The position numbers were made by a program, and so were the translations under genes. Shown here one piece after another: positions 1-64,000 of a stretch of DNA of 64,000 nt. The notes below the pieces were generated by a model. That model worked only from the letters and a program-made list of their open reading frames with translations, was not told where the DNA came from and did no database searches. How positions within the stretch are numbered: the stretch's first letter is position 1; every line of letters begins with the position of its first letter. The DNA is from Candidatus Hydrogenedentota bacterium. Its GTDB lineage: Bacteria > Hydrogenedentota > Hydrogenedentia > Hydrogenedentales > JAEUWI01. Location of the stretch: the NCBI GenBank assembly GCA_019637335.1, contig JAHBVV010000003.1, positions 62,001 to 126,000 of the forward strand, read 5' to 3'.

Positions 1-477
1 ACTCGTGCTGAGGAAGCCCCGGCGCTGGTGATCGTAGCGCATGGATCGCATCGAGAAAAGCGTGGAGTAGCCCAGCTTCCGGACCGCCACCTTGTCGACG
101 GGAATAAAATCGATCGGCGTCGCGTACGCGTCCACCGCCGCGATGGAGCAATCCTCGAATTCGATCTCGGCGTGGGACGCGCCCAGCACGATTACCCGCT
201 TGAACTGCCCGGGCCTGAGGTGCTTGAACGCCTGGGCCGCGATTCTGCCCGAAATGCCATAGGGCCCGTGCGGCACGAGGCACGCGTAGAGCGGGTCTTC
301 GGAAACGGGCGCCTGGGCTTCGTCGAGCAGCCGTGTCACCGCGCCGCGAAGCCCCTCCGGGGTTTCGGGAAACATGCTGCCGGCGGCCACGCACAGGCGC
401 ACGCTTTCGTACTGCGCCCGCGCCGGCGCGCATAGGAACAATCCGGGGAACAATAAACAAATGGCAATCAGTCGCAC
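1..477 (-). CDS. Exported MEMO1-family protein (AmmeMemoRadiSam B type), N-terminal part
   Basis: The gene runs off the left edge, so only its first 159 codons are present. The GTG start at 477 has an AGGAGA ribosome site about 8 bases upstream. Residues 1-24 form a hydrophobic signal peptide ending APARAQ. The mature part contains LVPHGPYGISGRIAAQAF followed by VIVLGASHAE, matching the two early conserved blocks of MEMO proteins (PHAGY.YSG and GPSHH). MEMO proteins are related to extradiol dioxygenases and normally sit in AmmeMemoRadiSam modules, whose biochemical role is unsettled. An export signal is unusual for the family. The rest of the gene and its partners lie outside the window. Confidence 0.72.
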   Translation of the reverse strand, partial: MRLIAICLLFPGLFLCAPARAQYESVRLCVAAGSMFPETPEGLRGAVTRLLDEAQAPVSEDPLYACLVPHGPYGISGRIAAQAFKHLRPGQFKRVIVLGASHAEIEFEDCSIAAVDAYATPIDFIPVDKVAVRKLGYSTLFSMRSMRYDHQRRGFLSTS

Positions 478-590
478 GGGTTACGTTCTCCTGCCGGCCG
501 GAACCGGTTCGGTCGCGTTACGGCTCCACGATACCACAACCGGCGTGGGGAGGGGAATCCAGGACGGCACGGCCCCCCGCGTCCGCCGTG

Positions 591-1853
591 CTATAGACTC
601 CCGGAATGCCCGAAGTCGCGGCCTTCCGCGCCGGTTTCCGCCGCGCCGGGAACCGTGGTAAACACTTTCACTTCGTGGGGTTGCAGGCGCGCAAGCACGC
701 GGCCGTTCCGCACTTCGAGGGTCTCTTCGCCATAATTGAGATGCAGCGTGCGCCCGTCCAGCGCACCGAGCCCGCGCACTTCCACGCCCATGTGCTCGCT
801 TTCGTCCTCATTGATCAGAACGAGCAGGCCCTCGCCGTTGGCCGCGCGCGCCACGTGGGCGACGCCTCGCTGGGGCTGCGCCGTGGGGGCCTCAATGAGG
901 TGTGCCGATACCCCCGGCAGTTCCTTCGCCGTGAGAAAGGGCTGGAGCGCGGACAGTTCGCGGGTGACCGCATAAACCGATTGAAGGAAGGCGACATTCT
1001 TCGTGTAGGCCGACCCCCAGTAGAGAATCCCGGTTGCGCCGTGTGCGATGGCGTCCCACGCCATGAAGCGGGATTCCGCGAAGGTGGGGTAGGCGTCGGG
1101 CAGATCCTCGCCCGCCTTTTCCTGTAGCTCGTGCCAGGAGAATGCCTGAAGCACCATCCACACCGGCAGGCCCTCGCCCACCCGGTTGAAACGCTCGGTA
1201 TAGTCGCCCACCTGCGCGATGGGCCGTTCCGCGGCCTTAACGGGGTAGAGGTCGCAGCCCGTGATGTCCACCGCGCTCAGGTACTGCCGCATGTAGATCG
1301 CGTCGCTGCGGTACGCCTCGTTGAACCAGATCGGGCGCTTTTTCGTGTCCAGCTCCCGGATCCGCGCCGCCCACGCGTGGACATTGGGCATGATGATGGC
1401 CGCCTGCTCCTTCGCATGGGCCACCGCGCCGGGCGTCTGATCCCACCAGGCGCCCCGGTACTCGTGCGTGCCGTCGCGGAAGAGGCCGCTGTAGGCCGTG
1501 AAGTTCCACACCATCTCGTCCGGCCCTTCCCATACCGCCAGGGCCGGGTGATCCAGAATCGCGGTAATCTGCTGGTCCCGCTCCGGTGTGAGCTCCGTGT
1601 GCATCGGCAGCGAGACCCAGCCCCAGGCCCCGAGGGCCCGCGCGCGGTCGAGGTCGTCCGGGCCGCCGCAGCGGAGCAGGTTCACGCCGGCCTCCACCAT
1701 CGCCCGGGCTTCCCCGGGGTCCTCCGGGAAGTGGTAAAAGCCAATCGGGAAGACGGGCGCCCCCTCCGGGCGCAGCAGGCCATCGTGCGGGCCGGCAATC
1801 GCGGGGACAAGGAGGAACAGCGTCGTGAACGCGATCAGGCTGGCTCGAATCAT
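591..1853 (-). CDS. Secreted TIM-barrel glycoside-hydrolase-like protein
   Basis: A 420-residue protein with a signal peptide (MIRASLIAFTTLFLLVPAIAG). The body reads like a glycosidase barrel: FPIGFYHFPED near the start, then WEGPDEM, IWFNEAYRSDAIYMRQYL, GCDLYPV and GILYWGSAY in the order expected for successive beta/alpha strands. The last 90 residues look like a beta-sandwich. The acidic residues in WEGPDE and FNEAY are candidate catalytic positions. I cannot assign a numbered GH family. It most likely acts on polysaccharide outside the cytoplasm, in keeping with neighbouring exported hydrolases. It is transcribed alone on the minus strand. Confidence 0.6.
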   Translation of the reverse strand: MIRASLIAFTTLFLLVPAIAGPHDGLLRPEGAPVFPIGFYHFPEDPGEARAMVEAGVNLLRCGGPDDLDRARALGAWGWVSLPMHTELTPERDQQITAILDHPALAVWEGPDEMVWNFTAYSGLFRDGTHEYRGAWWDQTPGAVAHAKEQAAIIMPNVHAWAARIRELDTKKRPIWFNEAYRSDAIYMRQYLSAVDITGCDLYPVKAAERPIAQVGDYTERFNRVGEGLPVWMVLQAFSWHELQEKAGEDLPDAYPTFAESRFMAWDAIAHGATGILYWGSAYTKNVAFLQSVYAVTRELSALQPFLTAKELPGVSAHLIEAPTAQPQRGVAHVARAANGEGLLVLINEDESEHMGVEVRGLGALDGRTLHLNYGEETLEVRNGRVLARLQPHEVKVFTTVPGAAETGAEGRDFGHSGSL

Positions 1854-1961
1854 GGGGCGCTCCTTCCAGGGGATGCGAGGTTACGGCGTGAAGACGATCA
1901 ACGTATACGCGCTGGCCGTACGCGAATGCAATTTGTCAACTGTGTCGCTGCACATCCACGG

Positions 1962-2039
1962 TAACATCTTGGTCGCCTGACGCGACGGTGCGCGGACACG
2001 GTGCGAGTTGCCCGTTAATTTACGAGGAAGCACAGCAGA
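1962..2039. repeat. Flank of dispersed repeat, copy A
   Basis: This stretch aligns, with scattered mismatches, to about 44170-44248: both contain a GCCTGACGC block, then CCGTTAAT, then ACGAGGAAGC in the same order. It lies directly outside the inverted-repeat element at 2040-2350, so the shared sequence is larger than the element itself. Confidence 0.6.
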
Positions 2040-2350
2040 GGATCTCGGACATTCCTGTCCGCGGCAAAAAGAGCTCGGGACAAAATGAGTCGCGATAGGT
2101 CTGGAATAGAAACCCGGTGTCCCCGGTAGGGAAACGCATTGAAGGCAGGCGCATCGTCACGTGCGCATCGACAACTATAGGTCTTGCTCATGTCCTGCCG
2201 CGTACACCTATGTCCGCGATCTACTTGCCCCATCGGCGCTGGACAGGCGGGATGCGTGTGCCACTTTCTTTTCGAGGTGGTTTTGGTAGGGTCAGGGGAG
2301 CTTATAGAGGCAGGGCTACTTTTTGCCGCGGACAGGAATGTCCGCGATCC
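2040..2350. mobile_element. MITE-like element with 32-bp terminal inverted repeats, copy A
   Basis: Bases 2040-2071 are the reverse complement of 2319-2350 with 31 of 32 matching. The arm begins GGATCKCGGACATTCCTGTC and continues through CCGCGGCAAAAAG. The interior (about 247 bp) has no credible gene. A shorter relative with the same ends lies at 44249-44431. Termini without a coding interior fit a non-autonomous element or a large cruciform repeat. No target-site duplication was obvious. The rest of the 1854-2486 gap shows no gene. Confidence 0.7.
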
Positions 2351-2486
2351 TGCTATTCACGCCAGTCGCATCGCGACGATGCCTCGGTGGAAGCGATCAG
2401 CCGGGAGGCGATGGCGCTCCGCGCGCGCGAGGAACGCGACCCAACGACGTAATCCCGGGCGGCGCGCCGTCCCGGGAGCGTCTTCC

Positions 2487-4487
2487 CTAAAACGCGGCCA
2501 CGGCCGCGCCGGTGACGGTCAGCTGTTCTTCCGGGATCAGGGCTTCGAGCAGGTCCAGGTCGTACCAGGCGAGCGCATTGTGCACGGTGTTGATGAGCTG
2601 GTTGTGCGGGCGCTCGGTTTCCACGACCGCCTGCCACGTCGGGATGCCGCCTTCCAGGGTCACGTGCGCGAATCGGTCCGGCTGGAGCGCGGCGGCGTGC
2701 AGCGCGGGCGCGGTCGCTTCGCCGATTGCGTGCAGCGACACGGGGGCCTCCGTCTGGCCCGCCCACCAGGCCGCCGCCTGCGTCAGATCTTCCGCGCGCA
2801 TACCGACATAAGACAGCGTGTTCAGGTAGGCCCGCATGAAGTCGCTGAAGTCATTGCCCACATGCTGCCACGCGCCTTTCCACTTGAAGTTTTCGGTCAG
2901 GCCTGTGCCACGGACCGACACCACAAGCACCGCTTCATCGACTCCGATGCCCGCGTCGATGTGCGGCTGTGCGCTGTCCAGACCGTCGCCCGGCGCGATC
3001 AGGCGCGCCTTCGCGATGCTTCCAGAAACGGGCAGCCAGGCGCGGGCCGGGAGCACGATGCCCGGTTCCGTGGTGATGAGGAGATCCTGGACGCGGTGGC
3101 CGCCGGCGGTTTCTTCCGCGAGCACGTCCGCCGCCGGGGCCGGAAGCGCGCCCTCGGAGCGGATGCCGGCCAGCGCGCGCACCTTCTCGATGACTTCGGC
3201 GCGGGGCGTATGGCGCCAGAAGGCGGCGCGCCGGGCTTTCAACGATTCGGCCCGTTCCACGTTGAGATCGAGCACGCTGCGCGCGCGTTCCAGATAGGCC
3301 ACCTGGCCTTTCGGAGTGCATTGCATATCGGGATCGCTGAGGATGCCGAAATCCACCTCGGTAACCGGCGCGTCTACGCCAAGAAGCCAGCGCTGCATCC
3401 ATTGGACCATGCCCTGGCGGAGTTCGATGCTGAAGCCGTGGGTCGCGTCGGTTTCCACCAGGCCGACCCGCTCCGGAACGCCGAGGCGGGTGTAGACGCG
3501 CTTGGCCTCCCGGAAGGTGTCCCAGCTCCCTTCAATATCGAAAAAGTCGCGGGTGGCCGTGAGCATCAGCGTCGGCTTCGGCGCGCGCAGATGAAGGTAA
3601 TCGGCGTGATCGAGGCCGTGTTTAATCTGGCCGAAGATATTCTGCTCGCCGTCCTGCGGCCCGATGGTCTCCAGCAGACGCTTCCAGGACGTCACGTAGC
3701 AGCTTGGCGCGGCGGCGGCCACCCGTTCGTCGAGCGCCATGATATAGCTCGACAACGTGCCCCCGCCGGAGTTGCCCGACGCCCCGATCTTGTCCGCGAT
3801 TATGTCGGGGCGGCTCTGCAGATAGTCGATCGCGCGCATCCCGTCCCAGATGCGGTACTGCGCGATGCTTGTGCCGGTGAGGATCGCGCCCACGTCCAGC
3901 AGCGTGTGTTCGACCGTCGATCCCACGGCGGCGGACCCGTCCTCCTTGAGATAGGTCACGCGTTCGCCCTGGCCGATGGGGTCGTAGCAGAACGCCGCGA
4001 TGCCGTGGCGCGCCAGCAGGATCGAGGCGCGCTGGTACGCTTCGGCGGCCTTGCCGTTGGCGCTGTGCCCGCAGGGTACGATCACCGCCGTCCACGGGCC
4101 ATCCGTTACGGGGAGGAAGAGCACACCCGTCACATAGAGGCCCGGCAGGCTCTCGAAGATGACCTTCTCGTACCGGAAGCCCTCGCCTTCGCCCGCGCCA
4201 ACGACCCGGGAGTTGAGTGGCGCGCGGTCGGGAAAGCCACCGATCGCCTCCACGAAGTAGTTTCGCTTCTCCGCCTGCCAGGCGCGGACATCCTCGGGGG
4301 TCTTCAGGTCCTCATACGCCTCCGCGCGCGCGTCAAGATGCGCAAACGAGATGGCGTCCAGGTACGCCGCCGTCATCTGGTCCGGCTTTATCCCGCCGAG
4401 CGCCTTTTCGATCGCGGCGCCAAATTCGGCGTCGGAGAGACCAGTCAGGGAGAGAGAAAGAGAAACAAGCGCGGTGGTCAGATTCAT
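2487..4487 (-). CDS. Secreted alpha/beta hydrolase (acetyl-xylan-esterase/dienelactone-hydrolase-like)
   Basis: About 666 residues from the ATG at 4487; a GTG at 4499 sits too close to the GGAG ribosome site to be preferred. A weak N-terminal export signal is followed by an alpha/beta-hydrolase fold: GNSGGG carries the nucleophile serine, ATRDFFD a candidate aspartate, and DATHGFS the histidine. The C-terminal third contains a second hydrolase-like region (VLVVSVRGTGL), which lacks a clear nucleophile elbow. The enzyme probably removes ester groups from plant or algal polysaccharide. Substrate is not determinable from sequence. Confidence 0.7.
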   Translation of the reverse strand: MNLTTALVSLSLSLTGLSDAEFGAAIEKALGGIKPDQMTAAYLDAISFAHLDARAEAYEDLKTPEDVRAWQAEKRNYFVEAIGGFPDRAPLNSRVVGAGEGEGFRYEKVIFESLPGLYVTGVLFLPVTDGPWTAVIVPCGHSANGKAAEAYQRASILLARHGIAAFCYDPIGQGERVTYLKEDGSAAVGSTVEHTLLDVGAILTGTSIAQYRIWDGMRAIDYLQSRPDIIADKIGASGNSGGGTLSSYIMALDERVAAAAPSCYVTSWKRLLETIGPQDGEQNIFGQIKHGLDHADYLHLRAPKPTLMLTATRDFFDIEGSWDTFREAKRVYTRLGVPERVGLVETDATHGFSIELRQGMVQWMQRWLLGVDAPVTEVDFGILSDPDMQCTPKGQVAYLERARSVLDLNVERAESLKARRAAFWRHTPRAEVIEKVRALAGIRSEGALPAPAADVLAEETAGGHRVQDLLITTEPGIVLPARAWLPVSGSIAKARLIAPGDGLDSAQPHIDAGIGVDEAVLVVSVRGTGLTENFKWKGAWQHVGNDFSDFMRAYLNTLSYVGMRAEDLTQAAAWWAGQTEAPVSLHAIGEATAPALHAAALQPDRFAHVTLEGGIPTWQAVVETERPHNQLINTVHNALAWYDLDLLEALIPEEQLTVTGAAVAAF

Positions 4488-4562
4488 GGTGGTTTGCACT
4501 CCGGATACAACGATTCGGTCAAACGTTCAGTGTGCCATGCTTCGACGGGTGGTGTCGAACAG

Positions 4563-5000
4563 GACAGGGGACTGCTTCCAGCTGGCAAGGATGCCCGAAA
4601 CTGGAAATGGTTGCGGTAAGCCAGCTGGTGGCTGTACCCGGGAAAGGTGCTTTCGTGAAGAGCGCTTTCTGCGGGTACAGGCACCCTCGCTTTGCGGTGA
4701 TTGTTCCACGCTTTCGCGGCCGGGCGGATTGGGGCTCGGGAGCCAGTCCCCGGGGACTGCCTCCAGCTGGCCAATGTGCCTGAATCTGCAAACGGATGCC
4801 ATAAACCAGCTGGTGGCTGTACCCGGGAAAGTTGCTTTCCACGGGTACAGGCACCCTCGCTTTGCGGTGGTTGTTCCACGCTTTCGCGGCGTTGCGCAAC
4901 GGGGCTCGGGAGCCAGTCCCCCGGGGACTGCTTCCAGCTGGCCAATGTGCCCGAAACTGGAAACGGATGCGGTAAGCCAGCTGGTGGCTGTACCCGCGAA
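4563..5000. repeat. REP-like palindromic array, left of the RAYT gene
   Basis: The array contains two copies (4673 and 4843) of the conserved block GGGTACAGGCACCCTCGCTT, 170 bases apart, and three copies of GGGGACTGCYTCCAGCTGG (near 4567, 4753, 4924). Each full unit folds: GGTGGCTGTACCCG pairs with CGGGTACAGGCACC and GGAAAG pairs with CTTTCC around a 3-base loop. A second palindrome, AGTCCCCGGGGACT, lies at unit junctions. The sequence runs up to the 3' end of the transposase gene. Confidence 0.9.
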
Positions 5001-5013
5001 AGGAGCAGCCGAT

Positions 5014-5649
5014 CTACGTTCCTTTCGCAATCCGCATAGCGCGCTTTTCAAAGTCGGCATCGCCAAGCGGGCGGCCTTTTTGCGTGCAGTACCGAATTCT
5101 GTTCAAGAAGGCGGTATTTCCCGATGTTTCCAGCAGGTGCTCCCGCCACTCAAGAGCGGTGAAACGGCCACGCCACCGTTCCAAGTTCAATAATGAACTC
5201 TCGGCGTGAGAAAAACTATGCGCTTTCGCACTCGACCACGTGTATTCCCAGGCAAGCGATTGCATCCCGGCCCGGACCGGGTTCAGCTCGACGTAGCACA
5301 GTGCTCGTATCGTGTGGTTCTCGTCCATGGGGCAGGAGTAGAACCGGCCTTGCCAAAGGTGCCCGTGGCGACGATACTTTCGCTTAGCGTGCACGGTATA
5401 TCGGAAGTTCGCAGCCCCCACGGTCCGGGCCAAGGACGCTTTTCGCGCAGGAATTCCGACAATGTGCACGTGGTTTGGCATCAGGCAGTACCCCAGGATG
5501 CGGAACCCATGATCAAGCGCCTCTTCTCGGAGCATTGCGAGATACGCTTTATGATCTGCGTCGTCGAAGAATACCTGCTGTCTGTTATTGCCCCGCTGAG
5601 TGATATGGTGTGGAACTCCAGGGAGCACTATGCGCGCGGTCCGTGGCAT
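5014..5649 (-). CDS. REP-associated tyrosine transposase (RAYT, IS200-like Y1 family)
   Basis: A 211-residue protein opening MPRTARIVLPGVPHHITQRG, the usual RAYT N-terminus. The HUH metal-binding motif is PNHVHIV (His60, His62). A candidate nucleophile tyrosine lies near residue 84 (NFRYTVH), followed by the family signature GHLWQGRF and YVELNPVRAGM. RAYT enzymes cut single-stranded DNA next to REP hairpins and are thought to spread those repeats. The gene is intact, full length, and sandwiched between two arrays of one repeat family, so its substrate is very probably those palindromes. It stands alone, with no accessory transposon genes. Confidence 0.93.
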   Translation of the reverse strand: MPRTARIVLPGVPHHITQRGNNRQQVFFDDADHKAYLAMLREEALDHGFRILGYCLMPNHVHIVGIPARKASLARTVGAANFRYTVHAKRKYRRHGHLWQGRFYSCPMDENHTIRALCYVELNPVRAGMQSLAWEYTWSSAKAHSFSHAESSLLNLERWRGRFTALEWREHLLETSGNTAFLNRIRYCTQKGRPLGDADFEKRAMRIAKGT

Positions 5650-5704
5650 AACGGTGATTATGCGCAGTCACAGAACAGATTGCAAGCACGCCGGAACGGC
5701 CTTT

Positions 5705-6651
5705 GGCTGGACGGTTTCTTGCGGGTACAGGCACCCTCGCTTTGCGGTGATTGTTCCACGCTTTCGCGGCGTTGCGGATTGGGGCTCGGGAGCCAGTCCC
5801 CGGGGACTGCTTCCAGCTGGACGTCTTTTTGCGGGTACAGGCACCCTCGCTTCGCGGTGGTCGTTCCACGCTTTCGCGGCGTTGCGCAACGGGGCTCGGG
5901 AGCCAGTCCCCGGGGACTGCTTCCAGCTGGCCAATGCGCCCGAAACTGGAAATGGTTGCGGTAAGCCAGCTGGTGGCTGTACCCGGGAAAGTTGCTTTCC
6001 ACGGGTACAGGCACCCTCGCTTCGCGGTGATTGTTCCACGCTTTCGCGGCGTTGCGCGCTGGGGCTCGGGAGCCAGTCCCCCGGGGACTGCTTCCAGCTG
6101 GCAAGGATGCCCGAAACTGGAAACGGATGCGGCAAGCCAGCTGGTGGCTGTACCCGCGAAAAGTGTTCTCCCACGGGTACAGGCACCCTCGCTTTGCGGT
6201 GATTGTTCCACGCTTTCGCGGCGTTGCGCACTGGGGCTCGGGAGCCAGTCCCCTGGGGAAAGGTGCTTTCGTGAAGAGCGCTTTCTGCGGGTACAGGCAC
6301 CCTCGCTTTGCGGTGGTTGTTCCACGCTTTCGCGGCGTTGCGCGCTGGGGCTCGGGAGCCAGTCCCCCGGGGACTGCTTCCAGCTGGCCAATGTGCCTGA
6401 ATCTGCAAACGGATGCCATAAACCAGCTGGTGGCTGTACCCGGGAAAGGTGCTTTCCACGGGTACAGGCACCCTCGCTTTGCGGTGATCTTTCCACGCTT
6501 TCGCGGCGTTGCGCACTGGGGCTCGGGAGCCAGTCCCCGGGGACTGCTTCCAGCTGGACGTCTTTTTGCGGGTACAGGCACCCTCGCTTTGCGGTGGTTG
6601 TTCCACGCTTTCGCGGCGTTGCGCAACGGGGCTCGGGAGCCAGTCCCCGGG
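5705..6651. repeat. REP-like palindromic array, right of the RAYT gene
   Basis: Seven copies of the block GGGTACAGGCACCCTCGCTT start at 5723, 5833, 6003, 6175, 6289, 6460 and 6570. Spacings are 110, 170, 172, 114, 171 and 110 bases, so the unit has a long and a short form. Long units carry an extra stretch of about 60 bases that supplies the left arm of the hairpin. Short units replace it with ACGTCTTTTTGC or GGAAAGGTGCTTTCGTGAAG. All copies point the same way as those left of the transposase gene. The array ends 58 bases before the next gene. Confidence 0.92.
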
Positions 6652-6709
6652 CGTGTGTTACACTGAACGGACGGAACACGCCGTCGCGCGTCCGGGAAGG
6701 GAGGCCGTC

Positions 6710-7366
6710 ATGAGAATGCTGCTATCGGGAGTACTGATCGCGGGTATCGCCTTTGCGGCGGTTGCCGACATGATTCTCTTCGAGGATAACTTCGCCGGTT
6801 CCCTCAAGGAGGGCTGGTCGTGGATCCGGGAGAACCCGGATGGCTGGCGCGCGACACGCGAGGGCCTCGAGATTCTGGTCGAACCGGGCAACATGTGGGG
6901 CGCGGCGAACGACGCCCGCAACGTGCTCGTGCGCCCGTTGCCCAGGCTGGGCGATAGCCCGGTGGAGATCACCGCCACGCTGGAGAATTATCCGACCGGC
7001 CAGTACGAGCAGGTGAATCTGGTCTGGTATTACGACGACAGCCACATGGTGAAGATCGGGCTGGAGCTTGTCCATGGCCAGTTGAGCCTCGTGATGGGCC
7101 GCGAGGAGGACGACAAGACCATGACGCTGTCGATCATCCCGATGGCCTCGAACACCGTGGAGGTCCGGCTGACGGGAAACGGGCGGGAAGTGCTGGGCGC
7201 CTACCGCACCCCGGACTCGACGGAGTGGAAACCGGGCGGCAAGTGCGATCTGCCGGTGAATGGCGCGCCCATGGCCAGTATTCAGGCCTACCAGGGGCTT
7301 CCCGGCGTGGAACACTGGGCGAAAATCCGCGCATTCCGTGTGACCCAGTTGGTGAAGCATCCGTAG
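6710..7366 (+). CDS. Secreted concanavalin-A-like (DUF1349-type) protein
   Basis: Translation from ATG 6710 (ribosome site GGGAGG) gives 218 residues with a signal peptide (MRMLLSGVLIAGIAFAAVA). The mature part has the pattern of the GH43 C-terminal/DUF1349 beta-sandwich: FEDNFAGSLKEGWSWIRENPDGWR, then YEQVNLVWYYDDSHMVKIGLE and a final AKIRAFRVTQ. Such domains bind or modify carbohydrate but many stand-alone members are uncharacterised. The reading frame remains open back into the repeat array; that upstream part is translated repeat and not included. Confidence 0.72.
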   Translation: MRMLLSGVLIAGIAFAAVADMILFEDNFAGSLKEGWSWIRENPDGWRATREGLEILVEPGNMWGAANDARNVLVRPLPRLGDSPVEITATLENYPTGQYEQVNLVWYYDDSHMVKIGLELVHGQLSLVMGREEDDKTMTLSIIPMASNTVEVRLTGNGREVLGAYRTPDSTEWKPGGKCDLPVNGAPMASIQAYQGLPGVEHWAKIRAFRVTQLVKHP

Positions 7367-7645
7367 CCGGCGCAGGCGCCGTGTAGACACGGCTTCCCCA
7401 TGCCTGTATCGTACGAAAAGTGAGCCAATGTGGATCGCTTCGGCGCTTCGGCGCCATGGCGTGTCGATTTTTCTGGAGATCCGGCGAGTCGCTCCGAAAT
7501 CACCCCGGAATTTCCTACATCATGGTGGGCCTGGGCATTCAGTAGTACCATTGCGTAGGTTTTTCCGGAGCTATGAATTGATGCTCTGCGGGCGCTTGTG
7601 GTTGGTAAGTAATTGTTATTAAAGCATTAGCGACCCGGGTGGCGC

Positions 7646-7674
7646 CATGCCGAAATTCTGGCATGGAATTCGCT
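7646..7674 (+). promoter_or_regulatory. Candidate sigma-54 promoter with overlapping palindrome
   Basis: Bases 7659-7674 read TGGCATGGAATTCGCT, matching the -24/-12 consensus TGGCACGN4TTGCW at all but two specified positions, with the essential GG and GC pairs correctly spaced by ten bases. The -24 part overlaps a palindrome, CCATGCC-8-GGCATGG (7646-7667). It lies about 70 bases before the glutamine synthetase start, the kind of gene classically driven by sigma-54. The remainder of 7367-7742 shows no gene. Confidence 0.55.
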
Positions 7675-7742
7675 TGAATGGTAAAGAGGTGACTCACCCA
7701 CAACCCGAAACCCTCAACATAAACTGGTGCAATGGAGAAATC

Positions 7743-9920
7743 ATGAGCGGGAATGCGGTACGGCTTGAAGCCATATCAGAAATCATCAATCAGCAGCCGG
7801 TGGGACGGAGCATCCCCTTTACGGAGGTGCCCACCAGCAAAATCTTCGGTGAGAATACCTTCAGCCTCAGCGTGATGCAGAAGCGGCTCCCGAAGGACAT
7901 CTACAAGTCGGTAAAAAAGACGATCGAGACCGGCGCCAAGCTGGATCTCGGCACGGCGGACGCCGTGGCCGCCGAGATGAAGTCGTGGGCAATGGAAAAG
8001 GGCGCGACGCACTATGCGCACGTCTTTTATCCCCTGACCGGCCTGACGGCCGAGAAGCACGACTCCTTCTACGTGCCTGACGGCATGGGCGGGACGCTGG
8101 CGCAGTTTGAAGGCTCCTCGCTGATTCAGGGCGAGCCCGATGGATCGTCCTTCCCGAGCGGCGGCATCCGGCAGACCTTCGAGGCCCGCGGGTACACGAT
8201 CTGGGACGTGACCAGCCCGGCCTACATCCTCGAGAACCCGAACGGCACGACGCTCTGCATCCCCACGGCCTTCGTGTCGTGGACCGGCGAGGCGCTCGAC
8301 AAGAAGACGCCCGTGCTCCGGTCGATGCAGGCCCTGAACAAGCACGCGCAGCGCGTACTGAAGTTCTTCGGAACCGACGGGGCCTTCGTTTCGTCGACCG
8401 CCGGCGCGGAGCAGGAATACTTCCTGATCGACAAGAACTTCTTCTACGCGCGCCCGGACCTGCTGAACGCCGGCCGGACCCTGTTCGGCGCGGCCCCGCC
8501 GAAGGGACAGGAATTCGACGATCACTATTTTGGCGCCATTCCGGAGCGCGTGCTCGCGTGCATGTTCGAAGTGGAGCGCGAGTGCTTCAAGCTGGGTATA
8601 CCGGTGAAGACCCGCCACAACGAAGTGGCGCCCGGCCAGTATGAGATTGCGCCGATCTTCGAGTTCGCTAACGTCGCGACCGACCACCAGCAGCTCATCA
8701 TGGTGACGCTGCGCAAGATCGCCGAGAAGTACGGCATGATCTGCCTGCTCCACGAGAAGCCCTTCGCCGGGGTTAACGGCTCGGGCAAGCACCTGAACTT
8801 CTCCATGGGCTCCTCGGACGCGGGGAACCTGTTTGACCCGGGCGATACCCCCAAGGAGAACGCCCAGTTCCTGGTGTTCTGCGCCGCGATGATCCGCGCC
8901 GTGCACAACTGGGCTCCGCTGCTGCGCGCGGTGGTGGCGAGCGCGGCCAATGACCACCGCCTCGGCGCCAACGAAGCGCCGCCGGCCATCCTGTCGATTT
9001 TCCTCGGCGACGAACTGACCGAGATCTTCGAGTCCATCACCACGGGCAAGCCGATGAGCTCGCGCCAGGCGGTGATGCATGTTGGCGCCGATGTGCTTCC
9101 GGAAATCCCGCGGCACTCCGGCGACCGCAACCGCACAAGCCCCATGGCCTTCACGGGCAACCGCTTCGAGTTCCGCGCCGTGGGTTCCGGGCAGTCCATC
9201 GCGGGCCCGCTCGTCGCGCTCAACTCCATCATGGCGGAATCGCTCGATTATTGCGCCGGCAAGCTGGAGGCGGCGGACACGAGCACGCCGGAGAAGCTTG
9301 GCGCGGCGGTGGAAGCCATCGTGAAGGAGGTCTATTCCGAGTGCAAGAAGATCATCTTCAACGGCGACGGCTACTCGGAAGCCTGGCATGCCGAAGCGGC
9401 GAAGCGCGGCCTGCCGAACCTGAAGACGTCCGCCGACGCGCTGCCGACGCTGAAGACCAAAGAGGTGGCCGATCTCTTTGAGAAGTACAACGTGCTGTCC
9501 GCTCGCGAGACGGAAAGCCGCTACGAAGTCTACGCCGAGCAGTACATCAAGAGTATCAACGTGGAATCGAACCTGATGCTCGAGATCGGCAAGACGATGA
9601 TCTTCCCGGCGGCCATCCGTTACCAGGGCGAGCTGGCGACCAGCCTGGCCAACCTCAAGGACGTGGGCATCGAAACCGACGCCGACACGCTCACCTACAT
9701 CACCCGGCTCATCGCGGAGATGCAGGCGGCGATCAAGGCGCTGGAGGAAGCCAAGGCCGGCGAGCCGCACGAGCCGGCGGAGGAAGCGTGCAACTACTGC
9801 CGCGACATCATCATCCCCGCCATGGTCACCCTGCGGACCGTCGCCGACAAGCTGGAAGGCATCGTGGCCGACGATCTGTGGCCGCTTCCGACCTACCAGG
9901 AAATGCTGTTCGTGCGCTAG
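7743..9920 (+). CDS. glnN: Glutamine synthetase type III
   Basis: ATP-dependent synthesis of glutamine from glutamate and ammonia in the cytoplasm. ATG 7743 gives 725 residues, the normal length for GSIII, which is far longer than GSI or GSII. The start [14 protein letters not shown] fits family members; the frame is open further upstream but without a better start. Typical GSIII segments are present: [46 protein letters not shown], and [12 protein letters not shown]. The gene is a single unit between a candidate sigma-54 promoter and a strong terminator, suggesting nitrogen-controlled expression. No other GS gene is present in the window. Confidence 0.95.
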
Positions 9921-9946
9921 TCGCCCGAGCAGAACCCAACTGAACC

Positions 9947-9982
9947 GGGGCCCGCGGATACCTCCCGCGGGCCCCTTTTCTT
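9947..9982 (+). terminator. Rho-independent terminator after glnN
   Basis: A perfect 11-bp stem GGGGCCCGCGG / CCGCGGGCCCC with a short loop is followed by TTTTCTT, 26 bases past the glutamine synthetase stop codon. Confidence 0.9.
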
Positions 9983-10192
9983 CTTTCGCGGCGCGCGTGT
10001 GCTGTCTGAATCGAAATAGTCAGCCGAGACAGGGGAGTAACAATTAACCCCAGGCGAATTGAATCAACATTGGTGCTGAACGAACGCTTGCTATGCTGCC
10101 GTCATTGGAGCCAGGTTTCCGATGCGCACAGGTTGCCTTCGGTATTGGCTTATTGGTGGTCACTTCAATCGTGCGAAGTGGGAGGAATGATA

Positions 10193-11206
10193 ATGCTGGA
10201 AGAGCGACGTGGATTCACCCTGATTGAGTTGTTGGTTGTAATCGCCATTATCGGCATCCTCGCGGCCATCCTTCTGCCCGCGCTGGCCCGCGCCCGCGAA
10301 GCAGCACGGAGGGCCAGTTGTCAGAACAATTTGAAGCAGTTCGGTTTGATTTTCAAAATGTATGCAAGCGAATCAAAGGGCGAGAAATTCCCTCCCACCC
10401 AGGGGCTGGCAACCTACTTTACCGACATTGATCCCAATGTGGGCCCGGTGGACGCCGCAGTGTACAATGCTATCCGCCGTGGGTGCAACATGCAGGACGA
10501 ACCAGAATTCTCGCCAAATACACAGGAAATCTATCCGGAGTATGTAACAGATTGGAACGTATACCGCTGCCCCTCCGATGCCGATGCCAGTGAAACTGTG
10601 GAGAATCACCTTGCTATCATCAATTCTTTTCACGACACCACCGGCGCACCCTGCCCATTCCCTGGTTACGCGGACAATCCTGGTGATAGTTATATCTATC
10701 AGGGCTGGATTATTGATCAGGCGGATGCGGACGACATCTTGGCCCCAATTACAATTCGAGGTGTTCCGGCCCAGGTGTCCGCGCAGCTCTTGACCGCTAT
10801 CGGCGTGTTGCAGGCCCTCGGCGCGTTGGCCAGCCACAATTCCCTTCCCGCAAATCCGGCCGGGGCGCGCGCGGCCCTGGACAACAATATCAACGTGGGC
10901 GCGCCCCTGGGCACGGCAGGCGGCTCCGCAGTTCTGCGAGTGCGAGAAGGGGTCGAGCGCTTCCTGATTACGGACATTAACAATCCCGGGGCTTCGGCGA
11001 AGGCGCAGTCGGAAATCGTTATCATGAACGACGTCATCAGCGCGGGCGTGAACGACGGCGGCGCCTCCTTCAACCACGTGCCGGGTGGGGTAAATGTCCT
11101 CTATATGGATGGGCACGTAACCTTTCAGAAGTATGCTGAAGACGGGAAATTCCCCTCCAACGGCCCGAATGCTAAATTGGCGCATTTTTTCGTTGTAGGT
11201 CCCTGA
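10193..11206 (+). CDS. DUF1559-type protein with prepilin N-terminus
   Basis: The ATG at 10193 is preferred over 10187 because GGAGGA directly abuts the latter. The N-terminus, [20 protein letters not shown], is a type II/IV prepilin cleavage-methylation signal cut after Gly and followed by the hydrophobic helix. After it, [25 protein letters not shown] is the usual start of DUF1559 proteins. Near the C-terminus, [17 protein letters not shown] resembles the processing-associated H-X9-DG motif, here with ten residues between His and DG. These proteins are abundant in Planctomycetes, Lentisphaerae and Hydrogenedentes; their role in pseudopili or surface structures is unproven. About 337 residues. 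Confidence 0.9.
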
Positions 11207-11484
11207 TTGCCAGAGTAGAATGATTCCGTACACTCCGATGTCACAATATGCGGGGATCGCCGCTGGCGGTCCTCGTGTTCTCTTTGTGCCGGTCCTGCCG
11301 CCAGGCGAGAATACCTTCGTGATCGGACCTGGCCGAGGGTGGAGCCGCGCCATATCAGGCATTTAGATGCCCCACGCGACGAACTAGCTGACAAACTGCA
11401 AAGCCGTGGCCGAAAATGCTATATTCTCTCCGTTGGCGGCGTACCCTTGAGTTTGTCATTCGCCGGTCTATCCAGGAGATTCCC

Positions 11485-12000
11485 GTGAAGCGTTTGCTGT
11501 CGCTAATTGTGGTGTTGTCGTTTGCCGGTTGCCAGGGCCAGGGCGGCCAGACGGTCATGGAAACCGTGATGAGCGATTTCGGCCTGAAGGAGAAGCCGGA
11601 AGGCTACGTGTCCGGATCCGATAAGGTCTACGAGCGCCTGAACGAAATCGGCGAGGTGGAGATGAAGCGGATGAACCAGGCCGAGCGTCTGGGCGCGGTG
11701 AAGGTCGAGGAAGACGGGCTGCGGGTCAATTATTACAAGGAAGTGAAGGAGTACATCTCCTACTATCCCCTGGACGCCTCGGCGACCTCGCGCGCGGCGG
11801 ATCGCGACCGCGGCTACGTGGGCTACCTGGAGTACCGCTACCGGATCCTCCAGGGGCCGCGCAAGCCCACCCGCCCGGAGGCCCAGGCGGAATCCGCGAC
11901 GATCACCACCGGCCAGGAAGGGAGCGAGACCTTCCGCTACCGATTCAACGCCGCGGGCGGCTGGGACGGCGGCAAGGGCGAGCGGACGCGATCGAATTAA
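11485..12000 (+). CDS. Lipoprotein of unknown function
   Basis: GTG 11485 with ribosome site AGGAG gives 171 residues. The N-terminus KRLLSLIVVLSFAGC is a lipoprotein signal, with acylation expected on the Cys. The mature part is short, charged and rich in Tyr (YYKEVKEYISYYPLDA, YVGYLEYRYRI), ending in a polar tail. No family is recognised. Its stop codon overlaps the stop of the convergent TerB-like gene. Confidence 0.7.
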   Translation: MKRLLSLIVVLSFAGCQGQGGQTVMETVMSDFGLKEKPEGYVSGSDKVYERLNEIGEVEMKRMNQAERLGAVKVEEDGLRVNYYKEVKEYISYYPLDASATSRAADRDRGYVGYLEYRYRILQGPRKPTRPEAQAESATITTGQEGSETFRYRFNAAGGWDGGKGERTRSN

Positions 12001-12464
12001 TCCGCGGGTCTGTTTCCGCGGATTTCGTTCAGCACCCGCATCTTAGCCTCGATCATGGTCGGGTGATTCAGGTTCAGCAGGTTGCGCAACTTTGCCGCCA
12101 GGTGATCCTCGTGGCCGCTCAATTCGTTGTCGGAGTAGAAGATCCGCCAGACCTCCTCGAGGATCTCCACCTTCTCCTCCACCGAGTAGGCCGCGTTGAT
12201 TTCGCGCGTAAACCGGAAGAGGTCCGAGCTTTCGCCGCGCGCGTCAATCGCCAGCTGGAGAAGCTCCTCGGCCTCCTCCGCGCTCATTTCAAAGCGTTCC
12301 CGGAGCACCTTGAGGATGTGGCGCCGCTCGTCCTCGGTGAAGTTGTCGTCGGCGCGCGCGGCCTCCACCAGGATGACGCAGGTCGCCAGGTGGCGCGCCT
12401 CCACGCTGTGCTCTTCCTCCGGCGGGGCTTCGCCCCCGAAAAACGCCGCAAGCCGTTTGATCAT
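11997..12464 (-). CDS. TerB-like protein
   Basis: ATG 12464 gives 155 residues that look wholly helical. The segment HLATCVILVEAARADDNFTEDERRHILKVLRERF is the TerB signature: an acidic, metal-binding helical repeat. A second half, VEEKVEILEEVWRIFYSDNELSGHEDHLAAKLRNLLNL, repeats the pattern and ends as TerB proteins do. TerB domains occur in tellurite-resistance and stress-response systems and probably bind divalent metal at the inner membrane; stand-alone copies like this are of unknown role. No other ter genes are nearby. Confidence 0.85.
   Translation of the reverse strand: MIKRLAAFFGGEAPPEEEHSVEARHLATCVILVEAARADDNFTEDERRHILKVLRERFEMSAEEAEELLQLAIDARGESSDLFRFTREINAAYSVEEKVEILEEVWRIFYSDNELSGHEDHLAAKLRNLLNLNHPTMIEAKMRVLNEIRGNRPAD
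11999..12025. terminator. Possible bidirectional terminator between convergent genes
   Basis: A perfect 9-bp stem AATCCGCGG / CCGCGGATT with an 8-base loop lies at the meeting point of two convergent genes, inside the last codons of the TerB-like gene. It lacks a long T run in either direction. Confidence 0.45.
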
Positions 12465-12549
12465 CGATCTATATCCTTCTGGCCACTGTCCAGACTTCCC
12501 GGAAAGCTTAGCACGGTCGCAGGCCCGTGCGCAGCCCCTGGAATCAGTT

Positions 12550-14058
12550 TCATTCCGGCAGCCCGGTCGCAGCCAGTACGCCGATGGCGGCGCATTCGGG
12601 GTCAAGCCCGCGCAGCCGCAGGGTCTGGCGCCATACATCGCCCGCGTTCCACGCCGCCGGCGGGGCCGGATCGTCGAGGTGGAGGGTGATCGCGCTGTCC
12701 GGCGCGAGCCATTCCGGGCAATGGGCCTCGGACCGCTGGAAAACCGAAAACGGCGCCGCCGAGATAGCCAGCGGGCCGTCGCTCCACGCCAGAAGCCCGT
12801 AGCCCTCGCGGTCGCGCAGCGCGGCCCAGGCCGTTCCGCCACCCGGTGCGCCGCCCTGGCTTAAATGGTCGAAGCACGGCAGGGCCCGCACCTCCATGCC
12901 CGCGCGGCCGGGCGCGGGCAACGGCGATCGCGCGGTCAACGTCTGCTCCAGCAGCACTTCGCCATTTCCGAACACCGTGTAGCGCCGATCCACGTCAAAG
13001 AGCACGTCGCTGTTGCGCCGGATAATCATCGCCTGAAACTCAAGGGTGACCGCATGCGGCGACCCCTGAAACGCTTCCATCGCGGTTGTGCCGAGGAGGT
13101 TTTCCGCATAGCCGGCGTCGGCCCAGTTGCGGTGAAGCGGCGTTTCGTCGCCGCACGGCGCGCATTCCGCAAGCGGCAGCGGCTTCCAGAACTGGTGCAC
13201 CGGGCCCAGCTCGATCAGGTCCATATCGCCCACGCGCCAGGTCACGATCGTCGCGGACGGCAGGTCAATCTCGATATAGAAGCCCTCGCCCGTGAATTGG
13301 CCCACGTTGTCCTGCTCGTGAATCTTGATGGGCGGCAACTCCAGCAGTCGCGGGCCGGGCTGAGGTTGGACGGGAGCGGAGTCATGCGGCATTTGAACGA
13401 GCGGGGGAGGGGTGCTCGGTCTGGCGGGTTCCATCGCGTCGAAACATGCCCGGGCCGCACAACCGCCGGAATCGGCGTCCGCGCTCGCCAGCTCGCCAAT
13501 CCCCCCGGCGATCTCCGCGTAGAATCGGACCTCCGCCACCGCGCCACGGCCCCGCGCGCCGGTGAAGGGATCGAATCCCAGCGCCACGGCGCCTGGCGCA
13601 TAGCGAATCGCGCCGGAGGCGGGCGCGGATGCAATCACGGCGCCGTCCACGGCCAGACACATCTCCGCGCCGGTGTATGCGGCAACCACGGTGCGCCAGC
13701 CGCCATACCAGTCCGCCGGCACAGGCGTCGTGAGGGTGTGGAGGGTATCGAGGCGCAACTGAAAGCAGAGGTGATCGGGATCGGGCTGGTAAATCCGGTA
13801 CTGATCGTGGCCCTTGGAAACTAAGGGATTGTATGCCTCGGTGGCTTGGGGACAGATCCGGAGGACGATGCCGATCTGCTCGCCCGTGATGGACAACGCG
13901 CGCGCGGGGGCGAACACCGCGGCCCCCAGCCGCAGCGCGGCGACGCCCTCCACCATTTCCGATGGGCCGGAACAATGCACCGCGATGCCGTGGACCGTAT
14001 CCCGGGTCAGGTGGGTAAAATCTCCGGGTTCCGGGGCGTTCGAAGGGCTCACGGGCAA
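12550..14058 (-). CDS. LamG-like domain joined to a beta-galactosidase small-chain-like domain
   Basis: A 502-residue protein without a signal peptide. Residues about 20-200 resemble a LamG/concanavalin jelly roll (PADWYGGWRTVVAAYTGAEM, ALGFDPF, AEVRFY). Residues about 240-500 resemble the C-terminal beta-sandwich of GH2 beta-galactosidases: TWRVGDMDLIELGPVHQFWK corresponds to the block ending in FWRAPTDND of that domain, then NWADAGY. The catalytic barrel of GH2 is absent, so galactosidase activity is not expected. It may bind sugar or be a relic of a larger enzyme. The ATG and length are plausible for an intact gene. It follows the amine oxidase gene by about 100 bases on the same strand. 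Confidence 0.55.
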   Translation of the reverse strand: MPVSPSNAPEPGDFTHLTRDTVHGIAVHCSGPSEMVEGVAALRLGAAVFAPARALSITGEQIGIVLRICPQATEAYNPLVSKGHDQYRIYQPDPDHLCFQLRLDTLHTLTTPVPADWYGGWRTVVAAYTGAEMCLAVDGAVIASAPASGAIRYAPGAVALGFDPFTGARGRGAVAEVRFYAEIAGGIGELASADADSGGCAARACFDAMEPARPSTPPPLVQMPHDSAPVQPQPGPRLLELPPIKIHEQDNVGQFTGEGFYIEIDLPSATIVTWRVGDMDLIELGPVHQFWKPLPLAECAPCGDETPLHRNWADAGYAENLLGTTAMEAFQGSPHAVTLEFQAMIIRRNSDVLFDVDRRYTVFGNGEVLLEQTLTARSPLPAPGRAGMEVRALPCFDHLSQGGAPGGGTAWAALRDREGYGLLAWSDGPLAISAAPFSVFQRSEAHCPEWLAPDSAITLHLDDPAPPAAWNAGDVWRQTLRLRGLDPECAAIGVLAATGLPE

Positions 14059-14160
14059 ACTCCTGGCGGGTTGGTCGCGGTGTGTTGGTGCGTGAGCGCC
14101 GTATTGTAGCGGAAACCGGCGCGGGAGGGACAGCTGCGACGCGATACCTGCGCCCCGGCC

Positions 14161-15285
14161 CTACGTCCGGAAACGATCGAGGCTCAGAAAACCCACGGGG
14201 GCCTCCGTGGCGCCGCGCGCGCAGAAATCGGCGAGTATCGATCCAATTGCCGCCGCAAACTTGAACCCGTGGCCGCTGAATCCCGCCGCGATGAACACGT
14301 TGGCGTGGTTCGGATGGCGATCGACAATAAAGTCGGAATCCGGCGTCATGGTGTAAATGCAGGCGTTGCCGGTCCAATTCCCCGCGTCCACGCCGTGGAG
14401 ATAGCCCTCGCTGAACCTGCGGATCGCTCGGACATCGTCCTCCGTAATGGCGCGATCCACCCGGGCGGGATCGGATAGCAAGTCGCCCGCGCGGTGTTCC
14501 GCCACCTTCACCCCACGCTCGTCCAGCTGCGGAAAGCCATAGAAGAAGCCGTGTTCCGTCTGCATCGCGAAAACCGGTGCGCCCGCATCCCGCTGGTGCG
14601 CCGGCGATGCCTCGGGGAACCACGCGGTCACGACCCGGTGCGCGCTCAGGGGCAAGCCCAGATCGCTCAGCATCTCGCCCGCCCAGGGGCCCGCCGCGAT
14701 CACGAGGTTGCGGGCGGTATACTGCCCCAGGTTGGTGAACACACGAACCTCATTGTCCGAGGCCTCCCACGACAGCACCGCCTCCCGATCGCGCAGGACC
14801 GCGCCGGCCGCCCGCGCCCCATCCAGGTGTGCGCGCACGCAATGCTCGACACGCAAATAGCCGCCCAGCGGATCGAAGAGCACCGCCATGTCCGGATCGG
14901 GTTGAAGTCCCGGATAGCGGGCTGCTGCGGCGTCCGCATCAAGCTCTTCCAGCGGCAGGCCATGCTCGGCGGCCGCGCGGCGTGTACCGGCGATCACGGC
15001 GTCCTCGTCCCGTCCGGCGAGCACAATCCCGCAGAGGTTCCATATTTCCTCACTGGATCCGCCGGCCAGGGCTTCCCAATGGGCGTAGGCGAGCTTCAAC
15101 AGCGGCACATAGTCCGGGTGTTCGAAATAGGCTTGACGGATGATGCGCGACTGTCCGTGGGAGCTGCCCTGGGCGTGAACCAGGGGATACTGCTCCAGCC
15201 CGAGCACGGACTGGCCGCGCCGCGCCAGGTGATACGCGGCGGCCGACCCCATGCCGCCCAGTCCAAGCACAATCGCATCGTACAT
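14161..15285 (-). CDS. Monomeric sarcosine oxidase/N-methyltryptophan oxidase-type flavoenzyme
   Basis: A 374-residue FAD-dependent amine oxidase. The N-terminal dinucleotide-binding fold is YDAIVLGLGGMGSAAAYHLARRG, followed by LEQYPLVHAQGSSHGQSRIIRQAYFEHPDY, diagnostic for the MSOX/MTOX family. The C-terminal FAD contact SGHGFKFAAAIGSILADF is present, but the covalent-flavin cysteine usually found in this family (C-x-Y-T-x-T-P-D) appears as ACIYTMTPDSDF, so it is retained. It would oxidise N-methyl amino acids with oxygen, giving peroxide. It starts 7 bases after the two-TM gene, so may be co-transcribed with the toxin-antitoxin-like pair. Confidence 0.9.
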   Translation of the reverse strand: MYDAIVLGLGGMGSAAAYHLARRGQSVLGLEQYPLVHAQGSSHGQSRIIRQAYFEHPDYVPLLKLAYAHWEALAGGSSEEIWNLCGIVLAGRDEDAVIAGTRRAAAEHGLPLEELDADAAAARYPGLQPDPDMAVLFDPLGGYLRVEHCVRAHLDGARAAGAVLRDREAVLSWEASDNEVRVFTNLGQYTARNLVIAAGPWAGEMLSDLGLPLSAHRVVTAWFPEASPAHQRDAGAPVFAMQTEHGFFYGFPQLDERGVKVAEHRAGDLLSDPARVDRAITEDDVRAIRRFSEGYLHGVDAGNWTGNACIYTMTPDSDFIVDRHPNHANVFIAAGFSGHGFKFAAAIGSILADFCARGATEAPVGFLSLDRFRT

Positions 15286-15292
15286 ACGACGC

Positions 15293-15682
15293 TTACCGGG
15301 CGCTTCCGTCGGCGCTGGCTCCGCGCGAGAAGAGATAATTCACAACCACGATGAATAGTCCAAGCACATTAATGGTGGTTCCAGAGATGAGCGTCACAAG
15401 CACCGTATCCGAGAGCGTGAAGGCGGCGCAAAGCCCCTGCAGGATGATAACCACATAGATTGCGCCGAGCCAGACTGCGATCAATCGGTAGATCTTCCCC
15501 GCGTACTCTTTGCGTGCTTGTATATCCTGCCGGAAACTCTCGAGTTCCGCGAGCTCTCGCTGGGCGGCCAGATCGTAGGATGTGGCTTCGGCGCGTGCCA
15601 GCGGATCGTCCAGCGGCGGCGGGCTGAGTTTGCTGCCTATATTCTCCAACAGGTTTTCGGCATCGTCCATATCAGGCGGCAT
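15293..15682 (-). CDS. Small two-TM protein paired with the Panacea gene (candidate membrane toxin)
   Basis: A 129-residue protein: about 55 polar residues rich in Glu/Arg/Lys that may coil, then two membrane segments (about 67-88 IYRLIAVWLGAIYVVIILQG and about 92-118 VLVTLISGTTINVLGLFIVV), and a short tail. No enzyme motif is visible. Its start overlaps the end of the Panacea gene by 11 bases, the close coupling typical of toxin-antitoxin pairs. Membrane-acting proteins are among the known partners of Panacea antitoxins, so a toxin role is reasonable inference but unproven. A second possible start is the ATG at 15670. Confidence 0.6.
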   Translation of the reverse strand: MPPDMDDAENLLENIGSKLSPPPLDDPLARAEATSYDLAAQRELAELESFRQDIQARKEYAGKIYRLIAVWLGAIYVVIILQGLCAAFTLSDTVLVTLISGTTINVLGLFIVVVNYLFSRGASADGSAR

Positions 15683-16187
15683 CCTGAATTTGCGACTGGA
15701 AATGCTCTCGAATTTTATCGTCCGGTATTATGCAATGCGATGGGATTTGCCCCCGATGTTCCATCTCAATGTCCTTCCAGGGAGTACCGTCGCGGTGGCA
15801 GAGATTGGAGAGCTGAAGCGCGGTGTATCCGCCGTACACTTGCCAGATCCGCTCGATAAGGCGCTTGGCGAATTTGGCGCCGGCATCATCGGGCAATCGT
15901 GGAACGTCAATGGCGATCTTCCCACTGGAGCTTTGAATCGGTACGGCCGCCTCGCGCGCGATTCGCTCGTTCCCGAAGTGCTTAAAGGCTTCGTAGACCA
16001 GCGGTTGGACGGGACCATACCGCCAGGCTTGAACACCACCCCGAACGAGCGGTTTTCCGGTAATCGCGAGATGCCAGCCATGCGCGAAGTAGATGAGCTT
16101 CTGCATTTTCAGGTTGGACACGGTCTGATCAGATTCTCGATCTGCGATTTCGAGAAAGTAATTTGCAACAGCCAGCGGATCGTACAT
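15672..16187 (-). CDS. Panacea-domain (DUF4065/SocA-like) antitoxin-type protein
   Basis: ATG 16187 (ribosome site GAGG) gives 171 residues; a GTG at 16211 is an alternative. The protein carries the Panacea signature in order: VSNLKMQKLIYFAHGWHLA, TGKPLVRGGVQAWRYGPVQP, VYEAFKHFG, and a C-terminal WKDIEMEHRGQIPSHCIIPDDKIREHF. Panacea (DUF4065, GepA, SocA) is a promiscuous antitoxin domain that neutralises unrelated toxins by direct binding or by feeding them to proteases. The overlapping downstream two-TM gene is the probable partner. Confidence 0.88.
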   Translation of the reverse strand: MYDPLAVANYFLEIADRESDQTVSNLKMQKLIYFAHGWHLAITGKPLVRGGVQAWRYGPVQPLVYEAFKHFGNERIAREAAVPIQSSSGKIAIDVPRLPDDAGAKFAKRLIERIWQVYGGYTALQLSNLCHRDGTPWKDIEMEHRGQIPSHCIIPDDKIREHFQSQIQDAA

Positions 16188-16274
16188 GTTTCGTCGCCTC
16201 TTGTTCGTCACGCCGTCCCAGTGCGCAAGCTTCTATTATGCCCGGAAAAGCCGGTGAATTCTACAATCCCGGGG

Positions 16275-17396
16275 CTAAATCCTGACGAACATCTTCTTCT
16301 TATACATCCAGTAGAGCGGCGCCCAGAGCAACAGGAAGGCCCCCGCCGCGCGAAGCAGGTCGCCGGAGACGCCGAGCCGATCCGGGCCGGAAAACAGCAC
16401 CGCGCTGATGTCGCCGAAACGGATGAAGTTGGGCGCCATGTAGGCCACAATCGCGTTCGCCCCCAGCACCACGAAGGGGAACGCCCACTTGCGGTAGCCG
16501 CGCAGGTCGATGAGGAAATAGAACAGGCCGAGCAGCAGACAGCACCAGCCGGCGGTCCAGACCACCATCGAGGGCGTCCAGATATACTTGATGACCGGGT
16601 GAAACAGGTTCCAGACCTCGCCGATAAGCACCAGCGCGACACCGGCGGCAATCAGGCGCGCGAGCCGGGCCCCGCCGGAAATCTCCGAGCGCAACACGTG
16701 GCCCGAGAGGATGCCGAAAAGGACTGTCGCGGCGAAACCGAGGCTGCTAAGCACCCAGGTGTAGGCCTTGCCGTCGCTGAACTGCCGGAGCACCATGTCG
16801 TCCACATAGAGCGCGATGTTGGCGTCTTTTTCCAGCACGCCCGCCGCGTGTCCCGGTACCGGTGCGAAGGCCAGCAGCCCCCAGAAGCCGATCAGGAGCG
16901 CGGCGGTCGCGATGCACTGCCCGCGCACGCCGGTATTGAGCATGATGACGCCGCCGATGGCGTAGCCCGCCGCGATCGCCTGGAGCGTGTTGCAGTAGAT
17001 GTGGAGTTGCGCCAGGTCGAAGCGGAGCAGATTCCCCTGCGCTGCCATGCCCAGCACGAAGAGAATCGCCGTGCGGCTGGCGATTTTGCGGTAGATGGCG
17101 CCCTTCGCGTCCCCGCGCTCGAGCCGCCGGGAGAAGGAAAACGGCATGGCCGCGCCTACGATGAACAGAAAGAGCGGCATGATCAGATCGTAGAACACCA
17201 GGCGCTCCCCCCACGGCGCGTGGTGGAGCTGGTGGTCGAGCGCGGCCTGCACCCCCGGGAACTTCAGGAACAGCAGGCCCGTCGCCGCGAGAAACAGCTT
17301 GTCGCCGCCCGTGATCCAGAACATGTCAAAGCCGCGCAGGGCGTCAATCGCCAGAATGCGCTCGGGGGCGTCTTTTTCCGTGGCGGGCGTGCTCAT
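16275..17396 (-). CDS. DUF5009/HGSNAT-like membrane acyltransferase
   Basis: A 373-residue polytopic inner-membrane protein with roughly ten hydrophobic segments. The opening RILAIDALRGFDMFWITGG and YDLIMPLFLFIVGAAMPFSFSRR are diagnostic of the family related to heparan-alpha-glucosaminide N-acetyltransferase (NagX/DUF5009). These proteins are believed to pass acetyl groups to amino sugars across the membrane. The gene overlaps the upstream rhamnogalacturonan-esterase-like gene by four bases, so the two are translationally coupled, and it sits in a three-gene run concerned with acetylated sugars. Confidence 0.88.
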   Translation of the reverse strand: MSTPATEKDAPERILAIDALRGFDMFWITGGDKLFLAATGLLFLKFPGVQAALDHQLHHAPWGERLVFYDLIMPLFLFIVGAAMPFSFSRRLERGDAKGAIYRKIASRTAILFVLGMAAQGNLLRFDLAQLHIYCNTLQAIAAGYAIGGVIMLNTGVRGQCIATAALLIGFWGLLAFAPVPGHAAGVLEKDANIALYVDDMVLRQFSDGKAYTWVLSSLGFAATVLFGILSGHVLRSEISGGARLARLIAAGVALVLIGEVWNLFHPVIKYIWTPSMVVWTAGWCCLLLGLFYFLIDLRGYRKWAFPFVVLGANAIVAYMAPNFIRFGDISAVLFSGPDRLGVSGDLLRAAGAFLLLWAPLYWMYKKKMFVRI

Positions 17397-18196
17397 TTCG
17401 GGAATCCTGAATCGTTGGTGATGGTGATGGCGTAACCCGGCTTCACGGCGTGGCGCCAGGGCAATCCCTGCTCCACCATCGCGCGCGCCGCAAGCTGACT
17501 GATGGCGTGCGCGCCCTGCGGGGTCAGGTGCGTGTTGTCCGGCTTGCCTTCCGGGTAGTTGGGATACAGCCCCGGGGGCAGGTTGATAAACAGCCGGGTC
17601 GCCCGCTCGGGGCCCAACGCCGAGAAGAGGCGCCCCGTGCGCGCATGCAGGTCGATCAGGGGAACGTCCGCATCGCGGGCCAGCGCCCGCACGGCCTCGG
17701 GATACGCGCCATGGGAGTCCCGGAGCTGGTTGCCGCTCCAGGCGTTGCGGTGGATGGACGTCAACAGCACCGGGTTGGCCCCGGCCGCACGCGACTCCTT
17801 AATGTACCTGATCAGGTATTCGCGGTAGGTCGTGTCCGGGTCCGTATGGCGCTTCGGATCGTCCCGCTTCTGGTCATTATGTCCGAACTGGATAAACACC
17901 ACATCGCCCGGTTGCAGGGCGGCGCGTACGGGCTCCCACGCACCCTCGTCGAGGAAGCTCTTCGCGCTGCGCCCGCTGATCGCGCGGTTCTCCACCTGAA
18001 TGCGCTCGGAATCGAGGTAGACCGGCAGCGCCTGCGCCCAGCCCTGGAGCGGATAGCGCGCCGGGGGATAGGCCGCCGCCGTGCTGTCGCCAATGACATA
18101 CAGGACCGGGATCCGGCCGGGTTCCGGGCGCGTGAAGGCTGCCCGCTCGCCCGAAGTCGCGCACCCGGCAAGCGCGAGCGCAATCAGCAGCGCCAT
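17393..18196 (-). CDS. Rhamnogalacturonan acetylesterase-like lipoprotein (SGNH, CE12 type)
   Basis: ATG 18196 gives 267 residues beginning MALLIALALAGC, a lipoprotein signal; a TTG at 18217 would add seven residues. SGNH blocks are clear: VIGDSTAA (nucleophile Ser), GRSAKSF, FIQFGHNDQKRDDP, and DNTHLTPQGA (Asp/His). These match CE12 rhamnogalacturonan acetylesterases, which remove acetyl groups from pectin side regions. It lies between an SGNH hydrolase and a membrane acyltransferase on the same strand, with overlaps on both sides or nearly so. Confidence 0.88.
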   Translation of the reverse strand: MALLIALALAGCATSGERAAFTRPEPGRIPVLYVIGDSTAAAYPPARYPLQGWAQALPVYLDSERIQVENRAISGRSAKSFLDEGAWEPVRAALQPGDVVFIQFGHNDQKRDDPKRHTDPDTTYREYLIRYIKESRAAGANPVLLTSIHRNAWSGNQLRDSHGAYPEAVRALARDADVPLIDLHARTGRLFSALGPERATRLFINLPPGLYPNYPEGKPDNTHLTPQGAHAISQLAARAMVEQGLPWRHAVKPGYAITITNDSGFPK

Positions 18197-18209
18197 CGCG
18201 CGGCGCGTA

Positions 18210-18968
18210 TCAGCCAAGGCCCGTCACATCCAGCCAGGCGCGCGCCATCAGCGCATGGCCCGCCATCGTGGGGTGGACGCCATCGCCGGCCCAGTACGCC
18301 GCGGGGGTTTCCTCCGACTGGGCCTCGTCGAACACCGTCTGGAACGGGACCCAGGCCGCCCCGGCGCGCTCCGCCGCCGCCCTGGCCACCGCGCGGCGCT
18401 CGTCAAACTCGGGCTGCCACGTGCCGTCGATGGCGCCGCAGGGGAGAATGAAGGGCTCGCAGATGACCAGGGCCGTATCCGGCAGCGCCTCGCGCGTCCG
18501 CGCCAGCAGCGCATTGAGGCCCGTTTCATAGGTCTTCACCGTGCCGTCGTACTTCCCGCTACGTACGTGCCACATGTCGTTCACGCCGATCAGAATGCTC
18601 AAGACAGACGGCTTCAGGTCGATTGTGTCCTGTTGCCACCGCGCATCCAGGTCTGGGACCTTGTTCCCGCTGATGCCGCGGTTGTAGCACAGAAGTTTCT
18701 TGTCCGGGTGCGCGCCAAGCAACGCGGACGCCAGCATCGCGGCATAGCCGCGCCCCAGCGCGTTCATATCATTCGGATTCGCGTTGTCCTTCGCGCGGCC
18801 GGCATCCGTGATGGAGTCGCCCTGGAAGAGTATGACGCCGTTCAGGCTCAGGGTAGCCTTCTCGGCCACGGCGTGGCCGGTCCGGCCGGCAAGAACGCCC
18901 GCGCCCGCGGCCAGGGCCGCCGCCTGAAACAGATTGCGGCGGGAGAGGGGAAGGGTAGATTGAATCAT
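18210..18968 (-). CDS. Exported SGNH/GDSL hydrolase with Tat signal
   Basis: A 252-residue protein with a twin-arginine signal (LSRRNLFQAAALAAGAGV). SGNH motifs follow: ILFQGDSITDAGR, GISGNKVPDL, ILIGVNDMWH and GDGVHPTMAGHAL, giving the Ser-Gly-Asn-His set. It probably deacetylates a carbohydrate outside the cytoplasm. It is first in the run with the CE12-type lipoprotein and the acyltransferase; the next gene's alternative TTG start would overlap its stop. Confidence 0.9.
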   Translation of the reverse strand: MIQSTLPLSRRNLFQAAALAAGAGVLAGRTGHAVAEKATLSLNGVILFQGDSITDAGRAKDNANPNDMNALGRGYAAMLASALLGAHPDKKLLCYNRGISGNKVPDLDARWQQDTIDLKPSVLSILIGVNDMWHVRSGKYDGTVKTYETGLNALLARTREALPDTALVICEPFILPCGAIDGTWQPEFDERRAVARAAAERAGAAWVPFQTVFDEAQSEETPAAYWAGDGVHPTMAGHALMARAWLDVTGLG

Positions 18969-19069
18969 CGGGAATTCTCCGTTCGAGTAATCGTCCGCGC
19001 CGGGCGCGCGCTTCTGTTGTAGTGTGAAGGGTGGGGGAGATTGAGAGACGGTGAACCGTTAATGCTCCG

Positions 19070-19326
19070 CAGCCATGGAGTTGCGTAGAGTGCCAGTTCC
19101 CAAAAGCACAGTCAAGAGCCACCGGGAGCAAGGCCGGGTTCAGCCGCTCCAGCGCGATACGCAGCCACGCCGAAAGGATAACCACCACTCGCGTCTCCCG
19201 GCCCAGCGCGCTCGCACCGTGGTCGAACTCCTGATAGGCGTTCAGCGTTTCCCAGCCCCGTTGACCCTCTAGGGCGATGGCGGACTGTTTCACCAGGGAG
19301 TCTTTACTGTAGCCGGTTCCGCTCAC
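19070..19326 (-). pseudogene. Truncated hsdR (type I restriction enzyme, N-terminal stump)
   Basis: From a GTG at 19326 that overlaps the stop of the DUF262 gene, the frame reads TGYSKDSLVKQSAIAL, then GWETLNAYQEFDHG, LGRETRVVVIL, LRIALERLNPALLP. This is the conserved N-terminus of HsdR nucleases (HSDR_N region). Similarity stops after about 70 codons; the remaining frame is unrelated and the SGNH gene follows. The large helicase and nuclease parts are gone. No hsdM or hsdS lies within the window, so the locus appears to have been cut down to its DUF262 component. Confidence 0.75.
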
Positions 19327-21443
19327 GATTCGTCCCCATTCCCCATTTGTCGTTCAAAGGCCTGCCGAATCAGCCCCATGACATAGGGTAGTTCTTCCAA
19401 GCTAGAAAAGCCGACCTCCACATCGCCATTACCCCATCGGCCGACATTGGTAACATCTTTACAAAGGCCACGAGGATCATAAATGTCAGCGAAGGCCATG
19501 TTCAGACTCAAACGCAAGCGCTTTGCCTGTGGAACCACATCCACGAAATTTGTCTCGGCCTTATAGGCAACATAGAGTTTCAGAATCTCTTCGGATACTG
19601 CAGGGTCAAGTGAAAGTACCTCTTCCCGTAATGCCTCAAACAAATCTTTACTCTTGCCTTGGATCAGGTGGGGATGACTCTCCAGCGTATAGCCCGTAGA
19701 TGCTTCTTTTTTGGGTTGATACGCTTCTAGAATTTCTGGGTCCAACGTGGGCATATGCCAGACTGTCACGGCAGTCTTGCTCAGACGTTTCGCGCGCTTC
19801 TTGATCTCTTCCTCATTCCAAGTTTCACACGTGCCGAGGCCCTGGTTCAGGTGTAGTGGACTCTCCTTGAACCCTCCCGCCATATCACGCTTCTCCGGGA
19901 AGCTACGGTCGCTATACTCCGAATTATACCCCGTCAAAGTCAGGTTTCCCAACGTGTGCAGGTAGGTCTCATGGACGCTCTTCCACTCCGGTCCCAATGC
20001 CTCACGCCACGCCCTGGATAACTTCTCGTTCTGCGGCATGATGTGTTCAATGGTGTATTCGTCGACTTCGACTCGCTCTTTACGACCGTGGTTTTCCAGC
20101 CGCCGCAACCAGTAACTTCGGCGGGGAAAGTTGTATAGGTCCCGTGTACATAACTCTCTTTTGAACACCTCGTCGCCAGGGAATCCCCGGTAAGATGGCA
20201 TCAGCAGGAAGTGGGCTTGTATGCTCTCCAAATAGCGGTCTTTCTTCAACGCCTTGGCGAACGTCGCAAAGGTCTTGTTCAGCGAGTTGGTTGGAATGCC
20301 ACAAATGGCGCGGCGGAACACGTAGGATTCGATGAGCCGAACCGCTGTCAGAAAGTCTGAGCGCGCAAGGATACCCTTCGCGTAATCATCATAGAGTTCC
20401 AAAAGGAACGGATAGGTGACGTTCGCCTTCATCTCTCGGAGATCGTGAAAGGCGCGTTGGAGTTCCGAGTCCGGTTCGGCGCCTAATGCCATCGCGCAGA
20501 AGTAGCGCGAGTAGTCCCGAATGTCGGCCACAAGTGCTTCTACACCAGACTTGGCTACTTCGGGCATTTGCGCGTGGTTCTTAAACGACTCGTAGACCGC
20601 GCCTAATTTCGGAATATCGCCCGTCCCGGTCTTAACCGTCAGGTAATAGCGCATGAAGGCGTCAAAATGGTCACCGTAGCTCTCTTGCCCGAATTCCAGC
20701 TCCATCGGCCGCCAGTAATCCTGATATAGCCGGGTTTGGAGTTCTGGCTCCAGCCCCATCAAAATGTAGTTTCGTATCAGGTCCGCTTGGGTAAGTTCCC
20801 GTCCCGTGGAATTCATGCTTTCAAAAATCAACTGGGGATTGTCCTGATCCCGGCTTAGGGCGATGTCCACCACAATTAACTTCGCGATGCCCTTGCACAG
20901 CGCAGTCAGATTGCCTTTCTGGCTGGCGATCCAGGTCTTGAAGAATTCATAGTTTTCCAAAACGCGCCGTGAATACTCCTTGGGCAATTCCTTCCCTGCG
21001 ACAAGGGCAATCAGCGAATCTCGGTCGGTTTGCGACAGGATGAGCTTGTAGTGCCGCTCACCTTCTTCTTCTGGATTGATGAGGTAGTAGTTGCGTAGTT
21101 TGCGGGGCGAAAAGCCATCAACCGGCTCCCGCTCGCCATCCGGCAGCGCATCCAAAGCCTCGGCCAACGCGGCGACTAGAAGTGAAAGCGTCGTAAGCCT
21201 TTGCTGTCCGTCAATGACGAGTAAGGGCGTTTGGCTGGTTACCTGATACAGGCCCTTTTCGATGTAGACAATGGATCCGACAAAGTGGGCCGTGACTGCA
21301 TCGTTTTCACCCGTGCGCAATATGTCTTTCCAAAGCTGTTGGCACTCCCGCTCGGTCCAGGAATACGTGCGCTGATAAATCGGGATGACAAACTGTGGCG
21401 ACTTCTTAATAAACTCCAAGAATTTCGCTTCGGTGGCTTTCAA
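19323..21443 (-). CDS. GmrSD-like DUF262-DUF1524(-DUF5655) restriction-type protein
   Basis: A 706-residue protein from a TTG start with a strong GGAGGGG ribosome site. Residues about 15-230 are DUF262: IPIYQRTYSWTERECQQLW, then DGQQRLTTLSLL at 78-89, the NTP-binding ParB-like motif. Around 450-510 is DUF1524 with the His-Me nuclease motif YTIEHIMPQN and HTLGNLTLTGYN. The last 100 residues resemble DUF5655. GmrSD-type proteins are NTP-dependent type IV restriction enzymes against modified phage DNA; related proteins also accompany type I R-M and BREX loci. Here it directly precedes, with GTGA overlap, the stump of hsdR, so it was once part of a type I operon. GC is lower than that of neighbours. 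Confidence 0.9.
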   Translation of the reverse strand: MKATEAKFLEFIKKSPQFVIPIYQRTYSWTERECQQLWKDILRTGENDAVTAHFVGSIVYIEKGLYQVTSQTPLLVIDGQQRLTTLSLLVAALAEALDALPDGEREPVDGFSPRKLRNYYLINPEEEGERHYKLILSQTDRDSLIALVAGKELPKEYSRRVLENYEFFKTWIASQKGNLTALCKGIAKLIVVDIALSRDQDNPQLIFESMNSTGRELTQADLIRNYILMGLEPELQTRLYQDYWRPMELEFGQESYGDHFDAFMRYYLTVKTGTGDIPKLGAVYESFKNHAQMPEVAKSGVEALVADIRDYSRYFCAMALGAEPDSELQRAFHDLREMKANVTYPFLLELYDDYAKGILARSDFLTAVRLIESYVFRRAICGIPTNSLNKTFATFAKALKKDRYLESIQAHFLLMPSYRGFPGDEVFKRELCTRDLYNFPRRSYWLRRLENHGRKERVEVDEYTIEHIMPQNEKLSRAWREALGPEWKSVHETYLHTLGNLTLTGYNSEYSDRSFPEKRDMAGGFKESPLHLNQGLGTCETWNEEEIKKRAKRLSKTAVTVWHMPTLDPEILEAYQPKKEASTGYTLESHPHLIQGKSKDLFEALREEVLSLDPAVSEEILKLYVAYKAETNFVDVVPQAKRLRLSLNMAFADIYDPRGLCKDVTNVGRWGNGDVEVGFSSLEELPYVMGLIRQAFERQMGNGDES

Positions 21444-21508
21444 TGGGCTACCCCTCCATTTTCCGGTCCAATAAACAACGGTGGTCTGGTGAACGGTCCG
21501 AGCGCTCG

Positions 21509-21677
21509 TTAGATCTTCTCGGAGGCTTCACCAATCTCCTCCCACGACAGAAGCGTCTCATGGCTCCGGCCAAGAGTCAACCGCTCCATGCCATGGCGAG
21601 CGCTTTTGGAGTGCCGCCTGAACGGTGGACTTACAGTAGTTGTGGATCGTTAGGAACTCGGAAATCGAAAAATCCAT
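21509..21677 (-). other. Possible small frameshifted gene upstream of the DUF262 gene
   Basis: From ATG 21677 one frame reads MDFSISEFLTIHNYCKSTVQ and continues to a stop at 21558. A second frame, overlapping at the end, continues sensibly as SHETLLSWEEIGEASEKI to a stop at 21509. Together they would encode about 57 residues if one frameshift is repaired. The protein is not recognised. It may be a broken small gene of the restriction locus or chance. The rest of 21444-21761 shows nothing further. Confidence 0.3.
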
Positions 21678-21761
21678 AGTCCAACATATGATGGATAACT
21701 CGCCCTTGGCGCCCGTACCTATGCTAGTCAGCAGGAAGGAAACGATCGGCCACGGGCGCCG

Positions 21762-22712
21762 TCAGCGCTCCGCAGCCATGGTGTTTTTCAGCGTTCCGAT
21801 CTGTTCGATGGTCGCCTCGACGACATCGCCGGGGCGCAGCATTTTGCCCGTGCTCAGGCCGATGCCCTCGCAGGTGCCCGTGGCGATAATATCGCCCGGC
21901 TCGAGGGTGATCCAGCGGGAGATGAATTCAATGACGGCGGCCACGGGGAAGATCATCCGGTTTGTGTTGCTGTGCTGGCGTTCCTCGCCGTTTACCGTCA
22001 GGCGCAGGTCCAGCTGCTGCGGGTCGGTGATGGTGGCCGAGGACGTAACCGCCGGCCCAACGGGGCAGAAGCCGTCGTGCCACTTGCCGTGCATCCAGTC
22101 GAAGAAGGCGTCGCGCGGGCGTTCTTTTCGGTCTGGATTCGGGCGGTATTTGCGATCGGATATATCATTGAGCACCGTGTAGCCCGCCACGTAGTCGAGC
22201 GCTTCGGCCTCGGAAACGCCCCTGGCCGTCCTGCCCATGACCACGCACAGCTCGCATTCGTAGTCGATCCAGTCGGGATTGATCCGGGGAATGATGACAT
22301 CCGCATCCGGGTCGTTGAGCGCCGTGCGCGGCTTCATGAAGATGTAGGGAAAGGTTTCCTTCCGCTCCACGGCGATTTCGCCGCCTTCCTGGATGTGCAG
22401 GGCGTAGTTGCCCGCGAGAAGCAGGATCTTTCCGGGATCCGGCAGCGGGCGGAGCAACCGTACCGAGTCCGCGCCGATGGTAAGCTGGGCCAGGCTGTCG
22501 CCCGCGCCCGCGAGCCATGCGGAAAGGTCGGCCGCCGCGCTGGCGTACGCGCCGTGCGGCAGCAGCGCCAGCAGATCGTCGTGCGGCAGCGAGATCGTCT
22601 TGTCCTGGCTCTGGTTGTGGACGTCGATGGCGGCCTGGATCGGCACAATGCCGCCGTCGTGATAAAAGCCCAGTTCGGGCTGGTCGTTGCGTTGAAACCG
22701 GCAGATGCGCAC
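21762..22712 (-). CDS. Fumarylacetoacetate hydrolase-family protein
   Basis: A 316-residue cytoplasmic enzyme. The FAH core is clear: NYALHIQEGGE, then MKPRTALNDPDADV, IDYECELCVVMGRTARGVS (Glu-x-Glu metal ligands) and YTVLNDISDR (Asp ligand), ending in GDIIATGTCEGIGL. Family members cleave carbon-carbon bonds of acylpyruvates or act as isomerases and decarboxylases in aromatic or sugar-acid catabolism. It starts 12 bases after the heparinase-like gene, so it may process unsaturated or oxidised sugar acids released by that lyase; that link is inference. Confidence 0.9.
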   Translation of the reverse strand: MRICRFQRNDQPELGFYHDGGIVPIQAAIDVHNQSQDKTISLPHDDLLALLPHGAYASAAADLSAWLAGAGDSLAQLTIGADSVRLLRPLPDPGKILLLAGNYALHIQEGGEIAVERKETFPYIFMKPRTALNDPDADVIIPRINPDWIDYECELCVVMGRTARGVSEAEALDYVAGYTVLNDISDRKYRPNPDRKERPRDAFFDWMHGKWHDGFCPVGPAVTSSATITDPQQLDLRLTVNGEERQHSNTNRMIFPVAAVIEFISRWITLEPGDIIATGTCEGIGLSTGKMLRPGDVVEATIEQIGTLKNTMAAER

Positions 22713-22724
22713 GATGGATTCTCC

Positions 22725-25424
22725 CTACGGTTCGATGGAAACAAAAGGTTCGTTCGCCGGATTCTCCAGCACGAATTCTCCCGAGGCAAGCCTGCTTCCG
22801 CCCGCCAGCGTGGCGCGGATCAGCGTTCCCGCGCCGTCGAACCGGAGTGCGGCCAGCGCGCCGTCGCTCTCGATGACGGCGCCTTCGGGAATCCGCACAA
22901 AGCGCTTCTCGCCGGGGCGATCCGGAAGCAGTACGATATCATACCCGCCGCCGGGATGCTCAACCCGCAGCGCGACATCGGAATCTCGGGGCTCACCGTC
23001 CGGGGCGTCCGCAACGGGCAACCGCGCGGCGGGAAGCGCCGGTGTATCGCCCGCATGCGGCTGGTAGACTGAAACGAATGTCGAATGGAGCGGGGCGCCT
23101 TCCTCGGCGGAGCGATCGACGGCGAGCCGGGGTATCCAGCGCTCCTCCGTGGCGTCGTAGCCGCCGGTGCTGATCCACGCCTCCGAAGTTCCCGCCGCCG
23201 CGCCGCTGGTCAGGTCGGTGTAGTGCATGCCGGGCGACCGGCCCGCCGGCAGCAGCCCGTATACGTCCTCGAACGCCCAGCGCGCCCGCCAGCCGGGCTC
23301 GGCCGCGGCGTCCAGGGCGAAATTCCGGGTCTGGGTGTCGTGGCCGAAGTCCGGCGCCTCCGCGACCCGCAACCCATCCACCGCCAGGGATCCGAAGTGG
23401 CTCTGAACGAACTTCGTGTGCCGGGTTCCGCCCGCGACGCGGAACACATCGATTACGTAGAAGTGCGTGTCGTCGATATCGATAAGCGCCGCCGTGCGAT
23501 CATAGGCGTCTCCGCCATACATGCCCGGGGCCGATGCGCGGATGGCCTGCACCGGGGGCTCGCCGATCCACAGCGCCGTTTCCCCGGCGGCGTTGGCCTG
23601 GTTTTTCCCATCCACCACCACGGTATTGTGCGCGGCGGTCATGGTGTACCAGCGGCCTTTTGGCGATCCCCAGCCGCCATACTGCACGGGCGGGTAGCCC
23701 ATTTCCGGGAGCAGGTCCAGGCCGTGCGCGAAGAGCCCCAGGTTCATGCCATCCTGGTGGCTGTGTCCCCCGCCCGAGTCATAGTCCAGCCAGAGCGTCC
23801 GCCGCTGTTCGCCCCGCCCCGACCGCAGGATGGCGATGCGCCATTCCTCCTTGTTCACGCTGCCGAGTTCTACTTCCGCGCCATGTTGCGCGATCACCGC
23901 CGCCAGTTCCTCCCGCAGCGACCCGGCGTCCCCGCCGAAGACGTCGTGCGGTAGCCCCTCCACCGTCTGTCCGTTCTCGCGGTAGAGTATCTGCGCGAAG
24001 GCCACGTCTCCGGTCGCCTGGTGCAAATCCCACAGCAGCCGGTAGGTGGAGGGGGTCAGTGGCCAGGACCCCGCGCCGGGATGGCTGAAGTTCATACCCA
24101 CATAGCGATCCAGGGGAAAGGCGTAGTTTCCCGAGTCGCCCGAGAGCGGGTAGTAGCGATCCAGGCATAGCGTGTCGATGTGAAAGCGATACGTGTCGTG
24201 CAGGCGGGGCTGGCGCGCCAGCACGGCCGGCAGAAAGTCCGGATCGGCCTTCGAGAACTCCGCCAGGAACTGGGCCAGCGCCTGGATCGTGAACGCGGAG
24301 TAATTCGCCAGCCCTTTCTCGCCCGTGACGCCGTCCACCGCCGTGGCCTTCTCCAGCATCGGGTCCAGGATGGCCCAGAGCGAATCCTCGGGCCGCTGAA
24401 GCACCTTCGTGATGACGGCCTGGCAGATTTCCGCGCGCGGGTAGTTCGAGTGGATTTTCTCGGGGTGCGCCAGGGCGTCCCGGAGGATGCGGTCCTCGAT
24501 GTTGCGCTGGATGTCGGCGAACGACGCCTTGGGATTCTCCAACCCATGGCGCGCCGCCCGCGCCGACAGAAACGCGACCAGCGCCGGGTCCTCGCGCAGC
24601 GCGGGGAACACGAGATCGTAGGCCAGCGCAAGCTCGCGCGTTTCTTCACACGAGTCATGCCAGGTGGAGAGGTAGCCGGCGGAACCCGGCCCCTCATACA
24701 GGATGCCCTGGGTCTTGAAGTCGAAGGTGGGGTAGAGGTCCGCCACGCGATCCAGGAGGATGCCGGCTTTCCGCGCGTACTCCCGATCGCCCGTGACGGC
24801 CCAGGCCGCGCTGAGCTGGTTGATCCCCCCGAGCACCGCCTGTTTCCACTGGCCGTATATGAGGTAGGTCGCCACGAAAAGCCAGCGTTCGCCCTTTTCA
24901 TTCACATAACCGTGGCCATCGTCCACGCCGAATAGGTGCAGCGGGTCGTTCGGGTCCGGGTGCGCCGCGTTGAACAACAGCGAACGATCCGCCCGCGCCT
25001 CGTCGAAAACGCCCTGTTCGTCGATCCCGGAATCGTAGTAGGCCTTGAAGTCGTTCGTCGGAAACCACGCCCCGCTGGTCGGATCCTGGACCTTCCACGG
25101 GTGATTAACGGCATCCATCTTCCAGTTGTACATCGGCACCGGCTCGCCGGTGACCGGGGAGTGGCCATCCGACCAGACCATCCACGAACGCGGCAGGGTG
25201 GCGCCAAACATCAGGCCCCAGAGCGTCTCGTCATCCATCGCGCGCCAGGGCGCCGCCGCCTCCACAACCCGCGCGCGCACGCCCGCGGCCCACTGGCCGT
25301 CCGCCACGTTCGCCCGCACGCGCGCCATGACCTCGGGCGGATAGAGCGCGCTGGACTGCTTTAAGGGTTCCTGCGCCGGGGCGGCGGCGATTAAGAGTGT
25401 GAGGGCGGCGAATAGACGTATCAA
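22725..25424 (-). CDS. Secreted heparinase II/III-like polysaccharide lyase
   Basis: An 899-residue protein with signal peptide MIRLFAALTLLIAAAPAQ. The N-terminal half is a helical toroid typical of PL families related to heparinase II/III (SAAWAVTGDREYARKAGILLDRVADLYPTFDF). The middle carries the catalytic-region signature LWLDYDSGGGHSHQDGMNLGLF followed by beta-sheet sequence (HNTVVVDGKNQA, FYVIDVFRVAGGTRHTKFVQSHFG). Such enzymes eliminate uronic-acid polysaccharides such as alginate, ulvan or glycosaminoglycans; substrate cannot be told here. It leads a two-gene unit with the FAH-family enzyme. Confidence 0.85.
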   Translation of the reverse strand: MIRLFAALTLLIAAAPAQEPLKQSSALYPPEVMARVRANVADGQWAAGVRARVVEAAAPWRAMDDETLWGLMFGATLPRSWMVWSDGHSPVTGEPVPMYNWKMDAVNHPWKVQDPTSGAWFPTNDFKAYYDSGIDEQGVFDEARADRSLLFNAAHPDPNDPLHLFGVDDGHGYVNEKGERWLFVATYLIYGQWKQAVLGGINQLSAAWAVTGDREYARKAGILLDRVADLYPTFDFKTQGILYEGPGSAGYLSTWHDSCEETRELALAYDLVFPALREDPALVAFLSARAARHGLENPKASFADIQRNIEDRILRDALAHPEKIHSNYPRAEICQAVITKVLQRPEDSLWAILDPMLEKATAVDGVTGEKGLANYSAFTIQALAQFLAEFSKADPDFLPAVLARQPRLHDTYRFHIDTLCLDRYYPLSGDSGNYAFPLDRYVGMNFSHPGAGSWPLTPSTYRLLWDLHQATGDVAFAQILYRENGQTVEGLPHDVFGGDAGSLREELAAVIAQHGAEVELGSVNKEEWRIAILRSGRGEQRRTLWLDYDSGGGHSHQDGMNLGLFAHGLDLLPEMGYPPVQYGGWGSPKGRWYTMTAAHNTVVVDGKNQANAAGETALWIGEPPVQAIRASAPGMYGGDAYDRTAALIDIDDTHFYVIDVFRVAGGTRHTKFVQSHFGSLAVDGLRVAEAPDFGHDTQTRNFALDAAAEPGWRARWAFEDVYGLLPAGRSPGMHYTDLTSGAAAGTSEAWISTGGYDATEERWIPRLAVDRSAEEGAPLHSTFVSVYQPHAGDTPALPAARLPVADAPDGEPRDSDVALRVEHPGGGYDIVLLPDRPGEKRFVRIPEGAVIESDGALAALRFDGAGTLIRATLAGGSRLASGEFVLENPANEPFVSIEP

Positions 25425-25488
25425 GGTATCTCCCTTTCCCGATTGTATCCATCACAGGGCAGGACATAATACCACCTCGAAAATGAAC

Positions 25489-25556
25489 GTGGCACGGGCG
25501 TCCCGCCTGTCCTCGCGCCGCGGCCGCACGAGGAACGCGGACATTCCCGTGCCCGG
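25489..25556. repeat. Long imperfect hairpin between DUF1080 and heparinase-like genes
   Basis: The outer stem is GGCACGGG / CCCGTGCC; an inner stem TGTCCTCG / CGAGGA encloses CGCCGCGGCCG. The right side contains GCGGACATTCC, also found in the arms of the MITE-like elements at 2040 and 44249. It looks like a dispersed palindromic repeat in a gap (25425-25712) that has no gene. Confidence 0.5.
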
Positions 25557-25712
25557 CGGTGGACGTCCGAATTCGGGCGGAGGCGTGGCGCTCCGCCGGG
25601 CGCCCTGCGCTGCGTTAACCGATTCTGGACGGGAACCGGCCCCGGTTCCAGATCGTGCGAGTTCATCGATTGGCGAGAAGCCGCTGCCGCGAAAAGGGCG
25701 AGTCAGCGCTCC

Positions 25713-26393
25713 CTAATCCAGCTCCTTCACCTTCATGTTCCGGAACCAGATCGGCGCCCCGGCGTGTTTGCCCTGGAGGCCGATGCGGCCTTGGTCGGGG
25801 AGGCTGGCGGGGGCTTTGCTGAGCCAGGGCGGGGCTTCGGAACCGTCGGGATTCTTCGCGGCGTCGGTGAACTTCGATTTGTCCATGGTGGTAACGTGCT
25901 GGCCGTTGAGGACGACGTCGATGACGCCGTTCTTGCAGGTGATGGTGTAGCGGTTCCATTCGCCGGCGGGTTTGCCTGCCTGGGCGCCGGGGGCGACGCG
26001 CCCGAAGACGCCGCCGCAGCGCCAGTTTTCGGGGCCGTCTTTCCATTTGTCGGCGAAGTCGTCCTGGATCTGGATTTCGAGGGAATTGGGTATCCAGTCC
26101 GCAGTGTTGCTGCAATAGACGACAACGCCGCTGTTCGCCCCCGGCCCCATCTTGAATTCCAGATCGAGCACGAAGTTTTCGTAGTCGCGGGTGGTCCAGA
26201 TGGCCTGGTCCTCGGTGGCGGTGAGCTCGCCGTTTTCGAAGGTCCATACGCCGTCGGGCTTTTCGGCGTTCGCGAGGTCGTCGGCGAAGAGCGGGGTCCA
26301 GCCGGCCGTGTCGGGGTGGGCGGACGGCTCATCCTGCGCGAGTGCGGGCAGGCAGAGGAGCGCGAGGGCAAGGGTCGTGGCGCATAGTCTCAT
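25713..26393 (-). CDS. Secreted DUF1080 (3-keto-disaccharide hydrolase-type) protein
   Basis: A 226-residue protein with signal peptide (MRLCATTLALALLCLPALAQ). The DUF1080 concanavalin-like fold is recognisable: GWTPLFADDLAN, YENFVLDLEFKMGPGANSGVVVY, LEIQIQDDFADK, GEWNRYTITCKNG and GRIGLQGKHAGAPIWFRNMKVKEL. Family members hydrolyse 3-keto-glycosides or bind glycans and are very abundant in planctomycete-like bacteria. Its ATG overlaps the vapC stop (ATGA) and its ribosome site GGAGG lies inside vapC, so it is translationally coupled to the toxin-antitoxin genes. Confidence 0.9.
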   Translation of the reverse strand: MRLCATTLALALLCLPALAQDEPSAHPDTAGWTPLFADDLANAEKPDGVWTFENGELTATEDQAIWTTRDYENFVLDLEFKMGPGANSGVVVYCSNTADWIPNSLEIQIQDDFADKWKDGPENWRCGGVFGRVAPGAQAGKPAGEWNRYTITCKNGVIDVVLNGQHVTTMDKSKFTDAAKNPDGSEAPPWLSKAPASLPDQGRIGLQGKHAGAPIWFRNMKVKELD

Positions 26394-26812
26394 GGTAGAC
26401 CTCCGTTGGTGTTTTTCAGATACAGCTTGATAGGTAGATGCTCCGCGAAGTGCTTAAAGTCATTGTCGGCTGTATAAATGGCGAGATTATGTCGTACGGC
26501 GGCAGCGCATATCAGAAAATCCGTGGTCGACCCTTGAATGCCCCGGGCGCGGCAGGTATTTGCGAACGATGCCGCGTTGACATAATCGCCCCGATCGAGC
26601 GACAAATCGGGAAACGCCTGCAACTTGAGCGCGAGCCGTTCAAACGCTAACCTGTGGGAGATGCCAGTCAGGATTTCTTGACGTATGGCTCCAATCAAAA
26701 GTGCGCGCCGCTCCTGGATGAGTTGGAGCAATATCTCTGTTTCGCGATTCACGCCTGGTGACTTGCGCCGCAACATCAACGACCAGATGCTGCTATCGAC
26801 CAGCACCTTCAC
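26390..26812 (-). CDS. vapC: VapC-type PIN-domain ribonuclease toxin
   Basis: A 140-residue PIN-domain protein. The acidic active-site residues appear in order: VDSSIW (Asp6), IRQEILTG (Glu), TTDFLICAAA (Asp) and YTADNDFKHF (Asp). VapC toxins cut tRNA or rRNA when freed from VapB. The gene overlaps vapB by four bases upstream and the DUF1080 gene downstream. All catalytic positions are kept, so it is probably functional. Confidence 0.93.
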   Translation of the reverse strand: MKVLVDSSIWSLMLRRKSPGVNRETEILLQLIQERRALLIGAIRQEILTGISHRLAFERLALKLQAFPDLSLDRGDYVNAASFANTCRARGIQGSTTDFLICAAAVRHNLAIYTADNDFKHFAEHLPIKLYLKNTNGGLP

Positions 26813-27009
26813 TGTCGTTTCCGCTGCTCTTTGTAATCGTAGTCGGGATCGTAATCGATGGTGCCAAAGAGCTCGATGATCTCGAGTTGTCTCAGATAGC
26901 TTACGTAGTCCTCCAATGCTTTGGTCACTGCGTCTTTTTTGCTCCGGTGCGCGCCCAGGCGCACGGCCTCGTTAATAAGTTCGTCATCCAGTTGTAAATT
27001 CGTCGCCAT
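26809..27009 (-). CDS. vapB: VapB-type antitoxin
   Basis: From ATG 27009 (ribosome site GGAGGTGA) the protein has 66 residues, beginning MATNLQLDDELINEAVRLG with the DNA-binding strand and ribbon-helix-helix continuing through HRSKKDAVTKALEDYVSYLRQ. The acidic, tyrosine-rich tail (FGTIDYDPDYDYKEQRKR) would occupy the PIN active site. This is the VapB type 2/DUF2191 form. It would autoregulate the operon together with VapC. Confidence 0.92.
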   Translation of the reverse strand: MATNLQLDDELINEAVRLGAHRSKKDAVTKALEDYVSYLRQLEIIELFGTIDYDPDYDYKEQRKRQ

Positions 27010-27102
27010 TTCTTTCACCTCCACACAAATTCTCACACAAGCCCTTGTGTCCCGTCAAGGTATTGTTCGAATTCTTTTGCCATACTGCCGCCAGGACGTG
27101 TA

Positions 27103-27162
27103 CCTGAAGCCTTGAACCATAGCACCCAAGTCAGGAGCGTTCCGCACTATGATACGCATTCG
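27103..27162 (+). repeat. Copy of the leader and first codons of the GNAT-deacetylase gene
   Basis: This 60-bp stretch matches 28931-28989, which spans the ribosome site and first codons of the gene at 28976. The last part, CACTATGATACGCATTCG, is identical. Here the ATG at 27149 opens only a 19-codon frame (MIRIRLVGAARVNV and a few more). It lies in the leader of the sulfatase gene. It is either a fragment of a past duplication or a shared leader peptide. Confidence 0.55.
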
Positions 27163-27300
27163 TCTCGTTGGAGCCGCGCGTGTCAACGTGCTACCTTGGA
27201 GCTCTTAGACAGCGCAGAGCCCGTCGCGCCGCCGAGGAACCGGAGGATGGTTTTTCTTCGGCGCAATCGCTACGGGAACGGCATGAAGGAGCAACTACGA

Positions 27301-28812
27301 ATGCTTGACGCGATGACACGGCGGCGATTCCTGGCGTATACGGGGGGCGTGGCTTGCGCGCTGGCCGCGGGTGCGCAGGACGATTCCACGAAGCGACCCA
27401 ACATCGTCCTCCTGATGGGCGATGATCACGGCTGGGAAGAAACGGGCTACAACGGCCATCCCCATTTGAAGACACCGGTGATGGATGAGATGGCGGCGAC
27501 GGGCCTGCGCCTGGACCGCTTCTATGCGGCCGCTCCGGTCTGCTCGCCGACGCGGGGCAGCGTGATCACGGGGCGTCACCCAAACCGATATGGCACGTTC
27601 TCCGCCAATTGGTCCATCCGGCCCGAGGAAACGAGCGTTGCACAGATTCTTGGCGCGGCGGGGTACGCGTGCGGCCATTTCGGCAAGTGGCACCTGGGGC
27701 CGGTGAAGGCGGAGTCCCCCACCAGTCCGGGCGCGATGGGCTTTCACGAGTGGGTGTCCCACGACAACTTTTTCGAGGTGGATCCCACCTTTTCGCGCAA
27801 CGGCGGGCCGCCGGAGCAGTTCCACGGCGAGAGCTCCGAGATCGTCATTGAAGAGGCGATGCGCTTCATCGACAAGGCGCAACAGAACGGTAAGAATTTC
27901 TTCGTCGTGGTCTGGTTTGGCTCCCCCCACGAGCCGTACCGCGGCCTGGCAAAGGATAATGCGCTCTATGACGATCTTCCCGATGAATACGCAGGCCGGA
28001 GCACCAGCGTGACCTCCTTCGAGACGGGCGACACGGTGGAGCGGCCCCTTCGCGATGTGTTGCGGGAACGCTACGCCGAAATCACGGCCATGGATCGGTC
28101 CATGGGGCGGCTGCGCGAGCATCTTGCCGGCCGGGGCCTGCGCGATGACACCTTGCTGTGGTATTGCGGCGACAACGGCACGCAAGGCGGTGTCAACGTC
28201 GCCTCGCCGTTCCGCGGCAAGAAGGGCGATGTCTACGAGGGCGGAGTCCGCGTTCCCGGCCTTATCGAATGGCCCGCGGGCATTCCCGAGCCGCGCGCGA
28301 GCGATGTAAACACGGTCACAAGCGACATACTGCCCACCCTCTGCGCACTGGCGGGGCAGCCCCTGCCGGAACGGCCGCTGGACGGTATCAGCCTGAAACC
28401 GCTGCTCGAAGGCGCGATGCCGGAGCGGCCCGAGCCGATCCGTTTCTGGAGCTACAACACACGGGGTGAAGCGGAGGGACGAGAACCCTACATCGCGCCC
28501 GAACTTCAGGAGGGGACCACGCCGCTGGTCAAGTTGATGGCGGGCAAGCCAACGCGGAGCTTCCGTAATTTCCATCACCCGGAGATCGCGGAGTCGGACT
28601 ATGAAGGCCCCCGGGCGATTCTGGACAACCGGTACAAGCTCGTGGTCCATGACGGCCGGCGGGAACTGTTTGACGTGCGCGACGACCCCGCGGAAACAAA
28701 GAATTTGCTCGAAGATCACCCCGAAATCGCCGAGCAATTGGAGCGGAAACTCCACGCCTGGCAAAAGTCGGTGCTTAGGAGCTTGACCGGCGCCGACTAC
28801 GGGCAATCGTAG
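27301..28812 (+). CDS. Exported sulfatase (type I, formylglycine-dependent)
   Basis: ATG 27301 with AAGGAG upstream gives 503 residues; the frame is open further upstream without a better start. A Tat-like signal TRRRFLAYTGGVACALAAGA leads into RPNIVLLMGDDHGWEETGYNG, the metal-binding start of sulfatases. The active-site motif is CSPTRGSVITGRHP, whose Cys is converted to formylglycine. Later motifs include GKWHLG, FFVVVWFGSPHEPY, and CGDNGTQGGV. It would release sulfate from glycans in the periplasm. It lacks an anaerobic maturase nearby. Confidence 0.95.
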   Translation: MLDAMTRRRFLAYTGGVACALAAGAQDDSTKRPNIVLLMGDDHGWEETGYNGHPHLKTPVMDEMAATGLRLDRFYAAAPVCSPTRGSVITGRHPNRYGTFSANWSIRPEETSVAQILGAAGYACGHFGKWHLGPVKAESPTSPGAMGFHEWVSHDNFFEVDPTFSRNGGPPEQFHGESSEIVIEEAMRFIDKAQQNGKNFFVVVWFGSPHEPYRGLAKDNALYDDLPDEYAGRSTSVTSFETGDTVERPLRDVLRERYAEITAMDRSMGRLREHLAGRGLRDDTLLWYCGDNGTQGGVNVASPFRGKKGDVYEGGVRVPGLIEWPAGIPEPRASDVNTVTSDILPTLCALAGQPLPERPLDGISLKPLLEGAMPERPEPIRFWSYNTRGEAEGREPYIAPELQEGTTPLVKLMAGKPTRSFRNFHHPEIAESDYEGPRAILDNRYKLVVHDGRRELFDVRDDPAETKNLLEDHPEIAEQLERKLHAWQKSVLRSLTGADYGQS

Positions 28813-28975
28813 TACGGAAGCGGGCAGTACGCCTGGCTCGATCAACCGTTTCTCGCCACACGTTACGCGGCTTGCCCAAACAGAAATTGTTGCGCCCGCC
28901 CTGCGCCTGCGCGTATATCTAAACGCGGTGCGGCACGCCTTCAACCCCGTGCCCGATTGAGGAGCCTTCCCCACT

Positions 28976-30715
28976 ATGATACGCATTCGCGCCGTCCAGA
29001 GCGGTTCCACAATTCTTTCGGAGGACCGTATTGCGCAGACCCAGGAGATTTTCCGCCAGGCCTTTCCCGAGCCGGACATGGCGGGCTATGCCGGGCGTAT
29101 TCCGGAGTTGCTGCGGGATCCGATCGAGCAGGGCTACCACACGACGCTGCTGATTGCGGAGCGGGCCTTCGGGCGGGTGGATGGTTTTGCGCTGCTGATC
29201 CATTTCCCGCAGGCGGAGTGCGCGTTTCTGGACTTCATCGCGGTGCGCCCGAAGCTCCACGGGAGCGGGATCGGCGGGGCGCTGTACGAGGCGACGCGGG
29301 AATATTGCCAGCAAATGGGGGGGAAGGGGCTGTACCTGGAGGTGGACCCGGATCAGCCGGAAGACGCGGTGGATCTATCGGTGTTGGATCAGTCGCGCAA
29401 GCGCATCCAGTTCTACGAGCAGTATGGCGTGCGGGTGATAGACGGCACGGCCTACGCCATGCCGGTCGGCGATCCGCCCACGACGGCTTACCTGCTGTTT
29501 GACGGGCTTGGCGTGACGGAAGAGCTTTCGCGGGCGAGCGCGCGGAAGGCGGTGGAGATGCTGCTGACGCGCCGCTTCGGACACATTGCGGATCCGGCCT
29601 ACCGGAAGGCGGTGCTGGAGTCGTTCCGGGACGATCCGGTCCGCTTTCGCCCGCGCTTGCGGACGCGATCAAACGCGCCGCGCCAGGCGGTCCTGCACCG
29701 GCGGCTGGGCGAACGCTTCGCGATGGTTATCAGCCAGAAACACGAGATCCACCACGTGCGGGAGCGCGGCTATTACGAGCGGCCCGCCCGGGTCCGCGCG
29801 CTTGACGAGGCGTTGCGCGGTACGGGGCTGTTCGCCCGGATGGCGCCGCGCGAGCACGGGGAGCGCCCGGTGCTGGCGGTGCACGACGCGCATTTTGTGC
29901 AGTTTCTACGGGCGGTGACGCACAAGCTGAAGGAGGGACGCCCCTTCTACCCGGATACGTTTCCGATCCGGCGTCCAGACCGGCGTCCGAAGCACCACCC
30001 GGACCAGGCGGGCTTCTATTGCATCGACACGGGCACACCGCTGTACCGGAACGCGTTTATCGCGGCGAAGGCGGCCGCGAACACGGCGGTCACGGCGGCG
30101 GAAGAGCTGCTGGCGGGGCGTCGCCTGGCCTATGCGGTGTGCCGCCCGCCGGGCCACCACGCGGGGGCCAATTACTTCGGCGGCTTCTGCTATTTCAACA
30201 ATGCGGCGATAGCGGCGCAGTTTCTCCGGCCGCACGGGCGAATCGCGATCCTGGATATCGACTACCACCACGGCAACGGCACGCAGGATATCTTCTACGA
30301 GCGCAGCGACGTGCTCACGGTGTCGATCCATGGCGATCCGGACGTGGAATACCCGTACTTCAGCGGGTTCTCGAACGAAATCGGTGAATATGAGGGGGCG
30401 GGCTGCAACCAGAATTTTCCGCTGCCGACCGGGACGGACAACGAGCGCTATCTCCGGACCTTTGCGCGCGCGCTGGACACGGTGAAGTCCTTCAAGCCGG
30501 AGATTGTGATCGTCAGCCTGGGCTTCGACACGCTCAAGGGCGATCCGACGGGGTCCTTCGTGCTGACGCCGGCCGCTTTGCGCACGATGGGCAAGCGCCT
30601 GGCGGACCTTCGCCTGCCGCTGCTTGTGGTGCAGGAAGGCGGCTACAACGTCCGGAACATCCGGCAGGGCAGCGTGGCGTTCTTTACCGGCTGCGCCGAG
30701 GGGGCGGGCGCGTAG
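28976..30715 (+). CDS. GNAT acetyltransferase fused to class II histone-deacetylase-like amidohydrolase
   Basis: A 579-residue two-domain protein. Residues about 1-170 are a GNAT fold: FLDFIAVRPKLHGSGIGGALYE, with the acetyl-CoA loop GSGIGG at 96-101. Residues about 240-575 are an arginase-fold deacetylase of the acetylpolyamine amidohydrolase/HDAC class II group: CRPPGHHAG (catalytic His pair 394-395), DIDYHHGNGTQ (zinc ligands Asp429, His431) and GFDTLKGDP (Asp518), with all key residues kept. The polypeptide therefore pairs a candidate acetyl-adding domain with an acetyl-removing one, probably on polyamines or lysines. The frame is continuous and the boundary has no stop or restart site. 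No partner gene overlaps it. Confidence 0.88.
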   Translation: MIRIRAVQSGSTILSEDRIAQTQEIFRQAFPEPDMAGYAGRIPELLRDPIEQGYHTTLLIAERAFGRVDGFALLIHFPQAECAFLDFIAVRPKLHGSGIGGALYEATREYCQQMGGKGLYLEVDPDQPEDAVDLSVLDQSRKRIQFYEQYGVRVIDGTAYAMPVGDPPTTAYLLFDGLGVTEELSRASARKAVEMLLTRRFGHIADPAYRKAVLESFRDDPVRFRPRLRTRSNAPRQAVLHRRLGERFAMVISQKHEIHHVRERGYYERPARVRALDEALRGTGLFARMAPREHGERPVLAVHDAHFVQFLRAVTHKLKEGRPFYPDTFPIRRPDRRPKHHPDQAGFYCIDTGTPLYRNAFIAAKAAANTAVTAAEELLAGRRLAYAVCRPPGHHAGANYFGGFCYFNNAAIAAQFLRPHGRIAILDIDYHHGNGTQDIFYERSDVLTVSIHGDPDVEYPYFSGFSNEIGEYEGAGCNQNFPLPTGTDNERYLRTFARALDTVKSFKPEIVIVSLGFDTLKGDPTGSFVLTPAALRTMGKRLADLRLPLLVVQEGGYNVRNIRQGSVAFFTGCAEGAGA

Positions 30716-30726
30716 AAAAGAGATTC

Positions 30727-30770
30727 GGCGCGGGCCGCATTCCGGTGCGGCCCGCGCCGTACTTGTTCTT
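30727..30770. terminator. Terminator hairpin between convergent genes
   Basis: A perfect 13-bp stem GGCGCGGGCCGCA / TGCGGCCCGCGCC with a 6-base loop lies 11 bases past the deacetylase stop and just before the end of the convergent acetolactate-synthase-like gene. The T-tract after it (TACTTGTTCTTG) is weak. Confidence 0.7.
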
Positions 30771-30784
30771 GTAGCGCGCATCGG

Positions 30785-32425
30785 CTAGACGAGCTGGCTC
30801 TTGGCCTTCAGTTCGTGGTTGAGGATGCGATCGTTCTCGGAGTAGTCGACGGGTACGTCGATCAGGTGGACGCCCTTGCTGTCGAGGCACTGCTGCAACA
30901 GTGGGACGAGGTCGTCGGTTTTTTCGACGCGGTGGCCGAAGGCGCCGTAGCTTTCGGCGTACTTGACGAAGTCGGGGTTGCCGTAGCTGAGGCCGAACTC
31001 CGGCAGTTCCATGTTGGCCTGTTTCCACTTGATCATGCCGTAGGCGTCGTCCCGGAGAATCATGATGACGAGGTCCATGTTCATGCGGACCGCCGTCTCC
31101 ATCTCCTGGGAGTTCATCATGAAGCCGCCGTCGCCGCACACGGACAGGACCTTCCGGTCCGGGTAGACGAGGCGCGCCGCCATGGCCGATGGCAGCCCCG
31201 CTCCCATGGACGCGAGGGCGTTGTCGAGCAGCACGGACTTGGGCGAATAGGCCTTGTAGTTCCGGGCGAACCAAATCTTGTAGATGCCGTTGTCCAGGGC
31301 GATGATACTGTCTTTGGGCATGACCTTGCGCACATCGGCCACGAGGCGCTGGGGATAGACGGGGAAGCGCGGGTCGTCCGAGCCTTCGTGAATGCTGGCT
31401 TCCACGTGTTTCTTGACGACGTTGAAGCGGGAGAAGTCCCAGCTCTCCTGCACCTCGACCTTTTCCTTGATGCGCCAGATGCTGTTGGCGATATCGCCGA
31501 CGACTTCGAGCTGCGGGAAATAGACCGGGTCCACGCGGGCGGAGATGAAGTTGATGTGAATCACCTTCAGATCTTCCCGGCCCATGAAGAACGGGGGCTT
31601 TTCGACCACGTCGTGACCGACATTGATGATCAGGTCGGCCGCGTCGATCGCGCGGTGTACGAAATCGTTTGCGGAAAGCGCCGCGTTGCCCATGAAGAGC
31701 GCGTCGTGTTCATCCACCACCCCCTTGCCCATCTGGGTGCTGAAGAAGGGAATGCCGGTCTTGTCGATGAACTCGCGAAGCATCTTGGACGTGAGCTTTC
31801 GGTTGGCGCCGGCGCCGATGAGGATGAGCGGGTGGCGGGCCTCCTCGATCATGGTCACGGCGGCTCGAATGGACTTGATCTCCGCGGTCGGGCGGCGCAC
31901 CTGGCTGGCGTGAAGCACCGGCGCGTCGGTCTCCTCGATGGCGATGTCCTCGGGCAATTCGATGTGGGCGGCGCCGGGGCGTTCTTCCTCGGCGAGGCGA
32001 AATGCTTCGCGCACGCGCGCGGGGATGTTGTTTCCGCTAACGAGCTGGCGGGTGTACTTGGTGAGCGGGCGAAGCATGTCCACGGCGTCGATTATCTGGA
32101 ACTGGCCCTGCTTGCTCTTGCGCACGGGCTTCTGTCCGGTGATCATGACCATCGGCATGGCGCCGAGTTGGGCGTAGGCCGCGGCGGTGACGAGGTTGGT
32201 GGCGCCGGGTCCGAGCGTGCTGAGGCAGACGCCGGCCTCGCCGGTGAGGCGGCCGACGGTCGCGGCCATGAAGCCGGCGGCCTGTTCGTGCCGTGTCAGC
32301 ACCAGTTCGATACTCGAACGCCGGATGGAATCAAGCAGGTCGAGATTCTCCTCGCCGGGAATGCCGAAAATGTACCGAACGCCCTCCGCTTCAAGGGCTT
32401 TGACAAAGAGATCCGAAGCTTTCAT
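30785..32425 (-). CDS. Acetolactate synthase-like thiamine-diphosphate enzyme
   Basis: A 546-residue ThDP enzyme. The N-terminal domain has FGIPGEENLDLLDS and the catalytic glutamate in RHEQAAGFMA; GPGATNLVTAAAYAQLGAMP follows. The C-terminal cofactor motif is GDGGFMMNSQEMETAVRM with ILRDDAYGMI. It resembles the catabolic or stand-alone acetolactate synthase large chain, condensing two pyruvates. No small regulatory subunit is adjacent, consistent with an AlsS-like or related 2-oxoacid-carboligase role rather than branched-chain biosynthesis. It is a single gene. Confidence 0.85.
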   Translation of the reverse strand: MKASDLFVKALEAEGVRYIFGIPGEENLDLLDSIRRSSIELVLTRHEQAAGFMAATVGRLTGEAGVCLSTLGPGATNLVTAAAYAQLGAMPMVMITGQKPVRKSKQGQFQIIDAVDMLRPLTKYTRQLVSGNNIPARVREAFRLAEEERPGAAHIELPEDIAIEETDAPVLHASQVRRPTAEIKSIRAAVTMIEEARHPLILIGAGANRKLTSKMLREFIDKTGIPFFSTQMGKGVVDEHDALFMGNAALSANDFVHRAIDAADLIINVGHDVVEKPPFFMGREDLKVIHINFISARVDPVYFPQLEVVGDIANSIWRIKEKVEVQESWDFSRFNVVKKHVEASIHEGSDDPRFPVYPQRLVADVRKVMPKDSIIALDNGIYKIWFARNYKAYSPKSVLLDNALASMGAGLPSAMAARLVYPDRKVLSVCGDGGFMMNSQEMETAVRMNMDLVIMILRDDAYGMIKWKQANMELPEFGLSYGNPDFVKYAESYGAFGHRVEKTDDLVPLLQQCLDSKGVHLIDVPVDYSENDRILNHELKAKSQLV

Positions 32426-32619
32426 TTGAGGCTCCTACACACCGGTCAAAAACCAGGCGCGCGCTACTACCCATGGGACGGTCCACCTACGAACACGCAA
32501 GGCATGCCGATTCATTCCCCCGACAAGCGGCGGGCGTGGGCGGCGCGCGCGTTCAAGTGGCTCGGGCAAACCATACCAGACTGCGGCCCGCCGAACAACC
32601 CGGCCCGCGGCCACACATG

Positions 32620-32652
32620 CAAAAACACCAGCAACCCGAAGATTGCTGGTGT
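32620..32652 (-). terminator. Rho-independent terminator of the tRNA-Asp gene
   Basis: Read on the minus strand: CACCAGCAA, an 8-base loop, TTGCTGGTG, then TTTTTG. It begins about a dozen bases after the encoded CCA of the tRNA. Confidence 0.9.
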
Positions 32653-32663
32653 GTGGTGTTAAA

Positions 32664-32740
<77 letters not shown>

Positions 32741-32849
32741 GCAGCGTAGAGCGTATTGCTTCCCCCGAAAGGGAGCCATAATATAGCATTTGGCCGAGTC
32801 CCGGTTCAAGCAATATCTCAACTTTTTTTGGGGCGCGGCCACCGCGGGA

Positions 32850-34304
32850 CTATGGCGCCGGTTCGGCGACGGACCCGTCGGGCCCGATAACGAGCGGTCG
32901 GTCCACCGGCCAGGTCCGGCCCGCGCTCTTTTCGAGGAATTCTTCTCGCGTAAGGGCGAAAAGCGGGCTGATTTCGATGTCGTGCACGGGCTTCCCCGAA
33001 GCGTCCCGCGGGACGGGCTGTCCGGCGGCGTCCAGCCAGCCCGCCCAGAAGCCGGTCATGCTTGCGCGGGCCTCCATCACGGAATTGGGCCCGTCGAACT
33101 GCTTGGTCGGCGTGTACTCCCCGGGGGGATCGATTTCGAGGGCCACGGGCCCGTGGCCGGTCATGCGCAGGGCGTCGAACACGAAAGTCTCGAACTTGTA
33201 GCCGTTGGGTGCGCCCGGCTCGACCGGAGCGCCGTCGGGGCCGATATACGGGATTTTCTTGTGGGCGAGGTGCCAGGGGAATTCGTCGAAATGGTCGTAT
33301 ACGCGTTGCACGAAATCGACGGAGAGGATATGGATGGCGGGATTTCCCGCATAGTACACGACATTACCGTTGCTGTCCGTTTCGAGGAGCTGCGGGTAGA
33401 TGTCCAATTCGGAATACTCGATCACGTGGTATACGCCGTCGCAGACGCAATGGACACCCACGGACTCGCGGGGATGGTGTTTGCGGTGGTTTTTGCTGGA
33501 CATTTCCGCCCCCGCGAGAAGGTGGTACCCTATGAAGTAGGGATCCGCCACTTTAACCGCCCAGTTGTCCACCTGAAAGTAGGAGAGGGTATCCACGCCG
33601 CGTTTGCGGGCGTCGTCGAGCACGCCCTCCTCCACCATGGCGGGAATGCAGCCCCCGTGGCCATTCGGATTCATGGCGAGCCGGTCCGGGGCCTCAAGCA
33701 TGAACAGGCCGCTGTCATCTACACAGGGCGCCATTCGCTGCGTGATGAAAATAACGTTGTCCGGATTGAGGCCGTAGTAGCGATGCTCCTCGAACCAGGC
33801 GCGGGTGGCCGGCCCGTTCGCGCGGCTGACCATGATGTACCAGGGGAGTTCGCATCCGTAGCGGCGCTGGAGGTTGAGAATCTTTTCCGCGTGGTACTGG
33901 AAGAGCGGTTTGCCGGTGAGGCCACCGATCGGGTAGGCGCCCTTGGGGCCATCGAAGCCGAGCCGGGTGCCCTGGCCGCCCGCAACAAGAAAGAGGCCAA
34001 CGCGCCCGTCGCGCAACGCCTGTTCGCCGGCCGCGAGCGCTTCGCGGGCGTCGTCTCGCGCCGGATCCACGATGGGGATACACGGCACGGGCTCGATCTT
34101 TTTGAAGGTCTCCGGCTCGGGAGCGCGCCGGATCCAGGTGTCGATGAGCCTTGCCATCATCGGGAAGTCGACCTGCGCCAGATCCGCCAGCAGGTTGGCC
34201 CGGCCGGAGGCGTTCAGTTCGTCCCAGAACCGGAAGACATGCGCCTGGCCGTATTCCTCGGCCAGCGCGCGCAGTTTGATCTCGTCCGGGGCGGTCTCGT
34301 GCAC
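32850..34304 (-). CDS. UDPGP-family UDP-N-acetylhexosamine (or UDP-sugar) pyrophosphorylase
   Basis: GTG 34304 with a GAGAGGA ribosome site gives about 484 residues. The nucleotide-binding motif LVAGGQGTRLGFDGPKGAYP and the following PLFQYHAEKILNLQRRYG, WYIMVSRANG, NGHGGCIPAMVEEG and YFQVDN are those of eukaryote-type UDP-GlcNAc/UDP-Glc pyrophosphorylases (UAP1/USP). It would make a UDP-sugar from UTP and the sugar 1-phosphate. It is last in a three-gene run with a DUF1573 lipoprotein and an amino-sugar-kinase-like gene, supporting a role in amino-sugar activation. Confidence 0.9.
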   Translation of the reverse strand: MHETAPDEIKLRALAEEYGQAHVFRFWDELNASGRANLLADLAQVDFPMMARLIDTWIRRAPEPETFKKIEPVPCIPIVDPARDDAREALAAGEQALRDGRVGLFLVAGGQGTRLGFDGPKGAYPIGGLTGKPLFQYHAEKILNLQRRYGCELPWYIMVSRANGPATRAWFEEHRYYGLNPDNVIFITQRMAPCVDDSGLFMLEAPDRLAMNPNGHGGCIPAMVEEGVLDDARKRGVDTLSYFQVDNWAVKVADPYFIGYHLLAGAEMSSKNHRKHHPRESVGVHCVCDGVYHVIEYSELDIYPQLLETDSNGNVVYYAGNPAIHILSVDFVQRVYDHFDEFPWHLAHKKIPYIGPDGAPVEPGAPNGYKFETFVFDALRMTGHGPVALEIDPPGEYTPTKQFDGPNSVMEARASMTGFWAGWLDAAGQPVPRDASGKPVHDIEISPLFALTREEFLEKSAGRTWPVDRPLVIGPDGSVAEPAP

Positions 34305-34357
34305 TATCGTTCCTCTCTCCGCGCTGTTCCACACGTCGCTTCAGCCCGCGCGGGGGA

Positions 34358-35545
34358 TTAGTGGGCGTGACCGTGGCTGGTGTCGTCGGGGTTTCCGAAG
34401 CGCACGCCGACAATTTCTTCATACGCGCGGTCGCCCAGTGTTACCCGGACGCGGATCGTGTCATCGATCCCTTCGCCCGGCTTCAGGTCCTTTAGCGTAA
34501 TGTCGAGAATGGCCTCGGTCGACAGCGAACCCGGCTTGGGTTCGGCATGTACGTGCGGATTGTCGGTTCGGATATTGTCCAGGGTAATGGCGGCTTCCCC
34601 GAAGAAGGTGACCTGAGCGCGCAAGGCTCCGCCGGGGCCCTCCGGCTTAAACATTGCCCGTTCGGGATAGACGGGCATCACGCGGTAGGGGGCCTTTACG
34701 CTGCCCTCGAAGATGAAATGGTGACGCTGGAATCGCGGCACGTTCGTATGCAGGAGCACATACCGCTTGAAGGGCCCCGCTGGCAAATCGGGTCCGACGG
34801 TGAACACAAGGTCATATTCGGCCTTGTCCGGAGATTGCCAGTCCGTTTCCGGAACGGGCGCAATTTCGCCAGCAATTCCCGGTATTTTTGGATTTGCGGC
34901 GCCCTGGGTGAGGGGCTCCAGCTGGCTGAGGGTGATCGGATTGTCCTGCAACTGGCGGAAGCGAATCGTCCTGGTTTCCGTGGCGCCCTTCTGAATCTCG
35001 CCCAGGTTGATTTCATCCATATCGAGTTCGTACTCTGGCTCGACACGGGCCGTTACGCCCACTTCGGTCATCATGTTGCGCGGATCGGTGGACGTGATTG
35101 TAAGCACTTTTCGGGAGAAGAATCCGGGAATCCGGAAGGGGTCAATCACGATGTCGATGTGGCCTTCGCCGCCCGGCGGGACGACGCCTCCCTCGGGAGG
35201 GATGAGGCCCTGCGTACACGCGCACGTCGTGTCTATGCGCGTGATCTTGAGCGGCATCTTGCCGTCATTGTAGATCTTGAACTGGGTACGGTAGAGGCGG
35301 TCGTTGGGAACCACGCCGACATCGAGTTCGTTGGTTTCAACGCGAATCTTGGCAACGGCGTCTTCCATGTTCTGATCGACGGGCGGCATGGTGCCATCCA
35401 CCTCGCCCGTTACGCTGGACTGGCGAATCGAGTTTACAAAATCCTCGTCGGACTGGTAGCCGCCACTTCCGCAACCCGGCCCCAGCATCGCGACGCCCAG
35501 GAGGGCCAACAGAGGGATTTCCCGGAAACTTCCTGTCTTACGCAT
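34358..35545 (-). CDS. DUF1573 lipoprotein
   Basis: ATG 35545 gives 395 residues with lipoprotein signal LLALLGVAMLGPGC. Residues about 55-165 are a DUF1573 immunoglobulin-like domain: LDVGVVPNDRLYRTQFKIYNDG, LKITRIDTTCACTQ (the paired Cys motif) and PPGGEGHIDIVIDP. The rest continues as further beta-sandwich sequence, and the tail is His-rich (DDTSHGHAH). DUF1573 proteins are secreted or lipid-anchored and mostly uncharacterised. The gene starts 4 bases after the upstream kinase stop, so they form one operon. Confidence 0.85.
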   Translation of the reverse strand: MRKTGSFREIPLLALLGVAMLGPGCGSGGYQSDEDFVNSIRQSSVTGEVDGTMPPVDQNMEDAVAKIRVETNELDVGVVPNDRLYRTQFKIYNDGKMPLKITRIDTTCACTQGLIPPEGGVVPPGGEGHIDIVIDPFRIPGFFSRKVLTITSTDPRNMMTEVGVTARVEPEYELDMDEINLGEIQKGATETRTIRFRQLQDNPITLSQLEPLTQGAANPKIPGIAGEIAPVPETDWQSPDKAEYDLVFTVGPDLPAGPFKRYVLLHTNVPRFQRHHFIFEGSVKAPYRVMPVYPERAMFKPEGPGGALRAQVTFFGEAAITLDNIRTDNPHVHAEPKPGSLSTEAILDITLKDLKPGEGIDDTIRVRVTLGDRAYEEIVGVRFGNPDDTSHGHAH

Positions 35546-35549
35546 GAGA

Positions 35550-36560
35550 TTACTCCGATTTGAAACGAACGCCGTACTTCTTTTCCGATTCCTCAAGTGA
35601 AGCGGAGAGGCGCTCGTAATACTCGTCCGTTACGGTGACGTCCACTTCAATGCCCAGCAGCAGCGCCCCGACGACGGGCTCGTACATGGGCATGATCAGG
35701 CGGGCCCCGGGACACTCCCGGTGCACCACCATTCGCAATGCGTCCGCCAGAACGGGGCTTCGTCCCTGGAAGACGCTCCCCGCCATTACCACGTCGAATT
35801 CGTCGCGTTCCATGGCGAGCTGGCGGATGGCGGCGGTGACCATCTGGCCCAGATAGCGGCCACCCCACTCCAGAATATCACACGCGATGGCGTCCCCTTC
35901 CCAGGCCGCGTCGAAGACCAGCTTGGCCATCGGCTGGAGGTCCTGGTAGGTGAGCTTGCCGTAGTACATCTGGTGGAAGAGCTCGTCCACATCGGCGCAG
36001 CCGGCGCGCGCGACGAATTTATCGGTGAGGAGGGTGGGGCCCGTGATTCCGTCCCGGGCGCGGAACACGGCCTTCAGGCCGTGGATCCCGATGGAGGAAC
36101 CGCTGACCCGATCGCCGAAGTCTTCGCTGATCCCGCCGACGCGCGTCTCCTGGCCATCCCGGTTCACCCCGGCGCAAACGCATCCCGTGCCGCAGGCGAT
36201 AACGACGCCGAAGGGGTCGCGCGTCCCGCCGCGCAGCCCGCCAAAGGAATCGTTTCGAAAGACGCGGCGAATGGACCCAAACAGCGGCGTGAAGAGCTCG
36301 CGCTCAAGCATGACGAAGTCGTCGGGGATGTCCGCGCCGGCCACGCCCATGCCGATCCCGCTGATGTCGCTCATCGTGAGGCCGGCTTCGGACAGGGCCT
36401 GATTCACCGCGGTTTCGATCTCGCGCCGCGCGGCGTCAACGCCGTAGCCCTCGTAGTTTCCGGTGCCGCCCCGGCCAAAGCCCCTGATCTGACCCGTTTC
36501 GTCGCCTATCAGGCAGAACGTCTTGGTCCCGCCGGCGTCCAGTCCCAGATAAAAGGCCAT
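35550..36560 (-). CDS. BadF/N-acetylglucosamine kinase-type sugar kinase
   Basis: A 336-residue ASKHA-fold kinase. FYLGLDAGGTKTFCLIGDETG is phosphate motif 1; FRNDSFGGLRGG and GVVIACGTGCVCAGVNRDG form phosphate motif 2 with GISEDFGDRVSGSSIG; FDVVMAGSVFQG is the adenosine motif. This is the BadF/BadG/BcrA/BcrD Pfam group, to which GlcNAc kinases belong. It would phosphorylate an amino sugar in the cytoplasm. It leads the operon with the DUF1573 lipoprotein and UDP-sugar pyrophosphorylase genes. Confidence 0.88.
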   Translation of the reverse strand: MAFYLGLDAGGTKTFCLIGDETGQIRGFGRGGTGNYEGYGVDAARREIETAVNQALSEAGLTMSDISGIGMGVAGADIPDDFVMLERELFTPLFGSIRRVFRNDSFGGLRGGTRDPFGVVIACGTGCVCAGVNRDGQETRVGGISEDFGDRVSGSSIGIHGLKAVFRARDGITGPTLLTDKFVARAGCADVDELFHQMYYGKLTYQDLQPMAKLVFDAAWEGDAIACDILEWGGRYLGQMVTAAIRQLAMERDEFDVVMAGSVFQGRSPVLADALRMVVHRECPGARLIMPMYEPVVGALLLGIEVDVTVTDEYYERLSASLEESEKKYGVRFKSE

Positions 36561-36599
36561 ACACTCGCTTTCCTATACCGCGCGGGGGCGCGTAATACG

Positions 36600-36625
36600 A
36601 AAAACGCGGGAAACGTATTCCCGCG
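36600..36625 (-). terminator. Rho-independent terminator of the pal-cpoB operon
   Basis: On the minus strand: CGCGGGAA, loop TACG-like, TTCCCGCG, followed by TTTTTCG. It lies 54 bases past the stop of the last cpoB-like gene and before the kinase operon, separating the two transcription units. Confidence 0.9.
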
Positions 36626-36678
36626 ATTATCCAACCAACTTTTCACCGGAAATCAACGCAGGCCGGGCCGCCCCTCGA

Positions 36679-37524
36679 TCAATTTCCCCGGAGCTTTGCC
36701 AAATCCGATTGCGCCTGCTGCGCAACCACGGTGTTGGGGTACTTATCAATTACCTCCTGGAGCAGGCGCACGGCCTCGTCGTTGCGGCCGAGCCGGGATA
36801 GGGCAACCGCCTGCGACTGCATGGCCTGGGAGACCTTGCTGTCATTCTCGGGGTGATTCGCGCGCACCTTGTCCAGGGAGGCGATGGCCTCTTCGTAGCG
36901 CTCCAGCCGGAGAAAGCAACGGCCCTGCCAATATTGCGCGTTTCCGGCGAGATCGCTGCCCGGGTAACGGGCCAGGAAATCCGAAAACTGCCGGAGCGCG
37001 CCGTCGTAGTCCTGGCCGAGCCAGGCCTTCTGCGCTTCCTGGTAGGCGGCGTGGGCGGCGGCGGAACTGCCACCGGCGACCGGGGGCGCGGCGCTGACGG
37101 ATTCGGCGCTCATGTCTTCGTCAAAGGTCTCCGCCGCGGGCGCGGGCGGCTGGATTACCACGGACTGGCCGGATGCCGCCGGGGCGGCGGGGCTGTAACC
37201 GGAACCCGACGTTGTCAGGTTGAACTGGCGGTAGACGGTCGCGGTGAGTTCACCCAATTGCTGCTGGAGCGCGTCCAGCTTCATCTGGTTTTCCTCCACC
37301 ATACTGCGCAATTGCCGGGTCTGGTTCTCGCTCTCGTTCACGCGCTCCATCAGCGAGGTAGTTGTCTCGTCGAGGCGTTTGACCGTTCCGTCGAGGCTCC
37401 TGCTCAGGTTCGTGACCTTCTGGTGGGTGTCGTACAGGAGGGCCTCCACCTGTTTGGAGGCCGCCGCCGCGTTTGCCCCAAGCAGGGCGGTGGCGAGTCC
37501 GAAGCAAAGCGCATAGCGCATCAT
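36679..37524 (-). CDS. cpoB: CpoB/YbgF-like periplasmic TPR protein (second copy)
   Basis: ATG 37524 lies 8 bases after GAGGAG; about 281 residues. A signal peptide (RYALCFGLATALLGANAAAA) is followed by a coiled coil at about 25-90 (SLDGTVKRLDETTTSLMERV), a Pro/Ala linker, and three TPR repeats from about 155 (AYQEAQKAWLGQDYDGALRQFSDFLARYPGSDLAGNAQYWQG). This is the layout of CpoB (YbgF), which ties outer-membrane constriction by Tol-Pal to peptidoglycan synthesis. It sits downstream of a paralogue and of pal, in the same operon ended by a terminator. Confidence 0.88.
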   Translation of the reverse strand: MMRYALCFGLATALLGANAAAASKQVEALLYDTHQKVTNLSRSLDGTVKRLDETTTSLMERVNESENQTRQLRSMVEENQMKLDALQQQLGELTATVYRQFNLTTSGSGYSPAAPAASGQSVVIQPPAPAAETFDEDMSAESVSAAPPVAGGSSAAAHAAYQEAQKAWLGQDYDGALRQFSDFLARYPGSDLAGNAQYWQGRCFLRLERYEEAIASLDKVRANHPENDSKVSQAMQSQAVALSRLGRNDEAVRLLQEVIDKYPNTVVAQQAQSDLAKLRGN

Positions 37525-37587
37525 GTCAATCACTCCTCATGTAGCCGCGCCGCGGGGGCCACTCCCGCGCGCCCGTGTGTGCTGTTC

Positions 37588-38421
37588 CTAGCGGCGGCGC
37601 AATTGCTCGAGATCGCGTCTCGCGTGGTCCGCCGCGGTCGTCGTAGGGTAGTTTGCCACCACCTCTTCCATCAACGCCACCGCGGTCTCCTTCTCACCGA
37701 GGCGGAAGTGGGCGACCGCCTGGTTGTGGAGCGCGAAGGCCATATAGGAACTTTGGGGGTAGTTTTCCCGCATGCTTTCGAAAGCGCGGATGGCCGGCGT
37801 GTACTCCGCCCGGTTCAGGTGCGATTTGCCAATCCAGAATTGGGCCTTGTCCCGGTCATCGGAGCGCGGGAACTGGGCCAGGAAGTCGCCAAACGCAACA
37901 AGGGCGCCGGTGTAGTCCTCCGCGTCATATAGCGCCTTGGCCCGGGCGTAGGCCGCGGAATCTTCAATCGAAGGCGCCGCCGCCTGTGGGGGCGCAGCGG
38001 CGGGCGCGACCTGAATACGCTCCGCTTGCGGGGGTTGCGTTCGCGCGGGGGGTTCAATGCGCACCGCCCCGCCACGGGGCCGGATGGCCGGTTCGGGACC
38101 GGGATCCAGACCCCAGTGGCGGTACAGTGTTACTTTCAGTTCCCGGAGCATCTCCAGCAGAATATCGATTTTCCGCTGGTTCTCCTCCATCAGCGTGTAC
38201 ACCATGCGGATTTGGCGCTCATTCTCGCTGACGCGCGCGATGAGCGCCGCCGTCTTCTCGTTGAGCTCCACGACCGTGGATTCAAGATCCCGATCGAGTG
38301 CGGTCACCCGCTGGTGCATGTCGGTTACGACGGTCTCCATCTGGCGGGAGCCCGTCGTGACACAACCCGAAAACAATACCAGGGCAAGTAGCGGCCACGT
38401 TATGGTTTGTCGGAATTGCAC
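37588..38421 (-). CDS. CpoB/YbgF-like TPR lipoprotein (first copy)
   Basis: A 277-residue protein from GTG 38421. The lipoprotein signal WPLLALVLFSGC is followed by a predicted coiled coil (TALDRDLESTVVELNEKTAALIARV), a proline-rich linker and TPR repeats (YARAKALYDAEDYTGALVAFGDFLAQFPRSDDRDKAQFWIG). It is a diverged paralogue of the next gene and differs by lipid anchoring instead of free export. It lies 21 bases after pal. The tolQRAB genes are not in the window. Confidence 0.87.
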   Translation of the reverse strand: MQFRQTITWPLLALVLFSGCVTTGSRQMETVVTDMHQRVTALDRDLESTVVELNEKTAALIARVSENERQIRMVYTLMEENQRKIDILLEMLRELKVTLYRHWGLDPGPEPAIRPRGGAVRIEPPARTQPPQAERIQVAPAAAPPQAAAPSIEDSAAYARAKALYDAEDYTGALVAFGDFLAQFPRSDDRDKAQFWIGKSHLNRAEYTPAIRAFESMRENYPQSSYMAFALHNQAVAHFRLGEKETAVALMEEVVANYPTTTAADHARRDLEQLRRR

Positions 38422-38442
38422 GCCGATCCAGACTTTCCTGGG

Positions 38443-38988
38443 TTACATCGCGTTGGCGCGGAGGAACTCGCAGCGGCGATTCTTGGCCCATGCCGCTTCG
38501 TTGCTCCCGAGCACCGCCGGGTTCTCTTCGCCAAAACTGATGGTGATCATCCGGTCGCCGGAAACGCCGAGCTGGCGCAGGTGCTCGCGAACCGAAAGCG
38601 CACGCCGCTCTCCGAGCGCCAGGTTGTATTCCTGGGTGCCGCGCTCGTCGCAGTGACCGGCAATCTGAATGATCACGTTCGGCACCTGCTTGATCTTTTC
38701 CGCGTTCTCCGCCAGCGTACGCAGCGCCGTCGCGTTCAGCGAGGAGCTGTCAAAGTCAAAGTACACGGGCTGCAGGCCGCTGGGCCCGAACAGGAGCCGT
38801 TCCAGCTCCAGGTTGGGATTCAGGCCTTCGCTGCCCGAACCTTCCACACTGGCCCGATCGGTATCATCGGTACCCATCGGCTCTAGGTTCTTGTCGCCGC
38901 GTTTGCAGCCGGCGACCAGGCCCATGGCCAACACAAGGCCGAGCATCGTGCTCATCATACGGAACGAATAAGACATTTGGGTTTGCAT
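38443..38988 (-). CDS. pal: Peptidoglycan-associated lipoprotein Pal
   Basis: A 181-residue lipoprotein: signal ending GLVLAMGLVAGC, a short linker, then an OmpA-type domain (about 75-175) with PVYFDFDSSSLN, VIIQIAGHCDERGTQEYNLALGERRA and VSGDRMITISFGEENP. The Asp and Arg that hold diaminopimelate (HCDERG, ERRA) are kept. Pal anchors the outer membrane to peptidoglycan and works with Tol during division. It is the first gene of the pal-cpoB-cpoB run. Confidence 0.95.
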   Translation of the reverse strand: MQTQMSYSFRMMSTMLGLVLAMGLVAGCKRGDKNLEPMGTDDTDRASVEGSGSEGLNPNLELERLLFGPSGLQPVYFDFDSSSLNATALRTLAENAEKIKQVPNVIIQIAGHCDERGTQEYNLALGERRALSVREHLRQLGVSGDRMITISFGEENPAVLGSNEAAWAKNRRCEFLRANAM

Positions 38989-39267
38989 GGTTTCGTGTTT
39001 CCCCTACCTGAGGTTACAGTAGTTTATCAGCGCCACGGCACACGTATGCCGGGATGATTGCCAATTCGCATTTTTCTTAGTTCCTGCATGCGGTCAGCGA
39101 AGCCCTCAGCGGGGGCCCGGATCTTGCGCGCCGGTATTTTACATTCAAGACGATGTGGAACACAACTTGTTAACCACGCGTTTATGGACCCGCCAGAGGA
39201 TGCGGCGGTTTCACACGGTATTCATATGATCAAGCGCCGGAAAGTTCCCCCGGGGCCATCAGACCAG

Positions 39268-40056
39268 CTACCGCGCAACCCGCTCCAGCACCGCCAGATA
39301 CGCACAGTGATCCGAGGCGATGTCTTCTTGAATGACCCGCGTTTCCCGGACGGTCCACCCGTCCGCCGGCCGGTAGAGTATGTAGTCGATCTTGATGCGC
39401 GGTTCCTGCGCGGGAAAAGTGGGCGCCGGGTTGTCGCCGCAAGCGAGCGTCCACTGGGTCTTGAGGCGCGCCAGCGTCTCGCTTTCCGGGGTGGCGTTCA
39501 GGTCCCCGGCCAGTATGGCGAGCGAGTTTGCGCCGCCGAAGAGCGCGTTGAGATGATCCGCCTGGGCCACGCGCGCGCCCGGAGAAGAGAATTCGAGGTG
39601 GGTACTGATGAACAGCAGCGGTATGTCCCCGGGCAGCATCACCTCCCCCGCCAGCGCGACACGGGGCTCGTGCGATCCCACGTTGGGCAGGGGCGCCCGG
39701 CGTGTGCTCTCAAACGCGAAACGCGAAAGGATTGCAACGCCGTAATCGCCCCCGTCGTAGGGCATCGCCTTGCCGAAGGCCATATACAGGCCGGTCCTGC
39801 CGGCGAGTTCCGCGGCGATGTCCTTGTCGCGCGCCCTGCGTGTGCGCACATCGACTTCCTGCAGGGCCACGAGATCGGGATCCGCGCCGCGAATAACGCC
39901 GGCGATCCGATCCAAATCGAAGTCGCCGCGCATTGTGGCGCCGTGCTTAATATTAAAGGTTAGAACCCGCAATGTAAGACTCGCTTCACCCGGTTGTGCG
40001 TTGCCTTCGGCCGCCGCGAAAATCGCCAGCGCAACAATGGCCACGTAACCCATCAT
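39268..40056 (-). CDS. Secreted endonuclease/exonuclease/phosphatase-family protein
   Basis: A 262-residue protein with signal peptide. EEP-fold motifs are complete: LRVLTFNIKHG, LVALQEVDVRT, YGVAILSRF, LLFISTHLEF, ILAGDLNATPES, RIKIDYILYRP and IASDHCAYLAVL. These metal-dependent enzymes cut phosphodiesters such as DNA or phospholipid head groups; exported forms often act as nucleases or phosphodiesterases. Its start overlaps the end of the upstream small gene by four bases. The 39000-39267 gap before Pal shows nothing. Confidence 0.9.
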   Translation of the reverse strand: MMGYVAIVALAIFAAAEGNAQPGEASLTLRVLTFNIKHGATMRGDFDLDRIAGVIRGADPDLVALQEVDVRTRRARDKDIAAELAGRTGLYMAFGKAMPYDGGDYGVAILSRFAFESTRRAPLPNVGSHEPRVALAGEVMLPGDIPLLFISTHLEFSSPGARVAQADHLNALFGGANSLAILAGDLNATPESETLARLKTQWTLACGDNPAPTFPAQEPRIKIDYILYRPADGWTVRETRVIQEDIASDHCAYLAVLERVAR

Positions 40057-40439
40057 GGCGGGCCGCCTCCCTGATCGCCGCCCGGCAATGCCGCCTCATT
40101 CCGCGGGGCGTCCTTCCGATTGGCCAGCGCGTACAGCCACCAGCGCTGCTTGCTCCGGGGGCGCCCCGCCGGCCGGCGCTCGAAGTAGATCCGCATGACC
40201 AGCCCGCCAGTGGTTTCAATTCGATACCAGTGACGCCGCACGTAGCGTTCGCCGCTGCCGTGCGTACACGGACCCAGCGCGCGCCCGGATTCCAGCAGCC
40301 GGAGAACCGGGTACTCGTCGCCGCGCCAGCGAAAGGACCCGGGCAGCACGGGCTCGCCGGCGCGAACCGGAAAGCCGGATCCGACGCCGTAACGGGGTTC
40401 CAGCGATTCGCTTATAAACCGCTCATCCGGCATTCGCAT
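40053..40439 (-). CDS. Small protein resembling DUF6504
   Basis: ATG 40439 gives 128 residues without signal peptide. The segments RFISESLEPRYG, PGSFRWRGDEYPV, HWYRIETTGGLVMRIYFERRP and KQRWWLYALAN follow the pattern of DUF6504 proteins (small beta-rich, Trp/Tyr-rich, uncharacterised, found beside DNA-repair genes in some phyla). The tail is Gly/Pro-rich. ATGA overlap with the downstream EEP gene indicates joint translation. Confidence 0.5.
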   Translation of the reverse strand: MRMPDERFISESLEPRYGVGSGFPVRAGEPVLPGSFRWRGDEYPVLRLLESGRALGPCTHGSGERYVRRHWYRIETTGGLVMRIYFERRPAGRPRSKQRWWLYALANRKDAPRNEAALPGGDQGGGPP

Positions 40440-40566
40440 GGCTCCAGCGGCGGACAGAAAGTTCATCCATTATGGGGCCGCGTGGCGCGCGCCCATCACA
40501 GAGACTATAGCAAACCCCGTGGCCGCGCCCCAAAAGGCGAACTGCTGGAACCCCAAAATGGGGCTG

Positions 40567-40575
40567 TGCTATACT
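40567..40575 (+). promoter_or_regulatory. Extended -10 element just upstream of the polyprenyl synthase start
   Basis: TGCTATACT matches the extended -10 form TGnTATAAT in all but one base. The GTG start of the gene lies 7 bases downstream, so transcription would begin at or near the start codon, giving a leaderless mRNA. No ribosome site is visible before that GTG. The -35 region is poor, which an extended -10 can tolerate. Confidence 0.4.
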
Positions 40576-40581
40576 TTGCCG

Positions 40582-41559
40582 GTGAACAGGACCATTGAAC
40601 TGACAGACCTGTATCGTCCCGTCCAGGAAGAACTTAGCGGGGTACGCGACACCATACGGCAGCTATGGGTAGACGCGCTCACCCTCGTCCGGCTGGACAC
40701 CGATACCGCCCCCCGGGCCGGAGGCAAGCTTCTCCGCCCGGCGCTTTGTCTTTTGGCGGCGGGCGCGGTGGGCGGGCGCGACCTCAAGCAATATGTCACG
40801 CTGGCCAGTTCCTTCGAGGCGCTTCACATTGCCTCCCTCGCCCATGACGACGTCATTGATCGCGCATTCCTGCGGCGGGGTTCGTCCTCGCTCAATGCCT
40901 TCTGGGATAACCACGCGGCCGTGCTCGGTGGCGATTATCTTGTGGCCCGCGCGGTCGAGATGCTCTCTACGTATGACGTCTGCGCCGTGGTGGCGAACGC
41001 GATCCGATCCGTGCGGTGCATGGCCGAGGGTGAACTCTACTTCTTCGGCCGGGAGCACGAACCGATCGTTGCCGAGGATTGCATCATGCTGGCCGAGCAG
41101 AAGACGGCGAGCCTGTTTGCCGAGGCGTGCAGCGCGCCGACCTATATCATCAACTCGGCCTACCGGAAGCCGCTGTTTCAGTTCGGGGTTTCCCTCGGCA
41201 TCGCGTTTCAACTCGTGGACGACATGCTGGACATCACCCAGACGACGGATCAGTTGGGCAAACCCTCCTGCGGGGATATCGTCGAGGGCAAAAAGACGAT
41301 CCCGATCATGCACCTCAAAAACGCCCTGACCGGCGGCGATCTCGCGCGGCTCGAAGCGATGCGGGGCGCGGATGTCACCGACGAGGACCGCGCGTGGGTC
41401 ATTGCGATGGCCGAGGAAACCGGCGCCCGCGAGAAGACCGAGGCCATTACCAACGCCTATGCCGACGAAGCGCGCCACCACCTCGCCCAGCTTCCTCCCA
41501 GCATTTACCGGGAGAGCATGGAAGGCATTGTCGATTTCGTGATGGTGCGCGTCTCCTGA
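40582..41559 (+). CDS. Polyprenyl (isoprenoid) diphosphate synthase
   Basis: About 325 residues from GTG 40582; an ATG at 40558 would add eight. The two aspartate-rich motifs are SLAHDDVIDRAFLRRG (DDxxD) and FQLVDDMLDITQ (DDxxD), with GGKLLRPALCLLAA before them, and a candidate allylic-binding KPSCGDIVEGKKTIPIMH after. This is the long-chain trans-prenyl synthase family, supplying C40-C50 side chains for quinones or the lipid carrier. It is divergently transcribed from the DUF6504-like gene, 142 bases away. Confidence 0.9.
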   Translation: MNRTIELTDLYRPVQEELSGVRDTIRQLWVDALTLVRLDTDTAPRAGGKLLRPALCLLAAGAVGGRDLKQYVTLASSFEALHIASLAHDDVIDRAFLRRGSSSLNAFWDNHAAVLGGDYLVARAVEMLSTYDVCAVVANAIRSVRCMAEGELYFFGREHEPIVAEDCIMLAEQKTASLFAEACSAPTYIINSAYRKPLFQFGVSLGIAFQLVDDMLDITQTTDQLGKPSCGDIVEGKKTIPIMHLKNALTGGDLARLEAMRGADVTDEDRAWVIAMAEETGAREKTEAITNAYADEARHHLAQLPPSIYRESMEGIVDFVMVRVS

Positions 41560-41672
41560 GGCCAACAGGGCGGTAGTACAGGCCCGCGCGGCATAGCCCG
41601 GGAAATTGCCCCGAATTGGCGCCGTAAACACCCCGAACGAGCGGCGGATCTTGTACGGAGCCCCCCGAACAT

Positions 41673-42533
41673 TCAAAAACCAGGCTCTGCCGGAAACAGC
41701 GTGTCCCGCAGCGCCATCAGCTCCTCGCACGTGTCGATATCGTCGGGAATCGGGATGAGAATGATCGGGTTCAGCCCGGGATCATCCCGCTGGCCCGGAT
41801 TGTTCGGGACATTCAAGAACCACAACGACGCGCCCACCACCAGCTGTTCCGAATCGTCCACCACCGAGCCCCGCAACGATCCATCGGAATACAGCGTCAT
41901 GTCGTTCTGAAAAATCTCGCGCCGGGCGATATAGATCTCGCCATCAATCAGCCCGAAAAGCCGCACAAACACTGTCACCCCCGGCTTGCCGTCGTTATCG
42001 GCATCGTTGATGCGCGGATCCCTCGGATTCATCGACAGCGGACGATCCGGATCCCCGTTGATGCCGATTAGCGTCGGCGTCGCCGGGCGCCACGCCTTCC
42101 ACGCCCCATCCTCCTCATACACCTCCACGACCGCGCTCCGCGGTTGAATCGCCTGCGTCGCCGCATCCGGGAACGTCGTCACCAGATCCTGATTCGCCTT
42201 GTGCGCCGCATGGCAAAACGAATCGTACTCCACAAGTTCCCCATCCTCCAGGACCAGGTCCGTGAATCCGTACGAAATAATGAACGTCGAAAGCGGGCCG
42301 TTCGGCGTTTCTCCCTCATACGCCACGACATCGTAGTGCGCATAATGCCCCGCCATCGCCTCCATCGCCGCCTCCCGGCTCGCCGGGCGCACCCAGTCGG
42401 GATCGTTTTCCGGCGCCGCGTACAACAGGCTGTCCGGCCACGGCTTCGGATTCGAGCAGCTGGCGAACATCGTTGCAATCACGAAAGCGGAAGAGAGCGT
42501 CAGCGTCGAGGTCAAAAACTTCACAACTACCAT
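41673..42533 (-). CDS. Lipoprotein of unknown function
   Basis: ATG 42533 gives 286 residues with lipoprotein signal TLSSAFVIATMFASC. The mature part is beta-rich and acidic; it contains NDADNDGKPGVTVFVRLFGLIDGEIYIARREIFQNDMTLYSDG and ends with a set of PILIP-type segments. The DxDxDG-like motif may bind calcium. No family is recognised. It stands alone. Confidence 0.65.
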   Translation of the reverse strand: MVVVKFLTSTLTLSSAFVIATMFASCSNPKPWPDSLLYAAPENDPDWVRPASREAAMEAMAGHYAHYDVVAYEGETPNGPLSTFIISYGFTDLVLEDGELVEYDSFCHAAHKANQDLVTTFPDAATQAIQPRSAVVEVYEEDGAWKAWRPATPTLIGINGDPDRPLSMNPRDPRINDADNDGKPGVTVFVRLFGLIDGEIYIARREIFQNDMTLYSDGSLRGSVVDDSEQLVVGASLWFLNVPNNPGQRDDPGLNPIILIPIPDDIDTCEELMALRDTLFPAEPGF

Positions 42534-42643
42534 ATCCCGAACCGGTAAAGGCCCATTTCGCCGCCCCCGATCCCAAGTATAGCGATCCCGGTTGAACGAA
42601 TACAGCGGCCAAACCAGAGCGACTTGCTGAATAAAGGCTACGT

Positions 42644-42678
42644 CCAACTATGGAGCGCCGGCGGCCCGCCGGCATATT
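42644..42678. repeat. GC-rich palindromic dispersed repeat
   Basis: GGAGCGCCGGCGGCCCGCCGG is a near-perfect palindrome related to the ends of the element at 42797-42955. The gap 42534-43182 has no gene; it holds this repeat and the next one. Confidence 0.5.
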
Positions 42679-42796
42679 GCGCCGCCAGCGCACCATGCAC
42701 GCCGACTCCATTCGTAAAAACACAAAGCACTTTAGCGGAATGAAGTTAGCTCAATTTCTCGACGACACAAATCCGCGCCGCAACGGTGGTGCGGAC

Positions 42797-42955
42797 CAAT
42801 GGGAGCGCGGGCGGCCCGCCCGCACCGCGCCGCAGGCGCGAATCTGATAAGCGGCGGTAATCCGGGTACAATCATCTCCTTGACCAAACGTGCAGGTACT
42901 GCCAACAAAAAATGCACCTTCGGCGCATTGCAGGCGGGGACGCCTGCGCTCCCAG
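42797..42955. repeat. Small repeat element with about 24-bp inverted ends
   Basis: The left end TGGGAGCGCGGGCGGCCCGC and the right end GCAGGCGGGGACGCCTGCGC (then TCCCA) are imperfect inverted copies about 110 bases apart. The interior has no gene. It resembles a short non-autonomous element; both ends are themselves palindromic. Confidence 0.55.
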
Positions 42956-43182
42956 CCTTCCGCACTCTCGTCGTAATATCGCGGCATGACAAGAAAGATC
43001 GGGCTCTACTTCGTACGGCTGAAGTGTTACAAAAACACATACTGTTCCGCACTTCAGACCGCCAGCGTGTTACGCGACATCCGAATTCGTCCAGCACGGT
43101 ACGCCTCCAAGACGCATGCTCGGCTCGTCGCGCGAATGCATGGGCGGCACGTTATTCCCGCAAACCGCCGCCGCCCCGGCGG

Positions 43183-44157
43183 CTACGCGCGCGTGAACGA
43201 GGTTACCGGATGGCGCCCTCGGCGACCGGCTCCAGGCGCTTCCACGAAAAAGGCCGCGTGAATCAGCGCGTCTTCATAAACAAGCGCCGAACCGCAGACT
43301 TCTTCCCGTTCGTACCGCAGATCCACCCCATGCCCCACAGACGGAAAGGTGGATTCCTCGAGCGAAGGCAGCCCGTCCAGGAAGGCCCGCGCGACGGCTT
43401 CCCCGGCTTCGGCCTCCTGGTCCAGCCGTTCACCCAGGAGATCGATCAGGTAGCTCTTGAGAAGCTTGGCATGGGCCTGCCGATACGCGCCCGGGTTGGG
43501 CAGTAGCTCCGCGCCGACAGCTTTCCCCTCGACCAGCACGACAAAGCCGGTCTGCTCTGGCTGGTGCGGAAAGCGGGTAAGCCACTCGTCGAGCTCTGGC
43601 GCCCGCCGCATATAGCCATCCCGCATGGCGCTCGACCGCGACCGGGAACCGAGCCGCTCCCCCAGCCGGTCAACTTCATCCCACACGCCCATCTGGTCGG
43701 AGCGGTGGCCTCGCGAAGACCGAAGCGATTCCGAAACCGATCGGCTCTTTCGGCTTCGGGCAACCCGTGACATCACGATCTCAGAGTCCTCGAAAACGGG
43801 GGAAACGTAGTTCCAGCGCCCTCGCTCCGTGCAGCTGACCGGGATGATGGTATTGCTTCGCTTTCGCAGCAGGACCGTCGTGTTGACGACCCGGTTTTGT
43901 TTGGCGCCCATGAGCTCTTCTCCATCCAGCAGGAGAACCGGCGAATTGGCCAGGTTTTCCACGCGCAGCTCGGGGACGGATCCCGATTCATTCACCTCCA
44001 TGATCTTCAGCAGTTCTTTCTGCAGCGCCTCACCGAGCGGGAGGTATTCCGGCATGGGTTCGCTGTAGACGCGGATTGGAAAGACGGTCACGCCGCCATG
44101 CGATTGCGGCGCGCTGAGCTCGATGCTTGAAATCATCTCGCGTACGATGGTGTTCAT
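43183..44157 (-). CDS. ARPP-1-family (DUF6569-like) protein
   Basis: A 324-residue cytoplasmic protein. The stretch VTVFPIRVYSEPMPEYLPLGEAL, VPELRVENLANSPVLLLDGEELMGAKQNRVVNTTVLL, IIPVSCTERGRWNY is the ARPP-1 domain signature, a predicted ADP-ribose/glycan-linked fold often found near Rhodanese or phosphatase genes. It is followed by the usual C-terminal half (FVVLVEGKAVGAELLPNPGAY). The last 30 residues run into Arg/Gly-rich sequence and may be an addition. It neighbours a Nudix/NrtR-type gene, so a shared ADP-ribose theme is possible. Confidence 0.75.
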   Translation of the reverse strand: MNTIVREMISSIELSAPQSHGGVTVFPIRVYSEPMPEYLPLGEALQKELLKIMEVNESGSVPELRVENLANSPVLLLDGEELMGAKQNRVVNTTVLLRKRSNTIIPVSCTERGRWNYVSPVFEDSEIVMSRVARSRKSRSVSESLRSSRGHRSDQMGVWDEVDRLGERLGSRSRSSAMRDGYMRRAPELDEWLTRFPHQPEQTGFVVLVEGKAVGAELLPNPGAYRQAHAKLLKSYLIDLLGERLDQEAEAGEAVARAFLDGLPSLEESTFPSVGHGVDLRYEREEVCGSALVYEDALIHAAFFVEAPGAGRRGRHPVTSFTRA

Positions 44158-44169
44158 AGTGCAGATCTC

Positions 44170-44248
44170 CGTAACATTTTAGCCGCCTGACGCAGCAAGG
44201 CGCGGAAACAGCACGAACGGACCGTTAATAACGAGGAAGCGCGGCAAA
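44170..44248. repeat. Flank of dispersed repeat, copy B
   Basis: Aligns with 1962-2039 in the same orientation (shared GCCTGACGC, CCGTTAAT and ACGAGGAAGC blocks) immediately before the second MITE-like element. Confidence 0.6.
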
Positions 44249-44431
44249 GGATCGCGTACATTCATGTCCGCGGCAACGGGAGCTCGAGAAATAAGGTGAC
44301 GTAAGTGGCTCGGAATAGAATCCCGGCGTCCCCAAGAGCGGAAAGCACTGTGGACCCGCGCCTCTTCACATACACATCGATCACGAGATGTCTTGCGCAC
44401 GTCCTGCCGCAGACAGGAATGTCCGCGATCC
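44249..44431. mobile_element. MITE-like element with inverted ends, copy B
   Basis: The ends 44249-44275 and 44405-44431 are inverted copies (arm GGATCGCGKACATTCMTGTC) and match those of the 311-bp element at 2040. Copy B is 183 bp and its interior is diverged. The following bases TGCTATTCACGCC also follow copy A. No gene fits 44158-44502. Confidence 0.65.
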
Positions 44432-44502
44432 TGCTATTCACGCCCGTCTTGACCGAGTTTCGCCTCCAAGGCGGTGGGTGCTTCATTCCGCTAACGTCTT
44501 AC

Positions 44503-45195
44503 CTATATTTGAAAATTCACACCGCGCCGCTGCATGCGCTGGTACTTGCGCGGTGCGAAACGAAACAGCTGGGCCGCCCGGTGCGATACATCCTTCTCTA
44601 TCTCGTCCAGCGGCTCCAGGATGTCCAGCTTCTGAATCTTCTTCCTGAAGTTGCGCTTGTCGAGTTTCCGGCCCAGGATGACCTCGTACAGGTGTTGGAG
44701 CTCGCGCAATGCAAACTTCTCCGGAAGCAACTCAAAGCCGACCGGCTGACGCTGGACCCGGCTTCGCAGGCGATTGCGGGCGGCTTCAAGAATTTCCTGG
44801 TGATCGAAGGCCAGGCGGGGCGTCTCACCCACCGGAAACCACGCCGCATTGCGCGCATCCGTGGCTGCCCGCACGCGGTGATCCGAGAGCTTCACCAGCG
44901 CATAAAAGGCAATCGTGACGACCCGGCCGCGCGGATCGCGGTTGGGGGCGCCAAACGCGGCAACCTGCTCCAGATACACATTCCTGAGCCCGGTTTCCTC
45001 CTCCAGTTCACGCGTCACCGCTTCCTCCAGCGACTCGTCCATCCGCACAAACCCACCCGGCAACGCCCAACGCCCCTCAAACGGCTCGATGTCCCGCTGA
45101 ATCAGCAGAACCCGAAGGTCCTCCTCATCCAACCCGAAAACGACCGCGTCAACCGTCAGCGCGGGCCGCGGATATTCATAGGTGAAAGACGGCAC
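44503..45195 (-). CDS. Nudix hydrolase/NrtR-type transcription regulator
   Basis: A 230-residue protein. The N-terminal Nudix domain (about 10-150) carries the box [24 protein letters not shown], matching GX5EX7REUXEEXGU in full. The C-terminal 80 residues form a winged-helix-like region ([37 protein letters not shown]), typical of NrtR. NrtR proteins sense ADP-ribose and repress NAD metabolism genes. Upstream palindromes of the NrtR-box kind support autoregulation. The gene may still hydrolyse ADP-ribose because the Nudix residues are intact. No nad gene is adjacent. Confidence 0.88.
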
Positions 45196-45213
45196 TGGAC
45201 AATCCCGAAAGTA

Positions 45214-45230
45214 AGTGTGAAAACAACACT
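45214..45230. promoter_or_regulatory. Candidate NrtR operator 1
   Basis: The palindrome AGTGT-GAAAACA-ACACT lies 19 bases before the regulator start. NrtR boxes are AT-centred inverted repeats of this size with GTGT/ACAC arms. Confidence 0.45.
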
Positions 45231-45274
45231 ATCTGAAGCCAACAGAACGCAACGCCACGGGCGTTGCGAAGCTT

Positions 45275-45292
45275 CGTGTTAAATATACACTA
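45275..45292. promoter_or_regulatory. Candidate NrtR operator 2
   Basis: GTGT-TAAATAT-ACAC, with the same 4-7-4 geometry and arms as the palindrome 61 bases away, in a short AT-rich island in otherwise GC-rich DNA. A GC hairpin (CAACGCC/GGCGTTG, 45250-45267) lies between the two. Confidence 0.45.
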
Positions 45293-45461
45293 AAGCGCCC
45301 CGCCTGTCAACTCCTCCAGCCGGCGCCGCGCAACGCCTCCCGCCAACGGCGGGCCGAAAGTGAAAAGGAACGCCACCACCCGGCCCCAGGCCGCCCCGAT
45401 CCGCTCCGCGATCCCCCTGAACGCACCGAAGCAACACGGTGGCCGTCCCAACCGAACAAAC

Positions 45462-45501
45462 AAAAAAGGCCCAACGAGTTATCCGCCAACTCGTTGGGCC
45501 T
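45462..45501 (-). terminator. Rho-independent terminator of the tRNA-Arg gene
   Basis: On the minus strand a 13-bp stem AGGCCCAACGAGTT / AACTCGTTGGGCC closes a 7-base loop and is followed by TTTTTTG, a dozen bases after the tRNA. Confidence 0.93.
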
Positions 45502-45513
45502 TAGATGCTTATA

Positions 45514-45590
45514 TGGCGCGCCCGACAGGATTCGAACCTGTGGCCTCTTGCTCCGGAGGCAAGCGCTCTATCCAGCTGAGCTACGGGCGC
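45514..45590 (-). tRNA. tRNA-Arg (CCG)
   Basis: A complete 77-nt cloverleaf with encoded CCA. Acceptor arm GCGCCCG / CGGGCGC, D-arm TAGCTCAGCTGGATAGAG, anticodon arm CTTGC-CTCCGGA-GCAAG (anticodon CCG), and T-arm ACAGGTTCGAATCCTGT. Confidence 0.96.
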
Positions 45591-45736
45591 CAATAGACGC
45601 GTATCCTACCATGATCCCGCGCGGAATGTCCACCGCCGCGCGCGGGTCTCGGGGTGCGGCGGGGTTGGGGGTGCGTGCGTGTCGCCGCTTGGTGTATCCT
45701 CGCCTTTTCAGGCAGCGCAGCAAGGAGAACGGCAGC

Positions 45737-46705
45737 ATGAAGAGCGTTATCGTACAGGAATTCGGTGGGCCCGAGGTTTTGTCCGTGGAGGAGGTTCCGG
45801 TCCCGGCGCCGGGTTCCGGCGAGGTGCTGATCCGGGTGCACGCCGCCGGGGTCAACTACGCCGATATCATGCAGCGCGATGGCCTCTATCCCGGTGGCCC
45901 GAAGCCGCCCTATGGCGCGGGTTTCGAGGTCGCCGGCGTGGTGGAGAGCGTGGGGGAGGGCGTGACCCAGTGGCAGGCGGGCGACCCCGTGATGGCCTTC
46001 TGCGCCGCGGGCTACAGCGAGTTCGCCGTCGCCAAGGCCTGGCAGGTCATGCCGAAGCCCGAACAGCTTACCCACGCGCAGGCCGCCGCCGTCCCCTGCC
46101 AGTACCTTACCGCCTATCACGCCCTCCTCACCCTCGGGGGCCTCACCGGGCAGCAGACCGTGCTCATCCAGGCGGCCGCCGGCGGCCTGGGCACGCAGCT
46201 CGTCCAGATCGCGCGCAACACCGGCGCCACCGTCATCGGCACGGCCAGCACCCCGGAAAAATGCGCCCTGATCGAGTCGCTCGGCTGCCAACACGCCATC
46301 AACTACACCGAGGAAGACTTCGCCGCCGCTGTCCAGCGCATTACCGGCGGGCAGGGCTGCGATCTCGTCATTGAATCCGTCGGCGGCGCCGTGTTCGACA
46401 AAAGCCTCAAGTGCCTCAAGCCGCGCGGCATGCTGGTCACGCTCGGCGTCGCCAGCAAAGAGCCGCCCACGGTCAACGCCGTCCAGCTGCTCGCGAACAA
46501 CTGGATCGTCGCCGGCTTCCACCTCATGGCCTACACCGCCGACGCGCCCGCCATGGCCTGCGCCATCCGCGATCTCCACACCTGGCTGATGGACGCCAAA
46601 CTCGACATCATCGTCGGCCACGAATTCCCCCTGGCGGACGCCGCCTCGGCCCACCGCCAGATTTCCGCGCGCCAGACCTCCGGCAAGGTCGTGCTCATTC
46701 CCTGA
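45737..46705 (+). CDS. qor: NADPH:quinone oxidoreductase (zeta-crystallin type)
   Basis: ATG 45737 with AAGGAG upstream gives 322 residues; the open frame upstream covers the tRNA and is not coding. The MDR fold without zinc ligands is clear: GSGEVLIRVHAAGVNYADIMQRDGLYP, then GFEVAGVVESVGEGV and the NADPH motif IQAAAGGLGTQLVQIARNTGA. It reduces quinones or reactive aldehydes with NADPH in the cytoplasm. It is a single gene. Confidence 0.93.
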   Translation: MKSVIVQEFGGPEVLSVEEVPVPAPGSGEVLIRVHAAGVNYADIMQRDGLYPGGPKPPYGAGFEVAGVVESVGEGVTQWQAGDPVMAFCAAGYSEFAVAKAWQVMPKPEQLTHAQAAAVPCQYLTAYHALLTLGGLTGQQTVLIQAAAGGLGTQLVQIARNTGATVIGTASTPEKCALIESLGCQHAINYTEEDFAAAVQRITGGQGCDLVIESVGGAVFDKSLKCLKPRGMLVTLGVASKEPPTVNAVQLLANNWIVAGFHLMAYTADAPAMACAIRDLHTWLMDAKLDIIVGHEFPLADAASAHRQISARQTSGKVVLIP

Positions 46706-46748
46706 CGGGCTGAATCACCGCTCCATAGCCCTCGCAACGCGCCACGCA

Positions 46749-47246
46749 TTATCCCCCCGGGTGACGCACGGGCAACTCCTCCAGTTCGCGGATCAAGCGG
46801 CCCCCCGCAAGCCGCCGGGCCTCCGCCGTGTTGAGGTAGCGCGGCGCCGGTTCAATCCCCACCCGGCCCAGGTCAAGCCGGTCCGCGTCAAAGCAGATCT
46901 GAATCGCCGGATCGTCGTGGTGGACCAGGTCCGTGTGCCACGTGCACGCGAAGATCAGCTGCGCCCGCGCCGCGTCATCGAGGAAGTCCAGCGCCGGCCG
47001 AAGATCGCGCGCAAACGCCGCGCCCCGCTCCCCATGTCCCGGATCGTGGCCGTCGTTCACCCGGCAGGCATCGTGAAACAGCGCAAACATGGAAATGACA
47101 TCCGGGTTCACATTTGCGCTCCGCGCGAGGTACAGGCCGTTTCGCTCCACGCGGGCCCAGTGCCGCGGCCCGTGGATGCCGTGGGCGTCCGCGCCGCATT
47201 CCCGGATGACGCGGTCCCACAGCGCCGCGTGACGAAATTCATTCAT
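46749..47246 (-). CDS. HD-domain phosphohydrolase-like protein
   Basis: ATG 47246 (GGAGCAGGGA upstream) gives 165 residues. HD-type metal ligands appear as HGIHGPRHWARVERNG, then MFALFHDACRVNDGHDPGHGERGAAFA and FACTWHTDLVHHDDPAIQICFDADRLDLGRVGI, the order of the HD fold found in small hydrolases with HxxHD-like motifs. It likely removes phosphate from a nucleotide or similar compound. It is convergent with the oxidoreductase gene. Confidence 0.83.
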   Translation of the reverse strand: MNEFRHAALWDRVIRECGADAHGIHGPRHWARVERNGLYLARSANVNPDVISMFALFHDACRVNDGHDPGHGERGAAFARDLRPALDFLDDAARAQLIFACTWHTDLVHHDDPAIQICFDADRLDLGRVGIEPAPRYLNTAEARRLAGGRLIRELEELPVRHPGG

Positions 47247-47495
47247 TCCCTGCTCCTGCTTCGGCGCACCCCCGGGGGCGCATCCCAACGGCCCGGGCCT
47301 CACCGGCCCGCAAGGAAGAGGATACCACGACCGCCGCGTGCCCGGTTCAGCGCCCGCGACGCAGCGAAAATTGACACAGCGAAAAGGTGAAATCCGGCCC
47401 CGCGTCCCACTACACTACCGCCCCCGCCGCCCGCCCTGGGCGGTATCCGGAAACCCCAACGCCCGGCCCGCCGCGGCCGCCATGAAGGAAGCCCC

Positions 47496-47825
47496 ATGTC
47501 CGAATCCATCCCCGCCCAGTTCGACGGCGTCAGCATCGTCTGCAAGGCCAACGTTTACTTCGACGGCAAGGTCGCCAGCCACACCGTGCTCTTTCCCGAT
47601 GGAACGAAGAAGACCATCGGCCTCATCTATCCCGGCGCCTACACCTTCAATACCGCCGCCGCCGAGCGCATGGAAATCATCGCCGGGTCCTGCCGCGCAA
47701 AAATCGCCGGCGAAGACGCCCACCAGGCCTACAGCGCCGGCGCATCGTTCGACGTCCCCGCCAACGCCTCCTTCGAGATCGAAGTGGAGCACGGCGTCGC
47801 CGAGTACATCTGCTCCTTCCTGTAA
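47496..47825 (+). CDS. ppnP: Pyrimidine/purine nucleoside phosphorylase PpnP (DUF1255)
   Basis: A 109-residue single-domain cupin. FDGVSIVCKANVYFDGKVASHTV, FPDGTKKTIGLIYPGAYTFNT and MEIIAGSCRAKI follow PpnP throughout its usual ~95-residue length, and FDVPANASFEIEV-YICSFL closes the barrel. It cleaves nucleosides with phosphate, salvaging bases. It stands alone, convergent with chbG 10 bases away. Confidence 0.95.
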   Translation: MSESIPAQFDGVSIVCKANVYFDGKVASHTVLFPDGTKKTIGLIYPGAYTFNTAAAERMEIIAGSCRAKIAGEDAHQAYSAGASFDVPANASFEIEVEHGVAEYICSFL

Positions 47826-47834
47826 TCCCGCGGG

Positions 47835-48791
47835 CTACTTCACATCCTGGCGCTTCTTCATCAGGTCGGTCCAGGAAATGAGGATGACCCCTTCCTCCTC
47901 GATGACCTCCAGAATTCTCGGGTTCGTCAGGGCGGCGTAGTCACCGTACAGGTGGGTGCGCCCGCCCGTTATCTTGCCGATCACATCGTCGGGCTTGGTC
48001 AGGTGCACGACGAATTCCGTCACGCCCGGCTTCAGATTGCGAATCGCATCGACGAACTGCTCGGTCTTGTCCGTTGTGTCCCAGTTGTAGCTGGCCGCGT
48101 GCATATCGTCGAGCACGGGCAGGCCCGCCTCCCAGAGGGCCTCGATATGCGGCGCGCAGATCTCCACGAACTTCGGGTCCGCCGCGTAGGTGAAACCCTT
48201 CACGGGCCCGCCCACGATGCGGATCGGGATCTTCTTCTCGATGGCCACTTTCACATAGCGCTCCAGAAACGCCGGCTTCGAAAAGACGGACCACATATGG
48301 GAGTCCATGTGGGAGATTTTGATGCCCATCGTCTCCGCCCGGTCGATTTGCGCGCGGATTTCCATTTCCACCTCGTCCGCCGTGGCGTTTTCGCCCAGGA
48401 GCCTGTTGTTGTCCCACAGACAGCCCATCTCGTCCGCGAGCCCGGGAACCGCGCTCTTGCCCGCCACGGGCATGAAGCGGTAGTCGTCCCACTCAGAACA
48501 CAGCGTCAGGTGGAGACCGGTGCAGACATCCGGGTTCGTCTTGAGGTAGTTGGCGAACATGGGCACCCACGGGCACGGCATCATCGCCGTGACCGACGTC
48601 ACAATCCCCGCCTCGATCCCCTCGATGGATCCCTGGGTCGACGCATACGACATCCCGATATCGTCGCTGTTAATGATCAGAACCCGCGCGCCCGGCGGGT
48701 AGCCCAGCCGATCGGCAAAGTTCGGCTCCGCAAACGAGGGGAGGAGAAGGGACACGCCAGCGGCGGCGGCCAGGACAAGCGAAGGGCGCAT
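47835..48791 (-). CDS. Secreted ChbG/YdjC-family carbohydrate deacetylase
   Basis: A 318-residue protein with a signal peptide (MRPSLVLAAAAGVSLLLPSFA). The fold motifs are VLIINSDDIGMSYAS (metal Asp pair), VCTGLHLTLCSEW, ISHMDSHMWSVF (His ligands) and TEFVVHLTKP. ChbG enzymes remove acetyl from chito-oligosaccharides so that they can be split. Export is a departure from the cytoplasmic E. coli enzyme and is common in this kind of bacterium. The gene is followed by a gene-free repeat region. Confidence 0.9.
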   Translation of the reverse strand: MRPSLVLAAAAGVSLLLPSFAEPNFADRLGYPPGARVLIINSDDIGMSYASTQGSIEGIEAGIVTSVTAMMPCPWVPMFANYLKTNPDVCTGLHLTLCSEWDDYRFMPVAGKSAVPGLADEMGCLWDNNRLLGENATADEVEMEIRAQIDRAETMGIKISHMDSHMWSVFSKPAFLERYVKVAIEKKIPIRIVGGPVKGFTYAADPKFVEICAPHIEALWEAGLPVLDDMHAASYNWDTTDKTEQFVDAIRNLKPGVTEFVVHLTKPDDVIGKITGGRTHLYGDYAALTNPRILEVIEEEGVILISWTDLMKKRQDVK

Positions 48792-48969
48792 GGGTCGGGT
48801 ACTCCTGGGGTATGGACGGAACGCAAAAGAAGACGTGAATATGACGGAACGCGGCTAAGCGTAATGCCCCGACCATTTCGGACGCAAGCGAGCGAGTAAC
48901 CGTTCGGCGACGTACAGCTTCCGCCCGTCCCGAAATGCGCGCCATGCCGTGCGCCGCCTCACCCCCATC

Positions 48970-49440
48970 GCCTCCCCAGGGGTGCCACGGACAAGCCCGC
49001 AAGGGCTTGCCCGTGCAACTCCCCCCAGGGACCGACACATCAAACCACCCCCACCCTTTATTCCGCCTCAACTCCCGTGCCACGCGATCGCGCCCCCTCA
49101 GGGACTGACACGCCAAACCACCCCGCCTGGCATACCAAACATCGAAGCCTACACCAAACACCCCCATCGGGCGCACCAAGCCCAACCGGCGGGTCTGTCC
49201 CGTCATCCCCATTGCCTTTCCCCCGAGGCGTGCCACGGACAAGCCCGCAAGGGCTTGCCCGTGCAAGTCTCCCCAGGGACCGACACGCCAGTCCCCCCCC
49301 CCGGCGCACCAATCCCCACCCCGTGCCACGCGATCGCGCCCCAGCGCGTTCGTGTGCCCGGAGCAACACCAGCCCACCATTGCCAGTACCACCCTGCACG
49401 AGCGGCAAAACCGCCCCAGTTCCCACCCCCACGCCGCGTC
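48970..49440. repeat. Degenerate repeat cluster with REP-like hairpins
   Basis: The hairpin ACGGACAAGCCC-GCAA-GGGCTTGCCCGT appears near 48987 and again near 49227, followed each time by CCCAGGGACCGACAC. A second block, GTGCCACGCGATCGCGCCCC (near 49076 and 49323), continues at the second site into TTCGTGTGCCCGGAGCAAC. This latter part returns in inverted orientation near 52430 and 53043. The 48792-49926 stretch has open frames only because of its bias; none looks like a protein. Confidence 0.75.
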
Positions 49441-49551
49441 TCCACCGATCCCACTTTGGGACAAACCACCCATATCACGCAGGAAAATCCAGAAAAAACC
49501 GGCTCGGAATCGCCCCGAAGCCTTTCGCATGCGCCGCACGAATTTTTTTCT

Positions 49552-49581
49552 TGACACCCCGGCCCATCCGGTGTACGGTCA
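49552..49581 (+). promoter_or_regulatory. Weak promoter candidate
   Basis: TTGACA (49553) is followed after 17 bases by TACGGT. Only the -35 is good. It lies in gene-free DNA some 500 bases before the next CDS. Confidence 0.2.
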
Positions 49582-49768
49582 ACCGTACGCGGCAGTACAG
49601 CGCGTCAAGAAACGTCTCCGAAACAGCAACCCACCTGAAGGGGCTACTCCGATGGACCTGTTCTCGCGCCAAAGGCGGTCTGTGATGTCCCGGCGCCGAA
49701 CGCGTAACAGATCGGGGACATTTCCGCCAGCGCCGGACCTCCGGCACGCCACCAGGCGATTGGCCACA

Positions 49769-49840
49769 CGAGCGGCGCAACAGGAGGTTGGGCATCCCTG
49801 CCCGACGCAACATGCGCTCCCGATGCGGCAGTGCCTGCAA
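49769..49840. repeat. Dispersed repeat (inverted copy at 52955-53024)
   Basis: Contains CAGGAGGTTGGGCATCCCTG followed by CCGACGCAACATGCG; the reverse complement of 52955-53024 shows the same blocks in the same order with scattered changes. Confidence 0.65.
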
Positions 49841-50097
49841 TTTCGTCGCATAACCGAGCGTTTCCACGTGGACACGCCAGGGGGGCCTGACCTGAAAGCC
49901 AGCCACCTACGAAATCGACGCGCTCGGTGTGTCGATCATTTCTTGTATCGGTACATTTGGTGTCCGTTTTGTGGCTTATTATCTGGGTTGCGAATCTCAC
50001 GGTTAGGAGAATAAATCTCGGCGCGGTCTTTGGCCAACAATTAGGTTACAAGAACCAATCGGGGACGCTTCTACGGCGATCGGGAGACTTTAGCGCG

Positions 50098-51063
50098 ATG
50101 ACAACTTCTGCAATTGTAATTCTCCTTGCCACACTCGCACTGAGCCAGGAATCCGCGACAGATTCGATGGCTCCGATCATGATCCGCGTTCAAAGCGCGG
50201 AGCCAGCGCAGCCAGTTCAAGAAATCCAATATTTCAGAAAGGCGGGGGAGTTGGTCAAAGGGTCTTACTGGCGTACCAGAGTGGACTCCACGCCTACTTC
50301 CGCCACATATGATACCACGCCTCCCACGGATTGGCGCCATTGTGAGACTCCAGACCGTCTCGAAATCAAAGGCGTCGAAGGGAAAGAGGTGGTTTTTGTC
50401 CGTGCCCCCGGCTTTGAGACGAGGGCGATTCAGATTCCTGATTCAAGCGATTCCAGCATCAGCATCGATATCGAACTAGCACCGGTCCAGCCAATTTCTG
50501 GTGTCGTTGTCGATGAAGGTAATAAGGGTGTTCCAGGCGCTCCCATAGTGATCGGTAGCTTGCCAACAGATTTCTATGGAGCAGAAGAATATAACTGGGA
50601 TTTAAAGAGGCTGGCCGTTGCGACTACAGACGAGCAGGGACGATTTTCTGTAACTTCGTATCCAATTAGATATCCGCTTCTGCTCACGACAGCTGCCGAT
50701 GGCTTCGCTCCCGGGCACATGGTCATAAGCAAGCCAGAGGAGGTACGCAATGCCTATATCTCACTTCACAAACCTGTCACCTTCGCTGGGCATGTCCAAT
50801 TGCCAAAAGGGCGGGTTAAACAATTAAAGATGACAGTGATACTTCTAACTCATGACGACTTGCCCTATGGGGAAATATATTCAGAATCAACCACCGGTGG
50901 AGGGAGCTTTTCGATAAGTGGCATGCCGCCAGGAAGAGCTAAACTATATATATCAGGAACAACCCCGTACCTAATTCTCATGGAGAATCATTTTACCCAT
51001 GAGCAACACGTTGATATCGCGGCTGGAGATTCCTCACCAGTGAGTATCTACATAAACAATTAG
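50098..51063 (+). CDS. Exported carboxypeptidase-regulatory-like domain protein
   Basis: ATG 50098 gives 321 residues with a signal peptide (MTTSAIVILLATLALS). The middle resembles carboxypeptidase regulatory-like/SpaA folds: LAPVQPISGVVVDEGNKGVPGAPIVI, TTDEQGRFSVTSYPIRYPLLLTTAADGFAPG, and a second unit VTFAGHVQLPKGRVKQLK with FSISGMPPGRAKLYISG. It is clearly AT-richer than its surroundings and sits in repeat-filled DNA next to RHS-like debris, suggesting import from elsewhere. Function unknown. Confidence 0.72.
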   Translation: MTTSAIVILLATLALSQESATDSMAPIMIRVQSAEPAQPVQEIQYFRKAGELVKGSYWRTRVDSTPTSATYDTTPPTDWRHCETPDRLEIKGVEGKEVVFVRAPGFETRAIQIPDSSDSSISIDIELAPVQPISGVVVDEGNKGVPGAPIVIGSLPTDFYGAEEYNWDLKRLAVATTDEQGRFSVTSYPIRYPLLLTTAADGFAPGHMVISKPEEVRNAYISLHKPVTFAGHVQLPKGRVKQLKMTVILLTHDDLPYGEIYSESTTGGGSFSISGMPPGRAKLYISGTTPYLILMENHFTHEQHVDIAAGDSSPVSIYINN

Positions 51064-51169
51064 TCTCGGCATTGGAAGAACGTGGATGATTATGAATGGC
51101 GGTTTGGAAAAATGGGACAACCAACTATTCGTGGTAACCATATAGTTACAATGCCGTACTGAATCTATG

Positions 51170-51374
51170 TGGTCTGCACCGGTACGCCTGCGACGGCATG
51201 ATCCGCCTGACGAATACCTGGTTCTCGGGCAACGATGAGGAAGGCTCAACGACCTACGGCCTTCTGGGGCGCGTGAGCACCCGGAGCTCGGCGAGCGGCG
51301 GGAGTTTCCTGAGCAGGCTGGATGCCCAGTTCGGCCGCCGCCTCCGCGCGCTGGCCGCGGCCAGGGGCTATTGA
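51170..51374 (+). pseudogene. RHS/YD-like protein fragment
   Basis: One frame reads CGLHRYACDGMIRLTNTWFS, followed by GNDEEGSTTYGLLGRV and a basic end to a stop at 51372-51374. The pattern Y-x-x-D-x-x-x-R-L-T recalls YD repeats of RHS proteins, but no start or upstream coding sequence survives. GC is back at the regional level, unlike the preceding gene. Confidence 0.35.
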
Positions 51375-51569
51375 CGTGCGGGCCGGCATATGCTACGTTG
51401 CAGCAGCGGCAGATTGACGCAAAGCGGCGCATAATTGTGAGAAAGGCAGCACCTATGAACGGCGCGAGGAGACGCTCGGGCTCACGGGGACGGTGGCTCA
51501 ATCGCCAGCGCGCCCTCTCTGCCGTGCGTCTGGCAAGGCGCGGTTTCCGGAAGGGAAAATGGGTATCCA

Positions 51570-52120
51570 GAGAAAATAGGTGGCTGTCCCCATTTGTATC
51601 CCTCCTGTGTGGGAGCCGCCAGTGGTTCGATTTTAGCGTTATCTCTAGAAAGATGAGAGCGAGGATTGGCAGTGTGCGTAAGCCCCAACGCGCGATACCT
51701 GCTTTCACTGTTTTTCTATTGACGTGGAAGGTTGACTCTTGCTGGATATCTTGCGAATCGTCGCCGCAATCGGCTGCATTCTGATTGCGATTCGTAGCGG
51801 ACGCAAAAAGGACTTTGTCTGGATGATACTCTTCATCGGACTGGCGTTGGTATTTCTTGTATGAACGTTGTAGGAAATAGGGGAGAGGCGCCGGGATAAG
51901 CCGGCAGGATGTTGGGAGTGAGAGTCTTCCGCCACGGCGCATATTCGACCTACAGTGAAGAGCAGGTATCACACTGTCCTCCGAGTCATGCCCGCCTGCG
52001 GCGCGTTTTCAATCGGTATCCCCGTGAGGGGGTGTGGGAAGCGTTGGCAGGGGCAGGTGCAGGCTGGGTATTGAGCCGCGTAACTTTTTGGAAATAGGGG
52101 ACGCCACCTATTTTTCCTAA
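51570..52120. repeat. Inverted pair of AAATAGGTGGC-type hairpin sequences
   Basis: AAAATAGGTGGCTGTCCCCATTT (abridged: AAATAGGTGGCTGTCCCC) at about 51575 and its inverted relative GGAAATAGGGGACGCCACC at about 52094 bound a 0.5-kb segment. Motifs of this GGGGAC/AAATAGG kind commonly accompany RAYT-linked repeats. Between them only a small membrane ORF is visible. Confidence 0.4.
51739..51864 (+). CDS. Possible small two-segment membrane protein
   Basis: From a TTG start (GGAAGG upstream) a 41-residue frame reads LDILRIVAAIGCILIAIRSG, then RKKDFVWMILFIGLALVFLV. Two hydrophobic stretches flank a basic turn, the usual look of a genuine membrane hairpin and unusual for chance sequence. It may be a remnant or an immunity-like gene of the RHS debris. 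No start codon better than TTG is available. Confidence 0.35.
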   Translation: MLDILRIVAAIGCILIAIRSGRKKDFVWMILFIGLALVFLV

Positions 52121-52175
52121 CCACTCAAAACAAAGGACTTATAAGAGATGCGCATCGCCGTGTTTGCCCGCGACC

Positions 52176-52310
52176 GGCCTGAAACCGCTGGACATCGGGC
52201 GCTCGAAGTACCACGACTACTACCTCGACGCGACAACCTACGAGCGCTGGGAATACGTGTATGACGGGGACAACATGCTGGCCGAGCTCATCCGGGCAGC
52301 TGGCAGTTGA
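52176..52310 (+). pseudogene. RHS-family C-terminal core fragment
   Basis: One frame reads LDIGRSKYHDYYLDATTYERW followed by EYVYDGDNMLAELIRAAGS and stop. YVYDGDNMLAE is the typical RHS repeat-core phrase before hypervariable tips. The frame ends inside the CAGTTGA tandem repeat, whose TGA supplies the stop, so the gene seems to have been interrupted there. No start or upstream coding part remains. Confidence 0.6.
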
Positions 52311-52338
52311 CAGTTGACAGTTGACAGTTGACAGTTGG
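52304..52338. repeat. Tandem 7-bp repeat (CAGTTGA)5
   Basis: Four exact copies of CAGTTGA and a fifth ending in GG. Related, degenerate copies reappear at 52865-52895. Length-variable heptamers of this kind are hot spots for slippage. Confidence 0.9.
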
Positions 52339-52429
52339 CTGCGCGGGCGCTGAAATGGGGTGGGACATTCGGAATGGACGGCCGCCTGGGAGTTGAGCCG
52401 CTCGTGCGGGGTGGTTATGGCGGTGTTGG

Positions 52430-53230
52430 GTTGGCGTTGCTCCAGGCACACGAATCCGCCTGGGGCGGAATCGCGTGGCACGGGGGCGGTGGGGGCATGT
52501 GCTGAATGGGGTCGTAGCAGGCAGGATATTTGCCCCTTGATGCCGATGCATGGCGCGCGCAACGGCCCGACCCCGGCCGGGACGTACCCCCGCCCTGTGG
52601 CGTGACGCGTTGACGCTCCGGGCGCCAGTGGACGCGAGGGCGCCTTCTGCAACGTCTGGCGCCTGTGCGCGGGTACGTCCCTTGGCGCCGCCAAGGGACG
52701 GGTGCGCGTCGGCCACCTCTAACTCACCGCACATAGACCGGCGTCCCGCGCCTGAGACCGCTGCCCTTCCCGAACACCGCCGGTGCGCGCGCCTGTCCCG
52801 GTCGGGGTAGCGGCGGGAGGCGTGATTGTGGGGGGGGGATTGGCACGGGCAAGCCCTGGGGGGGGCAGTTGACGGTTGGCTGTTGACAGTTGTGACTGTG
52901 TCAGGTGGTGAAAGGGTGGGTTCAGGATGCCTGGGCTTTCTTGCAGGGGATGAGGGAGCGTTGGGATGCTGAACGTGTGTTGGGTCAGGCAGGGATGCCT
53001 AACCTCCTTTTGGGCCGCTCGGGTAGGGGGGGCGGGAATATTTGCTCCAGGCACGCGAATCCGCCTGGGGCGGAATCGCGTGGCACGGGGAACTGTTGGA
53101 CGCGGGGGCGTTTGTTGCAGTGTCTGGCTGCTGTGCGGGGGTACGTCCCTTGCGCAGGCGCCGGTGCGCGGCTACGTCCCTTGGGCGCTCCCGGCCCGCT
53201 GGCGCCGCCGGGCATGGGTGTGCTCTAATT
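52430..53230. repeat. Block of duplicated dispersed repeats
   Basis: Two direct copies of a composite share the same order: 52436-52487 and 53043-53092 both contain CTCCAGGCAC, CGAATCCGCCTGGGGCGGAATC, and GCGTGGCACGGG; 52630-52682 and 53098-53151 both contain GGACGCG and GTACGTCCCTT. The copy spacing is about 600 and 470 bases. Parts return inverted near 49323. No credible gene is present between 52311 and 53305. Confidence 0.7.
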
Positions 53231-53305
53231 TCCCCGCGCGGCAACACCGCCGCGATTCGAGTTCGGGGGCGCCCCCCGTTGGGGACCATCCAGAAGGAAG
53301 ACGCC

Positions 53306-56047
53306 ATGCCCTCCATGCCTCCTCTCCGCACCTTTCGCTTCGTCGCCGCGCTTGCCGGGCTGCTGCTCGCCCTGTCCGGCGGCGCGCAGACCGTCCTCCA
53401 CGTGGCGCCCGGCGGCAACGACGCCTGGTCGGGCCGTCTTTCGGCGCCCAACGCGGACGCGTCCGACGGGCCCCTGGCCACGACCGCCGGCGCCCGCGAC
53501 GCCATCCGGCAGGCGCGCGGAAATGCGCCGGAGGCGGCGTTCGAGGTGATCATCCAGGACGGCGCGTACCCGATCGCCGAGCCCATCGTCTTTACGCCCC
53601 GGGACTCCGGAACGCCCGGCGCGCCCACGGTCTATCGCGCGGCGGAGGGCGCCGCCCCGGTCGTCACGGGCGGCCGCGCCATCACCGGCTGGCGCCAGGA
53701 GGGCCCGCTCTGGGTGGCGGATATCCCCGACGTCCAATCGGGCGCCTGGTCCTTCAGCCAGCTCTGGGTGAACGGCGAACGACGCACCCCCGCGCGGACG
53801 CCGAACGCGGACCACCCGGCGGGCGATTACCCGGACGAGGACGACCTCTTCCTCACCGCCGGGCCCGTCATGGAGAAGAAGGAAGGTGGCGACGAGCAGG
53901 TCCGCAGCGCCACGCGCGTCTACTACCGCCCCGGCGACGTGCGGGACTGGGCCACGCTCCAGGACGCCATCGTCGTGGTCTACCACTCCTGGGAGACCGC
54001 GCTCCTCCGCCCGAAAAGCATTGATACGGAAAACCACATCCTCGAATTCACCGGCCCGACCACCTGGGGCTTCGGCTACTGGCATCCCGACCAGCGCTAC
54101 TACATCGAGCACCTCTTCGAAGCGCTCGACCAGCCCGGCGAGTGGTTCCTGAACCGCCGCGAAGGCCGGCTCTACTACATGCCCATGCCTGGCGAAACGC
54201 CCGAGACCATCCGCGCGATCGCGCCGGTGGCCGGCCAGCTGCTCCGCCTCGAAGGCGACCCCGCCAGCGGCCAGTTCGTGGAGCACCTCCGCTTCGAGGG
54301 CCTCGCCTTCCACCACACCGAGTTCCAGGTCAAGCCAACGGGCCACAGCGACGGCCAGGCCGCCTTCAGCGTGCCCGCCGCCATCGAGGCCACCGGCGCG
54401 CGCCACGTGGCCTTCGACCGCTGCGACATCGGCCACCTCGGCGGCTACGGCCTCTGGTTCCGCAAGGGCAGCCAGGACAATGCCCTCACCCGCAGCGAGA
54501 TCCACGATCTCGGCGCGGGCGGCGTGCGCATCGGCGAGGGGGCCAGCCCCGCCAGCGAAGACGACGCGGCGCTGCGCAATGTGATCGACAACAACTTCAT
54601 CCACGACGGCGGGCGCGTCTTCCGCGGCGCCGTCGGCCTGTGGATCGGCCGCAGCTCCTACAACCGCGTCTCCCACAACGAAATCTGCGACTTCCGCTAC
54701 ACCGGCATCTCCGCCGGCTGGTCCTGGGGCTACGACGAAAGCTCCGCACACCACAACATCATCGAATACAACCGCGTGCACCATATCGCCCTCGGCCAGC
54801 TCAGCGACACCGGCGGCATCTACACCCTCGGCGTCTCCCCCGGCACGATCATCCGCAACAACGTCTTCCACGACGTCATCTCCAACCCGAAAGTCTCCGG
54901 CGGCTGGGGGATCTACTTCGACGAGGGCAGCACCGGGATCCTCGCGGAGAACAACCTCGTCTACAACACCCGCACCGGCACACTCCACCAGCACTACGGG
55001 CGCGACAACCGCGTCATCAACAACATCTTCGCCTTCTCGCACCATGGCCAGCTCATCCGCTCCCGCGAGGAGGACCACAATTCGTTCGTCTTCCACCGGA
55101 ACATCGTCTACTTCAACAACAACCAGCTCCTCGGGAGCACCTGGAAGAACGGCAACTTCGATCTCGACAGCAATGTCTACTGGACCACCATGCCGGAAGT
55201 CGCCGAGCTCGGCGAGATGGATTTCGCCGGCCGCACGTGGGAGGAATGGCGCGCCGAGGGCCACGACCGGCATTCGATCATCGCCGATCCCGGCTTCGAG
55301 AACGCCGAGGCGGGCGATTTCCGGCTCTCGCCCGATTCCCCGGCCATCGTGCTCGGGTTCAGGCCCTTCGACTACACCGAAGCCGGCCTCTACGGCGACC
55401 CCGCGTGGGTGGCGAAACCCCGCGCCATCCAGCGCCCCGCCTTCACCCCGCCGCCCGCGCCCGAACCCCGCCGCATCGCCGACGGCTTCGAGGACACGAC
55501 CCCCGGCCAGATCGCGCGCGGCGCGCAGTCGCACGAGGAGGGCCCCGGCACGATCCGCGTGACGGACGAGACCGCCGCTTCCGGGAAGCACAGTCTCAAA
55601 TTCCAGGACGCGCCCGGCCTGAGCGCCTCCTACAACCCCCACCTCGTTTACACGCCCGGCTACCGCCGCGGAACCGCCACCGCCCGCTTCGCCATCCGCC
55701 TGGCGCCCGGCGCGGTGTTCTACCACGAATGGCGCGACAACGCGAGCCCCTACCAGGTCGGCCCGAGCCTCTGGTTTCGCGATGGATCCCTGGTCGTGGG
55801 CGGACAGGCCCTCGCCGAAATTCCCCCCGATACCTGGGTGGCCGTGGAAGTGATCTGTCCGCTTGGCGCCGCGGCCGATGGAACCTGGCGCCTCGCCATT
55901 ACCCGCGAGGACGGAAGCGCCGAGTCCTTCGAGAACCTGCCTCTTGGCGCGGCGGACTTCCGGCGGCTAGACTGGCTGGGCTTCGTCTCCGCCGCCACGG
56001 AGGCCGTGGCCACGTTTCTGGATGACCTGGAGGTACACTTAGAGTAG
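53306..56047 (+). CDS. Secreted right-handed beta-helix protein
   Basis: ATG 53306 (ribosome site AAGGAAG) gives 913 residues with signal peptide ending LLLALSGGAQ. The opening TVLHVAPGGNDAWSGRLSAPN, DGPLATTAGARDAIRQAR is the start of parallel beta-helix proteins with a DUF1565-like region. The helix proper (about 290-660) shows NNFIHDGGRVFRGAVGLWIG, HNIIEYNRVHHIALGQLSDTGGIYTLG and NNVFHDVISNPKVSGGWGIYF. A C-terminal beta-sandwich (about 760-913) begins PRRIADGFEDTTPG. It probably cleaves or binds a polysaccharide; the lyase or hydrolase nature cannot be decided. Confidence 0.85.
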   Translation: MPSMPPLRTFRFVAALAGLLLALSGGAQTVLHVAPGGNDAWSGRLSAPNADASDGPLATTAGARDAIRQARGNAPEAAFEVIIQDGAYPIAEPIVFTPRDSGTPGAPTVYRAAEGAAPVVTGGRAITGWRQEGPLWVADIPDVQSGAWSFSQLWVNGERRTPARTPNADHPAGDYPDEDDLFLTAGPVMEKKEGGDEQVRSATRVYYRPGDVRDWATLQDAIVVVYHSWETALLRPKSIDTENHILEFTGPTTWGFGYWHPDQRYYIEHLFEALDQPGEWFLNRREGRLYYMPMPGETPETIRAIAPVAGQLLRLEGDPASGQFVEHLRFEGLAFHHTEFQVKPTGHSDGQAAFSVPAAIEATGARHVAFDRCDIGHLGGYGLWFRKGSQDNALTRSEIHDLGAGGVRIGEGASPASEDDAALRNVIDNNFIHDGGRVFRGAVGLWIGRSSYNRVSHNEICDFRYTGISAGWSWGYDESSAHHNIIEYNRVHHIALGQLSDTGGIYTLGVSPGTIIRNNVFHDVISNPKVSGGWGIYFDEGSTGILAENNLVYNTRTGTLHQHYGRDNRVINNIFAFSHHGQLIRSREEDHNSFVFHRNIVYFNNNQLLGSTWKNGNFDLDSNVYWTTMPEVAELGEMDFAGRTWEEWRAEGHDRHSIIADPGFENAEAGDFRLSPDSPAIVLGFRPFDYTEAGLYGDPAWVAKPRAIQRPAFTPPPAPEPRRIADGFEDTTPGQIARGAQSHEEGPGTIRVTDETAASGKHSLKFQDAPGLSASYNPHLVYTPGYRRGTATARFAIRLAPGAVFYHEWRDNASPYQVGPSLWFRDGSLVVGGQALAEIPPDTWVAVEVICPLGAAADGTWRLAITREDGSAESFENLPLGAADFRRLDWLGFVSAATEAVATFLDDLEVHLE

Positions 56048-56077
56048 CCCGGCGCGGGGTGGCCGATACGCCAGGGA

Positions 56078-57415
56078 CTAGCGTGAAGCCTTCGGTTCCG
56101 GTTCGGGCGCCGCCGGTTCCCCGAGCACCTGCGCGAGCACCTTATCAACACGGCGATCATCCATGTCCATGACTTCAAAGCGGAGGTTGCCGCAGGTGAA
56201 ATGGTCGCCGGCGGTGGGGATGCGGTCCAGCTGGGCCATCACAAAACCGCCCAGCGTGCGGAATCCGCCGTCCATTTCTTCCGTGATCGGACGCCCGGGA
56301 AACAGCGCGAAGACGTCCTCAATGGGTATGCTCCCGTCAAGCAGGTAGGAACCGTCCTCGCGGCGGACGACGTCCGGCTCATTGTCTTCGCCGGCCTCGG
56401 GAAGGCCGCCCACGATGCTTTCGAAGAGATCATTCAGTGTCACCACGCCCTGCACACCGCCGAACTCGTCCTGCACCACGGCAAAATGAATGCCTGACGT
56501 CTTGAAACGCCGCAGCAGGGCGAGCGCCCGTGTGGTGCCAGGAATCCGGAGCGGCTTGGACATGCACGCGGCCAGATCGACCACCTCCGAGATGGTCATG
56601 GCCTCGGTGAGGTCGCGCAGATGGACCATGCCGAGGATTTCATCATTGTTTTCTCCCCGCACGGGATAGCGGGAGTGGCGGTTCTCCTTGATGGTTTCCA
56701 GAATCTCCGCCCGTGTTGCCTTGCTGGGGAAGCTGACGATGTCGCGCCGCGGCGTCATCAGGGCGCTCGCGCGCCGCTCGTCCAGGTGGAGCATCCGGAT
56801 GAGCATGTCCTGTTCCTCGCCGGTGAGAACGCCGAATTTGGCGCCCTGCCGGATCATCATGCGGATGTCGTCTTCCGTCACGTCGGTTTCATTGCCATGC
56901 TTCAGCGGGACCAGCGTGAGGATCAGGTTGGTCGAGGCCGAAAGGACCGCGATCAGGGGGGAAGTGAACCACGACAGGCGCTTCATGGGGCGGGCGGCAA
57001 ACCGGCTGATACCTTCCGGATTCGACATTGCGATGCGCTTGGGTACGAGTTCTCCCAGCGTGAGGGACAGGTAGGTGATCGCAAGCACAACGATCGCCAG
57101 TGCGATGTTCTCACGGTAGGCGTCGGCCACGCCGGCGGACTGGAGCAGTTCTGACAACGGAGTCGCGAAACGCGCGCCGCCGACCACGCCCGCCAGCGTG
57201 CCGATCAGGGTGATGCCCACCTGAATGGTGGAGAGCAGCCGGTTGGGATCGTCGAGGAGCTTCAGGGCCTCCGCCGCGCCGCGATCGCCCGACGCGGCCA
57301 GTTGTTCCAGGCGGGATCGCCGCGCCGAAACGATGGCGATCTCCGTCATGGCGAAGACGCCATTGCCCAGGATGAGGGCGAAGAGCAGCAAGATCTCCCA
57401 AAAAACTTGGGGCAT
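56078..57415 (-). CDS. HlyC/CorC-family transporter (CNNM, CBS pair, CorC)
   Basis: A 445-residue inner-membrane protein. The CNNM domain (about 1-190) has LFALILGNGVFAMTEIAIVSARRSRLEQLA and LLSTIQVGITLIGTLAGVVGG with four membrane segments. A CBS pair (about 210-330) has MTPRRDIVSFP and ALALLRRFKTSGIHFAVVQDEFGGVQGVVTLNDLFE. The CorC domain (about 345-430) ends VMDMDDRRVDKVLAQ. Members are thought to export Mg or Co or act on Na-Mg exchange. It is a single gene, convergent with the beta-helix gene. Confidence 0.93.
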   Translation of the reverse strand: MPQVFWEILLLFALILGNGVFAMTEIAIVSARRSRLEQLAASGDRGAAEALKLLDDPNRLLSTIQVGITLIGTLAGVVGGARFATPLSELLQSAGVADAYRENIALAIVVLAITYLSLTLGELVPKRIAMSNPEGISRFAARPMKRLSWFTSPLIAVLSASTNLILTLVPLKHGNETDVTEDDIRMMIRQGAKFGVLTGEEQDMLIRMLHLDERRASALMTPRRDIVSFPSKATRAEILETIKENRHSRYPVRGENNDEILGMVHLRDLTEAMTISEVVDLAACMSKPLRIPGTTRALALLRRFKTSGIHFAVVQDEFGGVQGVVTLNDLFESIVGGLPEAGEDNEPDVVRREDGSYLLDGSIPIEDVFALFPGRPITEEMDGGFRTLGGFVMAQLDRIPTAGDHFTCGNLRFEVMDMDDRRVDKVLAQVLGEPAAPEPEPKASR

Positions 57416-57643
57416 GAAGCAGATTTCCTTGACGTGGGGTTGCGGCGCGTTGTTGGTCGCACAAGTATAGCGCAGGCCGCTGAACCAATGCCGGTTTTTC
57501 GAGCGCGGCTGCCTGGCAAAATGACTCGCGGCCTCCCGCTGGCACGATTCCCCCGGAATTCTTTCCGCCGCAACCGGCGCCGTGGCCCGTTATCGCCGGG
57601 CCGTGCGGGGTTTATCCCGCCAGTCCCTGGGCCCGGGGGCCTC

Positions 57644-57673
57644 TTGTGATTTTCAAAACGCCTGTGGCACAAT
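57644..57673 (+). promoter_or_regulatory. Possible promoter of the methyltransferase gene
   Basis: TTGTGA and CACAAT are separated by 18 bases, about 160 bases before the TTG start. The rest of 57416-57831 holds no gene. Confidence 0.3.
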
Positions 57674-57831
57674 AGCGGAAATTTCGGAGGACAGATCCTC
57701 CGGCGGGCGGGGCGCACGTTCAGTACACAAGCCGGACGCGCGCCGCCGGTGCCGCTGTTCTTAGCGCCCCGGCTGCCGCGCGCGCCCCACCCGGCGCGCC
57801 GCTCGGGCGGCCCCTGGAAGGAATACAGCAC

Positions 57832-58413
57832 TTGAGCACGCTCAGTTTCATGAGAGAAGTCATACGGGCAAACCGGAGCACGGGCGCCATAGCCCCAAGC
57901 GGACGGAAGCTGGCCGATGTCGTAACCGATATGGCGGGCGTGGACCAGTCCAACGTCATCGTGGAATACGGCCCCGGAACGGGCGTATTTACCGAGACCA
58001 TACTGTCGAAAAAAAAGCCCGACGCCTACTTCATCGCCCTGGAGGTCAACGAAGAGTTCGTCAAGGTCACGCGCGATCGCTGTCCCGGCGTCCATGTCTA
58101 CCACGACTGCGCCCAGAACGCCGGAAAGTACCTGGCCGAGGCGGGCCTGGAAGGCTGCGACACCATCGTGTCCGGGCTGCCCTGGACCCGATTCGACAGC
58201 GAACTTCAGGACGACATTCTGAAGGCCACCTACGATGTGCTCGTACCCGGCGGCCGATTTGTCACCTTCGCTTTCGCCACAAGCCCCTACATCCCCTCCG
58301 GGCGGCGTTTCTTCCGGCATAAGCTTCTGGAGCAATTCGGCGACGTGAAGCGCTCCGAGCGTATCTGGAAGAACTTCCCCCCGTGCGTTGTATACATCGC
58401 CGAAAAGCGCTGA
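57832..58413 (+). CDS. Class I SAM-dependent methyltransferase (KsgA/PmtA-like)
   Basis: From TTG 57832 with GGAAGGAA ribosome site, 193 residues; an ATG at 57850 is the alternative. FMREVIRANRSTGAIAPSGRKLADVV opens like rRNA-dimethylase/phospholipid methyltransferases. The SAM loop is VIVEYGPGTGVFTETIL, followed by YFIALEVNEEF, and DTIVSGLPWTRF replaces the catalytic NLPY of KsgA. The short length and this motif fit bacterial phosphatidylethanolamine N-methyltransferase (PmtA type) better than rRNA dimethylase. It would work at the membrane face. Confidence 0.82.
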   Translation: MSTLSFMREVIRANRSTGAIAPSGRKLADVVTDMAGVDQSNVIVEYGPGTGVFTETILSKKKPDAYFIALEVNEEFVKVTRDRCPGVHVYHDCAQNAGKYLAEAGLEGCDTIVSGLPWTRFDSELQDDILKATYDVLVPGGRFVTFAFATSPYIPSGRRFFRHKLLEQFGDVKRSERIWKNFPPCVVYIAEKR

Positions 58414-58432
58414 GCCCGGCGTGGGGGAACCG

Positions 58433-59086
58433 ATGCGTGCCAGAAACGCACTCATGATCCACGGCGGCTGGGAGGGGCACGAGCCGGAAGCCTGCGTAAA
58501 GCGCTTCGTGGAACCCCTCGAATCCGCCGGATTCACCGTCACCTTGACCGATACCCTCGCCATCCTGGACGAGCCCGAATTTCTCGCCGCGCAGGATTTG
58601 ATCGTGCCCTGCTGGACCATGGGCGAGCTGACGCCCTCGCAAGAGGCCAACCTCCTGCGCGTGGTCGAGGCCGGCGCCGGCCTCGCCGGCTGGCACGGCG
58701 GCATGGGCGACGCCTTCCGCGGCAGCCCGGCCTACCAGTACATGGCCGGTGGCCAGTTTGTCGCGCACCCCGGCAATATCACCCGCTACACCGTGAAAAT
58801 CGCGCGCTCCGAAGACCCCATCGTGGCCGGCCTGCGCGATTTCGCCATGCATTCCGAGCAGTATTACCTTCACGTCGACCCCGGGAACGAAATTCTCGCC
58901 ACCACCGTGTTCAGCGGCGACGTGCACCCCTGGATCGGCGGCGTCGAGATGCCCGTCGTGTGGAAGCGCCGCTACGGCGCCGGGCGCGTCTTCTACTCCG
59001 CCCTGGGGCACACCGCCACCGACTTCGACACGCCCGAAGTCTTCACCCTCACAACCCGCGGCCTCCTCTGGGCCGCCCGCGACTGA
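58433..59086 (+). CDS. ThuA-domain protein
   Basis: ATG 58433 gives 217 residues without signal. The ThuA (glutamine-amidotransferase-like) fold shows ALMIHGGWEGHEPEACVKRFVEPL, DLIVPCWTMGELTPSQEANLLRVVEAGAGLAGWHGGMGDAF, and HPGNITRYTVKI-HSEQYYLHVDPG, closing with RVFYSALGHTATDFDTPEV. ThuA proteins assist uptake or turnover of trehalose-like sugars and 3-keto-glycosides. It precedes a Gfo/Idh/MocA gene by 192 bases, a common partner. Confidence 0.9.
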   Translation: MRARNALMIHGGWEGHEPEACVKRFVEPLESAGFTVTLTDTLAILDEPEFLAAQDLIVPCWTMGELTPSQEANLLRVVEAGAGLAGWHGGMGDAFRGSPAYQYMAGGQFVAHPGNITRYTVKIARSEDPIVAGLRDFAMHSEQYYLHVDPGNEILATTVFSGDVHPWIGGVEMPVVWKRRYGAGRVFYSALGHTATDFDTPEVFTLTTRGLLWAARD

Positions 59087-59278
59087 GCACTGTCCAGAGA
59101 GGAATGGGGCACGGCGTCTCTCCTGACGCGCCACACGTCGCCGCCACAGATTCCTGGATACCCACGTCCCCAACCTCACCCGCCTCCGCCTGTACCTGGC
59201 CCGCCATACCCCAGTACAATCCAGCATGGAATCCAACCCACCACCACAATCCCCTGGCGGACCCGAAAGGATCATCCC

Positions 59279-60382
59279 GTGAATCCCATGCGCGTCGGTC
59301 TCATCGGCTGCGGCAACATCGCCCCCGTCTATTTTGACGCCGGCCACCGCTTCGACAACTTCCGCATCGTCGCCTGCGCCGACCAGGACCACGCCCGCGC
59401 CGAAGCCGCGGCCGCACTCCATGGCGTCCCCCGGGCCCTCGACCCCAAAGCGCTCCTCGCTGATCCGGAGATTGACCTGGTACTCATTCTCACGCCGCCG
59501 CCATCGCACGCCGATCTGATCGGCGCCGCCACCGCCGCCGGGAAGCATGTTTACACCGAAAAGCCGCTCGCCCTCGACGCCGCGCGCGGGCGCGAACTGC
59601 TCGGCCAGGCTGCCCGCATCGGCGTGACTGTGGGCTGCGCGCCCGACACCGTTCTCGGCGCCGGCATCCAGACCGCGCGCAAACTCATCGATGACGGCTG
59701 GATCGGGCGTCCCGTTTCCGCCACCGCGTTTATGCAGTGCGCCGGCCACGAGTCCTGGCACCCGGACCCCGCCTTCTACTACGCGCCGGGCGGCGGACCG
59801 CTCTTTGACATGGGGCCCTACTACCTCTCCGCCCTGGTCACGCTCCTCGGCCCCGTGGAGTCCGTCTGCGCCATGGCCGGCGCCGCCTTCGACGAGCGCG
59901 TGGTGACCAGCGCCGAGCGTTACGGCGAGCGTATCCCCGTGCGCGTGCCCACCCACGTCGCGGGCGTCCTGCGCTTCGTCTCCGGCGCCATCGTAACCCT
60001 TGTCATGAGCTTCGATGTCGTCGGGCACACCCTGCCGCACCTCGAGATCCACGGAAGCGCCGGAAGCCTCCGCGCACCGGACCCCAACACCTTCGGCGGG
60101 CCGGTGCTCCTCAAGCGGCGCGGCGCCGACGCCTTCACCGAGATGCCCCTGAGCCATCCCCACGCCGTGCAGTCCCGCGGGCTCGGCCTGGCCGAGATGG
60201 TGGACGCCATTCGCGCGGAACGATCACCCCGCGCGGACGGCGATCTGGCCCTGCACGTCCTCGGCTGCATGGAAGCCCTCCACACCGCCGCCCGCGAATC
60301 CGCCTATGTGTCCGTGCGCGATCGCGCCGCACAGCCCGCGCCCATGCCCATGGAAATTTTGGATCGGGGCGCCATGAGTTAG
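59279..60382 (+). CDS. Gfo/Idh/MocA-family oxidoreductase
   Basis: GTG 59279 with AAAGGA upstream, 367 residues; ATG 59288 also possible. The Rossmann start is MRVGLIGCGNIAPVYFDAGHR, then TPPPSHADLIGAATAAGKHVYTEKPLALD with the catalytic Lys of the EKP motif, and PGGGPLFDMGPYYLSAL in the substrate domain. Family members oxidise sugars or inositols at C3 with NAD(P). With the ThuA gene it forms the usual keto-sugar pathway unit. Confidence 0.95.
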   Translation: MNPMRVGLIGCGNIAPVYFDAGHRFDNFRIVACADQDHARAEAAAALHGVPRALDPKALLADPEIDLVLILTPPPSHADLIGAATAAGKHVYTEKPLALDAARGRELLGQAARIGVTVGCAPDTVLGAGIQTARKLIDDGWIGRPVSATAFMQCAGHESWHPDPAFYYAPGGGPLFDMGPYYLSALVTLLGPVESVCAMAGAAFDERVVTSAERYGERIPVRVPTHVAGVLRFVSGAIVTLVMSFDVVGHTLPHLEIHGSAGSLRAPDPNTFGGPVLLKRRGADAFTEMPLSHPHAVQSRGLGLAEMVDAIRAERSPRADGDLALHVLGCMEALHTAARESAYVSVRDRAAQPAPMPMEILDRGAMS

Positions 60383-60475
60383 TATGGTAGGGGAATTCCC
60401 CGGCGAATACGCGGCCGGCCGCCCACCTCCACGTTGCGATGCGGGCCGCCAGCCCCTCCAGGACACCGCAAACCC

Positions 60476-61177
60476 ATGCAATCTGAAGACCGAATCATCC
60501 ATTTTGGCGTGGAACTCATCCATCCGCCCGTTCAGCACAAAAAAGAGACCCTGCAGAAACTCTATTTCGAGTTGTCCCAGGTCCGGAACGCGGGCTACGA
60601 CAGCACCGACTTCACCGTTATGGCCCAGCCCCGCTTCTATTCCCGGCGGCCCCCGCGCTCGCAATCGATCTGCCTTTTTCTGCCCGACCGCGTCCTCGTC
60701 ATCGAGGAGTGGGCCGATATCGCCATGAGCGAATTCATCGACCGCGTCGAAGCCGTTGCAAGCCGCGTCCTGGCGCTCGAAGGCGTCGGCCAGTTCATCG
60801 CGCACACCGCCACCATCCGATCCACCTTCGCCCTGACCAGTGTGGAGGACGGGCGCGTCTTCATGCTCGAGCACGTCTGCGGCCACGACCCGGAGATGGG
60901 ACGCCATTTCAAACGTCCCCTCTCCATGATCGGGCTCCGGTTCCACTTCCCCGAAACCGATGAATACCCCGGCAACCTGCAGGTCAGCATCGAACCCTTC
61001 CGGCAAAGCCCCAACGAGATCTACGTCGAAGCCAAGGGCGTCTTCACCCGCGAGAGAATCAACCCCGGACACCTCGATATTCTGACCGATCACTGCCGGG
61101 GCGTCCGCACTTTTATCGCCGAGCGGATCTTTCCCTACCTCAACCAGTTCGACGTGCCGAAAGCCCCGCTCGAATGA
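60476..61177 (+). CDS. Conserved protein resembling TIGR04255 family
   Basis: ATG 60476 gives 233 residues without signal or membrane segments. The opening HFGVELIHPPVQHKKETLQKLYFELS, IEEWADIAMSEFIDRVEAV and FIERI-FPYLNQF near the end recall the TIGR04255 uncharacterised proteins. Its ATGA overlap with the GH51-like gene implies joint translation. No enzyme motif is seen. Alternatives could not be ranked. Confidence 0.45.
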   Translation: MQSEDRIIHFGVELIHPPVQHKKETLQKLYFELSQVRNAGYDSTDFTVMAQPRFYSRRPPRSQSICLFLPDRVLVIEEWADIAMSEFIDRVEAVASRVLALEGVGQFIAHTATIRSTFALTSVEDGRVFMLEHVCGHDPEMGRHFKRPLSMIGLRFHFPETDEYPGNLQVSIEPFRQSPNEIYVEAKGVFTRERINPGHLDILTDHCRGVRTFIAERIFPYLNQFDVPKAPLE

Positions 61178-62562
61178 GCGGCGCCCAGCTTCGCGTCTGG
61201 CCCGCCATCTCCCGCGCCACCATCGCCCCCGAGCTGTACGCGCACCAGATTGACATGGTGGGGGAGGGGGTCTACGAAGGCATCTGGACCGGGCGCGCCG
61301 CGCGGCTCCCCAACGAGGAGGGCATCCGCATGGATGTGCTGGCCCTCCTCAAGCACCTCCGCGTTCCCCTTCTCAAATGGCCCGGCGACGCCTTCGCGCG
61401 CTACTACCACTGGAAGGATGGCATCGGGACCGGCAAGGCCCGGGAGCAGCGCGTCAATATCCCCGGCCAGGCCATCGAGCCCAACACTTTCGGAACCCAC
61501 GAATTCCTTCTGCTCTGCGAGAAGCTCGGCTGCAAGCCCTGGATTACCTGCAACGGCGCCACCGGGGGCCTGCGCGAAGCCATGGAGTGGCTGGAGTATT
61601 GCACCTTCGGCGGCGACACGACCCTCACCGCGCTGCGAAGCCACAACGGCCAACCCGATCCCTTTGAGGCGCCATACTGGAGTTACGACGGCCCGGAGGG
61701 CAGCGCGGTGCTTCGCACGCTCAATCCCGATATAATCGACATTGGTGAAGCCGTAACCGATACAAAACAACATAAAATGCGCCCAAAATTACATCAATTC
61801 GCCGTCGCCATGCCCACGTCCGGCGGACGAGACTTCGGCGAGCGCGCCTACCGCGCTTCTTTTGTTGGTTTGCGTCTTTTCGAGGCTGAAATTGAGCGCA
61901 ATCTCGCGCTTCTAGACGCCGCCTTCCCCGGAAAACGCGTCAAAGCCGCCATCAACCAGTGGGGCGTATGCCACCCCGAAGCCAACCCCGAGGCCGGCAT
62001 GGAGCAGCCCAGCACGCTGCGTGATGCCCTCCTCGCGGCTTCCGCCCTCAACCTCCTCAACGAGCACGCGGGGCGCATCGCCATCGCCTGCATGGCCGAC
62101 GCCATCAATTCCAATCACTGCCTGGTGAAGACCCAGGGCCGCGACATGTACCTCACGCCGACCTACCATGTGTTCGACCTCATGGCGCCGCACAAGGGCG
62201 CGCGCCTGCTCTATCGCGAGCTGGAATGCCCGAAAATGCCGCTGCCGCGCGACCGGAACGCCGACGTCTCCAGTATTCCCGCGCTCAACGCCAGCGCGTC
62301 GCGCGCGCGCAAGCGCCTCTGCATCACCGTCACCAACCAGAGCTACAGCGAGACCGTCCCGCTCTCGGTGGAAATACGCGAGGCGGAAATCGCCACCCTC
62401 AGCGGCCGGGTCTTGACCGCGCCGTCCGCCACCGCCGAAAACACGTTCGAGAACCCCAAGACGGTGGCGCCCGCGCGACTCGACCTGACGCCCGACGGCA
62501 ACACCTTCCACTACGCGATGCCGCCGCATTCGCTGGCGGCCTTTACCGTCGGCCTGCGCTGA
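61174..62562 (+). CDS. GH51 (alpha-L-arabinofuranosidase)-like protein lacking catalytic glutamates
   Basis: A 462-residue protein clearly related to GH51: EGVYEGIWTGRAARLPNEEGIRMDVL, LLKWPGDAFARYYHWKDGIG, NTFGTHEFLLLCEKLGCKPWI, and the C-terminal NPEAGMEQPSTLRDALLAASALNLLNEHAGRI with DMYLTPTYHVFDL. In active enzymes the nucleophile lies in DEWGTW or DEWNVW; here the place reads NQWGVC (Gln262). The acid/base motif YWGIGNE is replaced by YWSYDGPEG (about 168-176), with residues missing after it. The protein is therefore probably not a standard arabinofuranosidase. Coding around 61735-61920 is AT-richer. It has no signal peptide. Confidence 0.75.
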   Translation: MSGAQLRVWPAISRATIAPELYAHQIDMVGEGVYEGIWTGRAARLPNEEGIRMDVLALLKHLRVPLLKWPGDAFARYYHWKDGIGTGKAREQRVNIPGQAIEPNTFGTHEFLLLCEKLGCKPWITCNGATGGLREAMEWLEYCTFGGDTTLTALRSHNGQPDPFEAPYWSYDGPEGSAVLRTLNPDIIDIGEAVTDTKQHKMRPKLHQFAVAMPTSGGRDFGERAYRASFVGLRLFEAEIERNLALLDAAFPGKRVKAAINQWGVCHPEANPEAGMEQPSTLRDALLAASALNLLNEHAGRIAIACMADAINSNHCLVKTQGRDMYLTPTYHVFDLMAPHKGARLLYRELECPKMPLPRDRNADVSSIPALNASASRARKRLCITVTNQSYSETVPLSVEIREAEIATLSGRVLTAPSATAENTFENPKTVAPARLDLTPDGNTFHYAMPPHSLAAFTVGLR

Positions 62563-62588
62563 ACCAAACCCGCCGGACCCGCCGCGCC

Positions 62589-63590
62589 ATGGCCCCGCCA
62601 GAAATATCCGCCGTCATGCCTGTGTTCAATGCGCGGGAAACCCTCGCCGAGGCCATCGCCTCGATCCAGGCGCAGGACTACCCGGATTGGGAGCTGATCG
62701 TGGTCGACGACGGCTCGACCGACGGCGGCGGCGACCTCGCCATGGACCTCGCGCGCTCGGATCCCCGCATACGAGTGCGCCGGGATCTCCACCGGGGGCT
62801 GGTCCCCGCCCTCGCTGCCGGATGCGCTGCCGCCCGCGGCGCGTTCATCGCCCGCATGGACGCTGACGACACATGCGCGCCGGAACGCTTCTCCCGCCAG
62901 CTTGCCTGGTTTGCGGACAATCCCGGCGGCGGCCTCTGCGGGACCCGCGTGCGCGCGATCGGTGGGCCGGTCCGCGTCGGGCGGCGCCGCTACATCGATT
63001 GGCTCAACGCCAACACCGATCACGACGCCATCGACCGGGAGCTCTTCATCGAATGCCCCATCGCGCACCCGGCCTTCATGATGCGGCGCGACGCCTTCGA
63101 GGGGCTGGGGGGCTACCGCGAATTCGACGGCCCGGAGGACTACGACCTGGTCTTTCGCTTCTGGCGCGCGGGCTACCGCCTCGGCAATGTCCCGGAGACC
63201 CTGCTCAACTGGCGCGAAACGCCCGGCCGCCATTCCATGGCCTCGTCGCGCTACAGCGAAGCCGCGTTCCGACGCCTCAAGCGCGCGTGGCTCGATCGCG
63301 CGGGCATCGGCCGCGACCGCCCGTGGTTCCAGTGGGGCGCGGGCGAAGTGGGGAAGCGCTGGCTCCGCGAATGGCCCCCGGGCGAAATGGAGGCCGTGGT
63401 CGACATCCGCCCCGGAAAGATCGGGCAGGAAATCCACGGCTGTACGGTCATCCGCCCCGAAGACCTGCCGCCGCCCGGCGCGTGCTTCGTGCTCATCGCC
63501 GTCGGAACGCCCGGCGCCCGCGATATCATCCGCGCCTGGTGCGCCGATCACGGCTACCGCGAGTGCGCGGACTACCGCTTCATCGCCTGA
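62589..63590 (+). CDS. GT2-family glycosyltransferase
   Basis: ATG 62589 gives 333 residues. The GT-A fold is standard: EISAVMPVFNARETLAEAIASIQAQDYPDWELIVVDDGSTDGG (first nucleotide-binding block), then ARMDADDTCAPERFSRQLAWF with the DXD-type metal motif, and GLGGYREFDGPEDYDLVFRFWRAGY carrying the ED acceptor motif. About 85 residues at the C-terminus form a separate Rossmann-like piece (FQWGAGEVGKRWLREWPPGEMEAVVDIRPGK). It likely builds cell-surface polysaccharide or modifies a lipid carrier. Confidence 0.9.
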   Translation: MAPPEISAVMPVFNARETLAEAIASIQAQDYPDWELIVVDDGSTDGGGDLAMDLARSDPRIRVRRDLHRGLVPALAAGCAAARGAFIARMDADDTCAPERFSRQLAWFADNPGGGLCGTRVRAIGGPVRVGRRRYIDWLNANTDHDAIDRELFIECPIAHPAFMMRRDAFEGLGGYREFDGPEDYDLVFRFWRAGYRLGNVPETLLNWRETPGRHSMASSRYSEAAFRRLKRAWLDRAGIGRDRPWFQWGAGEVGKRWLREWPPGEMEAVVDIRPGKIGQEIHGCTVIRPEDLPPPGACFVLIAVGTPGARDIIRAWCADHGYRECADYRFIA

Positions 63591-63685
63591 ACGCGCAACG
63601 GTCGGGCGTTGCAGCCCTCCGGGGACACGCGCTACACTACCGCCCCTGCACGCACGCTCCACCCTCCAGATAAAGGATACTTCCA

Positions 63686-64000
63686 TGGGCATACTCGCCG
63701 ATCGCATGAACCGCATTGACGCCAGCGGCATCCGCAAGGTCTTCGCCATGGCCGCCACCATGAAAGATCCGGTTAACCTCAGCATCGGCCAGCCGGACTA
63801 CGACGTCGACGCCGCCGTCAAGGCCGAAGCGATCGCGGCCATCCAGGGCGGCTTCAACGGCTACACCCAGACCTGGGGCACGGAGGAGCTGCGGGACGCC
63901 ATCGCGGGCTATTACGATGCGCGCTTCGGCGCGAAGCTGGAAAACGTCATGGTCACCAGCGGCGTCTCCGGCGGGCTCTACCTGGCGCTCATGGCCACCA
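63686..64000 (+). CDS. Class I/II PLP-dependent aminotransferase, N-terminal part
   Basis: ATG 63686 (AAAGGAT upstream) opens a frame that runs off the right edge with 105 codons present. MNRIDASGIRKVFAMAAT, INLS-type NLSIGQPDYDVD, NGYTQTWGTEELRDAIAGYYDARFG and VMVTSGVSGGLYLALM are the beginning of fold-type I aspartate-aminotransferase-like enzymes. The PLP lysine lies outside the window, so the substrate is not assignable. Confidence 0.9.

Follow-up and report, generated by a model that had tools for sequence, protein, structure and literature searches.

Type IV restriction enzymes of the GmrSD type, such as Eco94GmrSD and BrxU, combine a DUF262 domain that carries the motif DGQQR with a DUF1524 domain that carries the motif EHxxPQ. 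According to the available portions of three reports, DUF262 is an NTP-dependent sensor of modification and DUF1524 is the nuclease in such enzymes (PMC11411939, PMC12707154, PMC11662687), and BrxU acts independently of BREX (PMC12707154, same portion). GmrSD homologues located in type I restriction-modification (R-M) loci have already been published, as stated in the excerpt of PMC4619093, where RloF of Campylobacter jejuni is encoded by a DUF262 gene between hsdS and hsdR. TgvAB, from the type I R-M cluster of V. cholerae VPI-2, is a GmrSD-type system embedded in such a locus; in the accessible text of PMC11411939, its protection is independent of HsdR, and both TgvA and TgvB are required. 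DndI and SspE, which are the closest solved structures to the protein described below, are coupled to host phosphorothioation genes. In the available parts of the reports, DndI cuts unmodified DNA and is toxic where cells lack its modification (PMC11411939, PMC12707154, PMC11662687).

Here, we analysed a gene for a DUF262-DUF1524-DUF5655 protein of 706 amino acids in a 64,000-nucleotide stretch of DNA, the window, from a Candidatus Hydrogenedentota bacterium. The protein is like Eco94GmrSD and BrxU in the two motifs, but it has an extra C-terminal DUF5655 domain, and its relatives are often found within type I R-M operons. TgvAB, as described in the text cited above, is made of two proteins, whereas here a single protein unites the two domains and the R-M operon no longer exists. 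RloF can be likened to it by description only, and the R-M locus, which the excerpt places in C. jejuni, has been lost here. The two-domain plan is the same as that of DndI and SspE; unlike these, the window protein has no DndC-family match in its genome, in a search that gave none over the cut-off in the control genomes either. The window gene is not a new system; it belongs to a known family whose members are often embedded in R-M operons, and it is one that has been orphaned. The novel elements are boundaries that can still be read, the empty site and a parallel case in marine bacteria. Our preferred reading, to which we give a probability of roughly 0.57, is that this is an R-M island broken at the end of a fumarylacetoacetate hydrolase-family (FAH) gene, and that the product of the surviving GmrSD-type gene would work by itself as a modification-dependent nuclease of type IV.

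Remains and edges of the R-M island

The stop codon of the DUF262 gene and the GTG start of a short downstream frame overlap as GTGA, just as the sequence-only reading of this DNA had reported, and that reading was also right in taking the frame for the stump of an hsdR gene. Over its first ~66-72 residues, the stump matches the hsdR located immediately after the DUF262 gene in three relatives (L002, L004 and L020). It also matches 11 plasmid records, and each of the 11 is annotated there as 'type I restriction endonuclease subunit R'. In the phylum set, the stump matched 8 of 68 genomes, its own included, and best of all the full-length HsdR of a genome of the same order (L145). This HsdR has HSDR_N, SWI2_SNF2 and C-terminal HsdR domains, and the stump is 63% identical to it over residues 2-66. 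The hsdR homology stops near position 19107. With ~73 codons left, the nuclease-helicase is gone, as had been claimed.

The absence of hsdM and hsdS, noted earlier for the window, holds beyond it. The genome's own assembly (7,157,908 bp in 55 contigs, 95.97% complete) gave no match at E ≤ 0.001 to N6_Mtase, HSDR_N or Methylase_S, while the same searches matched 13, 9 and 9 of 14 control genomes, respectively. Both hsdM and the rest of hsdR were sought elsewhere in the genome, as the findings that would speak against a broken locus, and neither was found. A type I R-M system, with HsdM, HsdS and HsdR all present, was accordingly not detected in this genome, where only the stump of hsdR was found.

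The boundaries of the island had been overlooked. An extra copy of the FAH 3' end is fused to the cut hsdR, and it begins immediately after the end of the hsdR homology. The previously proposed extent of the locus, 19070-21443, takes in both the gene and the stump, but position 19070 already lies inside this second FAH copy. The two 39-mer repeats are identical at 29 of 39 positions, and the highest agreement of any other 39-mer in the window is 24 of 39 on the plus strand and 23 of 39 on the minus strand. The exact 15-bp core of the repeats, CCATGGCTGCGGAGC, has only two exact occurrences in the 7.16-Mb genome. Seven codons differ between the copies, stop included, of which four differ synonymously (the stop among them) and two conservatively. 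Since the differences are mostly synonymous or conservative, they suggest that both FAH ends belonged to functional genes while they diverged, and that they were joined only later.

FAH orthologues are present in three congeners (G001, G002 and G003), and in 3 of 3 the FAH gene and then the GDSL-hydrolase gene are directly adjacent, which constitutes the empty site. Because the two genes are adjacent in all three congeners examined, the stretch between them is, judged by gene order, an insertion in this genome. On both flanks, the gene order of the congeners is retained, and the whole stretch lies in one long contig, which speaks against an artificial join in the assembly. The island thus has two features of an integrative element: direct repeats at its borders, derived from the 3' end of a gene, and an empty site in relatives. 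No integrase or transposase was found among the ORFs between the repeats (19056-21797), where only the DUF262 gene and the stump are present, and the two Phage_integrase matches in the genome are both outside the island. With no such gene between the repeats, the island may have arrived by either site-specific or homologous recombination.

In the gap between the FAH gene and the DUF262 gene, no frame matched anything in the loci of the best 80 of 184 relatives better than E 0.7, and thus no hsdS remnant was recognised. When the gap DNA was compared with 60 genomes, the best match, self aside, was unconvincing, with an E of 0.003 over 28 bases. Frame pieces in 21444-21679 resemble, by eye, a broken small helix-turn-helix gene, although the databases gave no match. 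A degraded gene of this kind in two frames (21677-21561 and 21604-21512), which we had presumed to be excisionase-like, was dropped as a candidate; its pieces had no Pfam or PHROGs match, and the joined frames had neither a Pfam nor a plasmid match.

Of the neighbouring ORFs, that of 899 aa is provisionally labelled a heparinase and that of 373 aa an acyltransferase; the latter had no Pfam match. A SocA/Panacea antitoxin-like gene (PF13274; 15672-16211, minus strand; GC3 0.628) overlaps a 129-aa ORF with hydrophobic stretches. The pair spans 15293-16211 on the minus strand and sits between the 373-aa ORF and a DAO gene, which are adjacent in G003. It has the appearance of another insertion into this gene cluster, possibly a toxin-antitoxin pair.

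Table 1 Features of the island and of its insertion site (positions in the window).
Feature	Position	Strand	Remarks
GDSL-type hydrolase gene	18210..18968	-	PF13472; directly downstream of FAH in congeners
Right-hand repeat, extra FAH 3' end (GTLRNSMAAEH*)	19056..19094	-	Fused to cut hsdR; 29/39 identity
15-bp core CCATGGCTGCGGAGC, right copy	19064..19078	-	Genome-wide exact search
hsdR stump, first ~73 codons of type I R-M HsdR	19107..19326	-	Overlaps DUF262 gene by GTGA
GmrSD_N (DUF262)-GmrSD_C (DUF1524)-DUF5655 gene, intact, 706 aa	19323..21443	-	TTG start; domains from Pfam
Gap from FAH stop to DUF262 start	21444..21761	-	318 bp; GC 0.557; no recognisable hsdS remnant
Shine-Dalgarno-like GGAGGGG	21451..21457	-	7 nt upstream of TTG start; read from sequence
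Left-hand repeat, 3' end of intact FAH gene (GTLKNTMAAER*)	21759..21797	-	39-mer comparison
FAH gene, intact, host of insertion point	21762..22712	-	PF01557, E 4.8e-61
15-bp core CCATGGCTGCGGAGC, left copy	21767..21781	-	Genome-wide exact search

Domains and predicted fold of the DUF262 protein

The DUF262 gene is intact over 2.1 kb, as had been observed, and its product matches three Pfam domains over the cut-off, PF03235 (E 7.7e-37), PF07510 (E 1.9e-25) and PF18899 (E 2.8e-14). The DUF262 domain keeps the motifs YQR [23-25], DGQQR [78-82] and FESMN [207-211], and the DUF1524 domain keeps EHIMPQ [466-471] and LGNL [498-501]. When aligned with relatives, residues E466, H467, N500, N507 and K518 of the DUF1524 domain are all conserved, and all the tested motif residues that are thought to be catalytic are retained. 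The protein has the characteristics of a GmrSD-type enzyme in both domains, with (I/V)DGQQR, QR and FxxxN motifs in DUF262 and with the His-Me finger motifs EHxxPQ, LGNLxL and F..K[KR]. Its best PADLOC match is 'Orf5' (E 8.7e-194). The GC3 of the gene is 0.631, compared with 0.838-0.85 in the FAH gene, two GDSL genes and the 899-aa ORF.

The AlphaFold model of the protein has a mean pLDDT of 75.2 and is weak in the N-terminal DUF262 core. Among solved structures, it is matched by DndI (Z 22.6), SspE (Z 20.8) and BrxU (Z 14.5 over 305 residues), well above the other rows. The predicted fold is that of the GmrSD type, with Z values of 13.9-22.6 to these three proteins, where the N-terminal part of the model has low confidence. 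Only two DndI chains were matched by Foldseek below E 0.001. By phmmer, DndI is again the best solved relative (E 5.1e-13), and BrxU, absent among the phmmer matches, was matched by fold only. DUF5655 has a weak structural match to the DNA-binding domain of T4 MotA (Z 4.5, 83 residues); a limited literature search found no account of this domain.

That DndI is the best solved relative both by sequence and by fold would fit a phosphorothioate-sensing nuclease of the DndI/SspE kind. Moreover, the phosphorothioate-sensing P-x-Y-Q patch of DndI (P23, Y25 and Q26) aligns with P21, Y23 and Q24 of the window protein. However, this patch is near-universal in the relatives, members of type I R-M operons included, and so has no discriminating power. 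With no DndC-family match in the genome either, for what the weak control allows, we consider a protein of this kind very improbable.

The genome has two more GmrSD_N (DUF262) genes, C16:89177-90868 (~571 aa) and C4:317062-317508 (~372 aa) (loci L089, L142 and L144). The former has one TGA inside the matched range. Either of them could supply the partner of a two-protein system, given that TgvA and TgvB are both needed in the portion of PMC11411939 available. On the other hand, neither gene shares a contig with the window gene, whose product combines DUF262 and DUF1524 by itself, and solo copies are found in unrelated hosts. A partner encoded elsewhere in the genome is improbable, although the window protein may still require one, as TgvB needs TgvA.

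Embedded, orphaned and solo relatives

To place the gene among its relatives, the best 80 of 184 loci were kept, and hsd genes were labelled by profiles from 12 seeds, in 12 of 12 of which Pfam confirmed HsdM, HsdS or HsdR domains. In 55 of these 80 loci, one or more hsd genes were labelled within 6 kb; the remainder include many short contigs. When the count is confined to loci with 6 kb or more on each side, of which there are 39, 31 have an hsd gene within 6 kb and 8 have none. Seventeen of the 39 have the full set of hsdM, hsdS and hsdR, and another 14 have one or two of the three. The tree, built from 82 proteins, puts the window protein together with those of L001, L002, L003 and L004 with a support of 1.0. 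The closest relatives with context, L002 and L004, have the order hsdM-hsdS-DUF262, then hsdR, which bears out the proposal that the stump and the DUF262 gene come from one broken operon. In L001, the hsd genes are upstream, apart from the DUF262 gene, and in L003, which has only 738 bases upstream, no hsd genes are shown.

A Planktothrix plasmid has a solo copy outside an R-M operon. In Sulfitobacter, another solo copy is beside a TrlF gene, and an hsd operon is nearby on the opposite strand. TrlF and DUF262 may form a recurring pair. The DUF262 gene of L131 adjoins an annotated TrlF gene and a recombinase. In L057 and L055 (6687-9599), a ~970-aa protein is encoded directly upstream of an hsdR stump and the DUF262 gene, and its start resembles, by eye, the AAA-like ATPases of the TrlF family.

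A parallel orphan, which arose by a second, independent truncation, is found in the marine gammaproteobacteria Idiomarina, Marinobacter and Pseudidiomarina (L055, L057 and L060), where hsdR is cut to its last 119 residues and the DUF262 gene is intact. Their relatives L042, L049 and L051 have a whole hsdR at that place. Because a single breakpoint is common to all three orphans, these loci count as one truncation event, not three. Between the DUF262 genes of L055 and L057, dN is 0.011 and dS is 0.129, and the ratio of 0.085 suggests that purifying selection on the gene continues without R-M neighbours. Recombination of the island could blur this estimate and hence weakens the argument.

Compared with 81 full-length proteins, the window protein is altered in 2 of 166 otherwise invariant columns (V340A and E426V), and in 6 of 298 near-invariant columns (rank 16 of 82; median 4). 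Its terminal branch in the tree is 0.21, against a median of 0.086 (rank 14 of 82), and its root-to-tip rank is 56 of 82. By these measures, the protein is not clearly fast-evolving. Nevertheless, it may be in slow decay, given a terminal branch that exceeds the median and a rank of 16 of 82 for near-invariant changes.

The gene could instead be without function, a leftover from an R-M island whose breakage is so recent that decay has not yet set in. Its start codon is TTG, where 6 of 6 relatives compared have ATG, and no sigma-70-like promoter was found upstream of it on the minus strand. The above-median terminal branch points the same way. The stump, too, is open and not clearly decayed, with changes in 3 of 16 conserved columns, a number that several intact HsdR proteins equal. 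As the stump is still open and no outlier, the truncation may be so young that nothing can be read from the retention of the DUF262 gene. A leftover sits less well with 706 codons that contain no stop, with the intactness of all the tested catalytic motifs and with the root-to-tip rank. Furthermore, the dN/dS of the stump against L145 is 0.34 and those of two control HsdR pairs are ~0.06 and ~0.18; over only 66 codons, this suggests, if faintly, drift in the stump and none in the DUF262 gene. On balance, a dead remnant seems unlikely. The earlier suggestion that selection kept the gene gains indirect support from the intact active-site positions, from a rate of change that is not clearly fast and from the dN/dS of the parallel orphan, although this genome has no close relative that isolates the period after the truncation.

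Proposed history and action of the orphaned gene

In our preferred reading of a broken island with an active survivor, a larger type I R-M island, its genes arranged as hsdM-hsdS-DUF262-hsdR, would have come to the 3' end of the FAH gene, where two divergent FAH-end copies now flank it. Subsequent losses would have taken hsdM and hsdS from one end and, from the other, hsdR beyond its first 73 codons. The right-hand deletion ended at the FAH repeat, as its end state indicates. From what is known of the family, the N-terminal DUF262 domain would bind and hydrolyse NTP and sense modified DNA, the C-terminal His-Me finger domain (DUF1524) would cut or nick that DNA, and DUF5655 may help DNA binding.

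Since no HsdM, HsdS or DndC was found, an enzyme that depends on such a mark should be harmful or inactive here. The protein cannot use those marks to recognise self, and for this reason the cutting of modified rather than unmodified DNA is favoured, presumably as an attack on modified invader DNA. An intact orphan would be easier to explain as an attacker of modified DNA, though other, unseen modification systems may be present.

Tentatively, the DUF262-DUF1524-DUF5655 gene might be a defence module in its own right, carried by type I R-M operons and persisting time and again after these are lost, a possibility we hold with some doubt. Such a module would need no self-methylation, because modified DNA is its target, and so, unlike HsdR, it would safely survive the loss of HsdM. 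If this is true, orphan GmrSD modules would be common in nature and orphan hsdR genes rare.

The locus is a case from nature, with defined limits, in which a type IV-like enzyme stands alone after the loss of its R-M operon, with the scar still readable. Together with the marine case, it makes the independence of R-M-embedded GmrSD genes directly testable, and a comparison, within one protein clade, of members that are embedded, orphaned or solo offers a route to that question.
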